64,000 nt of DNA from Sulfitobacter geojensis. GTDB lineage: Bacteria; Pseudomonadota; Alphaproteobacteria; Rhodobacterales; Rhodobacteraceae. A program made the translations under genes and the position numbers. The notes under the pieces are model-generated. The model saw nothing but the letters and a program-made list of their open reading frames with translations. It was not told where the DNA came from and searched no databases. Positions 1 to 64,000 of the stretch are shown here, one piece after another (the first letter of the stretch is position 1; each line of letters starts with the position of its first letter). Where the stretch lies: positions 2,852,001 to 2,916,000 of the forward strand of contig NZ_JASE01000005.1 of NCBI RefSeq assembly GCF_000622325.1, given 5' to 3'.

Positions 1-1971
1 GATGCGTCCGACACTGAAGTGGCCGCGGTAGCGCCGGTCGCCCACGAAGCCACCGCAGAAGACGCAGCGGTTGCAGCCCCCGTTGCCCCAGCCAAGCCAG
101 AGACCGCCGCGCAGGACTTTGTCGAAGACGAGAACGACATCGTACCTGGCCAAGCCGACGCCGATGTCGAAGCTTTCTTTGCAGACAGCTCCCATGCGTT
201 GGGTGACACGTCGGACATGGATCAAGACGCCGTTGAAGCCGTGACCGCGCCCGTTGAAGTTGCGAAACCCGCCGCCCCCGCACCTGACAGCATCGCCGCA
301 AAATTGCAGCGCATCCGCGCCGTTGTTGCCCAGCATGAAGAAGAAGCCGACGACGAAGACGACTATCTTGAAGATGAACATGCCGAAGCAGATACGTCCG
401 AGGAGGCATCTGTCACAGCCGATGCAGTGATCGCAGACGCCGCCGCTGACCTCGAAGACGCGCTTGCGGCCGAAGAAGAGGACATTGAAGACGCGCAAAC
501 TGCGGCTGATATGGCCGATGAAACAGCCGATACAGCCGATGCGGTAATCGCAGACGCCCGCACCGACATCGAAGACGCGCTTGAGGCGGATGACACAGAT
601 GTTTTCGAGGAGGATAGCGCAGAGCTGTCCGAAGACGACGACGTCACCGCAATTCTGGGCCGCCTTGAAATGCTTGCCCATGACACAGCGGCCCCCACGC
701 CCGTCTCGAAAGACGCGTCCAAGGTGTTGCAAGACGTGCCGCTCGCACAAGTGGAAAGTGCAAGCGAGGAAGCGCGTGTCGAAGACAGCATCAGCAACCT
801 GTTCGAAGACGAAGCAGGGCTAGCTGATGAAACGGCGGACTCTTCCGAAGCGGCCAAGCCTGCACTGCGCAAAACGCCACGGGTGATCCTTGCCGAAGAT
901 CACAGCGACGACGTCGAAGACGCCTCGGCCGAGCCTGGGAAATCTGCACCACGTGCCCGCGTGATCAAGGTCAAGCGTGCCGATCTTGAAGCCGCAATTG
1001 ATAAGGGTGAGCTGGAAGAATACGGTGACGATACCGATACATCAGATGATGCAGATGCCATCGAAGATGTGGCGGAAATGGCTGACGAAGCCCAGCCCCT
1101 CACGACACCGAAGCTTGACGATATTGCGCCTTCGCGCGGCAAAAAGCGCTCCGCGCTTTCGCCAGAGGACGAAGCAGATCTGGCCCGCGAACTGGCCGAG
1201 CTGGAAGAAGACAACGCCGACGCACCTCAGGACCCGGACACCCCGACACGCGCTGCGCGCCGCGCAGATGTTGCCCGCCATACCCTGCCGGCGATTGACG
1301 AAAGCACCGAAACTGACGTGAACCGTCTGCTGGCTGAAACCGATCACCAGATGGATGAGCCCGAAAGCGCGACCCGTCGCGACGCCTTTGCCCACCTGCG
1401 GGCGGCCGTTGCTGCGAAAAAGGCTGATGTCGCCATGGGCGGTTCGGGTCAGGACGAAGAAGGCGACGGTGCCTACCGCGAAGATCTGGCCGAGGTGGTG
1501 CGTCCGCGCCGGCCGACCAGCACCGCCGCGCGCACCGAGCGCCCCGGCGATGCACGCCCCGCGCCCCTGAAACTGGTCGCCGAGCAACGCATCGACGTGC
1601 AAAAGCCGGTTGCGAATGCGGGTCCTGTTCGCCCCCGTCGCATCTCTGCCGCCGCCGAGGAGGCCCTGCCAGGCCCCGATGGCGAAAACTTCACCGATTT
1701 CGCGGCTGACATGGGTGCCACCACCCTGCCCCAGCTTTTGGAAGCGGCGGCGGCCTATATGTCCTTTGTCGAGGGGCGCGACCAGTTCTCGCGGCCCCAG
1801 CTGATGACAAAAGTACGTCAGGCGGGCGGACCCGACGGGTTCAGCCGCGAAGAAGGGCTGCGCTCTTTCGGCCAGCTTCTGCGCGCAGGAAAGATCGAGA
1901 AAATCAAAGGGGGTCGCTTTACGGTCTCTGACGAAATCGGCTATCGCCCTGACGAACGGGCTGCCAGCTAA
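1..1971 (+). CDS. Large acidic protein with conserved C-terminal domain (5' partial)
   Basis: The frame is open from the first base, so the true start lies upstream; 656 residues are visible. Most of the protein is a low-complexity Asp/Glu/Ala-rich chain with no membrane segment. It holds a 39-residue internal tandem duplication (each copy contains ADAVIADA and EDAL, encoded near 415-465 and 532-582). Only the last 95 residues look globular: an alpha-helical segment with SFVEGRDQFSRPQL followed by FSREEGLRSFGQLLRAGKI and a short strand, reminiscent of a winged-helix fold. The long acidic region suggests an intrinsically disordered linker. I do not recognise a characterised function; a scaffold or DNA/RNA-associated role is only a guess. 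A hairpin with a T-tract follows at 2001-2029. Confidence 0.75.
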   Translation, partial: DASDTEVAAVAPVAHEATAEDAAVAAPVAPAKPETAAQDFVEDENDIVPGQADADVEAFFADSSHALGDTSDMDQDAVEAVTAPVEVAKPAAPAPDSIAAKLQRIRAVVAQHEEEADDEDDYLEDEHAEADTSEEASVTADAVIADAAADLEDALAAEEEDIEDAQTAADMADETADTADAVIADARTDIEDALEADDTDVFEEDSAELSEDDDVTAILGRLEMLAHDTAAPTPVSKDASKVLQDVPLAQVESASEEARVEDSISNLFEDEAGLADETADSSEAAKPALRKTPRVILAEDHSDDVEDASAEPGKSAPRARVIKVKRADLEAAIDKGELEEYGDDTDTSDDADAIEDVAEMADEAQPLTTPKLDDIAPSRGKKRSALSPEDEADLARELAELEEDNADAPQDPDTPTRAARRADVARHTLPAIDESTETDVNRLLAETDHQMDEPESATRRDAFAHLRAAVAAKKADVAMGGSGQDEEGDGAYREDLAEVVRPRRPTSTAARTERPGDARPAPLKLVAEQRIDVQKPVANAGPVRPRRISAAAEEALPGPDGENFTDFAADMGATTLPQLLEAAAAYMSFVEGRDQFSRPQLMTKVRQAGGPDGFSREEGLRSFGQLLRAGKIEKIKGGRFTVSDEIGYRPDERAAS

Positions 1972-2000
1972 CGCCGGTCATCGATATTTAACGAGTAACG

Positions 2001-2029
2001 GGGGTCGCTTAAACCAAGCGGCCCCTTTT
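2001..2029 (+). terminator. Intrinsic terminator after the acidic protein gene
   Basis: A 10-bp stem (GGGGTCGCTT pairing with AAGCGGCCCC, one G-U pair) with the 5-base loop AAACC is followed by TTTTCTT. It lies 30 bases after the stop codon and ends transcription before the convergent DUF2842 gene. Confidence 0.8.
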
Positions 2030-2074
2030 CTTATGTCACGGGTGCGCCATGACCGGCAGCACGCTCTGATTTGA

Positions 2075-2296
2075 TCAGTTCTCCGCGTCGGGATCCGCTT
2101 GCCCGACCCCTTTAAAGATCCCTTTAAGCGGCAAGACCCAAACCACGCCAAGCACCACGTAAACAAGTAGCTCGACCAGAAGGGACGGCCGCTCGAACAA
2201 CGCGACGACATTGACCGCAACCACAATGTAAAGTGGCATTGCGACCAGCAATACCACCAGTGACCAGCGTCTGCGTGCTTTGTAACTCAGTGCCAC
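2075..2296 (-). CDS. DUF2842 family small membrane protein
   Basis: This is a 73-residue protein with the DUF2842 pattern: a basic start (SYKARRRW), a first membrane segment (LVVLLVAMPLYIVVAV), a short loop and a second segment (LLVYVVLGVVWVLPL) before a short acidic tail. The family is common in alphaproteobacteria and has no known function. I place the start at GTG 2296 because GGAGG lies just upstream. A TTG at 2311 would add five residues and overlap the purA stop. The gene directly follows purA on the same strand, so the two are probably co-transcribed. Confidence 0.8.
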   Translation of the reverse strand: MALSYKARRRWSLVVLLVAMPLYIVVAVNVVALFERPSLLVELLVYVVLGVVWVLPLKGIFKGVGQADPDAEN

Positions 2297-2307
2297 AGGG
2301 CCTCCAA

Positions 2308-3600
2308 TCAATCCGCGAAGGGGTCAGTCACCAAAATGGTGTCCTCGCGCTCCGGTGAGGTAGAAAGTAGCGCCACAGGGCAATCAATCAACTCTTCCAC
2401 CCGGCGCACATATTTAATGGCTTCCGCAGGCAAATCCGCCCAGCTGCGCGCCCCTTCGGTAGATTGGGACCACCCCGGCATCTCCTCGTAAATCGGCGTG
2501 CAACGCGCCTGTTGATCCGCCGCCGTCGGCAGATACTCAAGGTGCTGCCCATCCAACTCATAACCGGTACAGATTTTCAAGGTCTCGAACCCGTCAAGGA
2601 CGTCCAGCTTGGTGAATGCAATCCCGTTCACGCCAGAGGTCGCACAGGTCTGGCGCACCAGTACGGCGTCAAACCACCCACAGCGGCGCTTGCGTCCGGT
2701 GTTGGTACCAAACTCATGCCCCCGCTCGCCCAACCGCTGGCCGTCTTCGTCATCAAGCTCGGCCGGAAACGGTCCTTCGCCAACCCGTGTGGTATAGGCT
2801 TTGACGATGCCAAGCACGAAATCAATCGTCCCCGGACCAACACCCGTACCGGTCGCCGCCTGTCCCGCAATCACGTTGGACGAGGTCACGAAGGGATAGG
2901 TTCCGAAATCAATGTCCAGCAAAGACCCCTGCGCCCCTTCGAACAAAATGCGTTTGCCCGCTTTGCGCTTTTCGTTCAGCACCTTCCAGACCGGAGCCGC
3001 ATATTCAAGAATCGCCGGCGCAATCTCGCGCAGGCTTGCCAGCAGCGCGTCACGATCCACCGGATCAAGCCCCAGACCGCGGCGCAGCGCATCGTGGTGC
3101 ACCAAGGCGCGATCTACGCGCAATTCCAGCGTCGCATCATCCGCCAGATCCGCCACACGAACCGACCGGCGCCCGACTTTATCCTCGTAGGCAGGCCCGA
3201 TGCCCCGCCCCGTTGTCCCGATTTTCGCAACGGAATTTTGCGCCTCGCGCGCACGGTCAAGTTCACCATGGATCGGCAGGATCAACGGCGTGTTTTCTGC
3301 AATCATCAGCGTTTCAGGCGACACAACCACACCCTGCCCGCGAATCTGTTCGATTTCGCCCATCAGATGCCAAGGATCCAACACCACACCATTGCCGATC
3401 ACCGACAGTTTGCCGCCCCGCACGATCCCAGAGGGCAGCGCAGCCAGCTTGAACACTTCGCCGTCAATCACCAGCGTATGACCCGCATTATGCCCGCCCT
3501 GAAAACGCGCAATGACATCGGCGCGTTCCGACAGCCAGTCAACGATTTTGCCTTTTCCCTCGTCACCCCACTGGGCTCCGACAACAACGACATTGGCCAT
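2308..3600 (-). CDS. purA: Adenylosuccinate synthetase
   Basis: This is a 430-residue cytoplasmic enzyme that joins IMP and aspartate with GTP to make adenylosuccinate, the first committed step from IMP to AMP. The N-terminal GTP-binding signature [14 protein letters not shown] and the GHNAGHT motif (residues about 8-45) are intact, as is the C-terminal base-recognition part, and the length is normal. The start at ATG 3600 gives the usual [17 protein letters not shown] start and has AAAGGAAA upstream; the frame stays open further upstream without resembling the family. It is followed by the DUF2842 gene with almost no gap. Confidence 0.98.
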
Positions 3601-3786
3601 AATGCTTTTTCCTTTGCAGATATCCGCGCCCGTCATAGCGGCCGCGACCGTCCCGTGAAACCGCAAAACGCACCCCTACCCCTCTTTTTGGCTTTATATA
3701 CTGTCCGCACTCTGCACACGCGCCAACAGTGGACTTTTCCCACTCCGCCGCGCTAGGCAGTTTAAAACCGCAACAAGGACACTCCC

Positions 3787-4182
3787 ATGGGCTTTATCCT
3801 GCGCTGGCTTTGCGCCTTTCTTCTGCTGGCCGCCACCTTCAACCCGACCGAATACAACTATGTCACTTGGGTCCGCAGCTATGGCAGTGCCAACCTATCC
3901 ATTGCCGTGCTTGTCGGGCTGATCCTTGGCATTGGCTATATCATCTATCTACGCGCCACTTTGCGGTCGATCGGCCTGGTGGGCATGGTGCTGGTTGTGG
4001 CGGTGGTCGGTGCCTGCCTTTGGGTGCTTTATGACTTCGGCGTGCTGCGGCTGGATAACCCCAGTCTGAACCTTTGGCTCGGGCTGTTGGCACTCAGCTT
4101 TGTCCTCGGCATCGGGCTCAGCTGGAGCCACGTGCGCCGGTCGCTGTCCGGTCAGGCCGATATGGATGATGTCGACGCCTGA
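3787..4182 (+). CDS. DUF6524 family integral membrane protein
   Basis: This is a 131-residue protein with four predicted membrane segments: near residues 3-18, 37-55, 62-82 and 95-113. It starts MGFILRWLCAFLLLAATFNP, has a YIIYLRATLRSIG loop and ends in the polar tail RRSLSGQADMDDVDA. This matches a small family I know as DUF6524 from Rhodobacteraceae and related groups, with no assigned function. An AAGGAC-like ribosome site precedes the ATG. It is transcribed divergently from purA and convergently to the nitrile hydratase operon. Confidence 0.8.
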   Translation: MGFILRWLCAFLLLAATFNPTEYNYVTWVRSYGSANLSIAVLVGLILGIGYIIYLRATLRSIGLVGMVLVVAVVGACLWVLYDFGVLRLDNPSLNLWLGLLALSFVLGIGLSWSHVRRSLSGQADMDDVDA

Positions 4183-4242
4183 ACAGGGGCATATAAAACG
4201 GGACGGCGGGCGGGGCGATTTGGCCTTTGGCCAAAAGCGGCG

Positions 4243-4557
4243 TCAGGCGTCGGCCAGTTTTACCGGCGCACCATGCGGTGTGCTCAGGTAGGCCGCTTCC
4301 CACGCATCGCGCAGAACACCAACCTCCGCAGGGGCCGCCATGCCAATTTCGGCCAAAAACCCTTCGAGGGTTTCCAGCCATGCCGCGAAATAATCCTCGC
4401 CGCCATTCAGCTCCCGCGCGACCCCGTGTTGCTTCAACGTTGCGCCGAACCGTTCGGCCCAAGCGCCCCATTCAAAATGCCCTGCTTCGTTCAAATGCAC
4501 GGTCAGGGCAAAAACCTGCGCATGCCAAGGCGCTTCAAAGACCGGTTCGGGTTTCAT
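4243..4557 (-). CDS. Nitrile hydratase accessory (activator) protein
   Basis: This is a 104-residue protein of the nitrile hydratase activator family. Such proteins resemble the N-terminal part of the beta subunit and act as metallochaperones for cobalt insertion into the alpha subunit. Visible family features are FEAPWHAQVFALTVHLNE at the N-terminus and WAERFGATL followed by YFAAWLETLEGFL. The start ATG 4557 overlaps the beta-subunit stop codon (ATGA), which indicates translational coupling. An in-frame start further upstream would sit inside the beta gene. It is the last gene of the three-gene operon. Confidence 0.88.
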   Translation of the reverse strand: MKPEPVFEAPWHAQVFALTVHLNEAGHFEWGAWAERFGATLKQHGVARELNGGEDYFAAWLETLEGFLAEIGMAAPAEVGVLRDAWEAAYLSTPHGAPVKLADA

Positions 4558-5231
4558 GGAGCCGCCGTCAGGTAGCTTTGCCACATATCCACAACAACCT
4601 CGTCATTGGGATGTTCGGGATGGGCCCATAATTCCGCAGCCGCAAACACCACCGCATAAAGCGGCTCGGGCGCTTCACCGCCACCATGCGCGTTGCTGTC
4701 AGGGAAAACGTGGCTGCCGTGCAGGCGCAAAATCCGCCCCCGTGCCCCGGCGGCATAAGACGGCAAACGTGTGTGCCCGCCGCTGACGTCCGCATTCTCC
4801 GCGAACTTGCGGGCAATCACCGTATCGCCAGCGACAAAGGCCGGTGCCACATTTGACGGGCGCTCTACCGGGCCGCCCTTGGCCAAAACGCCAGCCACAC
4901 GATCCGCAGTCAACTTGCGCGGTGACAGGGGACTGGGCGCAGGATCGACCGATCCCGCAAGCTCTTCACGGGTGATGACACCGGTCTGGGTCAGGACATT
5001 CGCCAGCCCGCCCAACCATTTTTCGTAATAGGAAAACCGCATGTAATCCTTGGGCGAGAGGGATTCGCGGGCATGGCGCGACATGTCCAGATTAAACGCC
5101 CCCACCGCCCCCGTGGCGACGGTCAAGGCCATTGCGCGCGGGTGCCAGTCGGCGTGAAACTTGATGTCCTCGGCTTCGGGTTCAACCGCGCCATCGCCAA
5201 ATCGGCCCCCCATGTCATGAAGGCGGCTCAC
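4554..5231 (-). CDS. nthB: Nitrile hydratase subunit beta
   Basis: This is a 225-residue beta subunit of nitrile hydratase, which hydrates nitriles to amides. Family features are the N-terminal [11 protein letters not shown], the [14 protein letters not shown] segment, [10 protein letters not shown], and the C-terminal SH3-like barrel with GDTVIARKF and [13 protein letters not shown]. Beta-subunit arginines that contact the metal claw are expected near the N-terminal third but I could not place them with certainty. It starts with GTG 5231 overlapping the alpha-subunit stop (GTGA) and overlaps the activator gene start (ATGA), so the three products are translationally coupled. Confidence 0.95.
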
Positions 5232-5845
5232 GGCTGACCCGCCAATCCGGTTCCAATCATGCTGTCGCGGCTGACCAGTGCCATCAGGGCTTCCTCGTCC
5301 ATGCCCTCTGTGCCGGCGGGGCGCTGCGGGATCACCAGATACCGCATTTCTGCGGTGCTGTCCCAGACCCGCACAGCCGTATCATCCGGCAAAACCACCC
5401 CGAATTCCGCCAGAACCTGGCGCGGTTCGCGCACCACACGGGCGCGGTAGGCGTCGGATTTATACCACCCCGGCGGAATGCCCAACAAGGGCCACGGATA
5501 ACAACTGCACAGGGTGCAGACGACCATGTTGTGCACGGTATCGGTGTTTTCCACCGCAACCATATGTTCCCCCTGACGGCCATAAAACCCAAGATCGGCC
5601 ACCACCGATGTGGCATCTTTCATCAAGGCGTCGTGAAACGCCGGATTGGACCACGCCCGCGCGACCACCCGTGCCCCATTGCGCGGGCCGATCTTGTTTT
5701 CGTAAGTGTCGATGATTTCATCCAGCGCGGCAGGGTCGATCAACCCTTTCTTGGTCAACAGGGTTTCCAACGCCTTGACCCGCAATGCAGGGTCGGAAGG
5801 CAAAAGCGCGTGCGGGTCATCGTGTGAAGCATGATCATGAGGCAT
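5228..5845 (-). CDS. nthA: Nitrile hydratase subunit alpha, cobalt type
   Basis: This is a 205-residue alpha subunit. The metal claw is seen as [12 protein letters not shown] with Cys110, Cys113 and Cys115. Thr rather than Ser at the second claw position (CTLC) is the accepted mark of cobalt-type enzymes; iron-type enzymes have CSLC. The three cysteines and the Ser normally ligate low-spin Co(III) after two cysteines are oxidised. I chose ATG 5845 (MPHDHASHD), the usual family start, with AGGG upstream; the open frame extends much further but is non-homologous. It is the first gene of the operon and is transcribed divergently from secG across 127 bp. Confidence 0.95.
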
Positions 5846-5972
5846 GGCGCGACCCTGCCCCAGCTTTCGCCCCTTGTCCATTTGCTTTTGCACGGATCGC
5901 CGCGTTCCTCCCTTGCCCCGCAGGCCAAACATGCATAGATAGCCGCAAACGCCAATCGAAAGCAGCCTACCC

Positions 5973-6332
5973 ATGGAAAATGTCGTTCTGATCATCCACC
6001 TTTTGCTGGCCCTCGGCCTGATCGCCGTTGTGTTGATGCAACGCTCCGAAGGCGGCGGCCTTGGCATGGGCGGCGGTGGCGGCGGTGCGGTTCCGGGCCG
6101 TTCGGCGGCAACGGCACTGGGCAAGCTGACATGGATTTTGGGTGCGGCCTTTCTGGTGACGTCGATAACGCTGACGATCATCGTGGCGCAGAAATCTTCC
6201 GGGGCGTCGGTCATCGACCGTTTGGGCGTGACACCACCGGCGGCGACACAGGACGACACATCGATCCCGTCGGGCGATCTGTTGCTGCCCCCATCGGACA
6301 GCGATGCGCCTTTGGTACCGCTTTCCGACTAA
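5973..6332 (+). CDS. secG: Preprotein translocase subunit SecG
   Basis: This is a 119-residue inner-membrane subunit of the SecYEG translocon. It has two membrane segments (about residues 4-21 and 50-71) separated by a Gly-rich cytoplasmic loop ([27 protein letters not shown]), the hallmark of the family. A longer acidic/proline C-terminal tail is typical of alphaproteobacterial SecG. It begins at ATG 5973 with a weak AAAGCAG ribosome site. pyrG follows after 178 bp with a strong hairpin between them, so the two are probably separate transcripts. Confidence 0.95.
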
Positions 6333-6352
6333 CCACAAACATCTAAACCTTG

Positions 6353-6394
6353 AGGCCAGTCCAAATTTCGCAACAGGATGTTGCGGGCTGGCCT
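6353..6394 (+). terminator. Compound hairpin after secG
   Basis: Outer arms AGGCCAG (6353-6359) and CTGGCCT (6388-6394) enclose a perfect inner stem CGCAAC/GTTGCG with the loop AGGAT. It lies 21 bases after the secG stop. Only a weak T-rich stretch follows, so it may be an inefficient terminator or a 3' stabiliser. Confidence 0.5.
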
Positions 6395-6423
6395 TGCTTT
6401 GCTGCGGCGAATCCTGCTATTCT
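6394..6423 (+). promoter_or_regulatory. Candidate pyrG promoter
   Basis: TTGCTT (6394-6399) and TATTCT (6418-6423) are separated by 18 bases and lie about 90 bases before pyrG. Both boxes are imperfect, so this is a weak prediction. Confidence 0.25.
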
Positions 6424-6510
6424 TAAATCCCGTGATGGTGCGGCTTTTAGGGCACGCCACCTGCGGAGATTCCGCATACATCTAAGAAATTCACGGGGGT
6501 CTTCGGGCAC

Positions 6511-8157
6511 ATGGCACGCTATATTTTCATCACCGGCGGTGTGGTTTCATCCCTTGGCAAGGGTCTCGCCTCTGCCGCGTTGGGTGCCCTGTTACAGGCC
6601 CGCGGCTTTTCCGTCCGGCTGCGCAAACTTGATCCTTACCTGAACGTCGACCCCGGCACGATGAGCCCGTTTGAACATGGCGAGGTTTTTGTCACCGATG
6701 ATGGTGCCGAAACCGATCTGGATCTGGGCCATTACGAACGTTTCACCGGCGTCCCCGCACGGATGACCGATTCCGTATCCTCCGGCCGGATCTATTCCAC
6801 CGTGCTGGAGAAAGAACGCCGCGGCGACTATCTGGGGAAAACCATTCAGGTGGTCCCGCATGTTACGAATGAAATTAAGGATTTCCTGAAGATTGGTGAT
6901 GACGAGGTTGATTTCATGCTCTGTGAAATCGGCGGCACCGTGGGCGACATCGAAGGGCTGCCCTTCTTTGAAGCGATCCGCCAGTTTTCCCATGACAAAC
7001 CGCGCGGCCAGTGCATTTTCATGCATCTGACCCTCCTGCCCTACCTTGCGGCCTCGGGCGAATTGAAGACCAAGCCGACACAGCACTCCGTCAAGGAATT
7101 GCAAAGCATTGGCATCGCGCCGGACATTCTGGTGTGCCGCTCCGAACAGCCGATCCCCGAGAAAGAGCGCGAGAAGATCGCTCTGTTCTGCAACGTGCGC
7201 AAGGAACATGTGGTCGCGGCCTATGACCTGAAATCCATCTACGAAGCCCCCTTGGCCTATCACGCGCAGGGGCTGGATCAGGCGGTGCTGGATGCCTTTG
7301 ACATCTCCCCCGCGCCAAAACCCGACCTGAACGTCTGGCATGACGTTTATGACCGTGTGCACAACCCCGAGGGCGAAGTGCGCGTGGCGATCGTTGGCAA
7401 ATACACCCAGCTTGAGGATGCCTATAAATCCATCGCAGAAGCCCTGACCCACGGTGGCATGGCCAACCGCGTCAAGGTCAAGGTCGAATGGGTGGATGCG
7501 GAAATCTTTGACAGCAGCGAAGACGTCGCCAGCCACCTTGAGGGATTCCACGCAATTCTGGTGCCCGGCGGCTTTGGCGAACGTGGCACCGAGGGCAAGA
7601 TCAAGGCCGCGCAATATGCCCGCGAACACAAGGTGCCCTACCTTGGCATCTGTCTGGGCATGCAAATGGCGGTGATCGAGGCGGCGCGCAATGTCGCCGG
7701 TGTCAAAACCGCAGGCTCGGAAGAGTTCGATCACGAGGCGGGCAAAAAACGTTTCGAACCCGTGGTTTACCACCTTAAGGAATGGGTGCAGGGTAACCAC
7801 AAGGTGGAGCGCAAGGTCGGTGACGACAAAGGCGGCACCATGCGTCTGGGTGCGTATGATGCAACCCTGACCCCCGGTTCGCGCGTTGCCGAAGCCTATG
7901 GCACCACCACTATCGACGAACGCCACCGCCACCGCTACGAGGTCGACATCGCCTATAAGGACCAGTTGGAAAAGGCCGGTCTGGCGTTTTCGGGCATGTC
8001 CCCCGATGGCAAACTGCCCGAAATCGTCGAATGGCCGGATCACCCGTGGTTTATCGGTGTTCAGTTCCACCCCGAACTGAAATCGAAACCCTTTGACCCC
8101 CACCCCCTGTTCAAGGATTTCGTCCGCGCCGCGAAGGACATGTCGCGGCTGGTGTGA
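6511..8157 (+). CDS. pyrG: CTP synthase
   Basis: This is a 548-residue enzyme that converts UTP to CTP using ATP and glutamine ammonia. The N-terminal synthetase domain (about 1-270) starts with [17 protein letters not shown], which carries the P-loop, and contains [13 protein letters not shown]. The C-terminal class I amidotransferase domain has the nucleophile Cys381 in GICLGMQ and the catalytic pair His520/Glu522 in FHPE. Length and motifs are normal. The frame is preceded by a 178-bp leader with a possible promoter, and the coding sequence is followed by a perfect 26-bp palindrome. Confidence 0.99.
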
Positions 8158-8179
8158 GCGAAGAAAAATCAATTTTCAT

Positions 8180-8205
8180 GCCGAAACTCTTGCAAGAGTT
8201 TCGGC
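8180..8205. repeat. Perfect 26-bp palindrome after pyrG
   Basis: The arm GCCGAAACTCTTG (8180-8192) is followed at once by its exact reverse complement (8193-8205). As RNA it gives a strong hairpin with a 4-base loop. There is no T-tract, so it is a possible terminator-like element or a copy of a dispersed palindromic repeat. Confidence 0.7.
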
Positions 8206-8226
8206 GCGCGCGACAAAAGGTGACGG

Positions 8227-9051
8227 ATGCTATCATACCAACACATCTATCACGCCGGCAATCTGGCAGACGTTCATAAACACGGGCTGCTGGCGTGGAT
8301 GCTCGACTATCTTACGCGCAAGGACAAACCGCTTACCTATATCGAAACCCACGGTGGGCGGGCGATTTACGATCTGACCGACGCGGCGGCGCGCAAAACC
8401 GGTGAAGCCGCGCAAGGCATCGAAAAGACACGCCACTGGTTCGGCCCCAAACACCCTTTTACACGCGTTTTGCAGCAGGTGACGGCAAGTGACGGGCCCG
8501 ACAGTTACCCCGGCTCCCCGCTGATCGCCGCATCATTGCTGCGCCCGACAGACAGCATTCATCTGGCCGAACTGCACCCACAGGAACACGCAGCACTGAC
8601 CTTGGCGATGTCGCCCTATCCCGCGAAAATCCATTTACGCGACGGGTTTGACATGGCCCACGGCCTGACCCCGCCCACCCCGCGCCGCGGATTGATGTTG
8701 ATTGATCCCAGCTATGAAATCAAAGACGACTACCTGACAATCCCGCGCCATATCGCCAAGATCACCCGCGCATGGAATGTCGGTATCATTGCCCTGTGGT
8801 ATCCGATCCTGACCAACAAAGCGCATCTGCCGATGCTGGACGCACTCAAAGCCAGCCATCCGCAAGCGATGCGCCACGAAGTCCGGTTTCCGCCTGCCCG
8901 CCCCGGCCACGGGATGGTGGGATCAGGGATGTTTGTGCTAAATGCGCCCTACGGGCTGGACGTCGAAGCCGGCAAACTCAGCCAGAAATTCAACACGCTT
9001 AAAGGGAGGCCGCCATGCCAAAGGGATACTGGATCGCAACGATGGACGTGA
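8227..9051 (+). CDS. rlmJ: 23S rRNA (adenine(2030)-N(6))-methyltransferase
   Basis: This is a 274-residue SAM-dependent methyltransferase for the exocyclic amine of A2030 in 23S rRNA. The family start LSYQHIYHAGNLADVHKH is intact, with a SAM-site motif ETHGGRAIYDL. The catalytic motif is read as D160-P-S-Y-E (usually DPPYE), so the second Pro is Ser here. The C-terminal GMVGSGMFVLNAPYGL is also typical. The last 37 bases overlap the next gene, and the C-terminal tail after KFNTLKG looks non-conserved, which suggests the stop drifted into the neighbour. Confidence 0.93.
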   Translation: MLSYQHIYHAGNLADVHKHGLLAWMLDYLTRKDKPLTYIETHGGRAIYDLTDAAARKTGEAAQGIEKTRHWFGPKHPFTRVLQQVTASDGPDSYPGSPLIAASLLRPTDSIHLAELHPQEHAALTLAMSPYPAKIHLRDGFDMAHGLTPPTPRRGLMLIDPSYEIKDDYLTIPRHIAKITRAWNVGIIALWYPILTNKAHLPMLDALKASHPQAMRHEVRFPPARPGHGMVGSGMFVLNAPYGLDVEAGKLSQKFNTLKGRPPCQRDTGSQRWT

Positions 9052-9308
9052 AAGATGCCGAGGTCTATGACAGCTACCGCGCCGCAAATGCCAAGCCTTT
9101 GGCCGACTATGGTGCGCGTTTTGTGGTGCGCGGCGGGACACAGGTACAGACCGAAGGGACATGGCGCAGCCGCACGGTCGCCATTGAATTCGCCAGCTAC
9201 GCCGATGCCATCGCCTGTTATGAAAGCGAAGCGTACAAGGCGGCCAAAGACATCCGCTTGCCAGTCGCCGACTGCAACATGGTGATCGTCGAAGGCTACG
9301 AGAACTAA
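9015..9308 (+). CDS. DUF1330 domain-containing protein
   Basis: This is a 97-residue protein with a ferredoxin-like (dimeric alpha/beta barrel) DUF1330 fold: GYWIATMDVKD, the YDSYRAANAKPLADYGARFVVRGG segment and a C-terminal MVIVEGYEN. The biochemical role of the family is not settled. It overlaps the end of rlmJ by 37 bases, with GGGAGG just before ATG 9015, so it is probably co-transcribed and translated from its own ribosome site. Confidence 0.9.
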   Translation: MPKGYWIATMDVKDAEVYDSYRAANAKPLADYGARFVVRGGTQVQTEGTWRSRTVAIEFASYADAIACYESEAYKAAKDIRLPVADCNMVIVEGYEN

Positions 9309-9358
9309 AGCGCCACAAAATCCACCACCGGTGGACCAATCTGTGCTAAGGTGCCGCC

Positions 9359-10009
9359 ATGTTCCGATTGGCGGCCCTTTTTCTGGCTCTCTCACCGGCC
9401 ACCGCATTTGCCTGCGGCCAGCCCGTTTGTCTTGTTGATCCTGACAGCCTGAGCCTGACCAAAATCATCACATTCGAGGGCGAACGCGCCGGTGCCGGCC
9501 CCGGTCATAACATTGACGATGTCCTCCCGTTGCAAGGGGCCACCTTTGGCGAACACTTCGCAGGGCAAAGCGTGGGTGCCCGCGGCCCGCATGACGAAGT
9601 GTCCGGCGATGCCTTTGCCCCTCTGACCATGATGGCAGGGCGCGCGGGACAGAACCTGTCTTTGGTCCATTTTTCCGGCAACACAGTTCTGAACGGGTAT
9701 GGCAGCGCCGGTTTTCCCAAACGCGACGCGCAGGGCGAAGGCGCGATTGCGGTGCTGTTTGATCAGGACCAATCCGCCCTCGCCTTTGATTTGCGCGGCG
9801 GTGAAGACGGCGCAGCGCTGGTGCATTTTTACCGCCGCGACGGCAGCTTTATCGGCCCTGTTCCGGTCCAGCCCACCGGTGAATTCGCGGTCGCATTTCT
9901 GCGATCAGACGGGCACGCGGACATTGCGGGTTTTGTTCTCACAAATACTGACCCGCAAGGGCTGGCACTCGACAGTTTACGCTTTGGAAAACCGCCCGAT
10001 ATGAGTTAA
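9359..10009 (+). CDS. Exported protein of unknown function
   Basis: This is a 216-residue protein with a clear Sec signal peptide (MFRLAALFLALSPATAFA, cleavage near residue 18), followed by CGQPVCLVDPDSL with two cysteines likely to form a disulfide. The body is rich in Gly and beta-strand patterns (FEGERAGAGPGHNIDDVLP, FSGNTVLNGYG, LAFDLRGGEDGAALVHFYRRDG), suggesting a periplasmic or secreted beta-sandwich similar to carbohydrate-binding or PEP-CTERM-type lectin-like folds. I do not recognise a named family. It is preceded by a short space and probably shares a transcript with the DUF1330 gene. Confidence 0.75.
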   Translation: MFRLAALFLALSPATAFACGQPVCLVDPDSLSLTKIITFEGERAGAGPGHNIDDVLPLQGATFGEHFAGQSVGARGPHDEVSGDAFAPLTMMAGRAGQNLSLVHFSGNTVLNGYGSAGFPKRDAQGEGAIAVLFDQDQSALAFDLRGGEDGAALVHFYRRDGSFIGPVPVQPTGEFAVAFLRSDGHADIAGFVLTNTDPQGLALDSLRFGKPPDMS

Positions 10010-10020
10010 GGATTGTTCTT

Positions 10021-10458
10021 ATGTTTGAACGTCTTTTCCCCCGCCGTGCCCCGGAACCGAAACCTTTGCCGCAACCCAATGCGCAGTTGGCGCTTGGGGC
10101 ATTGCTGGTGCGCGTGGCCTTTGCGGACCGAAATTACCGCGCAACCGAAATCGGTCAGATCGACCGTATTCTGGCGCGGACTTTTGAAATCGGTCCAATC
10201 GAAGCGGCCAAGCTGCGCGCGACCGCCGAGGCGTTGGAACGCGACGCCCCCGAAACGCCCGAGTTTGCCCGCATCCTGCGCGAAGAAATTGATTACGCGC
10301 ATCGGCTGGCCTTGGGCGAAGCCATGTGGTCGGTGGCTTTGGCAGACGGGCACCGCCATGAAAAAGAAGAAATCCAGCTTATGGCGATCGAAATCGCACT
10401 CGGCCTGACCGACAGCGACATCGAGGATTTGCGCGCCAAAGCAACACGCGCACTCTGA
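10021..10458 (+). CDS. TerB-like protein (first of two)
   Basis: This is a 145-residue all-helical protein of the TerB/DjlA N-terminal type: ALGALLVRVAFADRNYRATEIGQIDRIL, then LGEAMWSVALADGHRHEKEEIQLMAIEIALGL. The two acidic (A)DG/ADR-type segments match the metal-binding helical repeats of TerB. No other tellurite-resistance gene is nearby, so a role in tellurite resistance should not be assumed. A paralogue follows after 36 bp. Confidence 0.88.
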   Translation: MFERLFPRRAPEPKPLPQPNAQLALGALLVRVAFADRNYRATEIGQIDRILARTFEIGPIEAAKLRATAEALERDAPETPEFARILREEIDYAHRLALGEAMWSVALADGHRHEKEEIQLMAIEIALGLTDSDIEDLRAKATRAL

Positions 10459-10494
10459 CTTGGCCTTTCACTTTTCTGCACCTATATGCAGGCC

Positions 10495-10935
10495 ATGTTT
10501 GGTGATTTCCTAAAACGGCTGACACAGCCCGACCCCGCCCCGCTGGCCGACGCCGATGCGCGTCTGGCCCTGACCGCATTGCTCGTGCGCGTCGCGCGTT
10601 CCGACAATGACTATGCCGCTGCCGAGGCACGCCGGATCGAAGACATCGCCGCCGCGCGTTATGGTCTGGATGCGACGCAGGCCCGCGATTTGCGCAGCGA
10701 GGGCGAAGCGCTGGAGCGCGAGGCCCCCGATACGGTCCGCTTCACCCGCGCGATCAAGGACGCCGTTGCTTACGAGGAACGCGTCGGGGTGATCGAAGCG
10801 CTTTGGCAGGTGGTATTGGCCGATGGCAAACGTTCTGACGAGGAAAACGCGCTGCTGCGTCTTGTGGCCAGCCTGCTGGGTGTGACCGACACTGACAGCC
10901 ACATGGCGCGCCAACGCGTTGCACGCGACAGCTAA
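10495..10935 (+). CDS. TerB-like protein (second of two)
   Basis: This is a 146-residue paralogue of the preceding gene with the same architecture: LTALLVRVARSDNDYAAAEARRIEDIA and IEALWQVVLADGKRSDEENALLRLVASLLGV. I place the start at ATG 10495 (MFGDFLKRL) because it aligns with the start of the first copy (MFERLFPRR); an ATG at 10486 would add three residues, and neither has a strong ribosome site. Tandem duplication is the likely origin. Confidence 0.85.
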   Translation: MFGDFLKRLTQPDPAPLADADARLALTALLVRVARSDNDYAAAEARRIEDIAAARYGLDATQARDLRSEGEALEREAPDTVRFTRAIKDAVAYEERVGVIEALWQVVLADGKRSDEENALLRLVASLLGVTDTDSHMARQRVARDS

Positions 10936-10971
10936 ACGCCGCCAAAGCTGCCTAACCCTTGGTCACTTTCG

Positions 10972-10997
10972 TTGCAACGGGACCGAATCCGTTGCAA
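10972..10997. promoter_or_regulatory. Inverted repeat upstream of the amine operon
   Basis: Perfect 9-bp arms TTGCAACGG and CCGTTGCAA are separated by 8 bases, 54 bp before the ABC ATPase start. The left arm also sits in the palindrome CGTTGCAACG (10970-10979). The spacing suits a dimeric repressor; a hairpin role is the alternative. Confidence 0.45.
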
Positions 10998-11050
10998 TTC
11001 CACGCGTTTTACCCCCTTATTCAGGTTGGAATCAGCAAGAGTACCTCCGA

Positions 11051-11827
11051 GTGAGCACACCACCCCCCGTGATCCAGATCGACGGCCTGCATAAGGCTTA
11101 TGGCACCTTGGAAGTGCTCAAAGGCGTCAGCCTGTCGGCACCGCGCGGGCATGTGATATCGTTGATCGGCTCGTCAGGATCCGGCAAATCCACGCTGCTG
11201 CGTTGCTGCAATCTGCTGGAAGACAGCCAGCAAGGGGACATCCTGTTCAAAGGCGAACCTTTGACATGGAAGGGCACCGGCCATGACCGCCGCCCCTCTG
11301 ATCCCGCGCAAGTGCTGCGCATCCGCACGAACCTGTCGATGGTGTTTCAGCAGTTCAATCTGTGGGCCCATATGACCATTCTGCAAAACGTGATGGAGGC
11401 CCCTTTGACGGTGCTGCGCCGCGACCGTGCAGAAGTTGAACTAGCCGCCCGCGGGTATCTCGAAAAGGTGGGTATCGGCGATAAATGCGACGTCTATCCG
11501 GCGCAATTGTCAGGGGGCCAACAGCAACGCGCGGCCATCGCGCGCGCGCTGTGCATGGAGCCCGAAGCGCTGTTGTTTGACGAACCGACATCTGCCCTTG
11601 ATCCCGAGCTGGAACAGGAAGTTGTCAAGGTAATCAAGGATCTGGCCGCCGAAGGGCGCACCATGATCATTGTGACCCACGATATGAAACTGGCCGCTGA
11701 TGTGTCCGATCACGTGATTTTCTTGCATCAGGGTCTGATCGAAGAACAAGGGCCGCCGGACATCCTGTTCAGCGCACCCAAATCCGAACGCTTGCGCGGG
11801 TTCCTATCGGCAACCCTAGCGACGTAA
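11051..11827 (+). CDS. Polar amino acid-type ABC transporter ATP-binding protein
   Basis: This is a 258-residue cytoplasmic ATPase of the HisP/GlnQ/AapP family. Motifs are Walker A GSSGSGKST, the Q-loop in MVFQQFNLWAHMT, signature LSGGQQQRAAIARAL, Walker B ALLFDEPTSALDPE and the H-loop VTHDM. I place the start at GTG 11051 (VSTPPPVIQIDGLHKAYG), which matches family length; the frame is open upstream for 44 more codons that show no homology-like pattern. It leads the transporter/catabolism operon: the binding protein, two permeases and four enzyme genes follow on the same strand. Confidence 0.93.
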   Translation: MSTPPPVIQIDGLHKAYGTLEVLKGVSLSAPRGHVISLIGSSGSGKSTLLRCCNLLEDSQQGDILFKGEPLTWKGTGHDRRPSDPAQVLRIRTNLSMVFQQFNLWAHMTILQNVMEAPLTVLRRDRAEVELAARGYLEKVGIGDKCDVYPAQLSGGQQQRAAIARALCMEPEALLFDEPTSALDPELEQEVVKVIKDLAAEGRTMIIVTHDMKLAADVSDHVIFLHQGLIEEQGPPDILFSAPKSERLRGFLSATLAT

Positions 11828-11856
11828 ACAAAAAACCATAAACGGGAGTATACCAC

Positions 11857-12594
11857 ATGAAAAAGATCATCCTTTCCACAGTTGCCCTTGCCATGACGGC
11901 AGGTGTTGCCATGGCCGACGGCCACGCGAAAACCATTCGCATGGGTACGGAAGGCGCTTACCCTCCCTATAACTTCCTCAACGATGCGGGCGAAGTGGAC
12001 GGCTATGAGCGTGAAATGGGCGACGAGATGTGCAAACGCGCCGAGCTGACCTGCGAGTGGGTCACAAACGAGTGGGATAGCATCATCCCGAACCTGACTT
12101 CGGGCAACTATGACACCATCATCGCAGGCATGTCGATCACCGACGAGCGTGAAGAAGTCATTGATTTCACACAGAACTACATCCCGCCAGCCTCCTCCGC
12201 CTATATGGCGAAATCAGCAGATGCGGATCTGAGCGGCGGCGTGATTGCAGCACAGACAAGCACCATTCAAGCCGGTTACGTTGCCGAATCCGGTGCAACT
12301 TTGCTGGAATTTGCCACCTATGACGACACAGTTGCGGCTGTGATGTCCGGCGAAGCGGATGCTGTTTTCGCCGACAAGGACGCGCTGGTCCCAACTGTTG
12401 AAGCCTCCGGAGGCGAGTTGGTCTTTGCAGGCGACGACGTGCCTTTGGGTGGCGGCGTTGGCATGGGTCTGCGCGAAAGCGACACAGAGCTGAAAGAAAA
12501 GTTCAACGCGGCGATCACGTCCATGAAAGAAGACGGCACAATCAACGCGGCCATCGTCAAGTGGTTCGGTGAAGACGCCAAGGTTTTTGAATAA
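11857..12594 (+). CDS. ABC transporter periplasmic binding protein (SBP family 3)
   Basis: This is a 245-residue periplasmic binding protein with a Sec signal peptide (MKKIILSTVALAMTAGVAMA). The mature part shows the family 3 pattern: IRMGTEGAYPPYNFLNDAGEVDGYEREMG, a SGNYDTIIAGMSITDEREEVIDFT segment, and an AQTSTIQAGYV hinge region. Family 3 members bind polar amino acids, opines or related amines. The nearby gamma-glutamyl ligase and oxidase genes make an amine or basic amino acid the most likely ligand, but the sequence does not fix it. A strong hairpin with a T-tract follows directly. Confidence 0.93.
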   Translation: MKKIILSTVALAMTAGVAMADGHAKTIRMGTEGAYPPYNFLNDAGEVDGYEREMGDEMCKRAELTCEWVTNEWDSIIPNLTSGNYDTIIAGMSITDEREEVIDFTQNYIPPASSAYMAKSADADLSGGVIAAQTSTIQAGYVAESGATLLEFATYDDTVAAVMSGEADAVFADKDALVPTVEASGGELVFAGDDVPLGGGVGMGLRESDTELKEKFNAAITSMKEDGTINAAIVKWFGEDAKVFE

Positions 12595-12603
12595 GACAGA
12601 CTT

Positions 12604-12631
12604 GGGGCGGGCCCTGTGCCTGCCCCTTTTT
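12604..12631 (+). terminator. Terminator/attenuator between binding protein and permease genes
   Basis: GGGGCGGG (12604-12611) pairs with CCTGCCCC (12619-12626) around the 7-base loop CCCTGTG, followed by TTTTT. It should reduce read-through into the permease genes, so that the binding protein is made in excess, as in many ABC operons. Confidence 0.75.
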
Positions 12632-12686
12632 CCTATGTTCCTGATCCCCAGCCATATCCCCCACCCTGCGCGGCAAAGCCTGCGTT

Positions 12687-13568
12687 ATGTTTGAGTATTG
12701 TATTGATCCCCCCGCCTTGGAGGGGCTGAAATGGCTGAGCTGTTATCTCACCACCGGCAAACATCTGGCGTTCTATTCCGCGTTCGGCACGGTGCTCTTG
12801 CTGCTGGCCGTCACTGCCCCGACGGCGCTGGCTTTCGGATTTGGCGGCGCGATGGCAGCACGGGCGCGCATCGCCCCGCTGCGGTGGTTCGGCAAGGGGT
12901 ATATCGCCGTGGTACGCGGCGTGCCCGATATCGCATTTTTTCTGTTTTTCGTCATCGCGTTGGATCAGGGTCTTGAATACCTGCGCCATAAGGTGAAATG
13001 CCCCGACTGGGACGAACCGCTGCGCCAAGGCAGCGATTTCATCGTGTGTCAGGCGGCCAAAATGCCCTTGGGCAACGCCCCGCAATGGGTGCATGAAGTA
13101 TACGGTTTTTCCCTTGCCGTGGTGACATTTGCCATCGTGTTCGGGGCCTTTGCCGCCAACGTCCTATTCGGTGCCATGCGGGCGGTCCCGCGTGCGCAAA
13201 TCGAAACCGCCGAAGCCTACGGCATGTCACACCGCCAGACCTTCTGGCGCATCACCGTGCCGCAAATGTGGGTCTATGCCCTGCCCGGTCTGTCGAACCT
13301 CTGGATGGTTTTGATCAAAGCCACGCCATTGCTGTTCCTTCTGGGCGTCGAAGACATCGTTTACTGGGCGCGGGATCTGGGCAGCGCCAAGACACCGCGC
13401 TTTACCGATTATCCGCATGGTGACTGGCGGGTCTATTACTTCCTTGTCCTCTTGGTGTTTTACCTTGCCTTCACGCGCGTGTCGGAAATCGTGCTGGGCC
13501 GTTTGATGAACAGGCTCACACGCGGACAGGCCACCACCGGCGGCGAAGCCCAAAGGAAAGCAGCGTGA
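12687..13568 (+). CDS. ABC transporter permease (HisQ/HisM family), first
   Basis: This is a 293-residue inner-membrane permease. The segments AFYSAFGTVLLLLAVTAPTALAF and the conserved cytoplasmic EAA loop (AEAYGMSHRQTFWRITVPQ) are clear, with VVRGVPDIAFFLFFV matching the R-G-[TV]-P motif of polar amino acid permeases. A roughly 50-residue insert (CPDWDEPLRQGSDFIVCQAA) between the membrane segments contains two cysteines and is longer than in HisQ. The stop overlaps the next permease start (GTGA), so the pair forms a heterodimer by translational coupling. Confidence 0.92.
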   Translation: MFEYCIDPPALEGLKWLSCYLTTGKHLAFYSAFGTVLLLLAVTAPTALAFGFGGAMAARARIAPLRWFGKGYIAVVRGVPDIAFFLFFVIALDQGLEYLRHKVKCPDWDEPLRQGSDFIVCQAAKMPLGNAPQWVHEVYGFSLAVVTFAIVFGAFAANVLFGAMRAVPRAQIETAEAYGMSHRQTFWRITVPQMWVYALPGLSNLWMVLIKATPLLFLLGVEDIVYWARDLGSAKTPRFTDYPHGDWRVYYFLVLLVFYLAFTRVSEIVLGRLMNRLTRGQATTGGEAQRKAA

Positions 13569-14374
13569 ACGCCTGTATTCAAACCATTCAGGACTATGGC
13601 CTGCGGTCCTTGGGTTATGGCGAACGCCTGCTCCCGCGCGAGGGGTTTACCCTATGCGAACAATTCACGCTCATCGGGTCGGGCATGATCTGGAACGTCT
13701 ATTTCGGGGTGTTCGCGCTGAGCTTCGGCTTTGTGCTGGCAACACTTTTGGGGGTCGGCAAGGCCAGCACCAACCCGTTGTTTCACAAACCTGCCGCCTG
13801 GTTCATCTTCCTGTTTCGCGGCTCACCGCTGTTTATCCAGTTCTTTTTCGGCTATTTTTTGTTCCTGTCGCTGAAACAGCAGGCACCGATGTTCAATGCC
13901 TTTTCCGCCGCATGGCTGGGCGCCTTGGTGGTGCTGTTCCTGAATACCGCGGCCTATACCGGCGAAATCTTTTACGGCGCATTGCAATCCGTGCCCAAGG
14001 GCGATGTCGAAGCGGCTGATGCTTACGGGCTTTCGGGCTGGACGCGTTTCAAACGGGTGATCTGGCCCACGATGCTGCGCCTTGCGTGGCCTGCGTACAC
14101 GAACGAGGCGATCTTCCTGTTTCACGCAACGACACTGGTGTTTTTCACCGGTTTTCCGGCCCAGCAACAACGCGGTGATGCCCTGTATTACGCCAGTTAT
14201 TTTGCGGACAAAACGTTCAACCCGTTCATCCCTTACCCGATTCTTGCGGGGTATTTCATTCTGCTGACGCTGGTGATCATCGGGCTGTTCGGGGCGATCA
14301 ATAAACGCCTGAACCGGCACCTGCCCCAAGAGCAGCGGCAAAAAATACGCTTGCGTCCCAATCTGATCCGGTAG
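13565..14374 (+). CDS. ABC transporter permease (HisQ/HisM family), second
   Basis: This is a 269-residue inner-membrane permease paired with the gene before it. It has FLFRGSPLFIQFFFGYF (the RGSPL motif), the EAA loop (AADAYGLSGWTRFKRVIWPTML) and about five membrane segments. GTG 13565 overlaps the previous stop codon. The C-terminal tail is basic. The next gene in the operon starts after 105 bp, with a 12-bp palindrome in the space. Confidence 0.92.
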   Translation: MNACIQTIQDYGLRSLGYGERLLPREGFTLCEQFTLIGSGMIWNVYFGVFALSFGFVLATLLGVGKASTNPLFHKPAAWFIFLFRGSPLFIQFFFGYFLFLSLKQQAPMFNAFSAAWLGALVVLFLNTAAYTGEIFYGALQSVPKGDVEAADAYGLSGWTRFKRVIWPTMLRLAWPAYTNEAIFLFHATTLVFFTGFPAQQQRGDALYYASYFADKTFNPFIPYPILAGYFILLTLVIIGLFGAINKRLNRHLPQEQRQKIRLRPNLIR

Positions 14375-14382
14375 TATCCAAG

Positions 14383-14394
14383 ATTTGATCAAAT
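14383..14394. promoter_or_regulatory. 12-bp palindrome before the first GS-like gene
   Basis: ATTTGATCAAAT is a perfect palindrome located just after the permease gene and about 85 bp before the ligase start. It could be the operator for an internal promoter. No regulator gene lies next to it. Confidence 0.35.
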
Positions 14395-14479
14395 TATCCG
14401 GCGCGTGGGCGGCGGATGCCTTTGGCGGACCCACATGGGCCACGCCAAACCGCATGGCCCACCGCCCAACTGGTGTGCT

Positions 14480-15814
14480 ATGAACAACTGGCTTCGCAAA
14501 AACCCTGCTGTCCGCTCTGTGCGGGTCGCCGCTGCTGATCTTAACGGGCAGCCGCGCGGCAAACGTATTCCGACCCGTTTCGCCGACAAAGCGCTGGAGG
14601 ATGGCACACGGTTTCCCTTTTCCGTTCTGAACCTGGATATTTGGGGCGAAGACATCGAAGACAGCCCGCTGGTCATGGAAAGCGGTGACAAGGACGGCGT
14701 TTTGCGCGCCACCGAACGGGGCTTCATGCCGATGCCATGGCTGGAGAACCCGACCGCCCTTTTGCCGATCTGGATGTATCACGACGATGGCCGCCCCTTT
14801 GCCGGTGATCCGCGCCACGCTTTGAACGCGGTTTTGAAGCGCTTTAAGGCCAAGGGGCTGACGCCGGTCTGCGCTGTCGAGATGGAATTCTTCCTGATCG
14901 ACGATTCGGGGCGTAAGCTGCAAGTGCCGCCCTCCCCACGGTCGGGCAAACGCCGTCAGGCGGGGGACATCCTGTCGATGCGCGCGCTGGATCAGTTCGA
15001 TAATTTCTTTACCGAACTCTATGACGCTTGCGAAGAAATGGACATTCCCGCTGACACCGCAATTTCCGAAGCAGGGCTTGGCCAATTCGAGATCAACTTA
15101 ATGCATTGCGATGACGCCCTGCGCGCGGCAGATGATGCGTGGCTGTTCAAGATGCTGGTCAAAGGTCTGGCGCGCAAACACGGGTTTGCGGCCAGCTTTA
15201 TGGCCAAACCCTATCCCGATTACGCAGGCAACGGATTGCACATGCATTTTTCGGTGCTGGATGAAGAGGGCAACAACGTCTTTGACAACGGCGGACCGGA
15301 AGGCACCGACATCTTGCGCCATGCGGTCGCCGGTTGTCTAAGCGCTATGCAGGGATCTGGGTTGATCTTTGCCCCGCACGCCAACAGCTATGACCGGATC
15401 GTGCCCGATGCCCATGCGCCCACAAGTGTCTGCTGGGCCTATGAAAACCGCACCTCGTCCATCCGCATTCCTTCAGGGAGCCATAAGGCGCGCCGCATCG
15501 AACACCGTGTCGCAGGCGGGGATGTGAACCCCTATCTGATGTTGACGGCCGTTTTGGGTGCCGCCATCGGCGGGATCGAGGACGCAGCGCAACCACCTGC
15601 CCCGATCACCGGCAACGCTTACAGCCTTGATTTGCCGCAAATCCCGGGCGACTGGCAATCTGCCATCGATATTTTCGAAACCGACCCCGTTGTCGCGCGT
15701 ATCTTTCCCGCAGACCTTATTCGCAATCTGGTCATGACCAAACGGCAGGAACTGCGCGACATGGCCGAATTGAGCCCTGAAGAGCAGGTCGAAATTTACC
15801 TCGAAACCGTGTAA
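14480..15814 (+). CDS. Glutamine synthetase-like gamma-glutamyl-amine ligase (first)
   Basis: This is a 444-residue protein of the glutamine synthetase superfamily, PuuA-like group, expected to join glutamate to an amine with ATP. Active-site stretches are VEMEFFLID, SEAGLGQFEINL (glutamate/metal site), GLHMHFSVLDEEG and ENRTSSIRIP. I start at ATG 14480 (MNNWLRKNPAVRSV), the natural family start, although its ribosome site is weak; other in-frame starts upstream exist at 14405 and 14435. It lies between the transporter genes and the amidotransferase gene and is one of two such ligases in the operon. Confidence 0.85.
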   Translation: MNNWLRKNPAVRSVRVAAADLNGQPRGKRIPTRFADKALEDGTRFPFSVLNLDIWGEDIEDSPLVMESGDKDGVLRATERGFMPMPWLENPTALLPIWMYHDDGRPFAGDPRHALNAVLKRFKAKGLTPVCAVEMEFFLIDDSGRKLQVPPSPRSGKRRQAGDILSMRALDQFDNFFTELYDACEEMDIPADTAISEAGLGQFEINLMHCDDALRAADDAWLFKMLVKGLARKHGFAASFMAKPYPDYAGNGLHMHFSVLDEEGNNVFDNGGPEGTDILRHAVAGCLSAMQGSGLIFAPHANSYDRIVPDAHAPTSVCWAYENRTSSIRIPSGSHKARRIEHRVAGGDVNPYLMLTAVLGAAIGGIEDAAQPPAPITGNAYSLDLPQIPGDWQSAIDIFETDPVVARIFPADLIRNLVMTKRQELRDMAELSPEEQVEIYLETV

Positions 15815-15823
15815 GGGCTTTGT

Positions 15824-16501
15824 ATGAAAATTGGCATCCTCATCACCGGCCATCCCCCCGAAGAACTGTCTGCGCGGGGGCGCTATGACGCGTATTTCCA
15901 GCGGCTTTTGGGGGATCGCGATTTCACCTATCAGGCGTGGTCCGTTGTGGACGGGGAAATGCCCGACAGCGTAAAGGATGCCGAGGGCTGGCTGATTACC
16001 GGCTCGCGTCACGGTGCCTATGAACCGCATCCGTGGATCCCGCCGCTCGAAGAGTTTATCCGCGCTTGTTACGCGGCGCATATCCCGATGATCGGTGTTT
16101 GCTTTGGCCACCAGATCATCGCGCAGGCGATGGGCGGAACGGTCGAAAAATTCGATGGCGGCTGGTCGGTTGGTGCGGTTGACTATGCACTTGAGGGCGA
16201 AACCGTCGCGATCAACGCATGGCATCAGGATCAGGTGACGGTAAAACCCGCCCAAGCGCAGGTTATTGGTTCAACGGATTTCTGCGCCAATGCCGCGTTG
16301 CTGTATGGCGATACCTTCTGGACCATCCAGCCCCATCCCGAATACGATCACGATTTTATCGAAGGTCTGCTTGAGCATCGCGGCAAGGGGGTGGTGCCCG
16401 ATCCGCAGATCGATGCTGCACGCGCCAAACTAGACGCCCCGTTGGACCGCGAGAAAGTCGCCGCAAGGATGGCCGCATTTTTCAAGAAAGAGAGGGCCTG
16501 A
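15824..16501 (+). CDS. Class I glutamine amidotransferase-like hydrolase (PuuD-like role)
   Basis: This is a 225-residue stand-alone class I glutamine amidotransferase fold of the GMP-synthase-like subgroup. The catalytic Cys93 lies in GVCFGHQ, and the His171/Glu173 pair in HPE; the oxyanion loop is TGSRHGAYEP. By position between two gamma-glutamyl ligases, it probably hydrolyses a gamma-glutamyl intermediate (as PuuD cleaves gamma-glutamyl-GABA); that is inference from context. The stop codon overlaps the next start (TGATG), implying coupling. Confidence 0.85.
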   Translation: MKIGILITGHPPEELSARGRYDAYFQRLLGDRDFTYQAWSVVDGEMPDSVKDAEGWLITGSRHGAYEPHPWIPPLEEFIRACYAAHIPMIGVCFGHQIIAQAMGGTVEKFDGGWSVGAVDYALEGETVAINAWHQDQVTVKPAQAQVIGSTDFCANAALLYGDTFWTIQPHPEYDHDFIEGLLEHRGKGVVPDPQIDAARAKLDAPLDREKVAARMAAFFKKERA

Positions 16502-17859
16502 TGGCCGATTGGAAAGACTCATTGCCCGAAGCCGCCTCAACCTATCTGGAGGGCCGGCGGCTGGACGAGGTCGAATGCATCATCTCGGACTTACCAGGCA
16601 TTGCGCGGGGCAAGGCGGTACCAGCCTCCAAATTCGCACGGCAGGATTACTTTCACCTGCCCGACAGCATCTTTTACCAGACCATCACCGGTGACTGGGG
16701 CGAAGCCGCAGGCGACGACGGGTTCACCGAAAAGGACATGATCCTCAAGCCTGATATGAGCACGGCCACCGCCGCCCCATGGACCGGCGACTGGACGCTT
16801 CAGGTCATTCACGACGCGTATGACCGCCACGACAAACCGGTGGAGTTTTCACCGCGCAACGTGTTGAAACGCGTGGTGAAAATGTATCACGATAAAGGGT
16901 GGGAGCCGGTTGTGGCCCCTGAAATGGAATTCTTTCTGGTTGCCCGCAACCTTGATCCCGCGCAAAGCATCAAGCCGATGATCGGCCGCTCGGGCCGTCC
17001 CGCGGCCGCGCGGCAGGCCTATTCGATGACGGCCGTGGATGAATTCGGCCCCGTGATCGACGACATCTATGACTTTGCCGAAGCGCAGGGTTTCGAGATT
17101 GACGGCATTACGCAGGAAGGCGGCGCAGGCCAGTTGGAAATTAACCTGCTACACGGCGATCCTGTGAAACTGGCCGATGAGGTGTTCTATTTCAAACGTC
17201 TGATCCGCGAAGCGGCGATGCGCCACGAGTGTTACGCGACCTTTATGGCCAAACCGATTGCGGACGAACCCGGCTCGGCGATGCACATCCACCATTCCAT
17301 TCTGGACAGGAAAACCGGCGCGAATATCTTTTCCGGCAAGGATGGCGGCGAAACGCCAGAATTTATGCATTTCATCGCCGGTTTGCAAAATCACATGCCT
17401 GCCGCTTTGGCGGTGATCGCGCCTTATGTGAACAGCTACCGGCGGTATGTGAAAGACCACGCGGCCCCGATCAACCTTGAATGGGGCTATGACAACCGCA
17501 CGACGGGCATTCGCGTGCCCCTGTCCAGCCCGTCGGCACGACGGGTAGAAAACCGGCTGGCGGGGATGGATTGCAACCCCTATCTGGCCATCGCAGCCTC
17601 GCTTGCCTGCGGCTATCTGGGGTTGATGGATGCCAAAGACCCCAAGGCCGAATTCAAAGGGGACGCTTATGACGGAGATGGCGATATCCCGCGCGTTCTG
17701 GGGTCGGCTCTTGATATTTTTGACGAGGCAACAGCCCTGCACGAGGTTCTCGGGCCCGAGTTTGCCCGCGTTTACGGCATCGTGAAGCGGGCGGAATATG
17801 ACGAGTTCCTGCAAGTGATTTCCCCATGGGAACGCGAACACCTGTTGCTGAACGTCTGA
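16501..17859 (+). CDS. Glutamine synthetase-like gamma-glutamyl-amine ligase (second)
   Basis: This is a 452-residue PuuA-like protein of the glutamine synthetase superfamily. Motifs are VAPEMEFFLVARN, ITQEGGAGQLEINLLHGD, SAMHIHHSILDRK, and DNRTTGIRVPLSSPSARRVENR. It differs clearly from the first copy in its N-terminal half, where it carries YQTITGDWGEAAGDDGF, so the two probably recognise different amines or form a mixed oligomer. It begins one base before the end of the amidotransferase gene and is followed by the oxidase gene with four bases between stop and start. Confidence 0.88.
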   Translation: MADWKDSLPEAASTYLEGRRLDEVECIISDLPGIARGKAVPASKFARQDYFHLPDSIFYQTITGDWGEAAGDDGFTEKDMILKPDMSTATAAPWTGDWTLQVIHDAYDRHDKPVEFSPRNVLKRVVKMYHDKGWEPVVAPEMEFFLVARNLDPAQSIKPMIGRSGRPAAARQAYSMTAVDEFGPVIDDIYDFAEAQGFEIDGITQEGGAGQLEINLLHGDPVKLADEVFYFKRLIREAAMRHECYATFMAKPIADEPGSAMHIHHSILDRKTGANIFSGKDGGETPEFMHFIAGLQNHMPAALAVIAPYVNSYRRYVKDHAAPINLEWGYDNRTTGIRVPLSSPSARRVENRLAGMDCNPYLAIAASLACGYLGLMDAKDPKAEFKGDAYDGDGDIPRVLGSALDIFDEATALHEVLGPEFARVYGIVKRAEYDEFLQVISPWEREHLLLNV

Positions 17860-17863
17860 CGCG

Positions 17864-19168
17864 ATGAACCTGCTTTATGCCAATGACCGGCGCGGCCAAT
17901 ACCCAGACAGCTGGTACGCTGCGACCGCCACACCGCATGACCGCCATGCCCCGCTAAAGGGGGCCACCACTGCAGATGTCTGTGTGATTGGCGGGGGGTA
18001 TACCGGTCTAGTCGCAGCACTCCATCTGGCGCAGGCGGGCCGCGATGTCGTCCTGCTTGAGGCGCAGCGCGTCGGGTTTGGCGCATCGGGGCGCAACGGG
18101 GGGCAATTGGGCACCGGCCAGCGGGTGGAACAAACCAAACTTGTGCAAATGGCCGGAACCGATCATGCGGCAACGCTGTGGGACATGGGACTTGAAGCGG
18201 TCAATTTGGCTAAAGATCTGATTGCGCGCCACAACATCGACTGCCATTTGAAACCGGGTGTCGCGTGGACTGCGTCAAATGACGGCGACGTCCGCGACCT
18301 GCATGCCTATGCGGAATTCCTGCGCGAAAATTATGGCTATGCGCAAATCGAGACCCTTGATCATGCTGCATTGCAATCGGTCTGCCCCTCCCCAGATTAT
18401 CGCGGCGGGATCCTTGATATGGGGTCTGCCCATTTGCACCCGCTGAACTATGCGCTGGGGCTGGCACGCGCAGCAACAGACGCTGGCGTACGGATTTTTG
18501 AAGGGAGCGCGGTTCACCACATTGAAGAGGGCAGCAAGGCAAAGATACAAACCGATGCCGGTCATGTTATGGCAGATCACGTTATACTGGGATGCAACGG
18601 ATATCTGGGCGGGCTGAACCGCAAGGTGGCCGCACGGGTGATGCCGATTAACAACTTCATCGCTGCGACCGAACCCTTGGGGGAGCGTATCAAGGATGTA
18701 TTACCGCGCGATGTGGCGGTGGCGGACGGGCGATTTGTGGTGAACTATTTCCGTCTTAGCCATGACGGGCGGCTACTGTTCGGTGGCGGCGAAAGCTATG
18801 GCTACAAATTCCCCGACGATATCGCCGCCAAGGTGCGCAAACCGATGTCAGTTGTGTTTCCACAGCTCAAAGACGTGCAGATTGACTATGCATGGGGCGG
18901 GACATTGGCCATCACCATGAAACGCCTGCCCTATATGGCCCGTGTCGGGCGCAATATCCTGTCGGTCTCAGGGTATTCCGGCCATGGGGTCGGCACGGCG
19001 ACGCATGCGGGCGCTTTGATGGCGCGCGCGGTTCAGGGCGATGGGGACGGGTTCGACACGATGTCGGTGATCCCAACCCCTGCATTTCCAGGTGGCGGCG
19101 TCATGCGCACGCCTTTGCTGGCACTGGCGATGAGCTGGTATGCGATGCGTGACCGGTTGGGGATCTGA
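17864..19168 (+). CDS. FAD-dependent oxidoreductase (gamma-glutamylamine oxidase, PuuB-like)
   Basis: This is a 434-residue DAO-family flavoprotein. The Rossmann FAD motif is VCVIGGGYTGLVAALHLAQAG with a VVLLEAQRVGFGASGRNGGQLG continuation, and the C-terminal FAD stretch is LSVSGYSGHGVGTATHAG. The closest functional model is gamma-glutamylputrescine oxidase, which oxidises the amine to an aldehyde. It is the last gene of the operon. No aldehyde dehydrogenase is present in this window, so the next step must be encoded elsewhere. Confidence 0.88.
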   Translation: MNLLYANDRRGQYPDSWYAATATPHDRHAPLKGATTADVCVIGGGYTGLVAALHLAQAGRDVVLLEAQRVGFGASGRNGGQLGTGQRVEQTKLVQMAGTDHAATLWDMGLEAVNLAKDLIARHNIDCHLKPGVAWTASNDGDVRDLHAYAEFLRENYGYAQIETLDHAALQSVCPSPDYRGGILDMGSAHLHPLNYALGLARAATDAGVRIFEGSAVHHIEEGSKAKIQTDAGHVMADHVILGCNGYLGGLNRKVAARVMPINNFIAATEPLGERIKDVLPRDVAVADGRFVVNYFRLSHDGRLLFGGGESYGYKFPDDIAAKVRKPMSVVFPQLKDVQIDYAWGGTLAITMKRLPYMARVGRNILSVSGYSGHGVGTATHAGALMARAVQGDGDGFDTMSVIPTPAFPGGGVMRTPLLALAMSWYAMRDRLGI

Positions 19169-19186
19169 CCCGAACCGGTCCAAGCG

Positions 19187-19774
19187 TCATTTGAGTTTAG
19201 ACAGCTTGTCTTGCAAATCCGCGAGCTGCTTTTTGATCGCATCAAGGTCTTCGGCCGGTTCTGCGGCCTCTGGCTCCGGTGTTGGGGTAGTGGAGCCCAT
19301 ACCGGTGCTGCCCCAGCCGCCTGTCATCGCTTTCAAAAAGGCCTCTTGCTGCTTTTGCATCGCCTCCATGCCCGGCATGCTGGTCATATTTGTCAATCCC
19401 GGCATTTTGGCCAGCGGATTGATAGAAGTCATGTTCTCAACCATTTTGCTTTGCCCGTCGCGCAGCATGTCAAAGGAAGCCTGCAAGAACTGCGGCACCA
19501 CCGACACATTGCCCGACATATAGCTGCGCACCAGATCGTTCAGCACGCCGACCGGCAGAACGGATTCTCCGCGGCTTTCATGTTCAGCGATGATTTGCAG
19601 CAGGTATTGCCGCGTCAGATCATCACCCGATTTCAGATCAATGATCTGGACCTCGCGACCATCGCGAATGAAGCCCCCGATATCGTCAAGGGTCACGTAA
19701 TCACTGGTTTCGGTGTTATAGAGCCGCCGCGATGCGTAACGTTTGATCAACAGGGGTTTGGGTGTATCCGCCAC
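19187..19774 (-). CDS. phaR: Polyhydroxyalkanoate synthesis regulator PhaR
   Basis: This is a 195-residue DNA- and PHA-binding repressor. The N-terminal PHB accumulation regulator domain is intact (LIKRYASRRLYNTETSDYVTLDDIGGFIRDG, then IIDLKSGDDLTRQYLLQIIAEHE), followed by a repeated second domain (SYMSGNVSVVPQFLQASFD) and an acidic C-terminal tail (PEPEAAEPAEDLDAIKKQLADLQDKLSKLK) that can form a coiled coil. GTG 19774 is chosen because GGGAG lies 8 bases upstream and the upstream residues are non-homologous. A CTGC-N3-GCAG palindrome lies 22 bp before the start, pointing to autoregulation. Confidence 0.93.
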   Translation of the reverse strand: MADTPKPLLIKRYASRRLYNTETSDYVTLDDIGGFIRDGREVQIIDLKSGDDLTRQYLLQIIAEHESRGESVLPVGVLNDLVRSYMSGNVSVVPQFLQASFDMLRDGQSKMVENMTSINPLAKMPGLTNMTSMPGMEAMQKQQEAFLKAMTGGWGSTGMGSTTPTPEPEAAEPAEDLDAIKKQLADLQDKLSKLK

Positions 19775-19796
19775 GGTGTTTCTCCCAGAATGCGTG

Positions 19797-19807
19797 CTGC
19801 ACTGCAG
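19797..19807. promoter_or_regulatory. Candidate PhaR operator in the phaR leader
   Basis: CTGCACTGCAG fits the CTGC-N3-GCAG form reported for PhaR sites in Paracoccus. It lies 22 bp before the phaR start, where binding would block its own transcription. Confidence 0.6.
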
Positions 19808-19985
19808 CTTAAGCACAGAATGCACAAAATGAAAGCACGACGGTGAGATAGGGGAAAATTAGACCGCGCATGAGCCAGCGGTCTGCCGATTTTCCCGCGC
19901 AAAAACGGATTTAAAACGGTCCCGCAGTGCACAACCATACGCCATAGTATGTAAGTCAACCCCACAAACAGATGCGTAAAAATGG

Positions 19986-20015
19986 AAAACGGCGCAGAAG
20001 AACCTGCGCCGTTTT
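19986..20015 (-). terminator. Bidirectional terminator after the NIDO/RTX gene
   Basis: Arms AAAACGGCGCAG and CTGCGCCGTTTT form a 12-bp perfect stem with the 6-base loop AAGAAC. The A/T ends make it work on either strand; it ends the minus-strand NIDO/RTX transcript 29 bases after its stop. Confidence 0.8.
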
Positions 20016-20043
20016 CGGATTAACTCGATTAGGTGGGAAGAGC

Positions 20044-21456
20044 CTAGAAACCGAAGTCTTCGACAAAATAGCCGTTGCCGATCACGTCGATGGTAATCCC
20101 GCGGCTTTCGTCATCTTCGGAAATATAAACCACCGCTTCGGCGCGGCTGACCTCGTCCGTGTCGATCGCGTTGCGCCAGAACTCAAGGCCCGCACCATCC
20201 GGTGTCCGGTTCAGGATGTTTTGATAAACGCGGCCAAGGAACGTTTCGGTATCAAGGTCGCTGCCAAAGCTCTCAACGAATTCCTGCGAGGTTGAAATGT
20301 CCTGTGCGATGTCGAACAGGGAGACACCGTCGTCCAGCAGGCTGACATAGAAATCAAGACCCGCCCCGTCCGGTTCACGGTTCAAGATCGACGTATAGAA
20401 GCGATAGGCCGCCCCGAAGCTTTCGAGGGCACCGACGTCAAAGCGCAAATCGCCGTCCGAAAACGCGACCGCTTCGATTGAGATCAAGGTGTCAATGTCA
20501 CCGCCCTCGCCGGTCAGGCTGACCGTGCCATCGTCGTTGATGGTAAAGCTGCCAGCGTCGAACTCATAGGCGAGACAATCCGCGATATCGAACCCCTCCC
20601 CCCCGTCGAGGCGATCAGACCCAAGTCCACCGCTGATGAAATCATTGCCGACGCCGCCAACCAGATCATCATTACCGTTGCCGCCGTAGACAAAATCATT
20701 GCCGCCGGCGGAATCGATGTCGTCATCCCCGTCATTACCAAAGATTGAATCGCTTTCTTCGGCGCCGACCAGAATATCGTTTCCCGCGCCGCCCACGTTG
20801 ACCAAGGCCCCATCTCGGATGTCGAAAATCCACGCCCCGTCGACGCCCGAGTTGCCCGGGTTGTTTTCCAATTCGAGGATGGCGTTCTGATTGCCAGACG
20901 ACGGCAATTCAAAGCTGAGGTCCTGACCAAAGGCAAAACCCGCCCGCGCGATGGTGCCGCCCAGACCGCTGCTCCCGCCAGAGGCGTCGCCCGTGGTCCA
21001 TTGAACGTCCTCATACCGGAATACGATCTGGACGTTGCCATTGCCTGTGTCGGCCAATTCGAGCTGGAAGGTGTTTTCCTTGTCCTGATTGGAATTGTAA
21101 TACCCGACGTCATTCCAAGTGACGACAAAGCTGTCGCGTTCAGCGTTGAAATCCCAGAACACATTCTTGTTCGCGTCATCGGTGCCGCGCGTATCCACGT
21201 CGGCCCAGAACGGTGCGATGATATCAAGGTTGCCGGTGCCGACACCAATGCCGGTCGGTGTGAAGGTGCTTAAACCACCGCCAAAGGTCACGTTGCCATT
21301 GGTATTGACGTATAGGGACGTGTAATTGGTGTCCCCGATGGTAATGCCGCTTTGAAAGATCGACGTGATGTCGATTGCAGCCGATGACCGATCATCATTG
21401 CGAAAAAGCGATTCAGCGCCAAAAGGCAAAAGCGCATTACTGGTAACGTTAACCAT
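20044..21456 (-). CDS. NIDO / RTX calcium-binding / DUF4214 protein
   Basis: This is a 470-residue protein with three parts. Residues 10-215 fit a nidogen-like NIDO domain (TNGNVTFGG, IIAPFWADVDTRG, ENTFQLELADTGNGNVQIVFRYEDVQW). Residues 222-293 are RTX-type nonapeptide repeats (GGAGNDILVG, GGNGNDDLVGG, GGLGSDRLDGGEG) that bind calcium. Residues 350-440 hold two DUF4214 repeats (YTSILNREPDGAGLDFY; YQNILNRTPDGAGLEFW). There is no N-terminal signal, so type I secretion is likely, but no secretion genes are nearby. ATG 21456 has AGGGGA upstream. The gene sits unexpectedly between phaP and phaR. Confidence 0.88.
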   Translation of the reverse strand: MVNVTSNALLPFGAESLFRNDDRSSAAIDITSIFQSGITIGDTNYTSLYVNTNGNVTFGGGLSTFTPTGIGVGTGNLDIIAPFWADVDTRGTDDANKNVFWDFNAERDSFVVTWNDVGYYNSNQDKENTFQLELADTGNGNVQIVFRYEDVQWTTGDASGGSSGLGGTIARAGFAFGQDLSFELPSSGNQNAILELENNPGNSGVDGAWIFDIRDGALVNVGGAGNDILVGAEESDSIFGNDGDDDIDSAGGNDFVYGGNGNDDLVGGVGNDFISGGLGSDRLDGGEGFDIADCLAYEFDAGSFTINDDGTVSLTGEGGDIDTLISIEAVAFSDGDLRFDVGALESFGAAYRFYTSILNREPDGAGLDFYVSLLDDGVSLFDIAQDISTSQEFVESFGSDLDTETFLGRVYQNILNRTPDGAGLEFWRNAIDTDEVSRAEAVVYISEDDESRGITIDVIGNGYFVEDFGF

Positions 21457-21551
21457 AAGATATCCCCTGATTATGATAACCACCCCCCAAGGGCAGCCTT
21501 GACCATGTTGGTCGGCGGTCAAATCATGGCGCAGAAGCGATTTTGGGAAAA

Positions 21552-21569
21552 GGTAAGGGAATCCTTACC
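21552..21569. promoter_or_regulatory. Inverted repeat upstream of the NIDO/RTX gene
   Basis: GGTAAGG and CCTTACC are 7-bp arms around GAAT, and A/T-rich flanks extend the symmetry with one bulge. It lies 96 bp before the start of the gene and could be an operator. Confidence 0.35.
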
Positions 21570-21595
21570 CTTTTAAAATTCAGGGCTAACCATAG

Positions 21596-21622
21596 AAAAA
21601 GGCGGGCTCAGGGAAGCCCGCC
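21596..21622 (-). terminator. Intrinsic terminator of phaP
   Basis: Read on the minus strand, GGCGGGCT pairs with AGCCCGCC around a 6-base loop and is followed by TTTTTC. It lies 60 bases after the phaP stop. Confidence 0.88.
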
Positions 21623-21681
21623 TTTACCTTACATTCATCCGCAAAGATGCGCGTAAGGGGGAATAATCGCTGTTAGGGCGA

Positions 21682-22125
21682 TTACTTTGCTGTCGCTTTT
21701 TTCGCAGCAGCCTGTACGTCGTTTGAGGCTTTTTTCACAGCAGCAGTTGCTTCTTCCTGCGCGTCTTTACCAGCCGCCATCATCAGCTCAACTGTGTCCA
21801 TCTGAACTTTTTTCGCGATTTCAGCGAAAGCGGCCATATGCTCGGCTGCGGCTTCAGCAGAAGCAGAGGCGAAGTCGGTCATTGCTTTTGCGTAATCCGC
21901 AGGCTCGGCCTTGGCTTTTGCCATTTCGGACATCTTTGCTACGGTGTCTTTTGTCCACTTTGTGGAAACCTCGGTGGATTTCTCAACTGCGTTCAGCGCA
22001 ACGCCGGACAGTTTTTCGTTCAGCGTGGCGGACGTTTTGAACGCGCCTTCCATTGCAGATGTATCAACCGGGAAAGAACCCATAACGTCTTTCAGGATCG
22101 CTGTCATGTCTGGTGTCTTTGTCAT
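21682..22125 (-). CDS. phaP: Phasin, PHA granule-associated protein
   Basis: This is a 147-residue, all-helical, Ala/Lys-rich protein of the phasin family that coats polyhydroxyalkanoate granules: TAILKDVMGSFPVDTSAMEGAFKTS, FASASAEAAAEHMAAFAEIAKKVQMDTVELMMAAGKDAQ, and an Ala/Lys-rich C-terminal tail (AAAKKATAK). ATG 22125 has AAAGGATAG upstream. Its own sigma-70-like promoter and two CTGC-N3-GCAG palindromes lie at 22196-22243, so it should be repressed by PhaR when no PHA is present. It has its own terminator. Confidence 0.92.
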   Translation of the reverse strand: MTKTPDMTAILKDVMGSFPVDTSAMEGAFKTSATLNEKLSGVALNAVEKSTEVSTKWTKDTVAKMSEMAKAKAEPADYAKAMTDFASASAEAAAEHMAAFAEIAKKVQMDTVELMMAAGKDAQEEATAAVKKASNDVQAAAKKATAK

Positions 22126-22195
22126 TTGTCTATCCTTTGTTTGCATTTCACTTGGCGCCAACCGGGTGATGCCCCGTGTTTCTGCGTCTGCAAAG

Positions 22196-22224
22196 GATAT
22201 ACGTGCTGCAGCGCAGCATTTCAA
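22196..22224 (-). promoter_or_regulatory. phaP promoter
   Basis: On the minus strand the -35 box is TTGAAA (22224-22219) and the -10 box is TATATC (22201-22196), with a 17-base spacer. The spacer contains the palindrome at 22206-22216. The leader from here to the phaP ATG is about 65 bases. Confidence 0.7.
22206..22216. promoter_or_regulatory. Candidate PhaR operator inside the phaP promoter
   Basis: CTGCAGCGCAG (CTGC-N3-GCAG) occupies the -35/-10 spacer, so protein bound here would exclude RNA polymerase. Confidence 0.65.
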
Positions 22225-22232
22225 GCATTTTT

Positions 22233-22243
22233 CTGCGCTGCAG
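22233..22243. promoter_or_regulatory. Second candidate PhaR operator upstream of phaP
   Basis: CTGCGCTGCAG (CTGC-N3-GCAG) lies 27 bp, centre to centre, from the first site and just upstream of the -35 box. Confidence 0.6.
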
Positions 22244-22279
22244 CAAGATTTTCTTACCTAAGGTAAATCAAGCCTGAAT

Positions 22280-24085
22280 TCAGTGACTTGCCTTCTTGGC
22301 GACATAGGCCCCCGGCGCGTCGGAGACGATTTTGCGCCCCTCTGCCCCCGGAGTTCGGGCGGGAATCATCTTGCCTGAGCGCTTTTGCAGCCACTTTCCC
22401 CACCGCGGCCACCATGATCCCTCGTGAAAGGTCGCCCCTTCCAACCAGTCCTCATGGGTCAGCCCCGTATCATCGTTGGTATAATGTCCGTATTTACCCT
22501 TGGAGGGCGGGTTGACGATGCCGGCGATGTGGCCCGACTGCGTCATGATAAAGGTCTTGTCCTTCGCCCCCATCTTTTGCACGCCGCGATAGCTGTCTTT
22601 CCAGGGCGCGATGTGATCGGTCTCGCATGCAATCGCACAAAGCGGCACGTCCACTTCGTCCAGCACCAGATGATGGCCCATCAAATCAAACCCGCCCTCG
22701 GCAAGTTCATTACGCTGGCACAGACCACGCAGATACTGCATCGCCATTTTCGCCGGCAGGTTCGCACCATCCCCGTTCCAGTAGAGCAGGTCAAAGGCAG
22801 GTGGGGTTTCCCCCATCATATAGCTTTTCACTGCCGGTCCATAGACGAGGTCATTTGCGCGCAAATAGGAAAACGTGCGCGCCATGATGATGGAGGGGAG
22901 GATCCCCTTGTCGGCGGTCTCGGCCTCGATCCCGTCGATGAAGTCATCTGTCAAGAAGGGGCGGAATTCACCCTGATCCGAGAAATCAGTCAGCGCGGTG
23001 AACAGGGTCGCGGATTTGACCGATTTATCGCCCTTCTGTTTCAACAGGCTCAGGGTCAGCGACAGGGTTGTACCGGCAATGCAATAGCCCACCGCATTCA
23101 CCTGATCCTCACCGGTGATCGCCTTGGCTTCGCGGATCGCGGCCAGATAACCGTCCTGAATATAGTCCTCCATCCCGATGTCGCGGTAGGTCGCATCGGG
23201 GTTCACCCATGAGATCATGAACAACGTGTGCCCCTGATCGACCAGCCATTTTACCATCGAGTTCTGCGCCTTGAGATCAAGGATGTAGAATTTGTTGATC
23301 CACGGCGGAAAGATCAGCAGCGGGGTTGCATGCACCTTTTCCGTGGTCGGCGTGTATTGGATCAGCTCGAACATCTTATTGCGAAACACCACCTTGCCCG
23401 GTGAGGTGGCAATGTTGCGCCCCAGTTCGAAGGCTTTTTCGTCCGCGAGTTTCACAATCAACTCGCCGTTGTTCGACTCCAGATCGCTGATCAGGTTCTC
23501 CAGCCCTTTGATCAGGCTTTCGCCGTCCGTTTCTATCGCGCGCTGCAAAGCATCGGGATTGGTGGCCAGAAAATTGGTCGGACTCATCATGTCGACGATC
23601 TGACGGCTGAAATAGGCCAGCCGCTGCTTTTCGCGCGGTTCCATGTCGGTCACGTCCTCGACCGCTTGGGTCACGGCCTCTGCGTTGATCAGGTACTGCT
23701 GTTTGACGAAATTGAAATAGGGGTGGGTTTCCCACAGCGGATTGGAAAAGCGCCGGTCCTTGCCGGTTTTATCTTCGGGGGCAGATAGGGTGCCCTTGGC
23801 CAAGGCCTGTTGCGCCTCCATAAAATGGGTGACCGTTTTGGTCCAATAGCCCATCTGGTGTTCCATCAGCTTGGCCGGATTGGTCACAGCCTCGGTTGCA
23901 TAGGCCTGTCCCGCCTTGGCAAACAACTCTTGATTCGGACCATCCAGCGCCGCCTGATGCCCTTGGCGATTGCTCATTACCTGCCCCAAACGCTCGGCTA
24001 GCGCCTCGACTTTCTTGAGATTCTCGGCCATTCGTGCGGCAGAAACCTGGGCATCTGCTGGGGTATCCGTGGTTTTAGTTGTCAT
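22280..24085 (-). CDS. phaC: Class I poly(3-hydroxyalkanoate) polymerase
   Basis: This is a 601-residue class I PHA synthase that polymerises (R)-3-hydroxyacyl-CoA. The lipase-like box is GYCIAGTTL with catalytic Cys335. The N-terminal half has YWTKTVTHFMEAQQ and FSRQIVDMMSPTNFLATNP, and the conserved WNGDGANLPAKM and HIAPWKDSYRGVQ (catalytic Asp) and SGHIAGIVNPP (catalytic His) are present. ATG 24085 has AAAGG upstream. It is divergent from phaZ with a 105-bp space and is followed by phaP on the same strand. Confidence 0.97.
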   Translation of the reverse strand: MTTKTTDTPADAQVSAARMAENLKKVEALAERLGQVMSNRQGHQAALDGPNQELFAKAGQAYATEAVTNPAKLMEHQMGYWTKTVTHFMEAQQALAKGTLSAPEDKTGKDRRFSNPLWETHPYFNFVKQQYLINAEAVTQAVEDVTDMEPREKQRLAYFSRQIVDMMSPTNFLATNPDALQRAIETDGESLIKGLENLISDLESNNGELIVKLADEKAFELGRNIATSPGKVVFRNKMFELIQYTPTTEKVHATPLLIFPPWINKFYILDLKAQNSMVKWLVDQGHTLFMISWVNPDATYRDIGMEDYIQDGYLAAIREAKAITGEDQVNAVGYCIAGTTLSLTLSLLKQKGDKSVKSATLFTALTDFSDQGEFRPFLTDDFIDGIEAETADKGILPSIIMARTFSYLRANDLVYGPAVKSYMMGETPPAFDLLYWNGDGANLPAKMAMQYLRGLCQRNELAEGGFDLMGHHLVLDEVDVPLCAIACETDHIAPWKDSYRGVQKMGAKDKTFIMTQSGHIAGIVNPPSKGKYGHYTNDDTGLTHEDWLEGATFHEGSWWPRWGKWLQKRSGKMIPARTPGAEGRKIVSDAPGAYVAKKASH

Positions 24086-24190
24086 CTTAACCTTTTGCTC
24101 CTATCTTCGCACTTGCAGCATAACGTCGCCCTCTTCAGGGGCAGGAGCGATGGCATGCCCATACACGGGCCCAACAAGGAGACCCCCAAC

Positions 24191-25483
24191 ATGCGTTATA
24201 TGGCAACCTACGACCTTATGGAAACGATACGGAACACGAACCAGTGGATGGGTGCCTCAGCGCTTGCCGTTGCATCATACCCTGCTTTCTCCATGTTTCC
24301 AAACCCTGCTCTTGAATGGATGGCAGCTTGGGGCGAAGTTACCGAACGCAGCTTCTCGCGGATGGTGACAAAACCGGACTGGAACATCCCGCCTTTCGTA
24401 GGGGCCAACGGTCAAGACCGCATTGTTGTAGAAGAAGTTGTCGTCAAGCGCGACTTCGGCGACCTGCTGCATTTCCGCGTGCAAGGGCGCACAGAGCCAA
24501 AGCGCAAGGTTCTGCTCGTCGCGCCGATGTCCGGTCATTATGCCACTTTGCTGCGGTCCACCGTGATTTCGCTGCTGCCCGATTGCGACCTTTATATTAC
24601 CGACTGGCACAACGCGCGCGACATTCCGGTCAGCGCGGGTAAGTTCGACATCGAAGATTACACGCTGTACCTCGTTGACTTCATGCGTGAGCTTGGGCCG
24701 GATACCCATGTGATTGCCGTGTGCCAACCTGCGCCTCTCGCGCTGGCCGCAACCGCCTACCTCGCCGAAGAAGACCCCGATGCGCAGCCGCGCACACTGA
24801 CCCTGATTGGCGGACCGATTGATCCTTCCGCCGCGCCGACGGATGTGACCGACTTTGGCCATTCCGTCACCATGGGCCAGCTTGAGGAAATGATGATCCA
24901 GCGTGTCGGTTTCAAATACGCCGGCGTCGGACGCATGGTCTATCCCGGTCTGCTGCAACTGAATTCCTTCATCTCGATGAATGCAGAAACCCATATGAAG
25001 GCGTTTCAGAACCAGATCAGCAGTGTGATGCGCGGCGAAGCCCACGAGCATGACAAGCACAACAAGTTCTACGATGAATATCTGGCTGTGATGGACATGC
25101 CGGCAGAGTTCTACCTGTCCACCGTTGACCGTATTTTCAAAGAAGGTGAAATCGCCAAGAATGATTTTACCGTCGCGGGCCGCCACGTGGACATCGGCAA
25201 GATCACCACAGTTGCGGTGAAAACAGTTGAGGGGTCCAAGGATGACATTTCCGCCCCCGGCCAATGTATCGCGGCACTGGACCTGTTGACCGGCCTGCCG
25301 GACGACAAGAAAGCCAGCCACCTTGAAGACGGCGCAGGCCACTATGGTATCTTCGCAGGCAAAAGCTGGCGCAAGAATATCCGCCCCCTGGTGTTGGATT
25401 TCATCGATGCGCACGGCGAAACAGCCGCCGCCCCTGCCCCGGCGAAACCCAAGCCGGCCGCGAAGAAGAACAAGGCAGCCTAA
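24191..25483 (+). CDS. phaZ: Intracellular poly(3-hydroxyalkanoate) depolymerase
   Basis: This is a 430-residue intracellular PHB depolymerase of the alpha/beta-hydrolase superfamily. The catalytic Cys is in the box VIAVCQPAPLALAA (CxP type), and the conserved APMSGHYATLLRSTVISLLPDCDLYITDWHNARDIP and HLEDGAGHYGIFAG segments are present. A lysine/proline/alanine tail (PAPAKPKPAAKKNKAA) ends the protein. ATG 24191 has AAGGAG 9 bases upstream; the open frame extends to 24095 without homology. It mobilises the polymer made by the divergent phaC. Confidence 0.95.
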   Translation: MRYMATYDLMETIRNTNQWMGASALAVASYPAFSMFPNPALEWMAAWGEVTERSFSRMVTKPDWNIPPFVGANGQDRIVVEEVVVKRDFGDLLHFRVQGRTEPKRKVLLVAPMSGHYATLLRSTVISLLPDCDLYITDWHNARDIPVSAGKFDIEDYTLYLVDFMRELGPDTHVIAVCQPAPLALAATAYLAEEDPDAQPRTLTLIGGPIDPSAAPTDVTDFGHSVTMGQLEEMMIQRVGFKYAGVGRMVYPGLLQLNSFISMNAETHMKAFQNQISSVMRGEAHEHDKHNKFYDEYLAVMDMPAEFYLSTVDRIFKEGEIAKNDFTVAGRHVDIGKITTVAVKTVEGSKDDISAPGQCIAALDLLTGLPDDKKASHLEDGAGHYGIFAGKSWRKNIRPLVLDFIDAHGETAAAPAPAKPKPAAKKNKAA

Positions 25484-25486
25484 ACA

Positions 25487-26062
25487 ATGGCCAATGTCCC
25501 CTTTGCGTGTCGATGCGGCAAAGTACAGGGGACGTTGGCTGATGTTGGATGGGGAAACCACGCGCAGTGCTTCTGTCAGTCCTGCCGCGCGGCGGACATC
25601 CATACCGGTGCCCCGGATCCCGGCAGCGACGGTATCAGGGTCTACCAAACCACCCCTGACAAGATCAGTTTTCAGGCGGGTCAGGACCAGCTGGCAGTAT
25701 TTTCCTTTGGTCCCAATAACCTGCTGCGCTGGCAGGCCTCCTGCTGCGGGGCGGCGATGTTCAATACACTACGCAAGCCGAAAGTGGCTTTCGCCGGATT
25801 GGTTGCCGCGCGTGTCAGCGATTCTGCCGCACTTGGCCCCGTCGCAACACGCGGATTTATCCCGACAGGGGACGGCAAACACCGCCACGAAGGTATGGGC
25901 ACCCTTGTTTTTGGCATGATCTGGCGGGCATTTATCGGGAGGGTCAGCGGCCGCTGGAAACAGACGCCCTTCTTTGATCTCGGGACCTTACAACCCGTTG
26001 CAGAGGTTCAAGTTCTGCCCAAGGGCGAGACCGCAAGGCTGATCGCACAGACCAGCCGTTAG
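25487..26062 (+). CDS. DUF6151 / GFA-like zinc protein
   Basis: This is a 191-residue protein with an S-(hydroxymethyl)glutathione synthase-like (GFA) zinc fold: ACRCGKVQGTL near the N-terminus, FCQSCRA with a CxxC pair, and ASCCGAAMFNT. These Cys pairs are positioned as in GFA proteins, though the overall pattern matches the less characterised DUF6151 group. ATG 25487 lies three bases after the phaZ stop, so the gene is in the phaZ operon, but a link to PHA metabolism is unproven. Confidence 0.8.
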   Translation: MANVPFACRCGKVQGTLADVGWGNHAQCFCQSCRAADIHTGAPDPGSDGIRVYQTTPDKISFQAGQDQLAVFSFGPNNLLRWQASCCGAAMFNTLRKPKVAFAGLVAARVSDSAALGPVATRGFIPTGDGKHRHEGMGTLVFGMIWRAFIGRVSGRWKQTPFFDLGTLQPVAEVQVLPKGETARLIAQTSR

Positions 26063-26077
26063 GCGTAAACCCGAAAC

Positions 26078-26791
26078 CTATTGCAGGACCAGCGGTTGGC
26101 GCATCCATTTGCGGATCGCTTCCGTCGTTTCGGCCGGATTTTCAAGTGTTGGCAAATGGCCCGCATCCGGCACGACAACAAGTTCGGCATAAGGGATCAG
26201 CTCGGCCATGAAACTGTGACGTTTCACCGGACACAGCTGATCATGCTCACCGCATAGCACCAAGGCAGGTGTGCGACATTTGCGCAAAACCGCCTGCTGG
26301 TCACGGCGGCGCTGCAAGGCACGCGATTGGCGGATGAACACATCAGGCCCCAGCGTTTCAGCCATATCCATCACCAAATCCATCACCTCCGCGCGATAGG
26401 GGCCGGGGGCAAGGTAGTTCGGCTTCATCTCATCACGCATCACCTCAAGCAACCTGCCCGACCGCACCTTGACAATCTGCGGCTCGCGATTGGCCGCGAT
26501 CACAGGCGTTTCCGCCAGCGGGTTGGTATCCATCAGGGCAATCCGTGATATCCGGTCCGGCGCACGGCGCAGCAGTTCCATCGCGACAATCCCGCCCATG
26601 CTGAGCCCCGCCAGCGCAAAACGCTTGGGCAACAAGTCCAACAGGCCCGATGCGATCTCCTCGATCCGTTCGCCCTGTGTCACAGGGGCAACCATCACAG
26701 CCATATCGGCGGAAAGTTCAGCGATTTGCGGGCCGAACAGACGTGCATCACACATCATACCGGGCAGAAGGACCAAAGGTTCGTGCGTCAA
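26078..26791 (-). CDS. Alpha/beta-fold hydrolase
   Basis: This is a 237-residue alpha/beta hydrolase. It starts EPLVLLPGMMCDARLFGPQ, with the nucleophile in AGLSMGGIVAMELL (G-x-S-x-G), the acid in LCGEHDQLCP and the His in DAGHLPTLENP. The set is typical of esterases or 3-oxoadipate-lactonase-like enzymes, and the substrate cannot be told. I prefer TTG 26791, because AAGG lies at a good distance before it, over GTG 26800, which would place AAGG directly next to the start. It is divergent from nothing nearby and convergent with the DUF6151 gene. Confidence 0.85.
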   Translation of the reverse strand: MTHEPLVLLPGMMCDARLFGPQIAELSADMAVMVAPVTQGERIEEIASGLLDLLPKRFALAGLSMGGIVAMELLRRAPDRISRIALMDTNPLAETPVIAANREPQIVKVRSGRLLEVMRDEMKPNYLAPGPYRAEVMDLVMDMAETLGPDVFIRQSRALQRRRDQQAVLRKCRTPALVLCGEHDQLCPVKRHSFMAELIPYAELVVVPDAGHLPTLENPAETTEAIRKWMRQPLVLQ

Positions 26792-26847
26792 GTGGTACAC
26801 CCTTGAAAAGACATGAAAAGACTGCTCCGCGCGGTTCGAGTGGCACC

Positions 26848-27519
26848 CTAACCGATGGGCGATCCTTGGGCAGCATACGCTGGGGCCGCCGGCGGCCTCA
26901 ACCCCCGAAAAGGCGGGAAGTCGGCATATCTTGTCCGGCGTCGCTCTGACGTCTCCTGCGCCGCCTCACCCGCGCGCAGCAACATGCCGCGTGGCGCGAT
27001 ATAGCTGGATATGGTGCGTTGGGGGTTGGGGCGCCAAACAAGATTGAGCGCAGCCAGCTTGGGGAAAAACCACATTTCCGAATAGGGCAGATGGTCATGC
27101 AGCCACCATGCCAGATCGCGCCAGTCGCGCCCCTGATCATATTGATCCGCAAACCACGGCACCACGATTGTTGCGCCCGCGACCGCCTGCGCGCCCTGCC
27201 CCCAATCCCAGATATGACACTCCAATGGATTGTCATTGCGGGCGCAGTTCAGTTTGTTTTCATTGCCGTATCGGTTCAATGTCGGCGACCGATAGCCCGA
27301 GCGCAGGGCGATCCGGCCAAATGTTTCCTCAAGCGGGTCCAGCAAAAGAGTGCAAAAGGCGCGACCGTTTTCCAGAACCAGATCCGGATTTTCGGGGACG
27401 TTGGGAATGCCATGAAACCCCGAAATCTCCGAAAACATGAAATCGCGCATGAAATAGTAACGGGACAGACGTTGGCGGCCAAAGGTTTCAAGGCTCCACA
27501 TGCTGGCCGGTTTGCGCAT
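26848..27519 (-). CDS. Conserved protein, possible peptidase M15-like fold
   Basis: This is a 223-residue cytoplasmic-type protein starting MRKPASMWSLETFGRQRLSRYYFMRDF. The segment RIALRSGYRSPTLN followed by NPLECHIWDWG recalls the SGYRSPxLN...H motif of M15A peptidases, but the Zn-binding Asp and second His are not convincingly placed, so activity is doubtful. LAWWLHDHLPYSEMWFFPKLAALNLVW is well patterned. Its ATG shares one base with the stop of the VOC gene upstream (TGATG), so the two are coupled. Similar genes are known in roseobacters only as hypothetical, to my knowledge. Confidence 0.7.
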   Translation of the reverse strand: MRKPASMWSLETFGRQRLSRYYFMRDFMFSEISGFHGIPNVPENPDLVLENGRAFCTLLLDPLEETFGRIALRSGYRSPTLNRYGNENKLNCARNDNPLECHIWDWGQGAQAVAGATIVVPWFADQYDQGRDWRDLAWWLHDHLPYSEMWFFPKLAALNLVWRPNPQRTISSYIAPRGMLLRAGEAAQETSERRRTRYADFPPFRGLRPPAAPAYAAQGSPIG

Positions 27520-27947
27520 CAGCCGAAGCCGTTCCAGCGAAATGCCCCATCCTCGCGCAGGGTCGAAAACGGGTTATGCGCCACTTCCCAAATGTGCCCT
27601 TCAGGGTCTTGGAAATATCCGTGATGCCCGCCCCAGAACACATCTGCTGCCGGTTTCAGGACACGACCGCCGGCCGCCTTGGCGGCATCCAGAACCGCAG
27701 CCACGTCGGCTTTTTCGCGCACGTTGTGTCCAAGGGTCATCGCCCCGTGGCCCAGCGTTGCGACATCTACGCCAATGTCTTCGGCCAGCTTTTTAATCGG
27801 ATAAAGCCCCAAAGTCTGGCCGATCAGGTCGTAGGCAATCACCTCGTCCGGGCTGTCGACACGCGCCCAGCCAAGCGCATCATAAAAAGTGCCCATCGTG
27901 GTCATGTCACGGGTTCCAAGAGTGATAAGTGAAATTCTCTGCTGCAT
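27519..27947 (-). CDS. VOC family protein
   Basis: This is a 142-residue vicinal oxygen chelate protein with two beta-alpha-beta-beta-beta modules: RISLITLGTRDMTTMGTFYDALGW and VWGGHHGYFQDPEGHIWEVAHNP. The GYFQDPEGHIWEV sequence is typical of glyoxalase/dioxygenase-like proteins. The substrate is unknown. Its stop overlaps the M15-like gene start, and an alpha/beta-hydrolase gene lies 25 bp upstream on the same strand. Confidence 0.9.
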   Translation of the reverse strand: MQQRISLITLGTRDMTTMGTFYDALGWARVDSPDEVIAYDLIGQTLGLYPIKKLAEDIGVDVATLGHGAMTLGHNVREKADVAAVLDAAKAAGGRVLKPAADVFWGGHHGYFQDPEGHIWEVAHNPFSTLREDGAFRWNGFG

Positions 27948-27972
27948 TTTACATCCTATATCTTTTTTGAAA

Positions 27973-28725
27973 TCAGTCTCCTGCCGCCAACACCTCTTCT
28001 ACCGCTTCAAGCATCAGGGCCAAACAGGGGCCATCGGAAAAGCGGTGATCCGCGTCCTTGACCAAGCGCAATTGCATGTCCGGCCCGCTGGCATGTTCCA
28101 GCAATCGCACCGCTGTTGCAACACTCACCGCGGTGTCCGCGGTGCCTTGCAAGAACCGCACGGGGAAGGGCAGTTCCAACGGGCTGCGCAGGACCAGCTG
28201 GTTGCGACCATCCTCGATCATCCGCTTGGTAATGATGTAAGGCTCCATATAATCTGATGGCAGCTCAACATGGCCCACCTCTTCGAGCGCTTGCTTTTGC
28301 TCGTCGCTGAAACCGGCCCAATACCCGTCCTCTGTGAAATCCGGCGCGGCGGCGATGGTGACCAGCCCTGCCACCCGTTCGGGCATGGAGCGTGCCAACA
28401 GCAGCGCCTGCCACCCCCCCATGGACGAGCCGACGGGCAGAATGGGTCCCTGAGTAAGTGTCGCCACTGCTTGCGCCGTGTCTTCGGCCCAATCCCCGAT
28501 ACAGCCGTCCGTGAAGTCACCAGACGATTCGCCATGACCGGAATAGTCGAAACGCAGAAAAGCACGCCCCTGCTCCTTGGCCCATTCTTCCAAAAACACG
28601 GCTTTGGTGCCCTGCATGTCGGATTTTAACCCGCCCAGAAAAACCACCCACGGACCCTGCCCCTCTGAGCGGTGATAGGCGATCTTTCGCCCTTGTTTTG
28701 TTGACAGAAATGATGGTTCGCCCAT
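27973..28725 (-). CDS. Alpha/beta hydrolase, ABHD10-like
   Basis: This is a 250-residue alpha/beta hydrolase resembling ABHD10, a thioesterase. It has the signature GLKSDMQGTKA and FLRFDYSGHGESSGDF, the nucleophile in VGSSMGGWQALLLA, and KDADHRFS with the catalytic His. Family members cleave acyl-thioester or glucuronide substrates; the substrate here is open. ATG 28725 has GGAGG upstream, while the open frame extends to 28776 without homology. It is divergent from the ArsR-SRPBCC gene, and the two share the palindrome at 28801-28816. Confidence 0.88.
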   Translation of the reverse strand: MGEPSFLSTKQGRKIAYHRSEGQGPWVVFLGGLKSDMQGTKAVFLEEWAKEQGRAFLRFDYSGHGESSGDFTDGCIGDWAEDTAQAVATLTQGPILPVGSSMGGWQALLLARSMPERVAGLVTIAAAPDFTEDGYWAGFSDEQKQALEEVGHVELPSDYMEPYIITKRMIEDGRNQLVLRSPLELPFPVRFLQGTADTAVSVATAVRLLEHASGPDMQLRLVKDADHRFSDGPCLALMLEAVEEVLAAGD

Positions 28726-28786
28726 GGGTGCCTCCGAAATTTTGGCGATCATGCGCGCGGCCGCGATCAAGTTCAACAGGCAGAAT

Positions 28787-28815
28787 TATTAAGTGACCTT
28801 ATTGTCACGTGACAA
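28787..28815 (-). promoter_or_regulatory. Candidate promoter of the ABHD10-like gene
   Basis: On the minus strand, TTGTCA (28815-28810) and TTAATA (28792-28787) are 17 bases apart. The -35 lies inside the palindrome. An alternative -10 one base further (TAATAA) gives 18 bases. Confidence 0.45.
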
Positions 28816-28816
28816 T
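28801..28816. promoter_or_regulatory. 16-bp palindromic operator between divergent genes
   Basis: ATTGTCACGTGACAAT is a perfect palindrome located between two divergent promoters, and each -35 box lies within it. It is the obvious binding site for the ArsR-type regulator encoded next door. Confidence 0.7.
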
Positions 28817-28831
28817 TGAATCACCTATAAG
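28802..28831 (+). promoter_or_regulatory. Candidate promoter of the ArsR-SRPBCC gene
   Basis: TTGTCA (28802-28807) and TATAAG (28826-28831) are 18 bases apart. Transcription should start close to base 28838, the A of the ATG. Confidence 0.5.
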
Positions 28832-28837
28832 CACCTC

Positions 28838-29584
28838 ATGGACGCAGTTTTCAAAGCTCTTGCCGATCCGGCCCGCCGCACCCTGCTCGACGCGTTGCGT
28901 CAGAAGGACGGGCAAAGCCTGCAAGAGTTGACCGAACTGCTGGAAATGACCCGCTTTGGCGTGATGAAGCACCTAGGCGTGCTGGAAGCCGCCGGGTTGG
29001 TCGTGACGCACAAGAAAGGGCGATTCAAATATCACTATCTGAACGCCGTAACCCTGCAACAAACCATTGATCGCTGGATTGAGCCGATGCGCGCAAAACC
29101 GGTGGCCCGAGCGGTGCTGGACCTAAAATCAACCCTTGAAAGGAACCACCAAATGACCAAACCCGATTTTATGATGCAAACCTTTATCCGCTGCACGCAG
29201 GACGCATTGTGGGATGCGCTGAGCGATCCGGCCAGCATGGCGGCCTATCACTTCATGTGCGAACGTGTGGAGGGCGAAGCCGTCGAAGGTGGCGCGCTGA
29301 CGTGGATCATGCCGGATGGCAACAAAATGTTGACCCAACGCCCCACCAAAGTCGTCCCCAAGACACGGATCGAAGCGACCTTTGAGCCGCATTTCTTCGG
29401 CCCCGACGCGCCGGCCTCACGGATGGCATTTATCATTGAACCCCAAGGGGATATCTGCAAGCTGACCATCGAACATTACGACATTCCCGCAGGGCAGGAC
29501 GGGGTCGGCGAAGGCTGGGCGCGCCTTGCCGGATCGCTCAAGTCATGGCTTGAGACCGGCACCGCGCTGAAGATGGCGATGTAG
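28838..29584 (+). CDS. ArsR-type regulator fused to an SRPBCC (AHSA1-like) domain
   Basis: This is a 248-residue fusion. Residues 1-85 are an ArsR winged helix (MDAVFKALADPARRTLLDALRQ, then LTELLEMTRFGVMKHLGVLEAAGLV, with HKKGRFKYHYLN as the wing). Residues 108-248 are an SRPBCC/AHSA1-like domain (FMMQTFIRCTQDALWDALSDPASMAAYHF, and a C-terminal GEGWARLAGSLKSWLETG). No CxC metal site is visible in the HTH part, so a hydrophobic ligand sensed by the SRPBCC cavity is more likely. ATG 28838 lies 7 bases after a -10 box and has no ribosome site, suggesting a leaderless mRNA. Confidence 0.93.
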   Translation: MDAVFKALADPARRTLLDALRQKDGQSLQELTELLEMTRFGVMKHLGVLEAAGLVVTHKKGRFKYHYLNAVTLQQTIDRWIEPMRAKPVARAVLDLKSTLERNHQMTKPDFMMQTFIRCTQDALWDALSDPASMAAYHFMCERVEGEAVEGGALTWIMPDGNKMLTQRPTKVVPKTRIEATFEPHFFGPDAPASRMAFIIEPQGDICKLTIEHYDIPAGQDGVGEGWARLAGSLKSWLETGTALKMAM

Positions 29585-29595
29585 GGAATACCGTA

Positions 29596-30021
29596 ATGGA
29601 CACCTTTCCGACAGAGCTTGGCATACTGACATGCCTCACCCTTTTTGCCGCTTCCATGTGGATCCCTTATATCGTCGGGGTGGTGCGCAACCCCCTACCC
29701 GAAGGGGCACCGGATACGTTTTTACGGCCCGGAAACCTGAACGATCTGCCCGCATGGGTACACCGCGCCCATCGCGCGCACCTCAATCTGCTGGAACAAT
29801 TCGTCCCGTTTGCAGTGTTGGTCCTGATCCTTGATCGCGTGGACGGGTTCACGGCGCTGACCTATTGGGTCGCGATTGTGTTCTTTTGGGTGCGCATCGC
29901 CCATGCAGTGGGCATGATCAGCGGTTGGGCCCGCATGCCCCTGCGCCCGATGCTGTATAACATCGGTTGGGTCTGCTGCATGCTGTTGGGCTATGCGGTC
30001 TTTGCCGGCGCGATGGCCTAA
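29596..30021 (+). CDS. MAPEG family membrane protein
   Basis: This is a 141-residue protein with four membrane helices, the MAPEG (membrane-associated eicosanoid/glutathione metabolism) arrangement. NDLPAWVHRAHRAHLNLLEQFVPFAVLVLI carries the typical R-A-x-x-N-x-x-E pattern, and VRIAHAVGM marks the third helix. The bacterial homologues are not linked to a known substrate. It follows the ArsR-SRPBCC gene by 11 bases and is probably the target of its regulation. Confidence 0.88.
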   Translation: MDTFPTELGILTCLTLFAASMWIPYIVGVVRNPLPEGAPDTFLRPGNLNDLPAWVHRAHRAHLNLLEQFVPFAVLVLILDRVDGFTALTYWVAIVFFWVRIAHAVGMISGWARMPLRPMLYNIGWVCCMLLGYAVFAGAMA

Positions 30022-30024
30022 CGG

Positions 30025-30270
30025 TCAGCCGCCGACGTAAGTCGATGTTTTGGGCCGGTAAAAGATCTTTTGATCGTGCAGCCGGCCCAACAACTCTTCG
30101 CCATTGCGCTGGTCTTGCTCGATCACGCGGATGGCTTCAATGCCCGCCAGATCTTCGTCACTCAGGGCACGGCGCATCTTGCACAGCTCGCGGCCACGGG
30201 CGCGCAACGCTTCCTCGATCAGATCGACGTCTTCGATGGTCAACTCGAATGTCCGGTTATAGCTTTGCAT
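30025..30270 (-). CDS. Conserved hypothetical small helical protein
   Basis: This is an 81-residue protein, mostly helical: FELTIEDVDLIEEALRARGRELC then LAGIEAIRVIEQDQRNGEELLGRLHDQKIFYRPK. The pattern of heptad-like hydrophobic spacing suggests a coiled coil. I know no function; it resembles short roseobacter proteins with no assigned domain. It is convergent with the MAPEG gene, leaving three bases between stops. Confidence 0.65.
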   Translation of the reverse strand: MQSYNRTFELTIEDVDLIEEALRARGRELCKMRRALSDEDLAGIEAIRVIEQDQRNGEELLGRLHDQKIFYRPKTSTYVGG

Positions 30271-30461
30271 TGCGTGATCCCCTATCGGTGCATGTCAGCG
30301 CAGATGCCGACCCTTACGTCGTAAATAGCCCATGACCCGTCGCAGTCAACACATACCTTTCCGCCACTTGACCTAACGCGCCAGCCGCGCCAAAAGAGCG
30401 CCACACATAACCCGCAACCGGGCGTCTCGTGGGCGCCAAACTGACGAGGAGGCCCATATAG

Positions 30462-32411
30462 ATGGCTCAAATCTCACTCACCCTTCCCGATGGCAATGCA
30501 CGACAGTACGACGCAGGTATCACTGCGGGCGAAGTTGCGGCTGATATTTCCAAATCCCTTGGCAAAAAGGCGATCAGCGCGACCGTGAACGGCGCGCATT
30601 ACGATCTGGCATGGCCCATTGACGCGGACGCCGACATTGCGATCCACACCATGCAGGACGAAGAGCAAGCCAACGAATTGGTGCGCCACGATCTGGCCCA
30701 CATCATGGCCCGCGCCGTGCAGGAAATCTGGCCCGACACCAAAGTAACCATCGGTCCGGTGATCAAGGACGGCTGGTACTATGACTTTGACCGCGCCGAA
30801 TCCTTTACCCCCGAAGACCTTGGCGTCATCGAGAAAAAGATGAAGGAAATCATCAACAAACGTGATGAAGTCCGCACCGAAGTCTGGGACCGCGCCCGCG
30901 CAATCAAACATTACGAGGACTTGGGTGAGCCTTATAAGGTTGAGCTGATCGAGGCCATTCCCGGCGACGAACCCCTGCGCATGTACTGGCACGGCGACTG
31001 GCAAGACCTGTGCCGCGGGCCCCACCTGCAACATACCGGTCAAGTGCCGGGCGACAGCTTTAAACTGATGTCCATCGCCGGTGCCTACTGGCGTGGCGAC
31101 AGTGACCGCGCCATGCTGCAACGCATCTACGGTGTGGCCTTCACCGGTAAGGAAAAACTGCGCGCGCACCTGAATATGTTGGAAGAGGCCGCCAAACGCG
31201 ACCACCGCAAGCTGGGCCGCGAGATGGACCTGTATCACATGCAGGAAGAAGCCCCCGGTCAGGTTTTCTGGCATGCCAATGGTTGGCTGATCTACACCCA
31301 GTTGCAGGACTACATGCGCCGCCAGCAGCGCAAAGGTGGCTATGTGGAGGTGAACACCCCACAAGTCGTCGACCGCAAACTGTGGGAAGCATCCGGTCAC
31401 TGGGAAAAGTATCAGGAAAACATGTTCATCGTCGAAGTGGACGAGGAACACGCCCGCGAAAAGGCCGTGAACGCCCTGAAGCCGATGAACTGCCCCTGCC
31501 ACGTGCAGATTTTCAACCAAGGCATGAAGTCTTATCGTGACCTGCCCCTGCGCATGGCCGAATTTGGATCGTGCAACCGGTATGAACCCTCGGGCGCGCT
31601 GCACGGCATCATGCGGGTGCGCGGCTTTACTCAGGATGACGGGCATATCTTCTGCCGTGAGGACCAGATCGAGGAAGAAACCGCGATCTACATCGAATTC
31701 CTGCGCGGCATCTACAAAGATCTCGGGTTTGAAAACTTTAAGGTCAAATTCTCGGATCGCCCCGAAACACGTTCCGGTTCCGACGAAGTCTGGGACAAGG
31801 CAGAAGAGGCGCTGCTCTCCGCCACCCGCAAAGCCGGCATCGAGCCGGAATTGAACCCAGGTGAAGGCGCGTTTTACGGCCCGAAACTGGAATTCGTTCT
31901 AACCGACGCGATTGGTCGGGACTGGCAGTGCGGCACCCATCAGGTGGATTTCGTTCTGCCCGAACGGCTGGACGCGACCTATGTCGGGTCTGACGGCGGC
32001 AAACATCGCCCCGTTATGCTGCACCGCGCTACGCTAGGGTCCTTTGAACGCTTCATCGGCATCCTGATCGAGGAACATGCAGGCAAGCTGCCCTTCTGGC
32101 TGGCCCCGCGTCAGGTCGTTGTCGCCTCCATCACCTCCGAGGCGGACGACTATGTTATGGAAGTTGTTGAAACCCTGAAAGCCGCAGGCGTGCGTGCCGA
32201 AGCGGACATGCGCAACGAAAAGATCAACTATAAGGTCCGCGAACATTCTGTTGGCAAGGTGCCGGTGATTTTGGCCGTTGGTGCACGCGAGGTTGAGGAA
32301 AAAACCGTTTCCGTACGCCGATTGGGTCAGAAGCAGACCAGCGTGCAAGCGTTGAGCGAAGTTGCACAAGAGCTGTCTGTCGAAGCGACACCGCCCGATC
32401 TGCGCGCGTGA
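30462..32411 (+). CDS. thrS: Threonyl-tRNA synthetase
   Basis: This is a 649-residue class II aminoacyl-tRNA synthetase. It has an N-terminal TGS domain ([25 protein letters not shown]), a SAD editing domain with [11 protein letters not shown], the catalytic core with NCPCHVQIF (zinc Cys), motif 2 ([34 protein letters not shown]) and motif 3 ([18 protein letters not shown]), and a C-terminal anticodon domain. ATG 30462 has GAGGAGG 10 bases upstream. The leader of 191 bp shows no clear tRNA-like operator. Confidence 0.98.
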
Positions 32412-32416
32412 GCGAA

Positions 32417-32490
32417 CTGTAACAATTCCCATTTGTCCGGCGATCCAAGGGGTCGCCGGACAGGCCAATCCTGTAACAATCCGTGACAAT
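32417..32490. repeat. Three CTGTAACAAT-type repeats upstream of the bufferin operon
   Basis: CTGTAACAAT occurs at 32417-32426 and 32471-32480, and CCGTGACAAT follows immediately at 32481-32490. A 9-bp hairpin (32435-32461, GTCCGGCGA/TCGCCGGAC) lies between the copies. The set sits between thrS and bufA and may be a regulator site. Confidence 0.5.
32435..32461 (+). terminator. Hairpin after thrS
   Basis: GTCCGGCGA and TCGCCGGAC form a perfect 9-bp stem with a 9-base loop, 24 bases after the thrS stop. No T-tract follows, so it would at best be a weak or factor-dependent terminator. Confidence 0.45.
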
Positions 32491-32639
32491 TCGGGAAATT
32501 ACCCGTAATAATCGCGTGGTTTCAGGCAAAAACCCTGACGGGTTCGTGACACACCTGCTCGTGAATAGATTTTCAACCAGCACAGTGTTTTATTAGCTTC
32601 ATCACCCCGTGACCCGAACCAAAGATAAAGGAAGATCAC

Positions 32640-32942
32640 ATGTCTAACGTTATGAAATCAGTTGCCATCGCCGGTGCCGTTGCTGCTGCAATGACTGCGC
32701 AAACCACTGCTGCGGATGCCGCTTCCAAAGAGAAATGTTATGGCGTGTCCCTTGCTGGTGCGAACGACTGTGCCGCAGGTCCGGGCACAACCTGCGCCGG
32801 CACTTCCGTCACAGATTATCAGGGCAACGCGTGGACATTGGTAGACGCCGGCACCTGCACAGAAATCGAACTGCCTGCGATGGCAGACGGCAGCGAGCGC
32901 ACCGGTTCCCTTGAAGCGCTTGACCGCGACCTGCCTGCATAA
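32640..32942 (+). CDS. bufA1: Bufferin-type (DUF2282) exported precursor peptide
   Basis: This is a 100-residue DUF2282 protein, now understood as a bufferin, a ribosomally made peptide that is post-translationally modified on Cys by an MNIO enzyme and binds copper in the periplasm. It has a Sec-type signal (residues 1-28, [23 protein letters not shown]), and four cysteines at 33, 44, 52 and 73 in [19 protein letters not shown] and GTC. The four-Cys layout matches BufA1. The ribosome site AAAGGAAG is close to ATG 32640. The gene starts the operon bufA1-bufB-bufC-doxX. Confidence 0.88.
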
Positions 32943-32958
32943 ACCCCGATTACAGTGC

Positions 32959-32983
32959 CTTGGGCGGCGGCCCCGCCCAAGGA
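32959..32983 (+). promoter_or_regulatory. Intergenic hairpin between bufA1 and bufB
   Basis: CCTTGGGCGG (32959-32968) and CCGCCCAAGG (32974-32983) form a 10-bp perfect stem with the 5-base loop CGGCC, just after the bufA1 stop. No T-tract follows. It could protect the short peptide mRNA and lower expression of the downstream enzymes. Confidence 0.6.
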
Positions 32984-33009
32984 TCCCGATCAAAGAGGAT
33001 CAGACGTTC

Positions 33010-33858
33010 ATGCTTGACACCTCCGCCCGCTTTGACCGCCTGCCAAACGCCATTGGCGTTGGATACAAACCCCAACATTTCAATGATTTACGCGCCGATC
33101 CCGGCCCTGTTGCATGGGTTGAGGTGCACGCCGAAAACTATATGGGTGACGGGGGCCGCCCGCTTGCCCAGCTTGCCGCCCTGTCCGACGAATTTGCCAT
33201 CTCGGTACACGGTGTTGGTCTGTCCATTGGCGGTGAAACTCCGCTTGATACTGCCCATCTGACCCGCCTGAAAAAGCTATGCGACTGGATCAATCCGGCC
33301 AGTTTTTCAGAGCACCTTGCGTGGTCGACCCATGGCAGTGAATTCCTGAACGACCTGCTGCCCCTGCCTTACACGGCCGAAACGCTGACCCGCGTGACCG
33401 ATCATATCAATCAGGTTCAGGACGTTTTGGGCCGCCAGATGCTGTTGGAAAACCCTTCCAGCTATCTGACTTTCGCAGACTCCACCTTGTCGGAAACCGA
33501 CTTTTTGGCGGAACTTACCCACAGAACCCACTGCGGTCTTTTGTTGGATGTCAACAATGTCTTCATTTCCGCGACCAATCTGGGGCAAAGCCCACAAGCC
33601 TATATCGATGCCTTTCCGACGGACAAGGTCGGCGAGATTCACGTCGGCGGACATGACGAGGATCAGGACGATAACGGCGCGCCCTTGTTGATCGACAGTC
33701 ATGGAAAACCGGTGGTCGATCCGGTTTGGGCGCTTTTGGACTATACGCTGGCGCAAACCGGTCCTGCACCTGTGCTGGTCGAATGGGACAATGACGTACC
33801 CGACTGGCCCACGCTGAAAGCGGAAGCCGCCCGCGCCGCAGTTGCGTTATCCACGTGA
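33010..33858 (+). CDS. bufB: DUF692 family MNIO enzyme (bufferin-modifying)
   Basis: This is a 282-residue multinuclear non-heme iron-dependent oxidative enzyme (DUF692, MbnB-related) that would modify Cys residues of the precursor. It is a TIM barrel with the typical ligand segments: [57 protein letters not shown] and [15 protein letters not shown] 33010 (MLDTSARF) is chosen because AGAGGA precedes it and the longer frame runs into bufA1. Its stop overlaps the bufC start (GTGA), so they are coupled. Confidence 0.9.
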
Positions 33859-34613
33859 GCAATCAACGCGCCTTTCGTGCGGGCTTGCTGGATCCTGCCA
33901 CACCGGTTCCCGACGGGTTGCTGGACCACGCGTCGCGCCCTGCGGGCAAGCGATACGATGTCTATCGCAACAACGTCACCCAGTCCCTGATCGACGCGAT
34001 GAAGGCCGCCTTCCCTCTGGTTGCCAAACTGCTGGGAGAGGTGAATTTCACGCAACTCGCCCGCGACTTTGTGCGCCAACATCCACCGTCCTCTCCGCTT
34101 ATGATGTTCTACGGCGCTGAATTTCCTAACTTTCTTGCCGCTTTCACGCCACTTGCACATATCAGATATCTGCCCGATGCCGCCCGTCTTGATCTGGCGC
34201 TGCGTCACTCTTATCACGCCGCAGATGCGGCGCCATTCGACCCCGGAGGCTTTCAATCCCTGTCACCTGAGGCCTTGCTAGAGGCGACACTTACGCTCGC
34301 GCCTGCCACTCTCGTCCTGCGCTCCGCCTGGCCGCTCTATGACATCTGGGCGTTCAACCAGAACCCCGATGCCGGCAAGCCACGCAACGTGCCACAGGAC
34401 GTTCTGATCACGCGACAGGCGTTTGATCCTGCGCCGCATCTCCTGCCCTCGGGCGCCGGTCTATGGCTTGACGCGCTGAATGACAAAACACCCTTTGGCG
34501 CGGCCCATGACAAAGCCGTTGCCGCCACACCGGATTTCGATCTGACTTCCAGCCTCGGCCTTGTCCTTGCCACGGGTGCCTTGGCCACATTGAACCATAA
34601 GGATCTGACATGA
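33855..34613 (+). CDS. bufC: DUF2063 family partner protein of the MNIO enzyme
   Basis: This is a 252-residue protein of the DUF2063 family (the older name for a putative DNA-binding domain). In MNIO operons it is the partner protein that delivers the precursor peptide to the enzyme. Visible features are [16 protein letters not shown], the [26 protein letters not shown] helix and [20 protein letters not shown] 33855 overlaps the bufB stop, and the stop overlaps the doxX start (ATGA). Binding to DNA is not expected in this context. Confidence 0.87.
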
Positions 34614-35152
34614 CTGCACTTTTGTCCACTTACACCGCCCTCGCCGGCAAGCTTGACCGTGCGGACTGGGTGTTGCCCACTGTCGCACGCTTTCTGTTCG
34701 CGGCGATCCTGATGGTCTATTTCCTGAACTCCGGCCTGACGAAACTCGGTGAAGGGGTATCGGGCCTTTGGACACCTTCCGTCGGGGCCTACGCACAGAT
34801 TTTCCCCCGCGTTCTGGAAGCCGCGGGTTATGACACGGACGCCCTGTCCTTCTTTCACAAAATCGTCGTTCTCGCCGGGACTTGGGCCGAGTTTGCGCTG
34901 CCGGTGATGATTGTCCTAGGCTTGCTGACCCGACTTGCCGCAGTCGGAATGATCGGGTTTGTGGTCGTCCAGTCCCTGACCGATATCTACGGTCACAGCG
35001 CAACAGATGCGATCGGTGGATGGTTTGACCGCTTTCCCGACGCCATCATTATGGACCAGCGCGCCCTTTGGATTTTTCTGTTGTTGGTTCTGGTGATCAA
35101 GGGCGCCGGACCGCTGTCATTCGACCGCGCTTTTGCGCCAAAAGCCGGATGA
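34610..35152 (+). CDS. DoxX family membrane protein
   Basis: This is a 180-residue integral membrane protein with four membrane segments. It fits DoxX (ILMVYFLNSGLTKLGEGVSGLW near the first helix, FHKIVVLAGTWAEFALPVMIVLGLLTRLAAVGM in the middle). Proteins of this family recur at the end of bufferin/MNIO operons and are thought to serve in electron supply or membrane redox; that role is not proven. The start overlaps the bufC stop. Confidence 0.88.
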   Translation: MTALLSTYTALAGKLDRADWVLPTVARFLFAAILMVYFLNSGLTKLGEGVSGLWTPSVGAYAQIFPRVLEAAGYDTDALSFFHKIVVLAGTWAEFALPVMIVLGLLTRLAAVGMIGFVVVQSLTDIYGHSATDAIGGWFDRFPDAIIMDQRALWIFLLLVLVIKGAGPLSFDRAFAPKAG

Positions 35153-35182
35153 GCAGACAGCGCTAAGCGAACGATATGCGCG

Positions 35183-35503
35183 TTAAAGCGATGCTTTAAT
35201 GTCCGCCTCTACCGCGTTATTCCAACCCAGAAAAAGCGTATTATTCACGTCGATAAGCGGACGCTTCATCAAGGCCGGATGGGCCTTGACCAGTTCTATC
35301 GGTGCCGCCTGTCGCTGTCCCTCGTCCAAGCCGCGCCACGTCGTAGATCGCGTGTTGAGCAGCGCATCGCCAAATTTCTCCAGCGCTGCTGCGAGCACGG
35401 CGTCTGGCACCCCGTCCTTCCGCACGTCCCGTAGCTCAGCCTGCGGCAGAGACTTCAAGGCCTTGCGGCAGGTATCACAATTCTTGAGCCCATAAAGTAT
35501 CAC
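35183..35503 (-). CDS. ArsC/Spx-family thioredoxin-fold protein
   Basis: This is a 106-residue thioredoxin-fold protein of the ArsC/Spx/YffB group. The N-terminal motif is LYGLKNCDTCRKAL with Cys9 and Cys12, and the C-terminal half has RPLIDVNNTLFLGW. Arsenate reductase activity needs three further Cys/Arg positions that I do not see, so a YffB-like protein is more likely than a true arsenate reductase. GTG 35503 has AAAAGGG upstream. It is convergent with the doxX gene. Confidence 0.85.
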   Translation of the reverse strand: MILYGLKNCDTCRKALKSLPQAELRDVRKDGVPDAVLAAALEKFGDALLNTRSTTWRGLDEGQRQAAPIELVKAHPALMKRPLIDVNNTLFLGWNNAVEADIKASL

Positions 35504-35597
35504 AAGCGCTGCCCTTTTATTGGAGGCTCAAAGCCATCAAATGAGGAGTATTCCGCACCCCGACACCGGACGTATCGGGCACCGTATTCATCCAACG

Positions 35598-35894
35598 TCA
35601 GTTTGTGCAGCCTTTGGTGCCAGACATGCAGGTTGGACGGGCCGAACGGACCTTGTGGCGCACCTTGTAGACCTTTTTCGTCGGCATCGGGTGGGCCAGA
35701 GCCTGACTGTAGCTCATATGCTGGTTGGGCTGACCGCAGCAAATCACCCCTGCGATCTGAACGGGCTGGTAACCGGCAGGACAATAGTTGGCCCCGTGGT
35801 ACGGATAAATCTTGGGCTGTGCCGCGACATGCGCCGGCATGAGCGTGGCCAACATCAGGCCGACGCCTGCGAGTGCTGAGGTCGTGAGACGCAT
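35598..35894 (-). CDS. Small exported Cys-containing protein
   Basis: This is a 98-residue protein with a Sec signal (MRLTTSALAGVGLMLATLMPAHVAA). The mature part has five cysteines at residues 38, 52, 53, 89 and 96 (CPAGY, VICCGQ, TCMSGTKGC) and a basic stretch (KKVYKVRHKVRSARP). The paired and terminal cysteines suggest disulfides. I do not recognise a family. ATG 35894 has GAGGG upstream. The gene stands alone between the ArsC-like gene and the P450. Confidence 0.75.
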   Translation of the reverse strand: MRLTTSALAGVGLMLATLMPAHVAAQPKIYPYHGANYCPAGYQPVQIAGVICCGQPNQHMSYSQALAHPMPTKKVYKVRHKVRSARPTCMSGTKGCTN

Positions 35895-35983
35895 GAAATT
35901 CCCTCGTTTAATTCAATTTACCGCGGATATTATTGCAGCAACTTTGGCCGTGTGGCCGCTATATGTCCAGCATTTTCGTGAGG

Positions 35984-37174
35984 TTACGTGCTGCAGAGCC
36001 GTGCTGGCAGCGCGGTGTAGCCGTGAAACCGGATGCGTCCGCCGGCGGTGCGCTGCTCCGACAGGGTGTAGTTCGGGTAGCGACGCAGGAAACGTTCGAT
36101 CGCGATGCGCCCCTCCATGCGGGCGAGCGTCAGGCCAACGCAAACATGCGGGCCACCGGCAAAGGCAAGGTGGCGGTTGGGACGGCGGGTGATGTCGAAT
36201 TCTGTTGGCCGGTCAAAGACTTCGGGGTCGCGGTTGGCGGCACCGATACACAGATGCAGGTTCGTTTGCGGCGCAATCTCTTGCCCGCCGATGCTGACCT
36301 TGGCTGTGGTTTCGCGGTTGCCAAACTGGTTCGGAGACCGCAGGCGCAGCACCTCTTCTACCGCGGTGTCGATGTGCGTGAAGTCACTGAGAAGTAATGC
36401 TTTTTGATCAGGGTGGTCGTGCAGCAGCGCAAGGCCGTTGCCGATCAGATTGGTGGTGGTTTCATGGCCCGCGTTGAGGATGAAAATGCAGTTCTGGATC
36501 AGCTCGATCTCGGTCAGTTGACCGCTGGCATCGCCGGTGATGAGACGGGTCAGAACATCCGTGTCAGGATCGCCCGGCGCGCGGCGGCGACGGGCGATAA
36601 GGTCTTGTAAGTAGGACTTAAATTCAGAAACGGCCCGATGCCCCCCGGCCAGCTGGTCCTGCGTCAGCGTGGGCTCCAGCGCGCCGAGAATGGCGAGGGA
36701 CCAGTCGCGCAGGGGCGCGCGTTCTTGCATGGGAATATCCAGCAGGTTGCCGATGATCTGGATGGGGATGGTGGAGGCGAAATCCTCAATCAGATCAGGG
36801 ACTTGAGGCATTTCATCAAGGAGCGTGTCGACGGTGGCGATCAACCCCGGCTCCATCCGCGCAAGCGCCTTTGGCGTGAGGGCCCCAGTCATGATCCGGC
36901 GCACGCGGGTGTGCAGCGGCGGGTCGTTGAAAACAAGGCTGGTGGTGTGATGTTCAAACAGCGGCGACCCTTCGCCGAATTTAGGCGCAAAGGCTTGTTT
37001 TTTATCGGAAATATAGGTGGTCGTATCGCGATAAATCGCGTTCAGATCGGCGTGTTTGGTGATGAGGACCGATCCGTCAGGCTGGGGCGTGACGGGGCTG
37101 TTTTGCAGCAAATCATCGTAATGCGGAAAGGGGTTTTCGATGAAACCGGCGGGGGGATTGGCGAGGTTGAACAT
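35984..37174 (-). CDS. Cytochrome P450
   Basis: This is a 396-residue soluble bacterial P450. The heme-binding loop is FAGGPHVCVG with Cys345, the I-helix oxygen motif is AGHETT, the K-helix is EEVLRLRSP, and FNDPPLHTRVRRIMTGALTP marks the substrate region. It most resembles class I P450s that use a ferredoxin and reductase, and no such partners are next to it. The ATG 37174 ribosome site is weak. The 229-bp space upstream holds two strong hairpins. Confidence 0.95.
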   Translation of the reverse strand: MFNLANPPAGFIENPFPHYDDLLQNSPVTPQPDGSVLITKHADLNAIYRDTTTYISDKKQAFAPKFGEGSPLFEHHTTSLVFNDPPLHTRVRRIMTGALTPKALARMEPGLIATVDTLLDEMPQVPDLIEDFASTIPIQIIGNLLDIPMQERAPLRDWSLAILGALEPTLTQDQLAGGHRAVSEFKSYLQDLIARRRRAPGDPDTDVLTRLITGDASGQLTEIELIQNCIFILNAGHETTTNLIGNGLALLHDHPDQKALLLSDFTHIDTAVEEVLRLRSPNQFGNRETTAKVSIGGQEIAPQTNLHLCIGAANRDPEVFDRPTEFDITRRPNRHLAFAGGPHVCVGLTLARMEGRIAIERFLRRYPNYTLSEQRTAGGRIRFHGYTALPARLCST

Positions 37175-37210
37175 GGGCCGAGTTTGGGGGTTTTAGAGGG
37201 GGGTGTCTAG

Positions 37211-37252
37211 CGTACACCCCCTGTGCACCCCCCGTGCACCGGGGGGTGTACG
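37211..37252. repeat. Long imperfect palindrome upstream of the P450 gene
   Basis: CGTACACCCCC (37211-37221) and GGGGGTGTACG (37242-37252) form 11-bp perfect arms around a 20-base loop that itself contains GTGCACC twice. TTTT follows on the plus strand. It is either a terminator for plus-strand transcription or a palindromic repeat. Confidence 0.55.
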
Positions 37253-37310
37253 GTTTTAAGCGCGTGGCTTTGCCGCAAAGGGCAGCGCTTGGACCTCGGG
37301 GTGGGTGCGA

Positions 37311-37342
37311 AGCGCCCTCCCCATGGGGGAGGTCCGGGCGCT
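37311..37342. repeat. CCCCATGGGG-centred hairpin
   Basis: AGCGCCC (37311-37317) pairs with GGGCGCT (37336-37342), with the inner TCCCC-AT-GGGGGA stem. A similar CCCCATGGGG-centred hairpin lies at 53767-53799, also next to an A+T-rich accessory gene. Confidence 0.5.
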
Positions 37343-37403
37343 GTCGGACATGTTTGGGGTAGTGTAGTGGGTTCACACCCACCCTACGCTTGGCCAACGA
37401 TTC

Positions 37404-38648
37404 TTAGGGATACTCACTCTCATTCCGAAACTTTGCAGCACTCTTGAGAATATGAACTTTTCGCACTCTGTCTTTGCGTTCGGTGTCAGCGTCACAAAAT
37501 GACCAGAGTTCATCTAACGATCTGAATTGAAAAGGATTGGAAATAAAGTGCCACATAAACGGGGCTATAAACTCACGCATCTGAAAAGCAACTGTTTCAT
37601 CATCATTGGCCGCAATAGGCTTGCCGTGGGCCACTGAGTTTCGTCTAAACTGCAAATGCCTTCCAAGATCTCGGTGATAATCTGTGTCTCTAAAGAAGCT
37701 TGCTGCACGGCTCACCAATCTATCACTTTTAGTAAAGTTTGGTCCGCCTATCGTTTCAAGCACGCGCCAACCACCCAAAAAGGCCGCTTCTCCATCGGGC
37801 TTACTGAAAGCCTCATAATGCTGCGCAAGTGCGATTTCTGCGGTTTGCTTCCAAGGCAGCTTACTAAGGTTTTCCCTATATTGGACTACAATGCGCAATA
37901 ATTTTGTGACCCTATCAGCAGGAATCCCGGCACGTCGCACTTCTTGAGGCCAGTGATTGAACCAATATTGTTGTGAGCTGAGGGCACCTGAAGGTGAGTG
38001 CACAGTCATATGCGGAGCAATAATACATCGGGCGATTGGCGTACGCGGGTTTTCTGGAATGATAGACCTACCACGATAAAGAAACAGTGAGACTAATCCA
38101 AGATCAGTAGAAATTGCGGCCTCGGCTTGCTCAAACGCATCAGACGCATTGGCAGCGTCGACTGAAACAACTGCTAAAGGTAAGTCACGATACTCCTGTA
38201 AATTTGCTCCATGATCGAAGTTATTCGATCCGACCTGCGACTGCCTATTTCTTCTTACTGATTGCATGAACTGCGAGTTAGAAGTCGGATCAAAATTAAT
38301 CCAAACACCTCTTGATTTACGCTTTCCTACAATAATCTCGCCGCAATCGTGGATCGGGAAAACCACTTTATACTTAGCACGGATCATTTGATTGGAGATG
38401 CGTCTTGCGTCAGTGAGAAAACTTTGTAGCTCAAGGTTTTGTCTAGTTCGGATTGCCTTCTTAACGACAGCCTTCAAGTAAGCTGTGGTTCGGTTTTCCT
38501 CGAAGAGCGCAGTCGCCAAGTAACTTTCATATTCTCTTAGGCCACCGAAACCCCTCGTGGACATCGATCCATCTTCGTTGATGGTACGCGCAGCCGATAT
38601 TTCGCGGAGTGCGTTTTCTATTTGGAATTTGTCCCGAACTCTTAGCAT
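37404..38648 (-). CDS. Accessory protein with HEPN-like motif
   Basis: This is a 414-residue cytoplasmic protein with no signal or membrane segment. The C-terminal quarter reads LGRHLQFRRNSVAHGKPI, in which R336-N-S-V-A-H341 matches the R-x4-H motif of HEPN RNases and the RNxxxHG pattern of ApeA-like domains. The N-terminal half (FLTDARRISNQMIRAKYKVVFPIHDCGEIIVGK) is unassigned. The gene is A+T richer than its neighbours (60-base sample 43% G+C). Its ATG is 9 bases downstream of the thyX stop with no clear ribosome site; a start at M29 is possible. Defence or toxin function is an inference. Confidence 0.7.
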   Translation of the reverse strand: MLRVRDKFQIENALREISAARTINEDGSMSTRGFGGLREYESYLATALFEENRTTAYLKAVVKKAIRTRQNLELQSFLTDARRISNQMIRAKYKVVFPIHDCGEIIVGKRKSRGVWINFDPTSNSQFMQSVRRNRQSQVGSNNFDHGANLQEYRDLPLAVVSVDAANASDAFEQAEAAISTDLGLVSLFLYRGRSIIPENPRTPIARCIIAPHMTVHSPSGALSSQQYWFNHWPQEVRRAGIPADRVTKLLRIVVQYRENLSKLPWKQTAEIALAQHYEAFSKPDGEAAFLGGWRVLETIGGPNFTKSDRLVSRAASFFRDTDYHRDLGRHLQFRRNSVAHGKPIAANDDETVAFQMREFIAPFMWHFISNPFQFRSLDELWSFCDADTERKDRVRKVHILKSAAKFRNESEYP

Positions 38649-38657
38649 AATGGATTT

Positions 38658-39578
38658 CTAGCCAATAACCCCCATAAACTCCCGCCATTCCCCCTTGGAC
38701 ATCCCAGAGGTCTCCTGCGTCACCTCTTCCCCCGCGATCATGCGGCGCACGCAGTCGAGCGCTTTGCCGGACATCGTTGCACCGCCCAGACGGTAATCCT
38801 CGAACGCGCCGTAGGCGGCGGGCACCCAGTCGGCGACGACTTTGCAAATCGCGTCCGCGTAAACCCTTATTTCATACTGTGCATGTTTATCTGCCCGCAG
38901 ACGCAAGAAATGAAACAGGTTATGGAGGTCCACTTTCCAGTACCATTGAGTGTAGATGTTTGACGGCAGGTTCATGCGGGCCAGTTCGCGGGCAAGGCCG
39001 TCTTGCGGCGCGCCGTCGGGGCCATCGGTCGAGATCATGCTTTCGTAGTTGTCATAGGCACGGTTGCTGTCGGATTTCAGGATTTCAAGGACGCGGGCGG
39101 CTTCCGCGCCTTCCAGCACGCCGCCCCTGCCCTGATTGTTCACCACGCTTTGCGCGTTCACATGTTCGGGCGCGGGAATATAGAATTCGCGGTCAAGGAT
39201 CGAATAGCGGGCGGAGTATTCGTTGACGTTGGCGGTACGGTGGCGGATCCACTGGCGGGCGACAAAGACGGGCAGTTTGACGTGCAGTTTGATCTCGCAC
39301 ATCTCGAACGGGGTCGAGTGCCAGTGGCGCATGAGGTAGCGGATCAGCCCCTCGTCATTCTGCACGGATTTGGTGCCCTTGCCGTAGGACACGCGGGCGG
39401 CCTGACAGATGGCAGAATCGTCGCCCATATAGTCGATGACGCGGATGAACCCGTGGTCGAGCACGTCATAGGCGCGGTACAGATGCGCCTCCATCCCCGG
39501 CACGGTGGCGCGCAGGGTTGGCGAGGTCTGCGTGCGCAGTTCGTCGATTTCGGCTTGTTGTTCGGGTGACAGGGGCAT
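38658..39578 (-). CDS. thyX: FAD-dependent thymidylate synthase
   Basis: This is a 306-residue flavin-dependent thymidylate synthase, methylating dUMP with methylenetetrahydrofolate and NADPH. The ThyX signature RHRX7S is present ([15 protein letters not shown]), with [19 protein letters not shown] and [18 protein letters not shown] around the FAD/dUMP site. The family start [15 protein letters not shown] at ATG 39578 has AAGGA upstream. It is slightly longer than the usual 230-270 residues. The HEPN-like gene follows after 9 bases. Confidence 0.95.
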
Positions 39579-39715
39579 GTGCGGCGTCCTTGGAAAAGGG
39601 TCTGGGATTCGGTGACCACTATATCTGGAGGCAGGCAAAGCAGGAACAGCCATATGGGGTGATGTGTCTGGAAAACATATACCGGAGGTTATTCAGCGAT
39701 TTTTGAGCGCAAGCG

Positions 39716-39745
39716 TTGACAAAGGGGCGGCGTTCTTGGGATTGT
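39716..39745 (+). promoter_or_regulatory. Candidate promoter of the lipoprotein-Slam operon
   Basis: A consensus TTGACA (39716-39721) and a weak GATTGT (39740-39745), with an 18-base spacer, lie about 30 bp before the lipoprotein ATG. The -10 box is poor. Confidence 0.3.
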
Positions 39746-39774
39746 CCGGTGAAATTACGGATAGGCAGGCAATC

Positions 39775-40869
39775 ATGAAAATCAATGCAGCGGGGCTTTT
39801 GCTTTGCACGTTTCTTGTTGGGTGCGGCGGCGGCGATGCGCCATTCGGCGAGGGCGCAACGGATTCAGAGACGGATTCAGGGACTGACGGGGGCACCGGC
39901 ACAGGTGGCGACACCGGTGAAGAAACCGGTATCATCCGCGAGGGTTTGCCGCCCGGCACCGCCTCCCCGACACCAAGCTCGCGCATTGTACGTTCGGAAC
40001 CCACCGAAGCCGAAGGCGGCAAGCAGGGCGACGGCTTTGCCACCGGCATCCGCTATGACGGCGACACGGATGTGTTCACTGTCGACGGTCTGGCCTTTGA
40101 CGGCGGCAACCGCTACGCCCGCGGGGAGAATGTCAGCAGTTTGAACGACGACTACGCGGTTTACGAAGCGTTCCAGCAGTTCCCCGACGGTTCGAATGAC
40201 GAATTGATCAACCAGTTCACCCACCGCGCGATTTACGGTGTGAGCCGAAATCTCGACTCTGACGGCAACCCGGCGACGCAGTTCGCGATTGTACGGACAG
40301 GGGCCTACATCCCTTACGGGTTTGGCGGGTTCGTGTATGAGCGTGAAGGTTCAGTTGCCCTGCCTACAAACGGACAGGCCGTTTACCGCGGTAAAAGTGC
40401 CGGTGTGCGGGATTTTGAAGGCGCGGGCGGACTTGAATATGCCACGAGCAATGTGGAAATCGCGATTGATTTCGAAGATTTCAACGACTCCACTGGCGTA
40501 GGCGGTGCCGGCGTGCGCGGGATATTCTCCGACCGTCGCGTTTACGACATTAACGGTCTGGATATCACCGATACTGTGGTCAGCCGTATCAATGCCCAGA
40601 ACGACGCCAGCATCGGCACGATTCCAGATGCGCGGTTCGAAGTGGGTCCCGGCGTGATGGATGCCAACGGCGAAATCATCGGGGAGGTGTTTAGTAACTT
40701 CGTCAACGACGACGGACGGGTTATCGAATACGAAACCGGCAAGTATTACGCGATTGTATCGGGCGATGACGCGAATGAAATCGTGGGTGTTATTGTGGCC
40801 GAAAACACAGCCGAGCTTGATGATATCACTGTGAGAGATACCAGCGGCTTCATCATCTACCGCGACTAG
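39775..40869 (+). CDS. Lipoprotein, probable Slam-dependent surface lipoprotein
   Basis: This is a 364-residue protein with a lipoprotein signal (AAGLLLCTFLVGC, lipobox LVGC with Cys17 acylated). It continues with a Gly/Asp/Thr-rich flexible segment (DSETDSGTDGGTGTGGDTGEETG) and a beta-rich body (TGIRYDGDTDVFTVDGLAFDGGNRY, SVALPTNGQAVYRGKSAGV, and IAIDFEDFNDSTGVG) suggestive of a TbpB-like C-lobe barrel. It is followed 10 bases later by a Slam gene, as Slam substrates usually are. ATG 39775 has AGGCAGG upstream; the longer frame from 39664 lacks the signal peptide. Confidence 0.8.
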   Translation: MKINAAGLLLCTFLVGCGGGDAPFGEGATDSETDSGTDGGTGTGGDTGEETGIIREGLPPGTASPTPSSRIVRSEPTEAEGGKQGDGFATGIRYDGDTDVFTVDGLAFDGGNRYARGENVSSLNDDYAVYEAFQQFPDGSNDELINQFTHRAIYGVSRNLDSDGNPATQFAIVRTGAYIPYGFGGFVYEREGSVALPTNGQAVYRGKSAGVRDFEGAGGLEYATSNVEIAIDFEDFNDSTGVGGAGVRGIFSDRRVYDINGLDITDTVVSRINAQNDASIGTIPDARFEVGPGVMDANGEIIGEVFSNFVNDDGRVIEYETGKYYAIVSGDDANEIVGVIVAENTAELDDITVRDTSGFIIYRD

Positions 40870-40879
40870 GCTTTGTAAA

Positions 40880-42268
40880 ATGGCCTTGCAGAAATTGCAG
40901 CTTTGGGGCGCGACTGTCGCTCTTGGGGGCCTTCTCGCTTTTGGCGGGGGGGCCTTGGCGCAAAGCGTATTGACGGCGGACCAGATGCGCAATGCGGCTG
41001 GTCTAAGCCTGAAAGACGGCAATCCGGTTCAGGCCGAGGCGCTTGCGCAGGCCTTGCTGACGCGTGACGAAAACGATCTGACTGCATTATTGATCCGCGC
41101 CCGTGCGCTGCGCGATCTCGGCCGATTGGACGAGGCGCAGGACATGACGCGCCGCGCGTGGCGACAGGCCGGCAGTGACGCTGACAGATACGCCACGGCG
41201 CTGATCACGGCACAGGTGTTGTCCTCGCAAGGCAAACGCACCCGCGCCCAGCTTTGGTTGCGCCGCGCGGCGCAGCACGCGCCGAATGACGCGCTGCGCC
41301 GGCGTGCGGAACGCGATTTCGGGTATGTGAAGCAGCAAAATCCGTGGAAGACGGATGTGACCTTCACCTTTGCGCCAAATTCCAACATCAACAACGGATC
41401 AGCACGGGATCGGTCGCGGCTGAATTATGCGATCTCCGAAATCCTGTTCGGGGAACCGGTCGAATATGACCTGAACGCCGAAGCACAGGCCATTTCCGGG
41501 CTTGAAGTTGGCGGTTCGCTGCGCAGCCGCTACCGGTTTCACCAAACCCCGATTTCCGCCCATGACGCAAAGGTTGCCCTGTCCTACCGGACCTTCAGCA
41601 TCACCGATGATCTGGGGGCATCTGACGTCAGCGGATCGGACTTTGCCTTTGGCAGCGCGTCTGTCGGGTATGGATACCGCCGGTTTGTGATGGATAAGAA
41701 GGGCGAATTCGCAGCCGATGTCGAAGCGGGTCAAAGCTGGTATGGTGGCAGTCGGTATGCCAGTTTCCTGCGCGGCCAAGCGCAACAATTGCTATATCTG
41801 TCCCCGCGCCAGCAACTGCGGTTCGGCGGTGAGGTCGAGCGGCAGTGGGGGCAAGCGACAGCGGACCGCGATCTGTTCGGCCTGTCCGCCAGTATCACGC
41901 AGGCCTTTGCGTCTGGCAACTCCGGTTTTGCGGGGCTGTATCTGACGACGACCCAATCCGACACTGCGAGTGTGGAATATTCCGAAGTCACGCTGCGCAC
42001 CGGACTGGCACTGCGCCAACCGGTGCTGGGGGCAAAGGTGCAATTTGGCCTTGGTGCCAGTTGGCGCGATTATGATGTCTCGCGCGATTCCCGTGACGGG
42101 CGCCAAGACAGGCGTGTTTTTGCGGATGTGACCGCGACCTTCAAAGACATTGATTATTACGGGTTCAACCCTGCGGTGACCCTGTCCGCGTCGAGCACGG
42201 ATAGCAATGTCGGGCTGTATGATGTGAACCGCGTCGGATTGAACATCGGGATTAAATCGGCGTTTTAG
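40880..42268 (+). CDS. Surface lipoprotein assembly modifier (Slam, DUF560)
   Basis: This is a 462-residue outer-membrane protein. It has a Sec signal (residues 1-28), an N-terminal periplasmic TPR part (residues about 30-150, e.g. LSLKDGNPVQAEALAQALLTRDENDLTALLIRARALRDLGRLDEA), and a C-terminal 14-strand DUF560 barrel with repeated aromatic/Gly strands and a C-terminal Phe (GIKSAF), the BAM recognition signal. Slam proteins move lipoproteins to the cell surface. The lipoprotein gene directly upstream is the expected substrate. Confidence 0.85.
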   Translation: MALQKLQLWGATVALGGLLAFGGGALAQSVLTADQMRNAAGLSLKDGNPVQAEALAQALLTRDENDLTALLIRARALRDLGRLDEAQDMTRRAWRQAGSDADRYATALITAQVLSSQGKRTRAQLWLRRAAQHAPNDALRRRAERDFGYVKQQNPWKTDVTFTFAPNSNINNGSARDRSRLNYAISEILFGEPVEYDLNAEAQAISGLEVGGSLRSRYRFHQTPISAHDAKVALSYRTFSITDDLGASDVSGSDFAFGSASVGYGYRRFVMDKKGEFAADVEAGQSWYGGSRYASFLRGQAQQLLYLSPRQQLRFGGEVERQWGQATADRDLFGLSASITQAFASGNSGFAGLYLTTTQSDTASVEYSEVTLRTGLALRQPVLGAKVQFGLGASWRDYDVSRDSRDGRQDRRVFADVTATFKDIDYYGFNPAVTLSASSTDSNVGLYDVNRVGLNIGIKSAF

Positions 42269-42357
42269 GGTCAACTTGTCGGGAAGTTGCCGCGGGTGAC
42301 TGGCCACGGCGGATGGCTATGCTAGGTTCAGGCAAAGTGTAATCCAAGGAGCCAAAC

Positions 42358-42792
42358 ATGCCGATCAAATACCTGCACACGATGGTGCGCGTCAAAGACC
42401 TTGATGCCTCGATCGCCTTTTACAAATTGCTGGGACTGGTGGAGCGTCGCCGTACAGAAAACGAAGGCGGCCGCTTTACGCTGGTGTTTCTGTGCCCTCC
42501 GGGGATGGACGACGGGCACGCCGATGTTGAATTGACCTACAACTGGGATGGCGATGATGCGCTGCCCAGCGACAGCCGCCACTTTGGTCACCTCGCCTAT
42601 ACGGTCGAAAATATTTATGAGATGTGTCAGCACCTTATGGACAACGGCGTGACCATCAACCGTCCCCCGCGCGATGGCAACATGGCGTTTGTGCGCAGCC
42701 CTGACAACATTTCGATCGAGTTGTTGCAAGAAGGCGATGCGCTGGCACCGGCCGAACCCTGGGCCAGCATGGAAAACACCGGTCACTGGTGA
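42358..42792 (+). CDS. gloA: Lactoylglutathione lyase (glyoxalase I)
   Basis: This is a 144-residue glyoxalase I that isomerises the hemithioacetal of methylglyoxal and glutathione. The four metal ligands are His7, Glu58, His78 and Glu121 (HTMVRV, VELTYNWD, FGHLAYTV and ISIELLQ). Length and motifs match GloA. Its stop codon overlaps the start of the DUF1194 gene (GTGA), so it is translationally coupled to it, although a functional relation is not obvious. Confidence 0.92.
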   Translation: MPIKYLHTMVRVKDLDASIAFYKLLGLVERRRTENEGGRFTLVFLCPPGMDDGHADVELTYNWDGDDALPSDSRHFGHLAYTVENIYEMCQHLMDNGVTINRPPRDGNMAFVRSPDNISIELLQEGDALAPAEPWASMENTGHW

Positions 42793-43487
42793 AACCTCTC
42801 GCCGCCCTTGTTACGTTGCTGATGGCCGTATCGGGGGCGGCGGTTGCCGAATGCCGCCTTGCGCTGGTGCTGGCGCTGGATGTGTCGAGTTCGGTTGACC
42901 CCACCGAAGATGCGCTGCAACGCGGCGGTGTGGTGGCGGCACTGACCGCGCCCGAAGTGGCCGAAGCGTTCTTTGCCACCGATCAACACGTCGCCCTCGC
43001 GGTCTATGAATGGTCAGGGCGCGAGCAGCAGGACATCTTGCTGGACTGGACCCTGATCGACGGGCCACATGCCTTGCTTGCTGCCGCAGAAACGGTGGCG
43101 GCGACACGGCGTGGCCATGCGGATTACCCCACAGCAATGGGTCATGCCCTCGGGTTCGGGGTGCGCTTGCTTGAGGCGGCACCGCCTTGCGCGCGCCATA
43201 CGTTGGACATGGCGGGGGACGGGCAAAACAACGAGGGGTTTGGCCCGCAAGATGCCTATAACGCATATCCTTTTGACGAGGTCACGGTGAACGGTTTGGT
43301 CGTGAACGCCGGTGATTTCGAGGGCGAGTTGGGATTGATCCCGTTTTACCGCGCCGAGGTTTTGCACGGGCGCGGTGCATTTTTGGAAATCGCCAACGGG
43401 TTTGCCGATTATGAACGTGCGATGCGGCGCAAGCTGGTGCGCGAGGTCACGCCGGTCGTGATCGGGCGGCTGGACGGGGGAAACTGA
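42789..43487 (+). CDS. DUF1194 exported VWA-like protein (first copy)
   Basis: This is a 232-residue exported protein (signal MKPLAALVTLLMAVSGAAVA). The mature part begins ECRLALVLALDVSSSVD, a MIDAS-like D-x-S-x-S metal site of a von Willebrand A fold; DMAGDGQNNEG supplies the second site. DUF1194 proteins have no established function. It starts at GTG 42789 overlapping the gloA stop, and its stop overlaps the second copy (TGATG). The pair may bind extracellular ligands or partners. Confidence 0.9.
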   Translation: MKPLAALVTLLMAVSGAAVAECRLALVLALDVSSSVDPTEDALQRGGVVAALTAPEVAEAFFATDQHVALAVYEWSGREQQDILLDWTLIDGPHALLAAAETVAATRRGHADYPTAMGHALGFGVRLLEAAPPCARHTLDMAGDGQNNEGFGPQDAYNAYPFDEVTVNGLVVNAGDFEGELGLIPFYRAEVLHGRGAFLEIANGFADYERAMRRKLVREVTPVVIGRLDGGN

Positions 43488-44197
43488 TGATCCGCGCGGC
43501 GGTAATGGCTGCTGCCCTGGCCCTGCTCGCGGGCCCCGTGGTGGCGGAATGCCGGCAGGCGCTGGCACTGGGGCTGGACGTATCGGGATCCGTGGATGCG
43601 CGCGAATACCGGTTGCAGATGGACGGTGTCGCCACGGCGCTGAACGCACAGGAAGTGCGCGAAAAGCTGATGTTGATGCCCGCCGCCCCCGTCAGGGTGA
43701 TGGTGTTCGAATGGTCAGGCCCTGCGGATCAGGCGGTTGTGGTCCCGTGGACGGTGATCGACAGCGCGGCAGCGCTGGACGGGGTGATCGCAGCCCTGCG
43801 GGCGACACAGCGGCGCGATGCCAGCCCCGGCACGGCGTTGGGCGTGGCGATGAGCGAAGGGGAGCGGCACCTGCGTGCGCAAAGCGCGTGCTGGAAACGC
43901 ACGCTGGATCTGTCGGGGGACGGCAAGTCGAACCTTGGCCCGCGCCCGCGCGACATGCGCGCGCGACTGGAGCGCAGCGGGATCACGATCAATGCCTTGG
44001 TGATCGGGGTCAATGACCCTGATATGGGCGATATCCGGCAGGCGGAAATCGCGGAACTCTCGTCCTATTTCCGCGCAGAAGTGGTGCTGGGGCCGGATGC
44101 CTTTGTGCAGACCGCAATCGGGTTTACCGATTACGCGCGGGCGATGACGCAAAAGCTGATCCGCGAGCTGGAGGGGCTGGTGCTGTCCAGACTGTAA
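43487..44197 (+). CDS. DUF1194 exported VWA-like protein (second copy)
   Basis: This is a 236-residue paralogue of the preceding gene with signal MIRAAVMAAALALLAGPVVA, MIDAS-like ALGLDVSGSVD, and DLSGDGKSNLGPRP. It shares the conserved YFRAEVVLGPDAFVQTAIGFTDYARAM block with the first copy (FYRAEVLHGRGAFLEIANGFADYERAM). Tandem duplication is the likely origin. No terminator separates the pair, and a YHS protein gene follows after 79 bases. Confidence 0.9.
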   Translation: MIRAAVMAAALALLAGPVVAECRQALALGLDVSGSVDAREYRLQMDGVATALNAQEVREKLMLMPAAPVRVMVFEWSGPADQAVVVPWTVIDSAAALDGVIAALRATQRRDASPGTALGVAMSEGERHLRAQSACWKRTLDLSGDGKSNLGPRPRDMRARLERSGITINALVIGVNDPDMGDIRQAEIAELSSYFRAEVVLGPDAFVQTAIGFTDYARAMTQKLIRELEGLVLSRL

Positions 44198-44276
44198 GGC
44201 GCTGGCGTCACGTAAATGTGCATTTGGCGGGGCACCGGCAACTGGTATTTGGCCTTAACTCAAAAAGGACAGGTCC

Positions 44277-44726
44277 ATGACACCCTTCACCCGCCGTGCG
44301 TTCATCTTGTCAGCTGCCAGCCTGTATCTGGTATCGCCCGCGCTTGCGGCACAAAAACGGGTGTCGACAGGGGCGGATGGTGTGGCTCTTCAAGGGTATG
44401 ACACCCGCGCATATTGGGACGATGCGACGGCCCGCAAGGGGTCAGACACTCATCAGGTCGATTGGAACGGTGTACCGTGGCATTTCGCGACCAAGGCAGA
44501 GGCGGAGGTTTTCGCCGCCAGCCCTGCCCGCTTTGCCCCGCAGTTTAGCGGCTTTTGCACCCGCGCGATGTCATTCAAAAAGGTAGTGGATGGCGACCCG
44601 GAGGTCTGGCGCATCTTTGAGGGCAAGCTGTATCTTTTTGCCCAGCCAAAAGGCGGCAAGGCATTTGACAAAAGTGCCGCCCCGATGATTGCCAAGGCAC
44701 AGGCCCATTGGGACAGCCTTGGCTAA
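44277..44726 (+). CDS. Exported YHS domain-containing protein
   Basis: This is a 149-residue protein with an RR-containing signal (MTPFTRRAFILSAASLYLVSPALA), a possible Tat signal. The body fits the YHS domain: VALQGYDTRAYWDDATARKG and WHFATKAEAEVFAASPARFAPQFSGFC. YHS domains are linked to metal handling, often copper or nickel; no metal Cys cluster is visible in this protein beyond a single Cys. It is the last gene before the convergent MarR gene. Confidence 0.88.
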   Translation: MTPFTRRAFILSAASLYLVSPALAAQKRVSTGADGVALQGYDTRAYWDDATARKGSDTHQVDWNGVPWHFATKAEAEVFAASPARFAPQFSGFCTRAMSFKKVVDGDPEVWRIFEGKLYLFAQPKGGKAFDKSAAPMIAKAQAHWDSLG

Positions 44727-44738
44727 GGGCAGGCCACG

Positions 44739-45239
44739 TTAATAGATATAGCGGATCTGGTCGGTCCAGTAGCGCTCCATCCGTTTGAGCGATCCGGTGA
44801 TTTCGGCAATACCGTCCTGCCCCAGCACGCCCTTGTCGCGCAGACCGTCTGCGTGACGTTCGAACAGATCCGCCACCACATCGCGGATGTTGCGCCCTTT
44901 TTCGGTCAGGCGCACCCGCACCGAACGGCGGTCAATCTCGCATCGCTGGTGGTGCATATAGCCCATTTCCACCAGCTTTTTCAGGTTGTAACTGACGTTG
45001 CTGCCTTGGTAATAGCCGCGGCTTTTCAATTCGCCTGCCGTCACCTCGTTGTCGCCGATGTTGAACAGCAACAGGGCCTGCACCGCATTGATTTCTAACG
45101 CACCGACGCGTTCGAATTCATCCTTGATCACGTCCAGCAACAGCCGGTGCAACCGTTCGACCAACGACAGCGCTTCGAGATAGCCGATCATAAAGTCGTT
45201 GTTTCGAGCGCTGTGCCCGATGGGGTCTTGAATACTCAT
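44739..45239 (-). CDS. MarR family regulator, LdtR-like
   Basis: This is a 166-residue winged-helix regulator. The segment LLLFNIGDNEVTAGELKSRGYY, then SNVSYNLKKLVEMGYMHHQRCEIDRRSVRVRLTEKG, is close to LdtR of alphaproteobacteria, where MarR-type regulators respond to envelope stress. No Cys sensor is obvious. ATG 45239 has GGAG upstream; the open frame runs far further but is non-homologous. It lies downstream of sdhE on the same strand with an 86-bp space. Confidence 0.88.
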   Translation of the reverse strand: MSIQDPIGHSARNNDFMIGYLEALSLVERLHRLLLDVIKDEFERVGALEINAVQALLLFNIGDNEVTAGELKSRGYYQGSNVSYNLKKLVEMGYMHHQRCEIDRRSVRVRLTEKGRNIRDVVADLFERHADGLRDKGVLGQDGIAEITGSLKRMERYWTDQIRYIY

Positions 45240-45325
45240 CTGAGGTCTCCGACTCATTTGTTGAGCCAGAACCTGAAGAATAAAACAGAATATTTCGTTA
45301 AACCCCGCGGGGGGCGATTTCCCCG

Positions 45326-45592
45326 CTACTTGAGCGGGGAAAAGTCGGCGGCGATATCGGCAATCAGCCCCGAAAACTGCGCCGGTGCCGGCTGTTGGCC
45401 GGTGACCCATTGATACAGATCGTGGTCGTTTTCGTTCAGCATCGCATCATAAAGATCAAGCCCCGCATCCGCCATCTGCGCCAGATGCCGGTCGGCAAAG
45501 GACGTCAGGATCAAGTCCATTTCCTTGATCCCGCGCCGGATCGAGCGCATGTACAGGCGTTTGATTTTGTGGTCCCGCAATTCCTCAGACAT
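45326..45592 (-). CDS. sdhE: FAD assembly factor SdhE
   Basis: This is an 88-residue SdhE/DUF339 protein that helps attach FAD covalently to succinate dehydrogenase. The RGxxE motif is R20-G-I-K-E24, and ending in DLYQWVTG is characteristic. ATG 45592 is used (an in-frame start further up gives a non-homologous 20-residue extension). It overlaps the end of the XRE gene by 8 bases, so it is translated with it; this neighbourhood is unusual, as sdhE normally lies near sdhCDAB or recG. Confidence 0.9.
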   Translation of the reverse strand: MSEELRDHKIKRLYMRSIRRGIKEMDLILTSFADRHLAQMADAGLDLYDAMLNENDHDLYQWVTGQQPAPAQFSGLIADIAADFSPLK

Positions 45593-45983
45593 GTTGCGGT
45601 GCCTCAAGCGCCAGACGCAGGCGTTTTTCAAGACGCCCCATGGCTTCGACATTCGACAGCATTTCGGCGCGCAGCAGGCGGATGTCCGTCAGGATGGCCT
45701 GCATGTCCTCGCCTACGGTTTCCGCGTCAAGCGGGCCTTCAATGCCTTCGCCCTCTCCGTTGATCAGCCACATCATCGACACGTTCAACAACCCTGCCAG
45801 CATTGACAGCCGGTTGGCGCGCGGTTCGGAACGGTCTTCTTCCCATGACCGCAACGTTGTCAGCTTCACGCCCAGCCGTTTGGCCAGCACACCCTGGTTC
45901 ATGCCCGCCCGTTCACGCGCCGCAGCCACGCGGTCGCCGAATGTTGCGGCTTCGGGGCCATACCAGTCTGTTTCATCGGTCAT
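45585..45983 (-). CDS. XRE family transcriptional regulator
   Basis: This is a 132-residue protein with a central HTH_XRE domain (GDRVAAARERAGMNQGVLAKRLGVKLTTLRSWEEDRSEPRANRLSMLAGLLNVSMMWLING) and a C-terminal helical segment (MQAILTDIRLLRAEMLSNVEAMGRLEKRLRLAL) that probably dimerises. ATG 45983 has AGGAG upstream. It is divergent from the aminotransferase gene, and the space holds a direct repeat (46021-46061) that could be its binding site. Confidence 0.9.
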   Translation of the reverse strand: MTDETDWYGPEAATFGDRVAAARERAGMNQGVLAKRLGVKLTTLRSWEEDRSEPRANRLSMLAGLLNVSMMWLINGEGEGIEGPLDAETVGEDMQAILTDIRLLRAEMLSNVEAMGRLEKRLRLALEAPQHV

Positions 45984-46020
45984 TATTTCATCTCTCCTGT
46001 TCGACTGTAATCTATACACC

Positions 46021-46061
46021 TGAACGGCGCAGGGGTGTGATCAATGCGCTTGAACGGCGCA
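46021..46061. promoter_or_regulatory. Direct repeat TGAACGGCGCA x2
   Basis: TGAACGGCGCA occurs at 46021-46031 and 46051-46061, exactly 30 bp apart (about three helical turns), between the XRE and aminotransferase genes. It is a candidate regulator site. Confidence 0.45.
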
Positions 46062-46069
46062 AAGGCTAA

Positions 46070-47314
<1,245 letters not shown>

Positions 47315-47327
47315 CGAGAGAGCACGC

Positions 47328-47699
47328 ATGGCACCGGACCGGATCACCGCCAACCTGCCCAGTCGGGATTTTGATGAAACCCTGCGCTTTTACGAGCAGC
47401 TGGGTTTCACCCTTCATTTTCGCAATGACGGCTGGATGATCATGGGGCGTGGCACCATGCAGCTGGAGTTTTATCCCCACCCCAAGCTGGTGGCGGCGGA
47501 AAACTGGTCCAGTGCCTGCATTCGGGTGGATGACCTTGACGGGTTGCATACGCAATGGTCTGTGCTGGATCTGCCGGATGATCCCAATGGCCGCCCGCTG
47601 AATATGGACATGATCGGTGGTGCGGGACAGCCGCGCTTTTTCCCGGTGATTGATTGCAACGGCTCGCTTTTGCGATGCATCGACAACGGGAGCGTGTAA
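47328..47699 (+). CDS. VOC/bleomycin-resistance-like protein
   Basis: This is a 123-residue VOC fold: ANLPSRDFDETLRFYEQLGFTLHFR and MQLEFYPHPKLVAAENWSSACIRVDDLDG. It resembles bleomycin-resistance proteins, but drug binding should not be assumed without data. It starts 13 bases after the aminotransferase gene and is followed one base later by the next gene, so the three form an operon. Confidence 0.87.
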   Translation: MAPDRITANLPSRDFDETLRFYEQLGFTLHFRNDGWMIMGRGTMQLEFYPHPKLVAAENWSSACIRVDDLDGLHTQWSVLDLPDDPNGRPLNMDMIGGAGQPRFFPVIDCNGSLLRCIDNGSV

Positions 47700-47700
47700 C

Positions 47701-48102
47701 GTGAGCGCCGAACTGCCAGAGTATTACTTTCGGGTGCGCGAAAACGGTGCGGCGGTGTTTCGTGTCGACACCGAAAACCGCCAGCGGCGGATCGAGATGG
47801 ACCAGATTGCCGTCGTCAACATCAAGAACGGCGAGATCAAACCACACGGCGACCGTACCCTGTCCGAAGAGGACCGCACAACGATTCAGGACTGGATGGC
47901 AGAGCGGATGCGGGTGCTGGCACACCGCGACATTGACGATATTTACCGCGCCGTGGATTACATGAACCTGACCACGCAGTGGGCCCAGTCCAAAGCCAGC
48001 AGCGAGCAGCTTGAGGCGGTCACGGACCAGTTGTTGTTGGCGATGCATGACCTGCGCAGCACGCTGGTGCGCAAGAAGGCGGACCGCTTGCTGAAAAAGT
48101 AG
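47701..48102 (+). CDS. Conserved hypothetical protein
   Basis: This is a 133-residue soluble protein: YYFRVRENGAAVFRVDTENRQRRIEMDQIAVVNIKNGEIKPHG, then a long amphipathic helix (DLRSTLVRKKADRLLKK). The N-terminal strands and long C-terminal helix suggest a small alpha/beta protein. Homologues are widespread in Rhodobacteraceae without function, as far as I know. GTG 47701 is chosen because it follows the VOC stop directly; the earlier in-frame start overlaps the VOC gene and lacks homology. Confidence 0.75.
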   Translation: MSAELPEYYFRVRENGAAVFRVDTENRQRRIEMDQIAVVNIKNGEIKPHGDRTLSEEDRTTIQDWMAERMRVLAHRDIDDIYRAVDYMNLTTQWAQSKASSEQLEAVTDQLLLAMHDLRSTLVRKKADRLLKK

Positions 48103-48107
48103 GCGGC

Positions 48108-49478
48108 TCAGCCGTGTTTCAGGGACCTGTGCAGCGACGGCATTGTGACTTTCCAGAAGCGGGCGTTCAGCAGGATCGACGCCACCGCAAGGCCGATCAC
48201 CAAGCCGCCCCAGACACCGATACCGCCCCAGTCGAGTACAAAGCCGAGCACATAGGAACAGGGCACGCCAACCACCCAATAGCTGAAGGCGGCCATCCAC
48301 ATCGGCACGGTGGTGTCCTGCACCCCGCGCAACACGCCCAGTGCGATGACTTGCGTGCCATCGACCAGCTGGAACAGCGCCGCAGCCGCCAAAAGCCCCA
48401 CACCCACCGCAAGAATTTCCGCCCGCGCCGGTTCGTTTTCCTGCATGAACAGCAAGATCAGCGGTTCAGGCCAGATCACGAAAATCGCAATGGTGACAGC
48501 GGCAAAGAGCACGGACATGGTCGTAACGATGGATGCCCCCCGCGCCATATGCAGCGCGTCCCGCCGCCCCAGCGCATTGCCCGCACGGATCGTCGCGACG
48601 TTGCTGAATCCCAGATGCACCATGAAGGTGATCGAGGCGAGTTGCATCACGATGCCATGGGCGGCCAGCGGGATCGTCCCCAGCCAGCCCATCATCACGG
48701 CAGCAGCGGCAAACAGGCCGACTTCGCTAAGTGTGGTCAGGCCAATCGGCAGCCCCAGCCGGAACACCCGCGCAAACATTTGCCAATCCGCCCGCCAGAA
48801 CCGCACAAACAGCTGGTGTTGTGGCACGACGACCAGAATATAGATCACCACCCCGACCAGTGATACCAACTGCGTTGTGACAGAAGCGATGGCCGCCCCT
48901 TCAATGCCAAGTTCGGGCGCCCCCCAATTGCCAAAGATAAACGCATAATTTGCCAGCGCATTCACGGTAGCGGCCAGCAAGGTGATGCCCAGCACCACCT
49001 GCGTGCGCTCAAGCGCCGCCAGATAGGATTTCAGAACCATCACCAAAAGCGCGGGCAGAATGCCCCAACCGGCAATAGACAGATAGGCCGCGGCCTGTTG
49101 AGCAACCGCTTCGCCCTGCCCCAAAAGCCGCAGCAAAGGTTGGGAAAACAACAGCAAGGGCAGCGCCAGCATGCCAAAGGCCAGCGACAACCACAGACCC
49201 ATGCGCGTGGTACGCCGGATCGCGACCTCGTCCTCTTCCGCAGCGAAAGACGCGACCATCGGCATCACCGCAAAGGCAAAGCCCGAACCGAAGATGAACA
49301 GCACAAAGAAATAGGTACCCGCAAGCGTAACAGCCGCCAGCGCTTCGACAGAATACCACCCCACCATGACCGTATCGGTCACCGTGATGGCAATTTGCCC
49401 CAAGTGCCCGCCGATCAACGGCAGACCAAGGGTCAGGACCGCGCGCACGTGGCCTGGATATGTCATTTGAGTGCTCAT
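48108..49478 (-). CDS. MATE family efflux transporter
   Basis: This is a 456-residue multidrug and toxic compound extrusion protein with 12 membrane segments in two halves. Typical stretches are LGLPLIGGHLGQIAITVTDTVMVGWYSVEAL and SNVATIRAGNALGRRDALHMAR. Export by Na+ or H+ antiport is expected for the family. Start is at ATG 49478; a second ATG at 49466 is possible, and neither has a strong ribosome site. It is convergent with the conserved hypothetical gene and divergent from the epoxide-hydrolase-like gene. Confidence 0.94.
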   Translation of the reverse strand: MSTQMTYPGHVRAVLTLGLPLIGGHLGQIAITVTDTVMVGWYSVEALAAVTLAGTYFFVLFIFGSGFAFAVMPMVASFAAEEDEVAIRRTTRMGLWLSLAFGMLALPLLLFSQPLLRLLGQGEAVAQQAAAYLSIAGWGILPALLVMVLKSYLAALERTQVVLGITLLAATVNALANYAFIFGNWGAPELGIEGAAIASVTTQLVSLVGVVIYILVVVPQHQLFVRFWRADWQMFARVFRLGLPIGLTTLSEVGLFAAAAVMMGWLGTIPLAAHGIVMQLASITFMVHLGFSNVATIRAGNALGRRDALHMARGASIVTTMSVLFAAVTIAIFVIWPEPLILLFMQENEPARAEILAVGVGLLAAAALFQLVDGTQVIALGVLRGVQDTTVPMWMAAFSYWVVGVPCSYVLGFVLDWGGIGVWGGLVIGLAVASILLNARFWKVTMPSLHRSLKHG

Positions 49479-49812
49479 TCTTTAGCCATACGCCCGCGCG
49501 ACACCAAGGGGAAGAGGGTTGGATGCACAAAGGGTGCTCCATTGTTTCGGGAGCGATGTTGCCCAACAGCGCGGCGCGCGTTGCTTTGCTGGAACGCCAA
49601 CCAGATTTTGGTTTGTCGGTCCCGAAACGGGTTGTGACACAGCAGTGCCAAAGGGTTTTACGTGGGGTTCCACCTTGGCAAGATTAGAAACGATGTGTTT
49701 GATTGCCGGGAAAGATCGCGCCAGCTCAGCTGTGGCAAGAGGCGGGATCGCAGCCGCAAAGGCGCAGCATGATTGCGCTGCGCTGGGTCGGGTAATGCAA
49801 AAGGATGACAAG
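49479..49812. other. 334-bp intergenic region, no gene recognised
   Basis: This is the space between the divergent MATE and hydrolase genes. An open frame runs in line with the hydrolase from 49519, but its residues show no domain pattern and the upstream part lacks a start with a ribosome site. A 9-bp inverted pair GTTTCGGGA (49544-49552) and TCCCGAAAC (49620-49628) is 67 bases apart. I see no convincing promoter or RNA gene. Confidence 0.5.
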
Positions 49813-50685
49813 ATGAACGCCCCAAGAACCGAGACCGTCGCGTTGAACGGCAACCCGTTTTTCATCCGCCATTGGGGGGACGAAAGCCTGCCCAAGCTGT
49901 TGATGCTACACGGGTTTCCCGAATACGGCGGTGCGTGGGCAGAGCTTGCGCCCTTGTTGTCAAAGCGGTTTCACTGCATCGCCCCCGACCAACGCGGCTT
50001 TGGCCAAAGCTGGGCGCCCGCCGAGGTGTCCAACTATACGACATCCAAGCTGGTCGGGGACATGGCCGCTTTGATTGGCGATGCGCCGGTCCATGTGTTG
50101 GGCCATGACTGGGGCGCGGCGGTGGCCTATGGGTTGGCCATGTTCCGCCCCGAACTAGTGGAAAAGCTGATCATCATGAACGGCGTGCATCCGGTGCCTT
50201 TCCAGCGGGCGTTGGCCAAGGGGGGCGCACAGGCGGAAGCCTCGCAATACATCCATTACCTGCGCAGCGAAGGGTCCGAGGACCGGTTGGCCGAGGATGA
50301 TTTCGCCAAGCTGTCCAGCCTGTTTTCCGCCAATATGGATCACGCGTGGTCGGATGCCGATACAGCCGCCGCCTATCGCGCGGAATGGGGCCGCCCCGGT
50401 CGGATGCGCGGCATGGTGAACTGGTACCGTGCGTCGCCTTTGGTGGTGCCCAAGGTTGGTGAGGTCGCACAATTGCCGGAACTGCCGCTGGACAAGCTGA
50501 TGGTGCGCTGCCCGCATCTGTTGGTTTGGGGCAGCGATGACACGGCCCTGTTGCCCGAAGCCACGCAAGGTCTGGAAGATTTTGCACCGGACCTGACCCG
50601 CGTAGAAATAGCAGGCGCGGATCACTGGCTGCACCATCAGAAACCCGAAGCGGTGGCAAAGGCGATCCTTGGGTGGGTCGGTTGA
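49813..50685 (+). CDS. Epoxide-hydrolase-like alpha/beta hydrolase
   Basis: This is a 290-residue alpha/beta hydrolase. The nucleophile elbow is LGHDWGAAVAYGLA with an Asp nucleophile, which is typical of epoxide hydrolases and haloalkane dehalogenases. The oxyanion HGFPEYGGAW (HGxP) supports an epoxide-hydrolase type, and GADHWLHHQKPEAV supplies the catalytic His. ATG 49813 has AAAGGA 8 bases upstream; the longer frame from 49519 is unsupported. The substrate is unknown. Confidence 0.88.
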   Translation: MNAPRTETVALNGNPFFIRHWGDESLPKLLMLHGFPEYGGAWAELAPLLSKRFHCIAPDQRGFGQSWAPAEVSNYTTSKLVGDMAALIGDAPVHVLGHDWGAAVAYGLAMFRPELVEKLIIMNGVHPVPFQRALAKGGAQAEASQYIHYLRSEGSEDRLAEDDFAKLSSLFSANMDHAWSDADTAAAYRAEWGRPGRMRGMVNWYRASPLVVPKVGEVAQLPELPLDKLMVRCPHLLVWGSDDTALLPEATQGLEDFAPDLTRVEIAGADHWLHHQKPEAVAKAILGWVG

Positions 50686-50717
50686 AACCGACAGCCATGA
50701 CGCAAAAGTGGGATTAA

Positions 50718-50761
50718 CGTAGGCGGGGATAAAGGCTGGCGGGGTTAACCCCGCCCTACGT
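50718..50761. repeat. Nested palindromic repeat at the 3' ends of convergent genes
   Basis: GGCGGGGTTAACCCCGCC (50738-50755) is a perfect 18-bp palindrome. Outside it, ACGTAGGCGGGG (50718-50729) faces CCCCGCCCTACGT (50749-50761). The right arm includes the stop codon of the minus-strand CMD gene. It can terminate both convergent transcripts. Confidence 0.6.
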
Positions 50762-51364
50762 GTGGCCCCAGTCGTCGGGGTCATCGTTGTTGCCGGGGCT
50801 CAGGCCGATCACGTCCCCTTGGGTTGAACACCCCAAGCCCAGCACGGTGCGGTTGGCATAGGCGAAATAGGCGCTGACCTGATTGATCTCAAGGATTTCG
50901 CCGTCCTCCCACCCCGCATCGCGCAGTGCTTGCACATCGGATTGCGCCATGTCTTGCGGTGTGAGCGTCAGCTTTTGGGCATAGCGCAGCGCCGCCTGTT
51001 CGCGTGCGTCCAGCGGTGTCGCGGCAATATCGCGCCCTTGCAACGCAGCCCGCAAGCCATCCGCGCGCGCGTCATCCCGCAACAGCCGTTTGAGGCCGGC
51101 AAAATGATGTTCGACGCAGTAGCTACAGGCATTCAGCGAGGACACCCAAACCCCCAGCGTTTCCAAGAACCACTTGGGCACCGTGTTGTCCTTGTGGTGC
51201 AACACGTATTTGTAGATCGCCATATGGCCCTCCATCGTGTGGGGGCGCAGGGAGTGCATCATCATGATATTGTCGACGTTGTTGTTCGGGCCGGTCACAC
51301 GTTTGTACAGGTCGCGCAACTTGCCGGCGGCAGCGTCGAAGGGGATGGTTTTGATCCAAGACAT
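50756..51364 (-). CDS. Peroxidase-related (AhpD/CMD-like) protein
   Basis: This is a 202-residue all-helical carboxymuconolactone decarboxylase-type protein of the AhpD fold. The redox motif is NACSYCVEHH with Cys80, Cys83 and His87. Two AhpD-like halves are visible. Members act as alkylhydroperoxidase-like or peroxidase-related proteins; the physiological electron donor is unknown. ATG 51364 has AAGGAA upstream, while the open frame runs further without homology. It is convergent with the hydrolase gene. Confidence 0.9.
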   Translation of the reverse strand: MSWIKTIPFDAAAGKLRDLYKRVTGPNNNVDNIMMMHSLRPHTMEGHMAIYKYVLHHKDNTVPKWFLETLGVWVSSLNACSYCVEHHFAGLKRLLRDDARADGLRAALQGRDIAATPLDAREQAALRYAQKLTLTPQDMAQSDVQALRDAGWEDGEILEINQVSAYFAYANRTVLGLGCSTQGDVIGLSPGNNDDPDDWGHT

Positions 51365-51533
51365 CCAGAAGTTCCTTGTTGGGGTGATGCGACAGGATCG
51401 CGAAACGCACGCCACTGCAACCTGTTTCTAGGCCGCTTTGCCCTTTCAAAGCTGTGGATTAACCCAGAAGCGTGATTGCGCCACCCTGCCCCGCCTGTCA
51501 GAATAGCCCAAACCAAAAACAGCGAGCAGCCCC

Positions 51534-53495
51534 ATGAGCGATCTTCTGTCCGGACAGGAACCCGAGAAATATGATGCCTCCTCGATCGAGGTGCTGGAAG
51601 GACTGGAGGCCGTGCGCCTGCGGCCCGGCATGTACATCGGCGGCACGGATGAACGCGCGCTGCATCACATGGTGGCCGAGGTGCTGGACAACGCGATGGA
51701 CGAAGCGGTGGCGGGGCATGCCAACCGGATCGAGGTCGAGCTGCACGCGGATTATGCTATTACGATCCGCGACAACGGGCGCGGTATTCCGGTCGATCCA
51801 CACCCGAAGTTCCCCGAGAAATCCGCGCTTGAGGTCATCTTGTGTACCCTTCACGCGGGGGGCAAGTTTTCGGGCAAAGCCTATCAAACCTCGGGCGGGT
51901 TGAACGGTGTGGGGTCCTCGGTGGTGAACGCGCTGTCCGACAGCATGGTGGTGCAGGTCGCGCGCAACCGCGAATTGTTCGAGCAGCGGTTTTCGCGCGG
52001 TGTGCCGCTGGCCCCGCTGGAGAAACTGGGCGCGGCCCCCAACCGTCGCGGCACCACGGTGACCTTTCACGCCGATCCAGAGATTTTTGGCGGGCACCGG
52101 TTCAAACCTGCGAAACTTTATAAATCGGTGCAGTCCAAGGCGTACTTGTTTTCAGGCGTTGAAATCCGCTGGAAATCGGAAATCGCCGATGGCGACACAC
52201 CGCAGGAAGCGACCTTTCATTTTCCGGGCGGTTTGTCGGATTATCTGAAGGAAACCCTTGGCGGGGCGATGACCTATGCCGATGCGCCCTTTGCCGGCAC
52301 GGTGGATTTTCAGGAAAAATTCGGCGCCGCGGGCAAGGTCGAATGGGCGATCAACTGGACCCCGACCAAGGACGGGTTCATTCAGTCCTATTGTAACACC
52401 GTCCCGACCCCCGAGGGCGGCACCCATGTCGCCGGTTTCTGGGCGGCGATCCTGAAAGGCATCAAAGCCTACGGCGAGCTGTCCAACAACAAAAAGGCCG
52501 CGCAGATCACCCGCGAGGATCTGATATCGGGCGGTTGTGCGCTGGTGTCCTGTTTCATTGCCGATCCCGCGTTTGTGGGCCAGACCAAGGACCGCCTGTC
52601 CACGGAATCGGCCCAGAAAATGACCGAAGGTGCCGTGCGCGACCATTTCGACAACTGGCTGGCGGCGGATACGAAATCCGCAGGCGCGATCCTTGATTTT
52701 CTGGTGTTGCGGGCCGAAGAACGCCTGCGCCGCCGGCAGGAAAAGGAAACCGCGCGCAAATCCGCGACCAAGAAATTGCGCCTGCCCGGCAAGCTGACCG
52801 ATTGCACCAACAAGGACCGCACCGGCACCGAACTGTTCATCGTGGAGGGTGATTCCGCCGGTGGATCAGGCAAAGGCGCGCGGGACCGCAAAACGCAGGC
52901 GCTGCTGCCGCTGAAGGGCAAGATTTTGAACGTGCTGGGCGCGGCATCGTCCAAACTGTCGACCAATGCCGAAATCAGCGACCTGTGCGAGGCGCTGGGC
53001 TGTGGCATGGGCACCAAATTCAACCTTGATGATCTGCGCTACGACAAGATCATCATCATGACCGATGCGGATGTGGACGGGGCGCATATTGCGGCGCTGC
53101 TGATGACGTTTTTCTACACCCAGATGCGCCCCCTGATTGACGGCGGGCATTTGTATCTGGCCTGTCCGCCCCTGTTCCGCCTGACGCAGGGGGCCAAGCG
53201 GATGTATGTGGCGGATGACGCGGAAAAGGATCACTGGCTGGAGAAGGGTCTGGGCGGCAAGGGCAAAATTGATTTGCAACGCTTTAAGGGTCTGGGCGAG
53301 ATGGACGCGAAAGACCTGAAAGAGACCACGATGGACCCCGCGACGCGCAAGCTGATCCGCGTGTCGGTGCAAGAGGATGTGCCCGGCGAAACCAGCGATC
53401 TGGTGGAGCGTTTGATGGGGAAAAAGCCGGAGTTGCGGTTCCAGTATATTCAGGAGAACGCGAAGTTCGCGGATATGGAGGAGTTGGATGTTTGA
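51534..53495 (+). CDS. parE: DNA topoisomerase IV subunit B
   Basis: This is a 653-residue type IIA topoisomerase subunit. The N-terminal GHKL ATPase domain has VLDNAMDEAVAGHAN, DNGRGIPVD and TSGGLNGVGSSVVNALS. The C-terminal TOPRIM domain has EGDSAGGS with Glu438 and the acidic triad DADVDGAHI (Asp511/513/515). IQENAKFADMEELDV ends the protein normally. ParE decatenates replicated chromosomes with ParC (not in this window). The HNH fragment overlaps the last four bases. Confidence 0.98.
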   Translation: MSDLLSGQEPEKYDASSIEVLEGLEAVRLRPGMYIGGTDERALHHMVAEVLDNAMDEAVAGHANRIEVELHADYAITIRDNGRGIPVDPHPKFPEKSALEVILCTLHAGGKFSGKAYQTSGGLNGVGSSVVNALSDSMVVQVARNRELFEQRFSRGVPLAPLEKLGAAPNRRGTTVTFHADPEIFGGHRFKPAKLYKSVQSKAYLFSGVEIRWKSEIADGDTPQEATFHFPGGLSDYLKETLGGAMTYADAPFAGTVDFQEKFGAAGKVEWAINWTPTKDGFIQSYCNTVPTPEGGTHVAGFWAAILKGIKAYGELSNNKKAAQITREDLISGGCALVSCFIADPAFVGQTKDRLSTESAQKMTEGAVRDHFDNWLAADTKSAGAILDFLVLRAEERLRRRQEKETARKSATKKLRLPGKLTDCTNKDRTGTELFIVEGDSAGGSGKGARDRKTQALLPLKGKILNVLGAASSKLSTNAEISDLCEALGCGMGTKFNLDDLRYDKIIIMTDADVDGAHIAALLMTFFYTQMRPLIDGGHLYLACPPLFRLTQGAKRMYVADDAEKDHWLEKGLGGKGKIDLQRFKGLGEMDAKDLKETTMDPATRKLIRVSVQEDVPGETSDLVERLMGKKPELRFQYIQENAKFADMEELDV

Positions 53496-53716
53496 GGGGG
53501 CCCAGTCCGCCTTCTGTAGTAAGTCGCCGACTTCGCCATGAAGCGGGATTTGGCTGTGCGGTTTGCGGCGCTCCTTTTGTAGAATACCATCACATAATTG
53601 AATGGGCGGAAAAACAACATTTTGATCATGATCACATGATTGCTCTTTGCCCTAACCATCATCGAGAGTTGTCTAAGCTTCCAAAATTGATCCACATTCC
53701 TGGTTATTTACTTTAA
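53492..53716 (+). CDS. HNH endonuclease fragment
   Basis: This is a 74-residue product with an apparently complete HNH core: FGCAVCG (CxxC), EYHHI and ALCPNHHREL (CxxHH). HNH proteins of the same start (PSPPSVVSRRLRHEAGFGCAVCG) are usually over 200 residues, so this one appears cut off soon after the motif; a nuclease could still fold, but the rest is missing. Its TTG start overlaps the parE stop. The region is visibly A+T rich (60-base sample 33% G+C), a sign of transfer. Confidence 0.55.
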   Translation: MRGPSPPSVVSRRLRHEAGFGCAVCGAPFVEYHHIIEWAEKQHFDHDHMIALCPNHHRELSKLPKLIHIPGYLL

Positions 53717-53766
53717 TTGTATAGCCCCAACACCCGTTACCGCATCCCAATGCGCCTATGGCGCAT

Positions 53767-53799
53767 AGCCCCTTCCCTTCCCCCCATGGGGAAGGGGCT
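53767..53799. repeat. Palindromic hairpin after the HNH fragment
   Basis: AGCCCCTTCCC (53767-53777) and GGGAAGGGGCT (53789-53799) are perfect 11-bp arms around a loop containing CCCCATG. It lies 50 bases after the HNH fragment and resembles the element at 37311-37342. Confidence 0.6.
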
Positions 53800-53975
53800 T
53801 CGACGCAACCTAAGTGAGGGTGTGCAACGCGCATTCAACCACGGTTTCGTCTGACGCAGTGGCGGGAGTAACATCTGCGGCTAGGGGTGAACCCCGACCA
53901 AGGGCGCGCGTGGGTTGCACCTGCGAAATCACGCCCTAGGGTGGGCGCACGCCACGCAGAACGGAACCCGCAGAC

Positions 53976-54377
53976 ATGACACCCGAAACCGCCCAATCCA
54001 TCCTTGATCAGGGCTTCGCCCCGTGGGTCAAGGCACTGTCCCCCGTGATCAGCGAAATCACACCGGAGCGCACGGTGATGAGCATCCCCATCACGCCCGA
54101 CATCAAACGCATCGGTGATATTGTGTCGGGTCAGGCGTTGGCGGCTTTGGCGGACACGGCGATGGTTTTTGCCTGTTTCGGCCATCTCGACGCGCCTGCG
54201 CCCTTGGGCACTGTGACGCTGGACACGCAATTCCTGCGCCCTGCCACCGGTGACAGCATCCGTTGCGAGGCAGAGGTGACGCGGGCGGGCAAGTCGATGA
54301 TCTTTGCCCGCTGCACGTTGATCGCGGAACCTTCGGGCAAACCGGTGGCCCTGGCGACGGCCACCTTCGCCCGATGA
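53976..54377 (+). CDS. PaaI family thioesterase
   Basis: This is a 133-residue hotdog-fold thioesterase. The segment MSIPITPDIKRIGDIVSGQALAALADTAMVFAC has the family pattern with the catalytic Asp, and TVTLDTQFLRPATGDSIRCEAEVTRAGKSM matches the dimer strands. It hydrolyses acyl-CoA thioesters in general. Its stop overlaps the next start (ATGA). The substrate cannot be told from sequence. Confidence 0.9.
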   Translation: MTPETAQSILDQGFAPWVKALSPVISEITPERTVMSIPITPDIKRIGDIVSGQALAALADTAMVFACFGHLDAPAPLGTVTLDTQFLRPATGDSIRCEAEVTRAGKSMIFARCTLIAEPSGKPVALATATFAR

Positions 54378-55087
54378 TCGGGCCCCGCATGATCAGGCCT
54401 AAACTACTGCGCGCGCTGTTTTTGTGCCTGTTGCTGGGTGCCTGCGGTGCCAGCCGACCGTTGACCGACACTGAACGCGCGTTTCTGGGCACGATCCACG
54501 GCGATACGTTGAACTATGACCGTGTGCGCCTGCATGACGGTGCGCCGACCCGTGCGGTGACGTTTCGCCGCAAACCAAGGCCGCGCACCACCTGTCGCGA
54601 GCTGATCCTGCCCCCGCCCACAGACGAGATTGTGACCAGTAAACCTGCAGCGGTCGCGCTGTATAACCGGATTTTGTTCGATAAGGACTGGTTTATCGAG
54701 GATTATCTGCCGGACTACCCCGACACCATCGGGTTGATTGCCGCGATGCTGTTTGCGCATGAAATCACCCATGTCTGGCAATGGCAGAACCGCGCGAGCA
54801 CCGGATACTCGCCGCTGCGCGCCGCGTCAGAACATGGCGGCGGCGCGGATCCCTATCTGTTCGAGATCGACACGCCGCGCAGCTTCGGCGACTTCGGCTT
54901 TGAACAGCAGGGATCTATTGTCGAGGAATATGTCTGCTGTCGCGCCCTTGCGCCCACCGGTCCACGCACCAAACGCCTGCACGGGTTGATTGCACAGGTG
55001 ATGCCGGTGAAACCCCTGCCCCAGTCGCGCGAATGGAACGTGCGCCTGCCGTGGGACGGGGTTGATGTGCGCGGAATCTGTGGTTAA
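54374..55087 (+). CDS. Lipoprotein with HExxH metallopeptidase-like motif
   Basis: This is a 237-residue protein with a lipoprotein signal (LLRALFLCLLLGAC, lipobox LGAC with Cys24). The metal-binding motif is HEITH (129-133) in LFAHEITHVWQWQ, with the possible third ligand Glu in FGFEQQGSIVEEYVCC. The overall pattern resembles vgr-related/DUF4157-like lipoproteins in roseobacters, with unproven peptidase activity. ATG 54374 overlaps the thioesterase stop; ATG 54389 is an alternative. It overlaps the convergent cytochrome gene by four bases. Confidence 0.8.
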   Translation: MIGPRMIRPKLLRALFLCLLLGACGASRPLTDTERAFLGTIHGDTLNYDRVRLHDGAPTRAVTFRRKPRPRTTCRELILPPPTDEIVTSKPAAVALYNRILFDKDWFIEDYLPDYPDTIGLIAAMLFAHEITHVWQWQNRASTGYSPLRAASEHGGGADPYLFEIDTPRSFGDFGFEQQGSIVEEYVCCRALAPTGPRTKRLHGLIAQVMPVKPLPQSREWNVRLPWDGVDVRGICG

Positions 55088-55494
55088 CGCTGGATGCTTT
55101 CCAGATAGCTGAGCAAAGCGGCCAAGGCACGCGGTGTCGGAGTCATCACGCCGTCAACCTCCAGCGGGACCAGATCGTCGGCCATCGCGGGGCCGAATTC
55201 GGGCATCACGCGGATCAGGTGATTGTCGGTCGGGTCCCCCCAGATATAGCTCAGCGCACGGGCCGTAGGGAAGGTGCCGCCATTGCCGCGCGCCAAAACG
55301 GTCAGGTCCGTCGGTTTGGGGTTCAGATCACCGCTAAGCGACCCGTCGCCGCGACCGGCAGGGCCGTGGCACGCGGCACAGTTCTGCGCAAAGAACGCCC
55401 GCCCCTCGGAAGGTTCCGGCATGGACACCGGCGCACAGGCCACCAGCACGGCGAGCCCCGTTGCGGCCGCGAGGGAAATTGTGGTGATCTGCAT
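55084..55494 (-). CDS. Lipoprotein c-type cytochrome
   Basis: This is a 136-residue protein with a lipoprotein-type signal (ISLAAATGLAVLVAC, lipobox LVAC with Cys20). One heme site CAACH is at residues 39-43, and an axial Met is expected in RVMPEFGPAM. It is a small class I cytochrome c, exposed to the periplasm as a membrane-attached electron carrier. ATG 55494 has AGGAG upstream; the open frame upstream is longer and not homologous. It is convergent with the HExxH gene. Confidence 0.9.
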   Translation of the reverse strand: MQITTISLAAATGLAVLVACAPVSMPEPSEGRAFFAQNCAACHGPAGRGDGSLSGDLNPKPTDLTVLARGNGGTFPTARALSYIWGDPTDNHLIRVMPEFGPAMADDLVPLEVDGVMTPTPRALAALLSYLESIQR

Positions 55495-55600
55495 GGTGCT
55501 CTCCTGTTGTGCGGTATGGTTCACAGCTTGCCAGATGCGCCGTGTCACTCCATGATTCAAATCAACTTTAACATCTGTACGTCCAACCGAAAGGCAACAA

Positions 55601-56035
55601 ATGGCCCAATACGCAGTGATCATGTTGATTGCGGGGATCGGCATTCCGGTTCTGGCAGCAATGAACGCCGCTTTGGGGCGTCATGTCGGCTCCCCCGCGG
55701 CGGCCGCAACCGTGTTGTTTGTGGTGGCCTTTGCCAGCTCCCTTGTCGTGATGATCGTGACCGGGCCGCATGCGCTTGCCCGCTTTGCCAGCGCACCGAA
55801 ACATCTGTTTCTGGCCGGATCGCTGATCGCCTTTTACGTGCTGACGATTACCTTCATCGCGCCGCATTTCGGCATCGGCAATGCGGTGTTCTTTGTATTG
55901 CTGGGACAGTTGATTTCAGCTGCTGCGATTGACCATTTCGGCCTGTTCGGCGCGCAGGTGTCGCCGCTGGGGCTGACCCGCGCGGGGGGGATTGCGCTGA
56001 TGGCGGCGGGGGTCTGGCTTACCCAGCAGGTTTAG
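55601..56035 (+). CDS. DMT-type small membrane transporter (DUF606)
   Basis: This is a 144-residue protein with five membrane segments and a GIGIPVLAAMNAALGRHVGSP N-terminus, matching DUF606/EamA-like small DMT proteins (half-size). TFIAPHFGIGNAVFFVLLGQLISAA is the characteristic middle part. Transport substrate is unknown. It is transcribed divergently from the cytochrome gene and convergently with the Ldh-family gene, overlapping it by 17 bases. Confidence 0.88.
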   Translation: MAQYAVIMLIAGIGIPVLAAMNAALGRHVGSPAAAATVLFVVAFASSLVVMIVTGPHALARFASAPKHLFLAGSLIAFYVLTITFIAPHFGIGNAVFFVLLGQLISAAAIDHFGLFGAQVSPLGLTRAGGIALMAAGVWLTQQV

Positions 56036-57005
56036 CAAGCGCCAGCATCTGCTCCCACACCGCATCCGGCACATCAACCGGATCCATCAAGGCCTTGTTT
56101 TGTCCGGGCATCCGCGCGCCTTCATCCGCGCTGGCGGCGGCGCTGAGGGCTGTCAGTTTGGCCTGGAAATCGGGGGCGGTACTGGGGTCGATCACGATGT
56201 AATACTGCCCCAGATCATGCGGTGCGCCATCGGGGGCTTTCAACGGTTTTACATCACGCGACAAGGTGCCACCGGCCAGCCCCGCGGCCAGAATTTCTGC
56301 CATCAGGCCAAAGCCCCAGCCCTTGTAGCCCCCCATCGACACCAGTGATCCGGCTATCGCGGCGGCGGGGTCTGTTGTGGGCTTGCCGTCTGCGTCCACG
56401 GCCCAACCTTCGGGGATGGTCTCGCCGGCGGCCTTCGCCATTGTGATCTTGCCCAATGCGACCGTTGTGGTGGATTGATCAAACTGCATGGCGATCCCGC
56501 CCGCCCCGTCGGGCACGGAAAAGGCGATGGGGTTGGTGCCGATCACGCGGGTCTTGCCGCCGGGTGCTGCTACGATGGGCGAGGCGTTGGTGAACCCCAC
56601 ACCAATGAACCCCGCGCGCGCAATCTGTTCTGTGAAATACCCCAGCGATGTGCAGGTATGGGCGTGGCCCACAGCAAGGGAGGCAATGCCCGATTGGCGC
56701 GCCGCATCCAGCGCCACAGGCAAGCCATAGGCAAAGGCAGGTTGGGCAAATCCGAAATGCGCATCTACATGCACGGCAGCGCCGCGCGGGGTGCTGACAG
56801 TGGGGGTTACATCCCCTTTGACGCGCCCCGATGTCAGCTGGAGACAGTAGCTTTCAACGTAGTAAAGCCCGCAAATCTTGTTCCCGACCGCTTCGGCGGC
56901 GGTCACGGCGCGGGCCACCTCGGCGGCGGCAAAGGCATCCGCACCATGCGTCAGCAGCGCGCCCTGAACGGTACGTTGAATTTGTTCCAGCGAAACTTGC
57001 GCCAT
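56019..57005 (-). CDS. Ldh family (malate/L-lactate dehydrogenase type) oxidoreductase
   Basis: This is a 328-residue NAD(P)-dependent oxidoreductase of the Ldh_2 (YlbC/YiaK) family, the same fold as delta-1-piperideine-2-carboxylate reductase and ureidoglycolate dehydrogenase. Typical parts are AHFGFAQPAFAYGLPVALDAARQSGIASLAVGHAHTCTSLGYFTEQIARAGFIGVGFTNASPIVAAPGGKTRVIGTNPIAF. ATG 57005 has AAGGGG upstream. The substrate (malate, ureidoglycolate, or cyclic imino acid) cannot be decided from sequence. Confidence 0.9.
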   Translation of the reverse strand: MAQVSLEQIQRTVQGALLTHGADAFAAAEVARAVTAAEAVGNKICGLYYVESYCLQLTSGRVKGDVTPTVSTPRGAAVHVDAHFGFAQPAFAYGLPVALDAARQSGIASLAVGHAHTCTSLGYFTEQIARAGFIGVGFTNASPIVAAPGGKTRVIGTNPIAFSVPDGAGGIAMQFDQSTTTVALGKITMAKAAGETIPEGWAVDADGKPTTDPAAAIAGSLVSMGGYKGWGFGLMAEILAAGLAGGTLSRDVKPLKAPDGAPHDLGQYYIVIDPSTAPDFQAKLTALSAAASADEGARMPGQNKALMDPVDVPDAVWEQMLALAKPAG

Positions 57006-57089
57006 CTTCACCCCTTGTTGCATGCCCCTGTCACATGGCCGTGAACAACTGTGCGCATCAGCATTGGCTGCGTCAAGCAAGGATGCGTG

Positions 57090-57773
57090 TCAGAGCGGCA
57101 CAAGTCGCCCCGCCTCAAGGCGGATCTGGCGATCCATGCGGCCGGCGAGTTCAAGGTTGTGGGTGGCGATCAACGCGGACAACCCTGTTGCGCGCACCAG
57201 ATCAAGCAGGGCACCAAACACCTGATCCGACGTCGCGGGATCAAGGTTTCCGGTGGGTTCATCCGCGAGCAGGAGTTTCGGCGCATTGGCCAAGGCACGG
57301 CAAAACGCCACCCGCTGTTGTTCGCCCCCCGATAAGGCGGCAGGGCGGTGATCGGCGCGCGCCGAGATACCAACCTTGTCCAACAAGTCCCGCGCACGGG
57401 CATCGGCTTCGCCGCGCCCGACACCATTCGCCAGCTGCGGCAGCACGATGTTCTCAAGGGCCGAAAATTCCGGCAACAGGTGGTGGAACTGATAGATAAA
57501 CCCGACATCCGCACGGCGCATGCGGGTGCGGCGGCGATCGGTCTGGCCGGTCATGTCCTCGCCTGCGATCTGCACCGTGCCGCCATCAGGCGTGTCCAGC
57601 AGCCCCGCGATATGCAGCAACGTTGATTTACCCGCCCCCGACGGGGCAACCAGCGCAACAACCTCGCCGGCATCAAGTGACAGGTCTATGCCCTGCAACA
57701 CCTGCACTTCGGTAGGTTTGCCCGCATTATAGGCCTTGGTGATACCTGAGAGCTGAAGGATCGGATCACTCAT
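57090..57773 (-). CDS. lolD: Lipoprotein-releasing ABC transporter ATP-binding protein
   Basis: This is a 227-residue ATPase of the Lol system, which extracts outer-membrane lipoproteins from the inner membrane. Walker A is APSGAGKST, signature [20 protein letters not shown] and Walker [40 protein letters not shown] marks the LolD subgroup. ATG 57773 overlaps the end of the LolC/E permease gene by 8 bases, so the pair is coupled. Confidence 0.96.
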
Positions 57774-59049
57774 ACCGCAGTGCCTCTACAGGGTTCATCG
57801 CGGCCGCGCGGCGGGCGGGAAAGATGGTGACAATAAAGGATAGGCCAAGCGACAGGGCGACCGCCGACAGCACGTCCCCCAGTTGGAGTTTCGCAGGCAG
57901 GAAGTAGATGCCGCGCACCGAGGCATCCCACGCCGTGCCGCCCGACAGGTAGTTCACAAATCCGAAAATCTGATCCACATAAAGCGCAAACAGGCAGCCA
58001 AGGATAACGCCCATCGCGGTGCCGATGATCCCCGTGAACGAACCGCAAATGAAAAACACCCGCATGATCGACCCTTGCGTCAGACCCATCGTGCGCAAAA
58101 TGCCGATGTCGCGGCCTTTGTTTTTCACCAGCATGATCAACCCTGATACGATGTTCATTGCGGCAATCAACACCAGCACGGACAGGATCACAAACATCAC
58201 CCGGTCCTCGATATCAAGCGCGTTCAGGAACGATCCAGATGCATCGCGCCACGTCCAGATCTGCCCCCGCGCGCCGGCCGCTTGCAACAACGGCAAGGCC
58301 ATTGCATCCACCTGCTCCGGCTCTTCAACCATCACTTCAAGTTCGTCCGCTACGCCCTCGCGATTAAAGAAGGATTGCGCCTCAAGGATCGGCAAATACG
58401 CGCGCGTCCGGTCGATGTCATAGCGGCCGGCAGAAAAGATATAAACCACCTCATAGGCGTTGACCCGCGGGCTGGTGCCAAAGGCGGTCTTCACCCCGTT
58501 GGGCGAGATCAGTTTGATCCGGTCGCCCACCGTCACACCAAGGCTGCGGGCCACGCCGGTGCCAATGGCGATGCCTTCGTCAAAACGGTTGATGTCGCCC
58601 TGCGCCTGTTCGGAAACCGCAATGCGCGGAATGGTTTTCAGATCCGCCGCCGCAATGCCAAAGACCTCGACGCCCGCGTTCGACTGCCCCTTGTTCGCCA
58701 TCACCTGCTGGCGCACCAACGGGGCCACACGGGTAACACCGGGCACGGCGCGCACCTGTTCGGCAAGGGCTTCGTAATCGGTGATGGTGCGGTCAATCTG
58801 CCCGTTCGCCGCCACTTCGCCAAACTGGTAGACCGTGACATGGGCATTCGCCCCAAGGATCGTATCCACAAATTCAGCGCGAAACCCGGAACGTACGGAC
58901 AGGGTCGCGATCAAGGCAAAGACCGCCAGCGTAATCCCGATCAGGCTGATCCATGTCATCACGCTGACGCCGCCCTCGGCGCGGCGCGCACGCAGGTATC
59001 GCCATGCGATCATCCATTCAAAGGGGGCAAAGGGGGGCGTTTGCGCCAT
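57766..59049 (-). CDS. Lipoprotein-releasing ABC transporter permease (LolC/E type)
   Basis: This is a 427-residue MacB-FtsX type permease. The four-helix layout is visible: a first helix in [22 protein letters not shown], a large periplasmic part (about residues 55-270) and three C-terminal helices ([49 protein letters not shown] and [33 protein letters not shown]). Alphaproteobacteria often have a single permease that acts as a homodimer, which fits the lack of a second copy. It precedes lolD with coupled translation. Confidence 0.93.
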
Positions 59050-59100
59050 GCAGGGGCTCCTGATTATTATCGCGCAAAGTGGCGGGTTGGTTGGGGACGG

Positions 59101-59598
59101 TCAAGCGGGGTTTGCACGGCGGCGAAACGGCCAGAACAACAGTTTGAACAACAACCCCAGCACCGCGCTGCCCAAAATAAACCCGATGACGGCAAAGCTG
59201 ATCCCGGCAAAATTCAACGGCACCGCAGGCTGATATGCGTCCCACGCGGCCCGCGCAATCTGTGCGTCCCGCAGACGCGGCAGGTTGTAGGCACGCATGA
59301 ACGGCCCCTGCCCCTCCAGCGCGGCCAGATCGGCGCTTAGCCGGTCATAGCGCACAAAGGTCTGTGCCATATCCGCCTGACGGCGCTGCAAAAACGCACT
59401 GCCCTGCATCTGCGCCAAGGCTTCCGAACGGTCCAGCCCCACTGCCGCAGCGGAAGCATCGAAATCCGCAACCACCTCTGCCAGTGCATCAACAGCCCCG
59501 CCCAACCGCTGGGCATATTGCTGGGAAAACTCCGGGAACTGCGACGTCGCCGCCGCCCCGGCAATCCCACCCGCCAAGGTCAAACCGCGCAGGATCAT
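59101..59598 (-). CDS. DUF2937 family membrane protein
   Basis: This is a 165-residue protein with an N-terminal membrane segment (MILRGLTLAGGIAGAAATSQ), a periplasmic helical part (QQYAQRLGGAVDALAEVVADFDASAAAVGL) and a C-terminal segment (AGISFAVIGFILGSAVLGLLFKLL). This fits DUF2937, whose function is unknown. It starts six bases after the proS stop on the same strand, and lolC/E follows, so it is part of a proS-DUF2937-lol operon. Confidence 0.9.
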   Translation of the reverse strand: MILRGLTLAGGIAGAAATSQFPEFSQQYAQRLGGAVDALAEVVADFDASAAAVGLDRSEALAQMQGSAFLQRRQADMAQTFVRYDRLSADLAALEGQGPFMRAYNLPRLRDAQIARAAWDAYQPAVPLNFAGISFAVIGFILGSAVLGLLFKLLFWPFRRRANPA

Positions 59599-59604
59599 TG
59601 TACG

Positions 59605-60945
59605 TCAGGCAATGCCGGCATAGATTTGACCGAGCTTTTGCACCGCGGCTTCTGGCGGCATTTCTTCGCTTTCACCGGTGCGGCGCGATGTCAGTTCGAC
59701 CACACCGTTTTTCAACCCGCGCGGCCCCACGGTAATCCGCCACGGCAGACCAATCAGATCCATGCTGGCAAACTTGCCCCCTGCGCGTTCGTTGCGATCA
59801 TCATATAGCGGCTCAAGCCCCATCAGCGTCAGCGCGGAATAAAGCGCCTCGCAAGCCGCATCTGCTTCCGCATCGCCCTGTTTGAGGTTCACGATACCCA
59901 CATGAAACGGTGTTACGCCTTCGGGCCAGATGATGCCCTTGTCGTCATGGCTGGCTTCGATAATCGCCCCCAACAGACGGCTGACCCCGATGCCGTGACT
60001 GCCCATATGCACCGGCTGGTTCTTGCCGTCCGGCCCCTGCACCGTTGCGCCCATGGCTTCGGAATACTTGGTGCCAAAATAGAAAATCTGCCCGACCTCG
60101 ATGCCCCGCGCCGTGCGGCGACGTTCCTCCGGCACTTCGTTGAACAGCGCCTCATCGTGGGTTTCGTCAGTGCGCGCGTATTTCGTGGTGAACTCTTCCA
60201 TCACCGCGGCGCAATCTTCAACACTGCTGTAATCAATTTCGCGATCGCCAAAGCTCAGGTCTGTGACGGCGCTGTCATAAAACACTTCCGACTCACCGGT
60301 TTCGGCCAGAACCAGAAACTCATGGGTATCGTCCCCGCCCATCGCACCGGAATCCGCCCGCATCGGGATCGCCTGCAAGCCCATGCGCTCGTAGGTGCGC
60401 AGATAGCTCACCAGATGGCGGTTGTAGGCATGCAACGCATCTTCCTTCGTCAGGTCAAAGTTATACCCGTCCTTCATCAGAAACTCGCGCCCCCGCATCA
60501 CCCCGAAACGGGGCCGCACTTCGTCACGGAATTTCCACTGGATCTGATACATGGTCAGTGGCAAATCCTTGTAGCTGCTGACGTGAGAGCGGAAAATATC
60601 GGTGATCAACTCCTCCGCCGTAGGCGTAAACAACATCTCGCGGCCGCCCCGGTCCTTGATCCGCAGCATTTCGTCGCCAAAGGCGTCATACCGCCCGCTT
60701 TCATGCCACAGGTCGGCAGACTGGATCGTGGGCATCAACATCGCCAGATGCCCGGCCCGCGCCTGCTCTTCATGGACGATATTCTCAAGCTTGCGCAGGA
60801 TCTTGAAGCCCATCGGCAACCACGAATAAATCCCCGCCGCAGATTGCTTGATCAATCCCGCGCGCAACATCAACCGGTGGCTGACAATCTGCGCCTCGCT
60901 GGGGTTTTCCTTCAGCACAGGCAGAAAATAACGGCTCAGACGCAT
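59605..60945 (-). CDS. proS: Prolyl-tRNA synthetase (short, no editing domain)
   Basis: This is a 446-residue class IIa synthetase: the short alphaproteobacterial form without the about 180-residue INS editing insert. Motif 1 region [17 protein letters not shown], motif 2 ([25 protein letters not shown]) and motif 3 ([16 protein letters not shown]) are clear. Editing of mischarged Ala-tRNA(Pro) may be done by a free-standing protein elsewhere. ATG 60945 has GAGGAG upstream; a longer frame extends 22 codons without homology. Confidence 0.97.
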
Positions 60946-61050
60946 GGGGTCGCTCCTCGAAAACGCGATACAATTCCCCCGCTGCCTAATTGAACGCAGC
61001 CGCCAACACAATTGCCCTTCTCTTTTTGGCCTTAAATCCTGCGGGAGTTT

Positions 61051-61117
61051 GAGGGCAGAGCCCTCATCAAATTTTCCCTTGAGGAAAATTAATCAAATCG
61101 AACGCGGGCTTGCCCGC
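61051..61117. repeat. Cluster of three hairpins downstream of pepT
   Basis: Three hairpins follow one another: GAGGGC/GCCCTC (61051-61065), AATTTTCC/GGAAAATT (61070-61090) and GCGGGC/GCCCGC (61104-61117). They lie between pepT and proS and could act as terminators for pepT on the minus strand. The composite resembles a dispersed palindromic repeat of roseobacter genomes. Confidence 0.55.
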
Positions 61118-61121
61118 CCCT

Positions 61122-62360
61122 TCAGGTCACCGCGCGTTGGGCAAGCGCAATCGCCACTTGGGTCGCCCGCGCCATATCCTGCACCGATATCCACTCAAGC
61201 GGTCCGTGGATTTCCTGCATGCCGGTAAAAACATTCGGGCAAGGCACACCCATTTCGGTCAAGCGCGACCCGTCCGTGCCGCCGCGAATAGGCACGGACA
61301 CCGGATCAAGCCCTGCATCTTTCACCGCCGCGCGCACCAGTTCGACCGGCGTCATGTCCTTTTCCAGCCAATAGCGCATGTTGCGGTATTGCGGGGTGAT
61401 CTCGCAGGTGATTTGCGCGCGTGGTTCGCCCGCCGCAACCGCCGCGCAGATCTGACGCAACAAATCACCCTTGGCCGCAAGGCCCTCCAGCTCGAAATCA
61501 CGGATGATCAGTACGATTTCCGCAGCGCTCGACCCGCCGTTGATCTCGGACACATGAATGAACCCTTCGGTGCCCTCTGTCGTATCCGGCGTCATCGTGA
61601 CCTGCGGCAGGGTCATCACAATCTTGCTGACCAGATGCAGCGCATTCACCATTTTGTCTTTGGCAAAACCGGGATGCGCTGACACCCCCGTAACCCGCAC
61701 CACCGCGCCGTCTGCCGAAAACGTCTCGAATTCGATCTCGCCGGGTTTGCCGCCGTCAAATGTATAGGCAAAACCAACGCCGAAATCCGCCGGTAAACGC
61801 GGGTCCACACCCCGCCCGATTTCTTCATCGGGGGTAAAGGCCAGCCGGATTGCGCCATGTTTGATCTGCGGGTTATCCAACAAATGCCGTGCAGCGGTCA
61901 TCGCAATGGCGACGCCTGCCTTATCGTCCCCGCCAAGCAGGGTCAGGCCGCTTGCCGTGATGATATCCTCCCCCTGTTTCTGCCCCAGATAAGGCGAATT
62001 TTCGGGCGAGAGTTTTAGATCAGGCGCATCGGCAAAGGTGATATCACCGCCGTTATAGCCGCGATGCACCACCGGTTTCACACCGCTGGCGTTAAATTGC
62101 GGGGCGGTATCCACATGCGCGCACCAGCCCATTACCGGCCCCTCGGCGGTGGCGGGAATGCTTGCCAGTACGACGCCATAATCCGTCAGGCGCACATCCT
62201 GCGCGCCCATCTCGGTCAGTTCGCCAACCAACAGGCGCGACATATCAAGCTGGATGTCCGTGCTGGGCTGGCTGGTAGAGGCCGCGTCACTCTGGCTGTC
62301 GATCTCGGCATAGCGCACAAGGCGCGCTTCCAGTTCACTGTCAAATTCGCTGCGCATCAT
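61122..62360 (-). CDS. pepT: Tripeptide aminopeptidase (peptidase T)
   Basis: This is a 412-residue dinuclear zinc M20 metallopeptidase that cleaves N-terminal residues from tripeptides. Zinc-site stretches are WCAHVDTAP, LLGGDDKAGVAIAM and FTPDEEIGRGVD. The dimerisation lobe (GVSAHPGFAKDKMVNALHLVSKIVM) is normal, and the His ligand is expected in IRGGTDGSRLTEMGVPCPNVFTG. Two adjacent ATG codons (62360 and 62357) follow AAAGGAG, and the first is used. It stands alone in its transcript. Confidence 0.96.
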   Translation of the reverse strand: MMRSEFDSELEARLVRYAEIDSQSDAASTSQPSTDIQLDMSRLLVGELTEMGAQDVRLTDYGVVLASIPATAEGPVMGWCAHVDTAPQFNASGVKPVVHRGYNGGDITFADAPDLKLSPENSPYLGQKQGEDIITASGLTLLGGDDKAGVAIAMTAARHLLDNPQIKHGAIRLAFTPDEEIGRGVDPRLPADFGVGFAYTFDGGKPGEIEFETFSADGAVVRVTGVSAHPGFAKDKMVNALHLVSKIVMTLPQVTMTPDTTEGTEGFIHVSEINGGSSAAEIVLIIRDFELEGLAAKGDLLRQICAAVAAGEPRAQITCEITPQYRNMRYWLEKDMTPVELVRAAVKDAGLDPVSVPIRGGTDGSRLTEMGVPCPNVFTGMQEIHGPLEWISVQDMARATQVAIALAQRAVT

Positions 62361-62569
62361 TCTGATCTCCTTTGGTGGGATGTGGTGACGTCCTGCCGGT
62401 CAAGTCAAGGTGCGTGTTGGGCTGAATTTCGACGCGACAACGGGCCCAAGACGGGATTTCCCCTGAACAAGACTGGGATTCCCCCTGAACCGGCAAGGAT
62501 TCGGCCCGCCTGCCCTTGAAACACGTCCCCTTTCGCGCAATGTCAGTAAGGAATTTAACGGAGAACACC

Positions 62570-63637
62570 ATGGCATTGCCGATCAGAGAACAACTGAAAT
62601 ACTGGGGCGTTGCAACGGCGGTGTTTCTGGTCGCCTTGTGGTTTCTGGGCGATGTGCTGATGCCTTTCCTTTTGGGTGGCGCGATTGCCTATTTCCTTGA
62701 TCCGGTGGCGGACAAGCTTGAACGCATGGGCCTTAGCCGCGCTTTGGCGACAGCGGTGATTACCATCATCGGCGTGCTGATCTTTGTGGCGATGGCATTA
62801 TTGGTGGTGCCGACGCTGGTCAAACAGGCGATCAGCCTTGTGCAGACGGCCCCGCAGCTGTTCGAAAATTTCACCACCTTCCTGACCACCCGCTTTCCAG
62901 CCCTTTTGGATGACACATCGACCCTGAGTACTTCGTTGGCCTCGATCGGCGCGACAATTCAGGAACGCGGCGGCGAGTTGTTGCAGACAGCTGTGGCGTC
63001 CTTTGCCTCCATCCTGAACATCGTGATCCTGTTTGTGATCGTGCCGGTGGTTGCCGTGTATCTGCTGCTGGATTGGGACCGGATGGTCGCAGCCATCGAC
63101 CGGTTGGTGCCACGCGATCACGTGGATACGGTACGCAGGCTGGCCGCAGAGATCGACCGGACGCTGGCCTCTTTCATCCGCGGAATGGGCACGGTCTGTC
63201 TGATCCTTGGCACCTATTACGCCATTGCGCTGATGCTGGTCGGCCTGCAATTCGGTCTTGTCGTCGGGTTTATCGCCGGTTTGGTCACTTTTATTCCCTA
63301 CCTCGGGGCGCTTTTGGGGGGCACCCTGGCCATTGGTCTGGCGCTGTTCCAGTTCTGGGGCGATTGGGTTTCCATCGGCATGGTTGCCGGTGTCTTCATC
63401 CTTGGGCAGGTGATTGAGGGCAATGTGCTCACGCCCAAGCTTGTGGGCGATTCCGTCGGGCTTCACCCTGTCTGGCTGATCCTGTCCCTATCGGTCTTCG
63501 GCACGCTGTTCGGGTTTGTCGGCATGCTGATCGCTGTTCCTCTGGCGGCGGCCATCGGCGTCATCGCACGGTTCGCGGTGTCGCAGTACCGCCAAAGCCT
63601 GCTGTATCAGGGCACCGCCCCGAGCGATCAGGACTGA
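62570..63637 (+). CDS. AI-2E family transporter (PerM-like permease)
   Basis: This is a 355-residue protein with about eight membrane segments and the AI-2E/PerM family arrangement: YFLDPVADKLERMGLSRALATAVI in the first third, then FVIVPVVAVYLLLDWDRMVAAIDRLVPRDH, GLVTFIPYLGALLGG and LVGDSVGLHPVWLILSLSVFGTLFGFVGMLIAVPLAAAIGV. Family function is uncertain (sodium/proton antiport or export is reported for some). ATG 62570 has GGAG upstream. hda follows one base after the stop, so they are co-transcribed, an arrangement typical of alphaproteobacteria. Confidence 0.93.
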   Translation: MALPIREQLKYWGVATAVFLVALWFLGDVLMPFLLGGAIAYFLDPVADKLERMGLSRALATAVITIIGVLIFVAMALLVVPTLVKQAISLVQTAPQLFENFTTFLTTRFPALLDDTSTLSTSLASIGATIQERGGELLQTAVASFASILNIVILFVIVPVVAVYLLLDWDRMVAAIDRLVPRDHVDTVRRLAAEIDRTLASFIRGMGTVCLILGTYYAIALMLVGLQFGLVVGFIAGLVTFIPYLGALLGGTLAIGLALFQFWGDWVSIGMVAGVFILGQVIEGNVLTPKLVGDSVGLHPVWLILSLSVFGTLFGFVGMLIAVPLAAAIGVIARFAVSQYRQSLLYQGTAPSDQD

Positions 63638-63638
63638 C

Positions 63639-64000
63639 ATGGCAGAACAACTCGGATTTGACCTGCCCAGCCGGACCGCGCTGGGGCGGGATGCCTTTTT
63701 CGCCGCCCCGTCCAACGCCATGGCTTTGGCGATGATCGACACTTGGCCCAATTGGGCGGGCGGCAAACTGGTGCTGACCGGCCCCACGGGCGCGGGCAAG
63801 ACCCATCTCACCCATGTCTGGGCGACCGTTTCAAATGCCACGATCATCAAGGCTGCCGATGTGCAGGAGGCCGACATCCCGACGCTGGCCCAAGGCCCCG
63901 TCGCGGTCGAGGACATCCCGACAATTGCCGGCAATTCCGAGGCCGAGACGGCGCTGTTCCACCTGCACAACATGACATTGGCCGAGGGTCATACCCTGTT
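63639..64000 (+). CDS. hdaA: DnaA regulatory inactivator Hda-like (3' partial)
   Basis: 120 complete codons are present before the window ends. The protein starts MAEQLGFDLPSRTALGRDAFF and continues with the P-loop LTGPTGAGKTHL and then VAVEDIPT as the Walker B region. This fits the DnaA/Hda AAA+ fold; Hda promotes ATP hydrolysis by DnaA after initiation, with the sliding clamp. It starts one base after the stop of the AI-2E family gene. The remainder lies outside the window. Confidence 0.9.
   Translation, partial: MAEQLGFDLPSRTALGRDAFFAAPSNAMALAMIDTWPNWAGGKLVLTGPTGAGKTHLTHVWATVSNATIIKAADVQEADIPTLAQGPVAVEDIPTIAGNSEAETALFHLHNMTLAEGHTL

Follow-up and report, generated by a model that had tools for sequence, protein, structure and literature searches.

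A Slam-type exporter and its probable TbpB-fold cargo lipoprotein at a conserved marine locus in Sulfitobacter geojensis

The window analysed here, a stretch of 64,000 nucleotides from Sulfitobacter geojensis (contig NZ_JASE01000005.1), carries two adjacent genes on its forward strand. The first encodes a lipoprotein of 364 residues (39775..40869), characterized here through its sequence, an AlphaFold2 model, Foldseek searches of the PDB and an orthologue alignment, and the second, which begins 10 bp after the lipoprotein stop codon, encodes a 462-residue outer membrane protein of the type XI secretion system (T11SS, also Slam, SlipAM or DUF560) family (40880..42268). On the left, the pair is flanked by the conserved gene thyX (38658..39653, reverse strand), whose product, a flavin-dependent thymidylate synthase (Pfam Thy1, 191 bits), lies outside the export system. 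On the right it is followed by the likewise conserved gene of a glyoxalase-family protein (42358..42792, forward strand; Pfam Glyoxalase), and then by two genes for DUF1194 proteins (42789..43487 and 43487..44197, both forward; 227.6 and 223.5 bits in Pfam), which are neighbours and probably not dedicated components. A 414-residue open reading frame adjoining thyX (37404-38648, reverse strand) has no Pfam or PADLOC match. The PADLOC search returned no match to defence systems, and a scan for promoters and terminators gave no signal above that of shuffled sequences.

The same syntenic locus has been described in 11 Roseobacteraceae/Rhodobacteraceae as the marine "cluster 3" T11SS (Grossman et al. 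2025, Fig. 8), with a gene set composed of thyX, a predicted cargo lipoprotein with an 8-stranded barrel, the T11SS protein, a lactoylglutathione lyase and DUF1194 (PMC12282271). The thyX, glyoxalase and DUF1194 neighbourhood typical of cluster 3 is present at the Sulfitobacter locus, whose nearest relatives are themselves in Sulfitobacter. Nothing essential differs from published examples such as that of Ruegeria pomeroyi, which has the same gene set and likewise lacks a TonB receptor, and the 364 residues of the Sulfitobacter lipoprotein compare with 282-375 for cluster 3 cargo (PMC12282271). An earlier, sequence-only reading of this DNA did not recognize that thyX, the glyoxalase gene and the two DUF1194 genes belong to a published conserved locus, and proposed a possible new surface lipoprotein system; the presence of a Slam-type exporter beside a probable cargo stands, but the novelty is not supported, since the five-gene locus is already in print (PMC12282271), and the system is a further, well-supported copy of it. 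The same reading described Slam systems as known mainly from Neisseria and relatives; homologues in all clades of Proteobacteria were reported in 2017, 52% of those examined adjoining a lipobox gene (Hooda et al. 2017, PMC5449769). What is new here is the near-universal presence of the cargo, the correction of the published entry for strain LMG 23705, the co-occurrence and co-divergence of cargo and exporter, their apparent swap as a pair, and their joint absence at relic loci. Experimental tests of T11SS are confined to animal-associated cluster 1 (PMC12282271), and our literature search found no experiments on the marine locus.

The exporter scores 35.6 bits with the Pfam SlipAM model (PF04575, formerly DUF560), whose cut-off is 22, and its N-terminal region matches TPR_19 and TPR_14, both above the Pfam cut-off. 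The protein is organized into a signal peptide (residues ~1-28), TPR-like helices (33-153), a barrel (156-460) and a C-terminal Phe; this confirms the earlier description of a DUF560 protein with TPR and terminal Phe, 10 bp from a lipoprotein with an acidic linker. The AlphaFold2 model, built with 53 orthologues (pLDDT 88.7, mostly above 90 in the barrel strands), contains seven helices and exactly 14 strands within these limits, in agreement with the Slam architecture of helices and 14 strands described previously (PMC5449769). No other SlipAM protein was found in the genome. A match to NCBIfam SctY covered the TPR part only, fell below the cut-off and was discarded. In the exporter alignment (A1), columns ~100-170, which correspond to the end of the TPR region and the first barrel strand (TRAQLWLRRA, APNSNINNGS), show a much stronger conservation than the remainder of the barrel, one that spans the divergent exporter types; the segment could possibly act as a common docking element.

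When the exporter model was compared to the PDB with Foldseek, the best matches were BcsC and PelB, with OmpG also retrieved, as TPR-barrel or 14-strand relatives. The TPR and barrel architecture shared with the former two would fit a polysaccharide exporter, a reading that we consider extremely improbable. The barrel of BcsC has 16 strands, whereas that of the model has 14; the SlipAM match is above its cut-off, no synthase is present among the adjacent genes examined, and the pairing with a TbpB-fold lipoprotein is constant. Furthermore, no solved Slam structure figures among the 50 PDB matches listed, and the fold library is therefore biased towards BcsC.

The lipoprotein starts with an ATG at 39775 and carries the signal peptide MKINAAGLLLCTFLVGC with the lipobox FLVGC. 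A type II signal peptide (residues 1-16) precedes Cys17, which is predicted to be lipidated and is invariant across 49 orthologues; an acidic, disordered linker (18-56), a Tyr-rich, beta-rich head (~57-183) and an 8-stranded, TbpB/fHbp-like barrel (~184-364) follow. The linker, of Gly/Asp/Glu/Thr character, includes 10 Asp or Glu, 13 Gly and one Arg among its 39 residues, with no Lys, and pLDDT in the AlphaFold2 model stays below 50 up to residue 54. The model, which involved the 49 orthologues, has a mean pLDDT of 82, with values mostly above 95 in the barrel. The earlier reading had suggested structure prediction as a means to look for a TbpB-like barrel; the best 28 PDB matches retrieved with Foldseek for the barrel are all TbpB, fHbp, hemophilin or NHBA (E 1e-6 to 1e-3, probability 1.0), all of which are known Slam/T11SS cargo. 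TM-scores of the whole chain against TbpB and fHbp are, however, moderate (0.2-0.65).

Sequence models perform less well on this protein, which falls below the Pfam cut-offs for TbpB_B_D and FHBP_C (for the latter, 17.1 bits against 28.1, E 0.01) and is left unclassified by Pfam, NCBIfam and PDB sequence searches; among the orthologues, matches at E <= 0.1 are limited to 1/49 for TbpB_B_D and 17/49 for FHBP_C. The missed cut-offs reflect the limited sensitivity of sequence models; the literature defines cargo by its fold rather than by such matches, and the modelled barrel has that fold. With the lipoprotein as a query, a viral structure library yielded no significant match, and no paralogue was found in the genome.

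The arrangement resembles that of the Neisseria pairs Slam1/TbpB and Slam2/HpuA, where a TPR and 14-strand SlipAM protein is likewise associated with a protein that has a lipobox and an 8-stranded barrel; the Sulfitobacter pair differs from these in its marine host and in the lack of an adjacent TonB receptor, and whereas TbpB has two lobes, the Sulfitobacter protein has one head and barrel unit. A single head with an 8-stranded barrel is also the layout of the Slam-linked hemophilin HphA from Acinetobacter baumannii (PDB 7re4, among the matches obtained for the lipoprotein). HphA is secreted, binds haem and has a TonB partner, in contrast to the Sulfitobacter protein, which is predicted to be lipidated, has no invariant His and has no TonB receptor nearby.

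The association between the two genes was followed across 110 loci. In all of them (30/30 congeneric, 80/80 named), the gene immediately before that of the exporter encodes a lipoprotein, a recurrence that is therefore not due to chance. Among the 80 named loci, 75 display a complete cargo reading frame with a lipobox, three run into the end of a contig, one (L072) contains an in-frame stop and in one (L104) the start is unclear. The stop of L072, in Pseudooceanicola antarcticus (L072:4983-5831 and upstream), occurs soon after the lipobox and denotes either a pseudogene or a sequencing error. In a sample of ~396 genomes of the family, mostly one per genus, 156 carry both genes, 3 the cargo only, 53 the exporter only and 184 neither, which corresponds to an odds ratio of 181, these being counts that ignore phylogeny. 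Eighteen of the exporter-only loci were read, 15 of them canonical, and at 13 of these 15 a diverged cargo had been missed by the screen; the true coupling is therefore tighter than the screen counts indicate. No cargo was found at two sampled exporter loci (L124 and L125), absences in genome searches being provisional. The SlipAM proteins of L119, L122 and L128 lie outside the thyX-glyoxalase locus and have no obvious lipoprotein gene upstream. A canonical locus practically always contains the cargo.

In the published account, cargo was held to be rare at cluster 3, with 0.21 cargo per exporter, and Pseudooceanicola marinus LMG 23705 was listed without a cargo gene (PMC12282271). In that genome (contig NZ_PGTC01000010.1), an intact cargo reading frame lies upstream of the exporter (L062:4749-5777), with the lipobox VSGC, a TbpB-like barrel region and the end ETGGFILYR. 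The figure of 0.21 most likely reflects the use of insensitive sequence models.

Cargo and exporter have also diverged in concert: with thyX and glyoxalase regressed out, their pairwise distances display a partial r of 0.65 over 62 loci and 0.69 over 56 loci (permutation p 0.001). Lower values are obtained when DUF1194 is compared to the exporter (0.41) or to the cargo (0.34). These figures bear on the possibility that the lipoprotein is an ordinary periplasmic lipoprotein of the outer membrane and that the exporter serves other cargo, such as the DUF1194 proteins, which were proposed as cargo in cluster 3, where DUF1194 occurs at 102/145 loci (PMC12282271). The DUF1194 genes are indeed located two and three genes downstream of the exporter and show some excess co-occurrence with it (odds ratio 2.4), in addition to the co-divergence given above, but coupling between cargo and exporter is far stronger by both measures. 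Moreover, genomes with a DUF1194 relative (E <= 1e-40) make up 65% of the exporter-positive and still 43% of the exporter-negative set, DUF1194 genes persist in two congeners in which the exporter has decayed (G013 and G025), and the lipoprotein itself has the cargo barrel fold. Since TbpB-fold cargo is found at nearly every canonical locus, there is little need to invoke an unusual cargo such as DUF1194. We regard an ordinary periplasmic lipoprotein beside an exporter of other cargo as decidedly unlikely; the DUF1194 proteins are more likely neighbours than dedicated cargo, possibly with a partial link to the system.

That the lipoprotein and the exporter form a unit is also suggested by their fate within the genus. 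The exporters of 12 congeneric genomes are just 30-34% identical to that of S. geojensis, and at the divergent-type congeneric loci examined the cargo shows 26-30% identity beside a glyoxalase of 82-92%. In trees, thyX from Sulfitobacter EhC04 (L110) groups with Sulfitobacter, while cargo and exporter of this strain both lie on long branches set apart from the remaining sequences. Cargo and exporter appear, from these identities and trees, to have been swapped as a pair within Sulfitobacter. In G013 (L138:4068-4233) and G025 (L139:6328-6447), C-terminal relics of the exporter, closest to the divergent Sulfitobacter type, stand directly before the glyoxalase gene; at both loci DUF1194 is intact and no cargo is detectable. 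The thyX gene stays in place after loss of the exporter (G013), and glyoxalase is retained where exporter and cargo have been lost. In G234 (L131:4931-6018), no exporter was detected and the cargo reading frame is interrupted; G346 (L130:5146-6228), in which the cargo is apparently intact with no exporter detected, is an exception to the pairing. G020, whose contig begins at the glyoxalase gene, was left out of the comparison of losses.

The fold kinship with TbpB and hemophilin evokes the question of iron or haem piracy, in which a module of the TbpAB or hemophilin type would bind an iron carrier or haem and pass its load to a distant TonB receptor. The conserved Tyr residues of the head could ligate iron or haem; however, none of the His, Met or Trp residues of the mature protein is invariant in the 49 orthologues, the conserved residues being mainly Tyr, Arg, Gly and Asp. 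As the sequence-only reading had stated, no TonB receptor is adjacent: the genome search gave a single TonB Plug-domain match, 1.78 Mb from the locus. In addition, cluster 3 T11SS show no enrichment of haem or iron genes in their surroundings (PMC12282271), and free-living marine bacteria are unlikely to encounter transferrin. TonB-coupled nutrient piracy is, in our view, unlikely. A binding role uncoupled from TonB is favoured because of the single plug match and the lack of an invariant His, and our guess is that the head binds a surface, a glycan or a partner protein rather than serving in TonB-coupled acquisition of metal or haem. Across genera the head (57-183) matches the barrel in its degree of conservation, and an arms race acting on it is therefore unlikely.

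Gene anatomy, predicted folds, the membership of the exporter in the SlipAM family and the tight evolutionary coupling of the pair make it highly probable that lipoprotein and exporter constitute a type XI secretion (Slam) system, in which the exporter places the TbpB-fold lipoprotein on the cell surface and the head binds something outside. By analogy with the Slam literature (PMC7857515), from which the transport steps and surface display are drawn, the lipoprotein would be exported by Sec and then lipidated at Cys17, and the Lol pathway would bring it to the outer membrane. There, the TPR and 14-strand barrel protein would recognize the C-terminal 8-stranded barrel of the cargo and move the lipoprotein across the outer membrane, generating a lipid-anchored surface protein, with a flexible acidic tether bearing a conserved head that could bind an external partner.

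TbpB-fold cargo thus exists at nearly every canonical marine locus, where it was overlooked by sequence models. The locus provides a pair that can be tested simply, in a marine environmental genus where two divergent cargo-exporter types allow specificity swaps. More tentatively, and at somewhat less than even odds, the marine cluster 3 pairs might form a distinct functional class: their surface lipoprotein, nearly universal, independent of TonB and iron and equipped with a conserved Tyr-rich head, would be maintained by free-living Roseobacteraceae, among which matched cassettes of cargo and exporter would be exchanged, with the specificity of the exporter co-evolving with its cargo.
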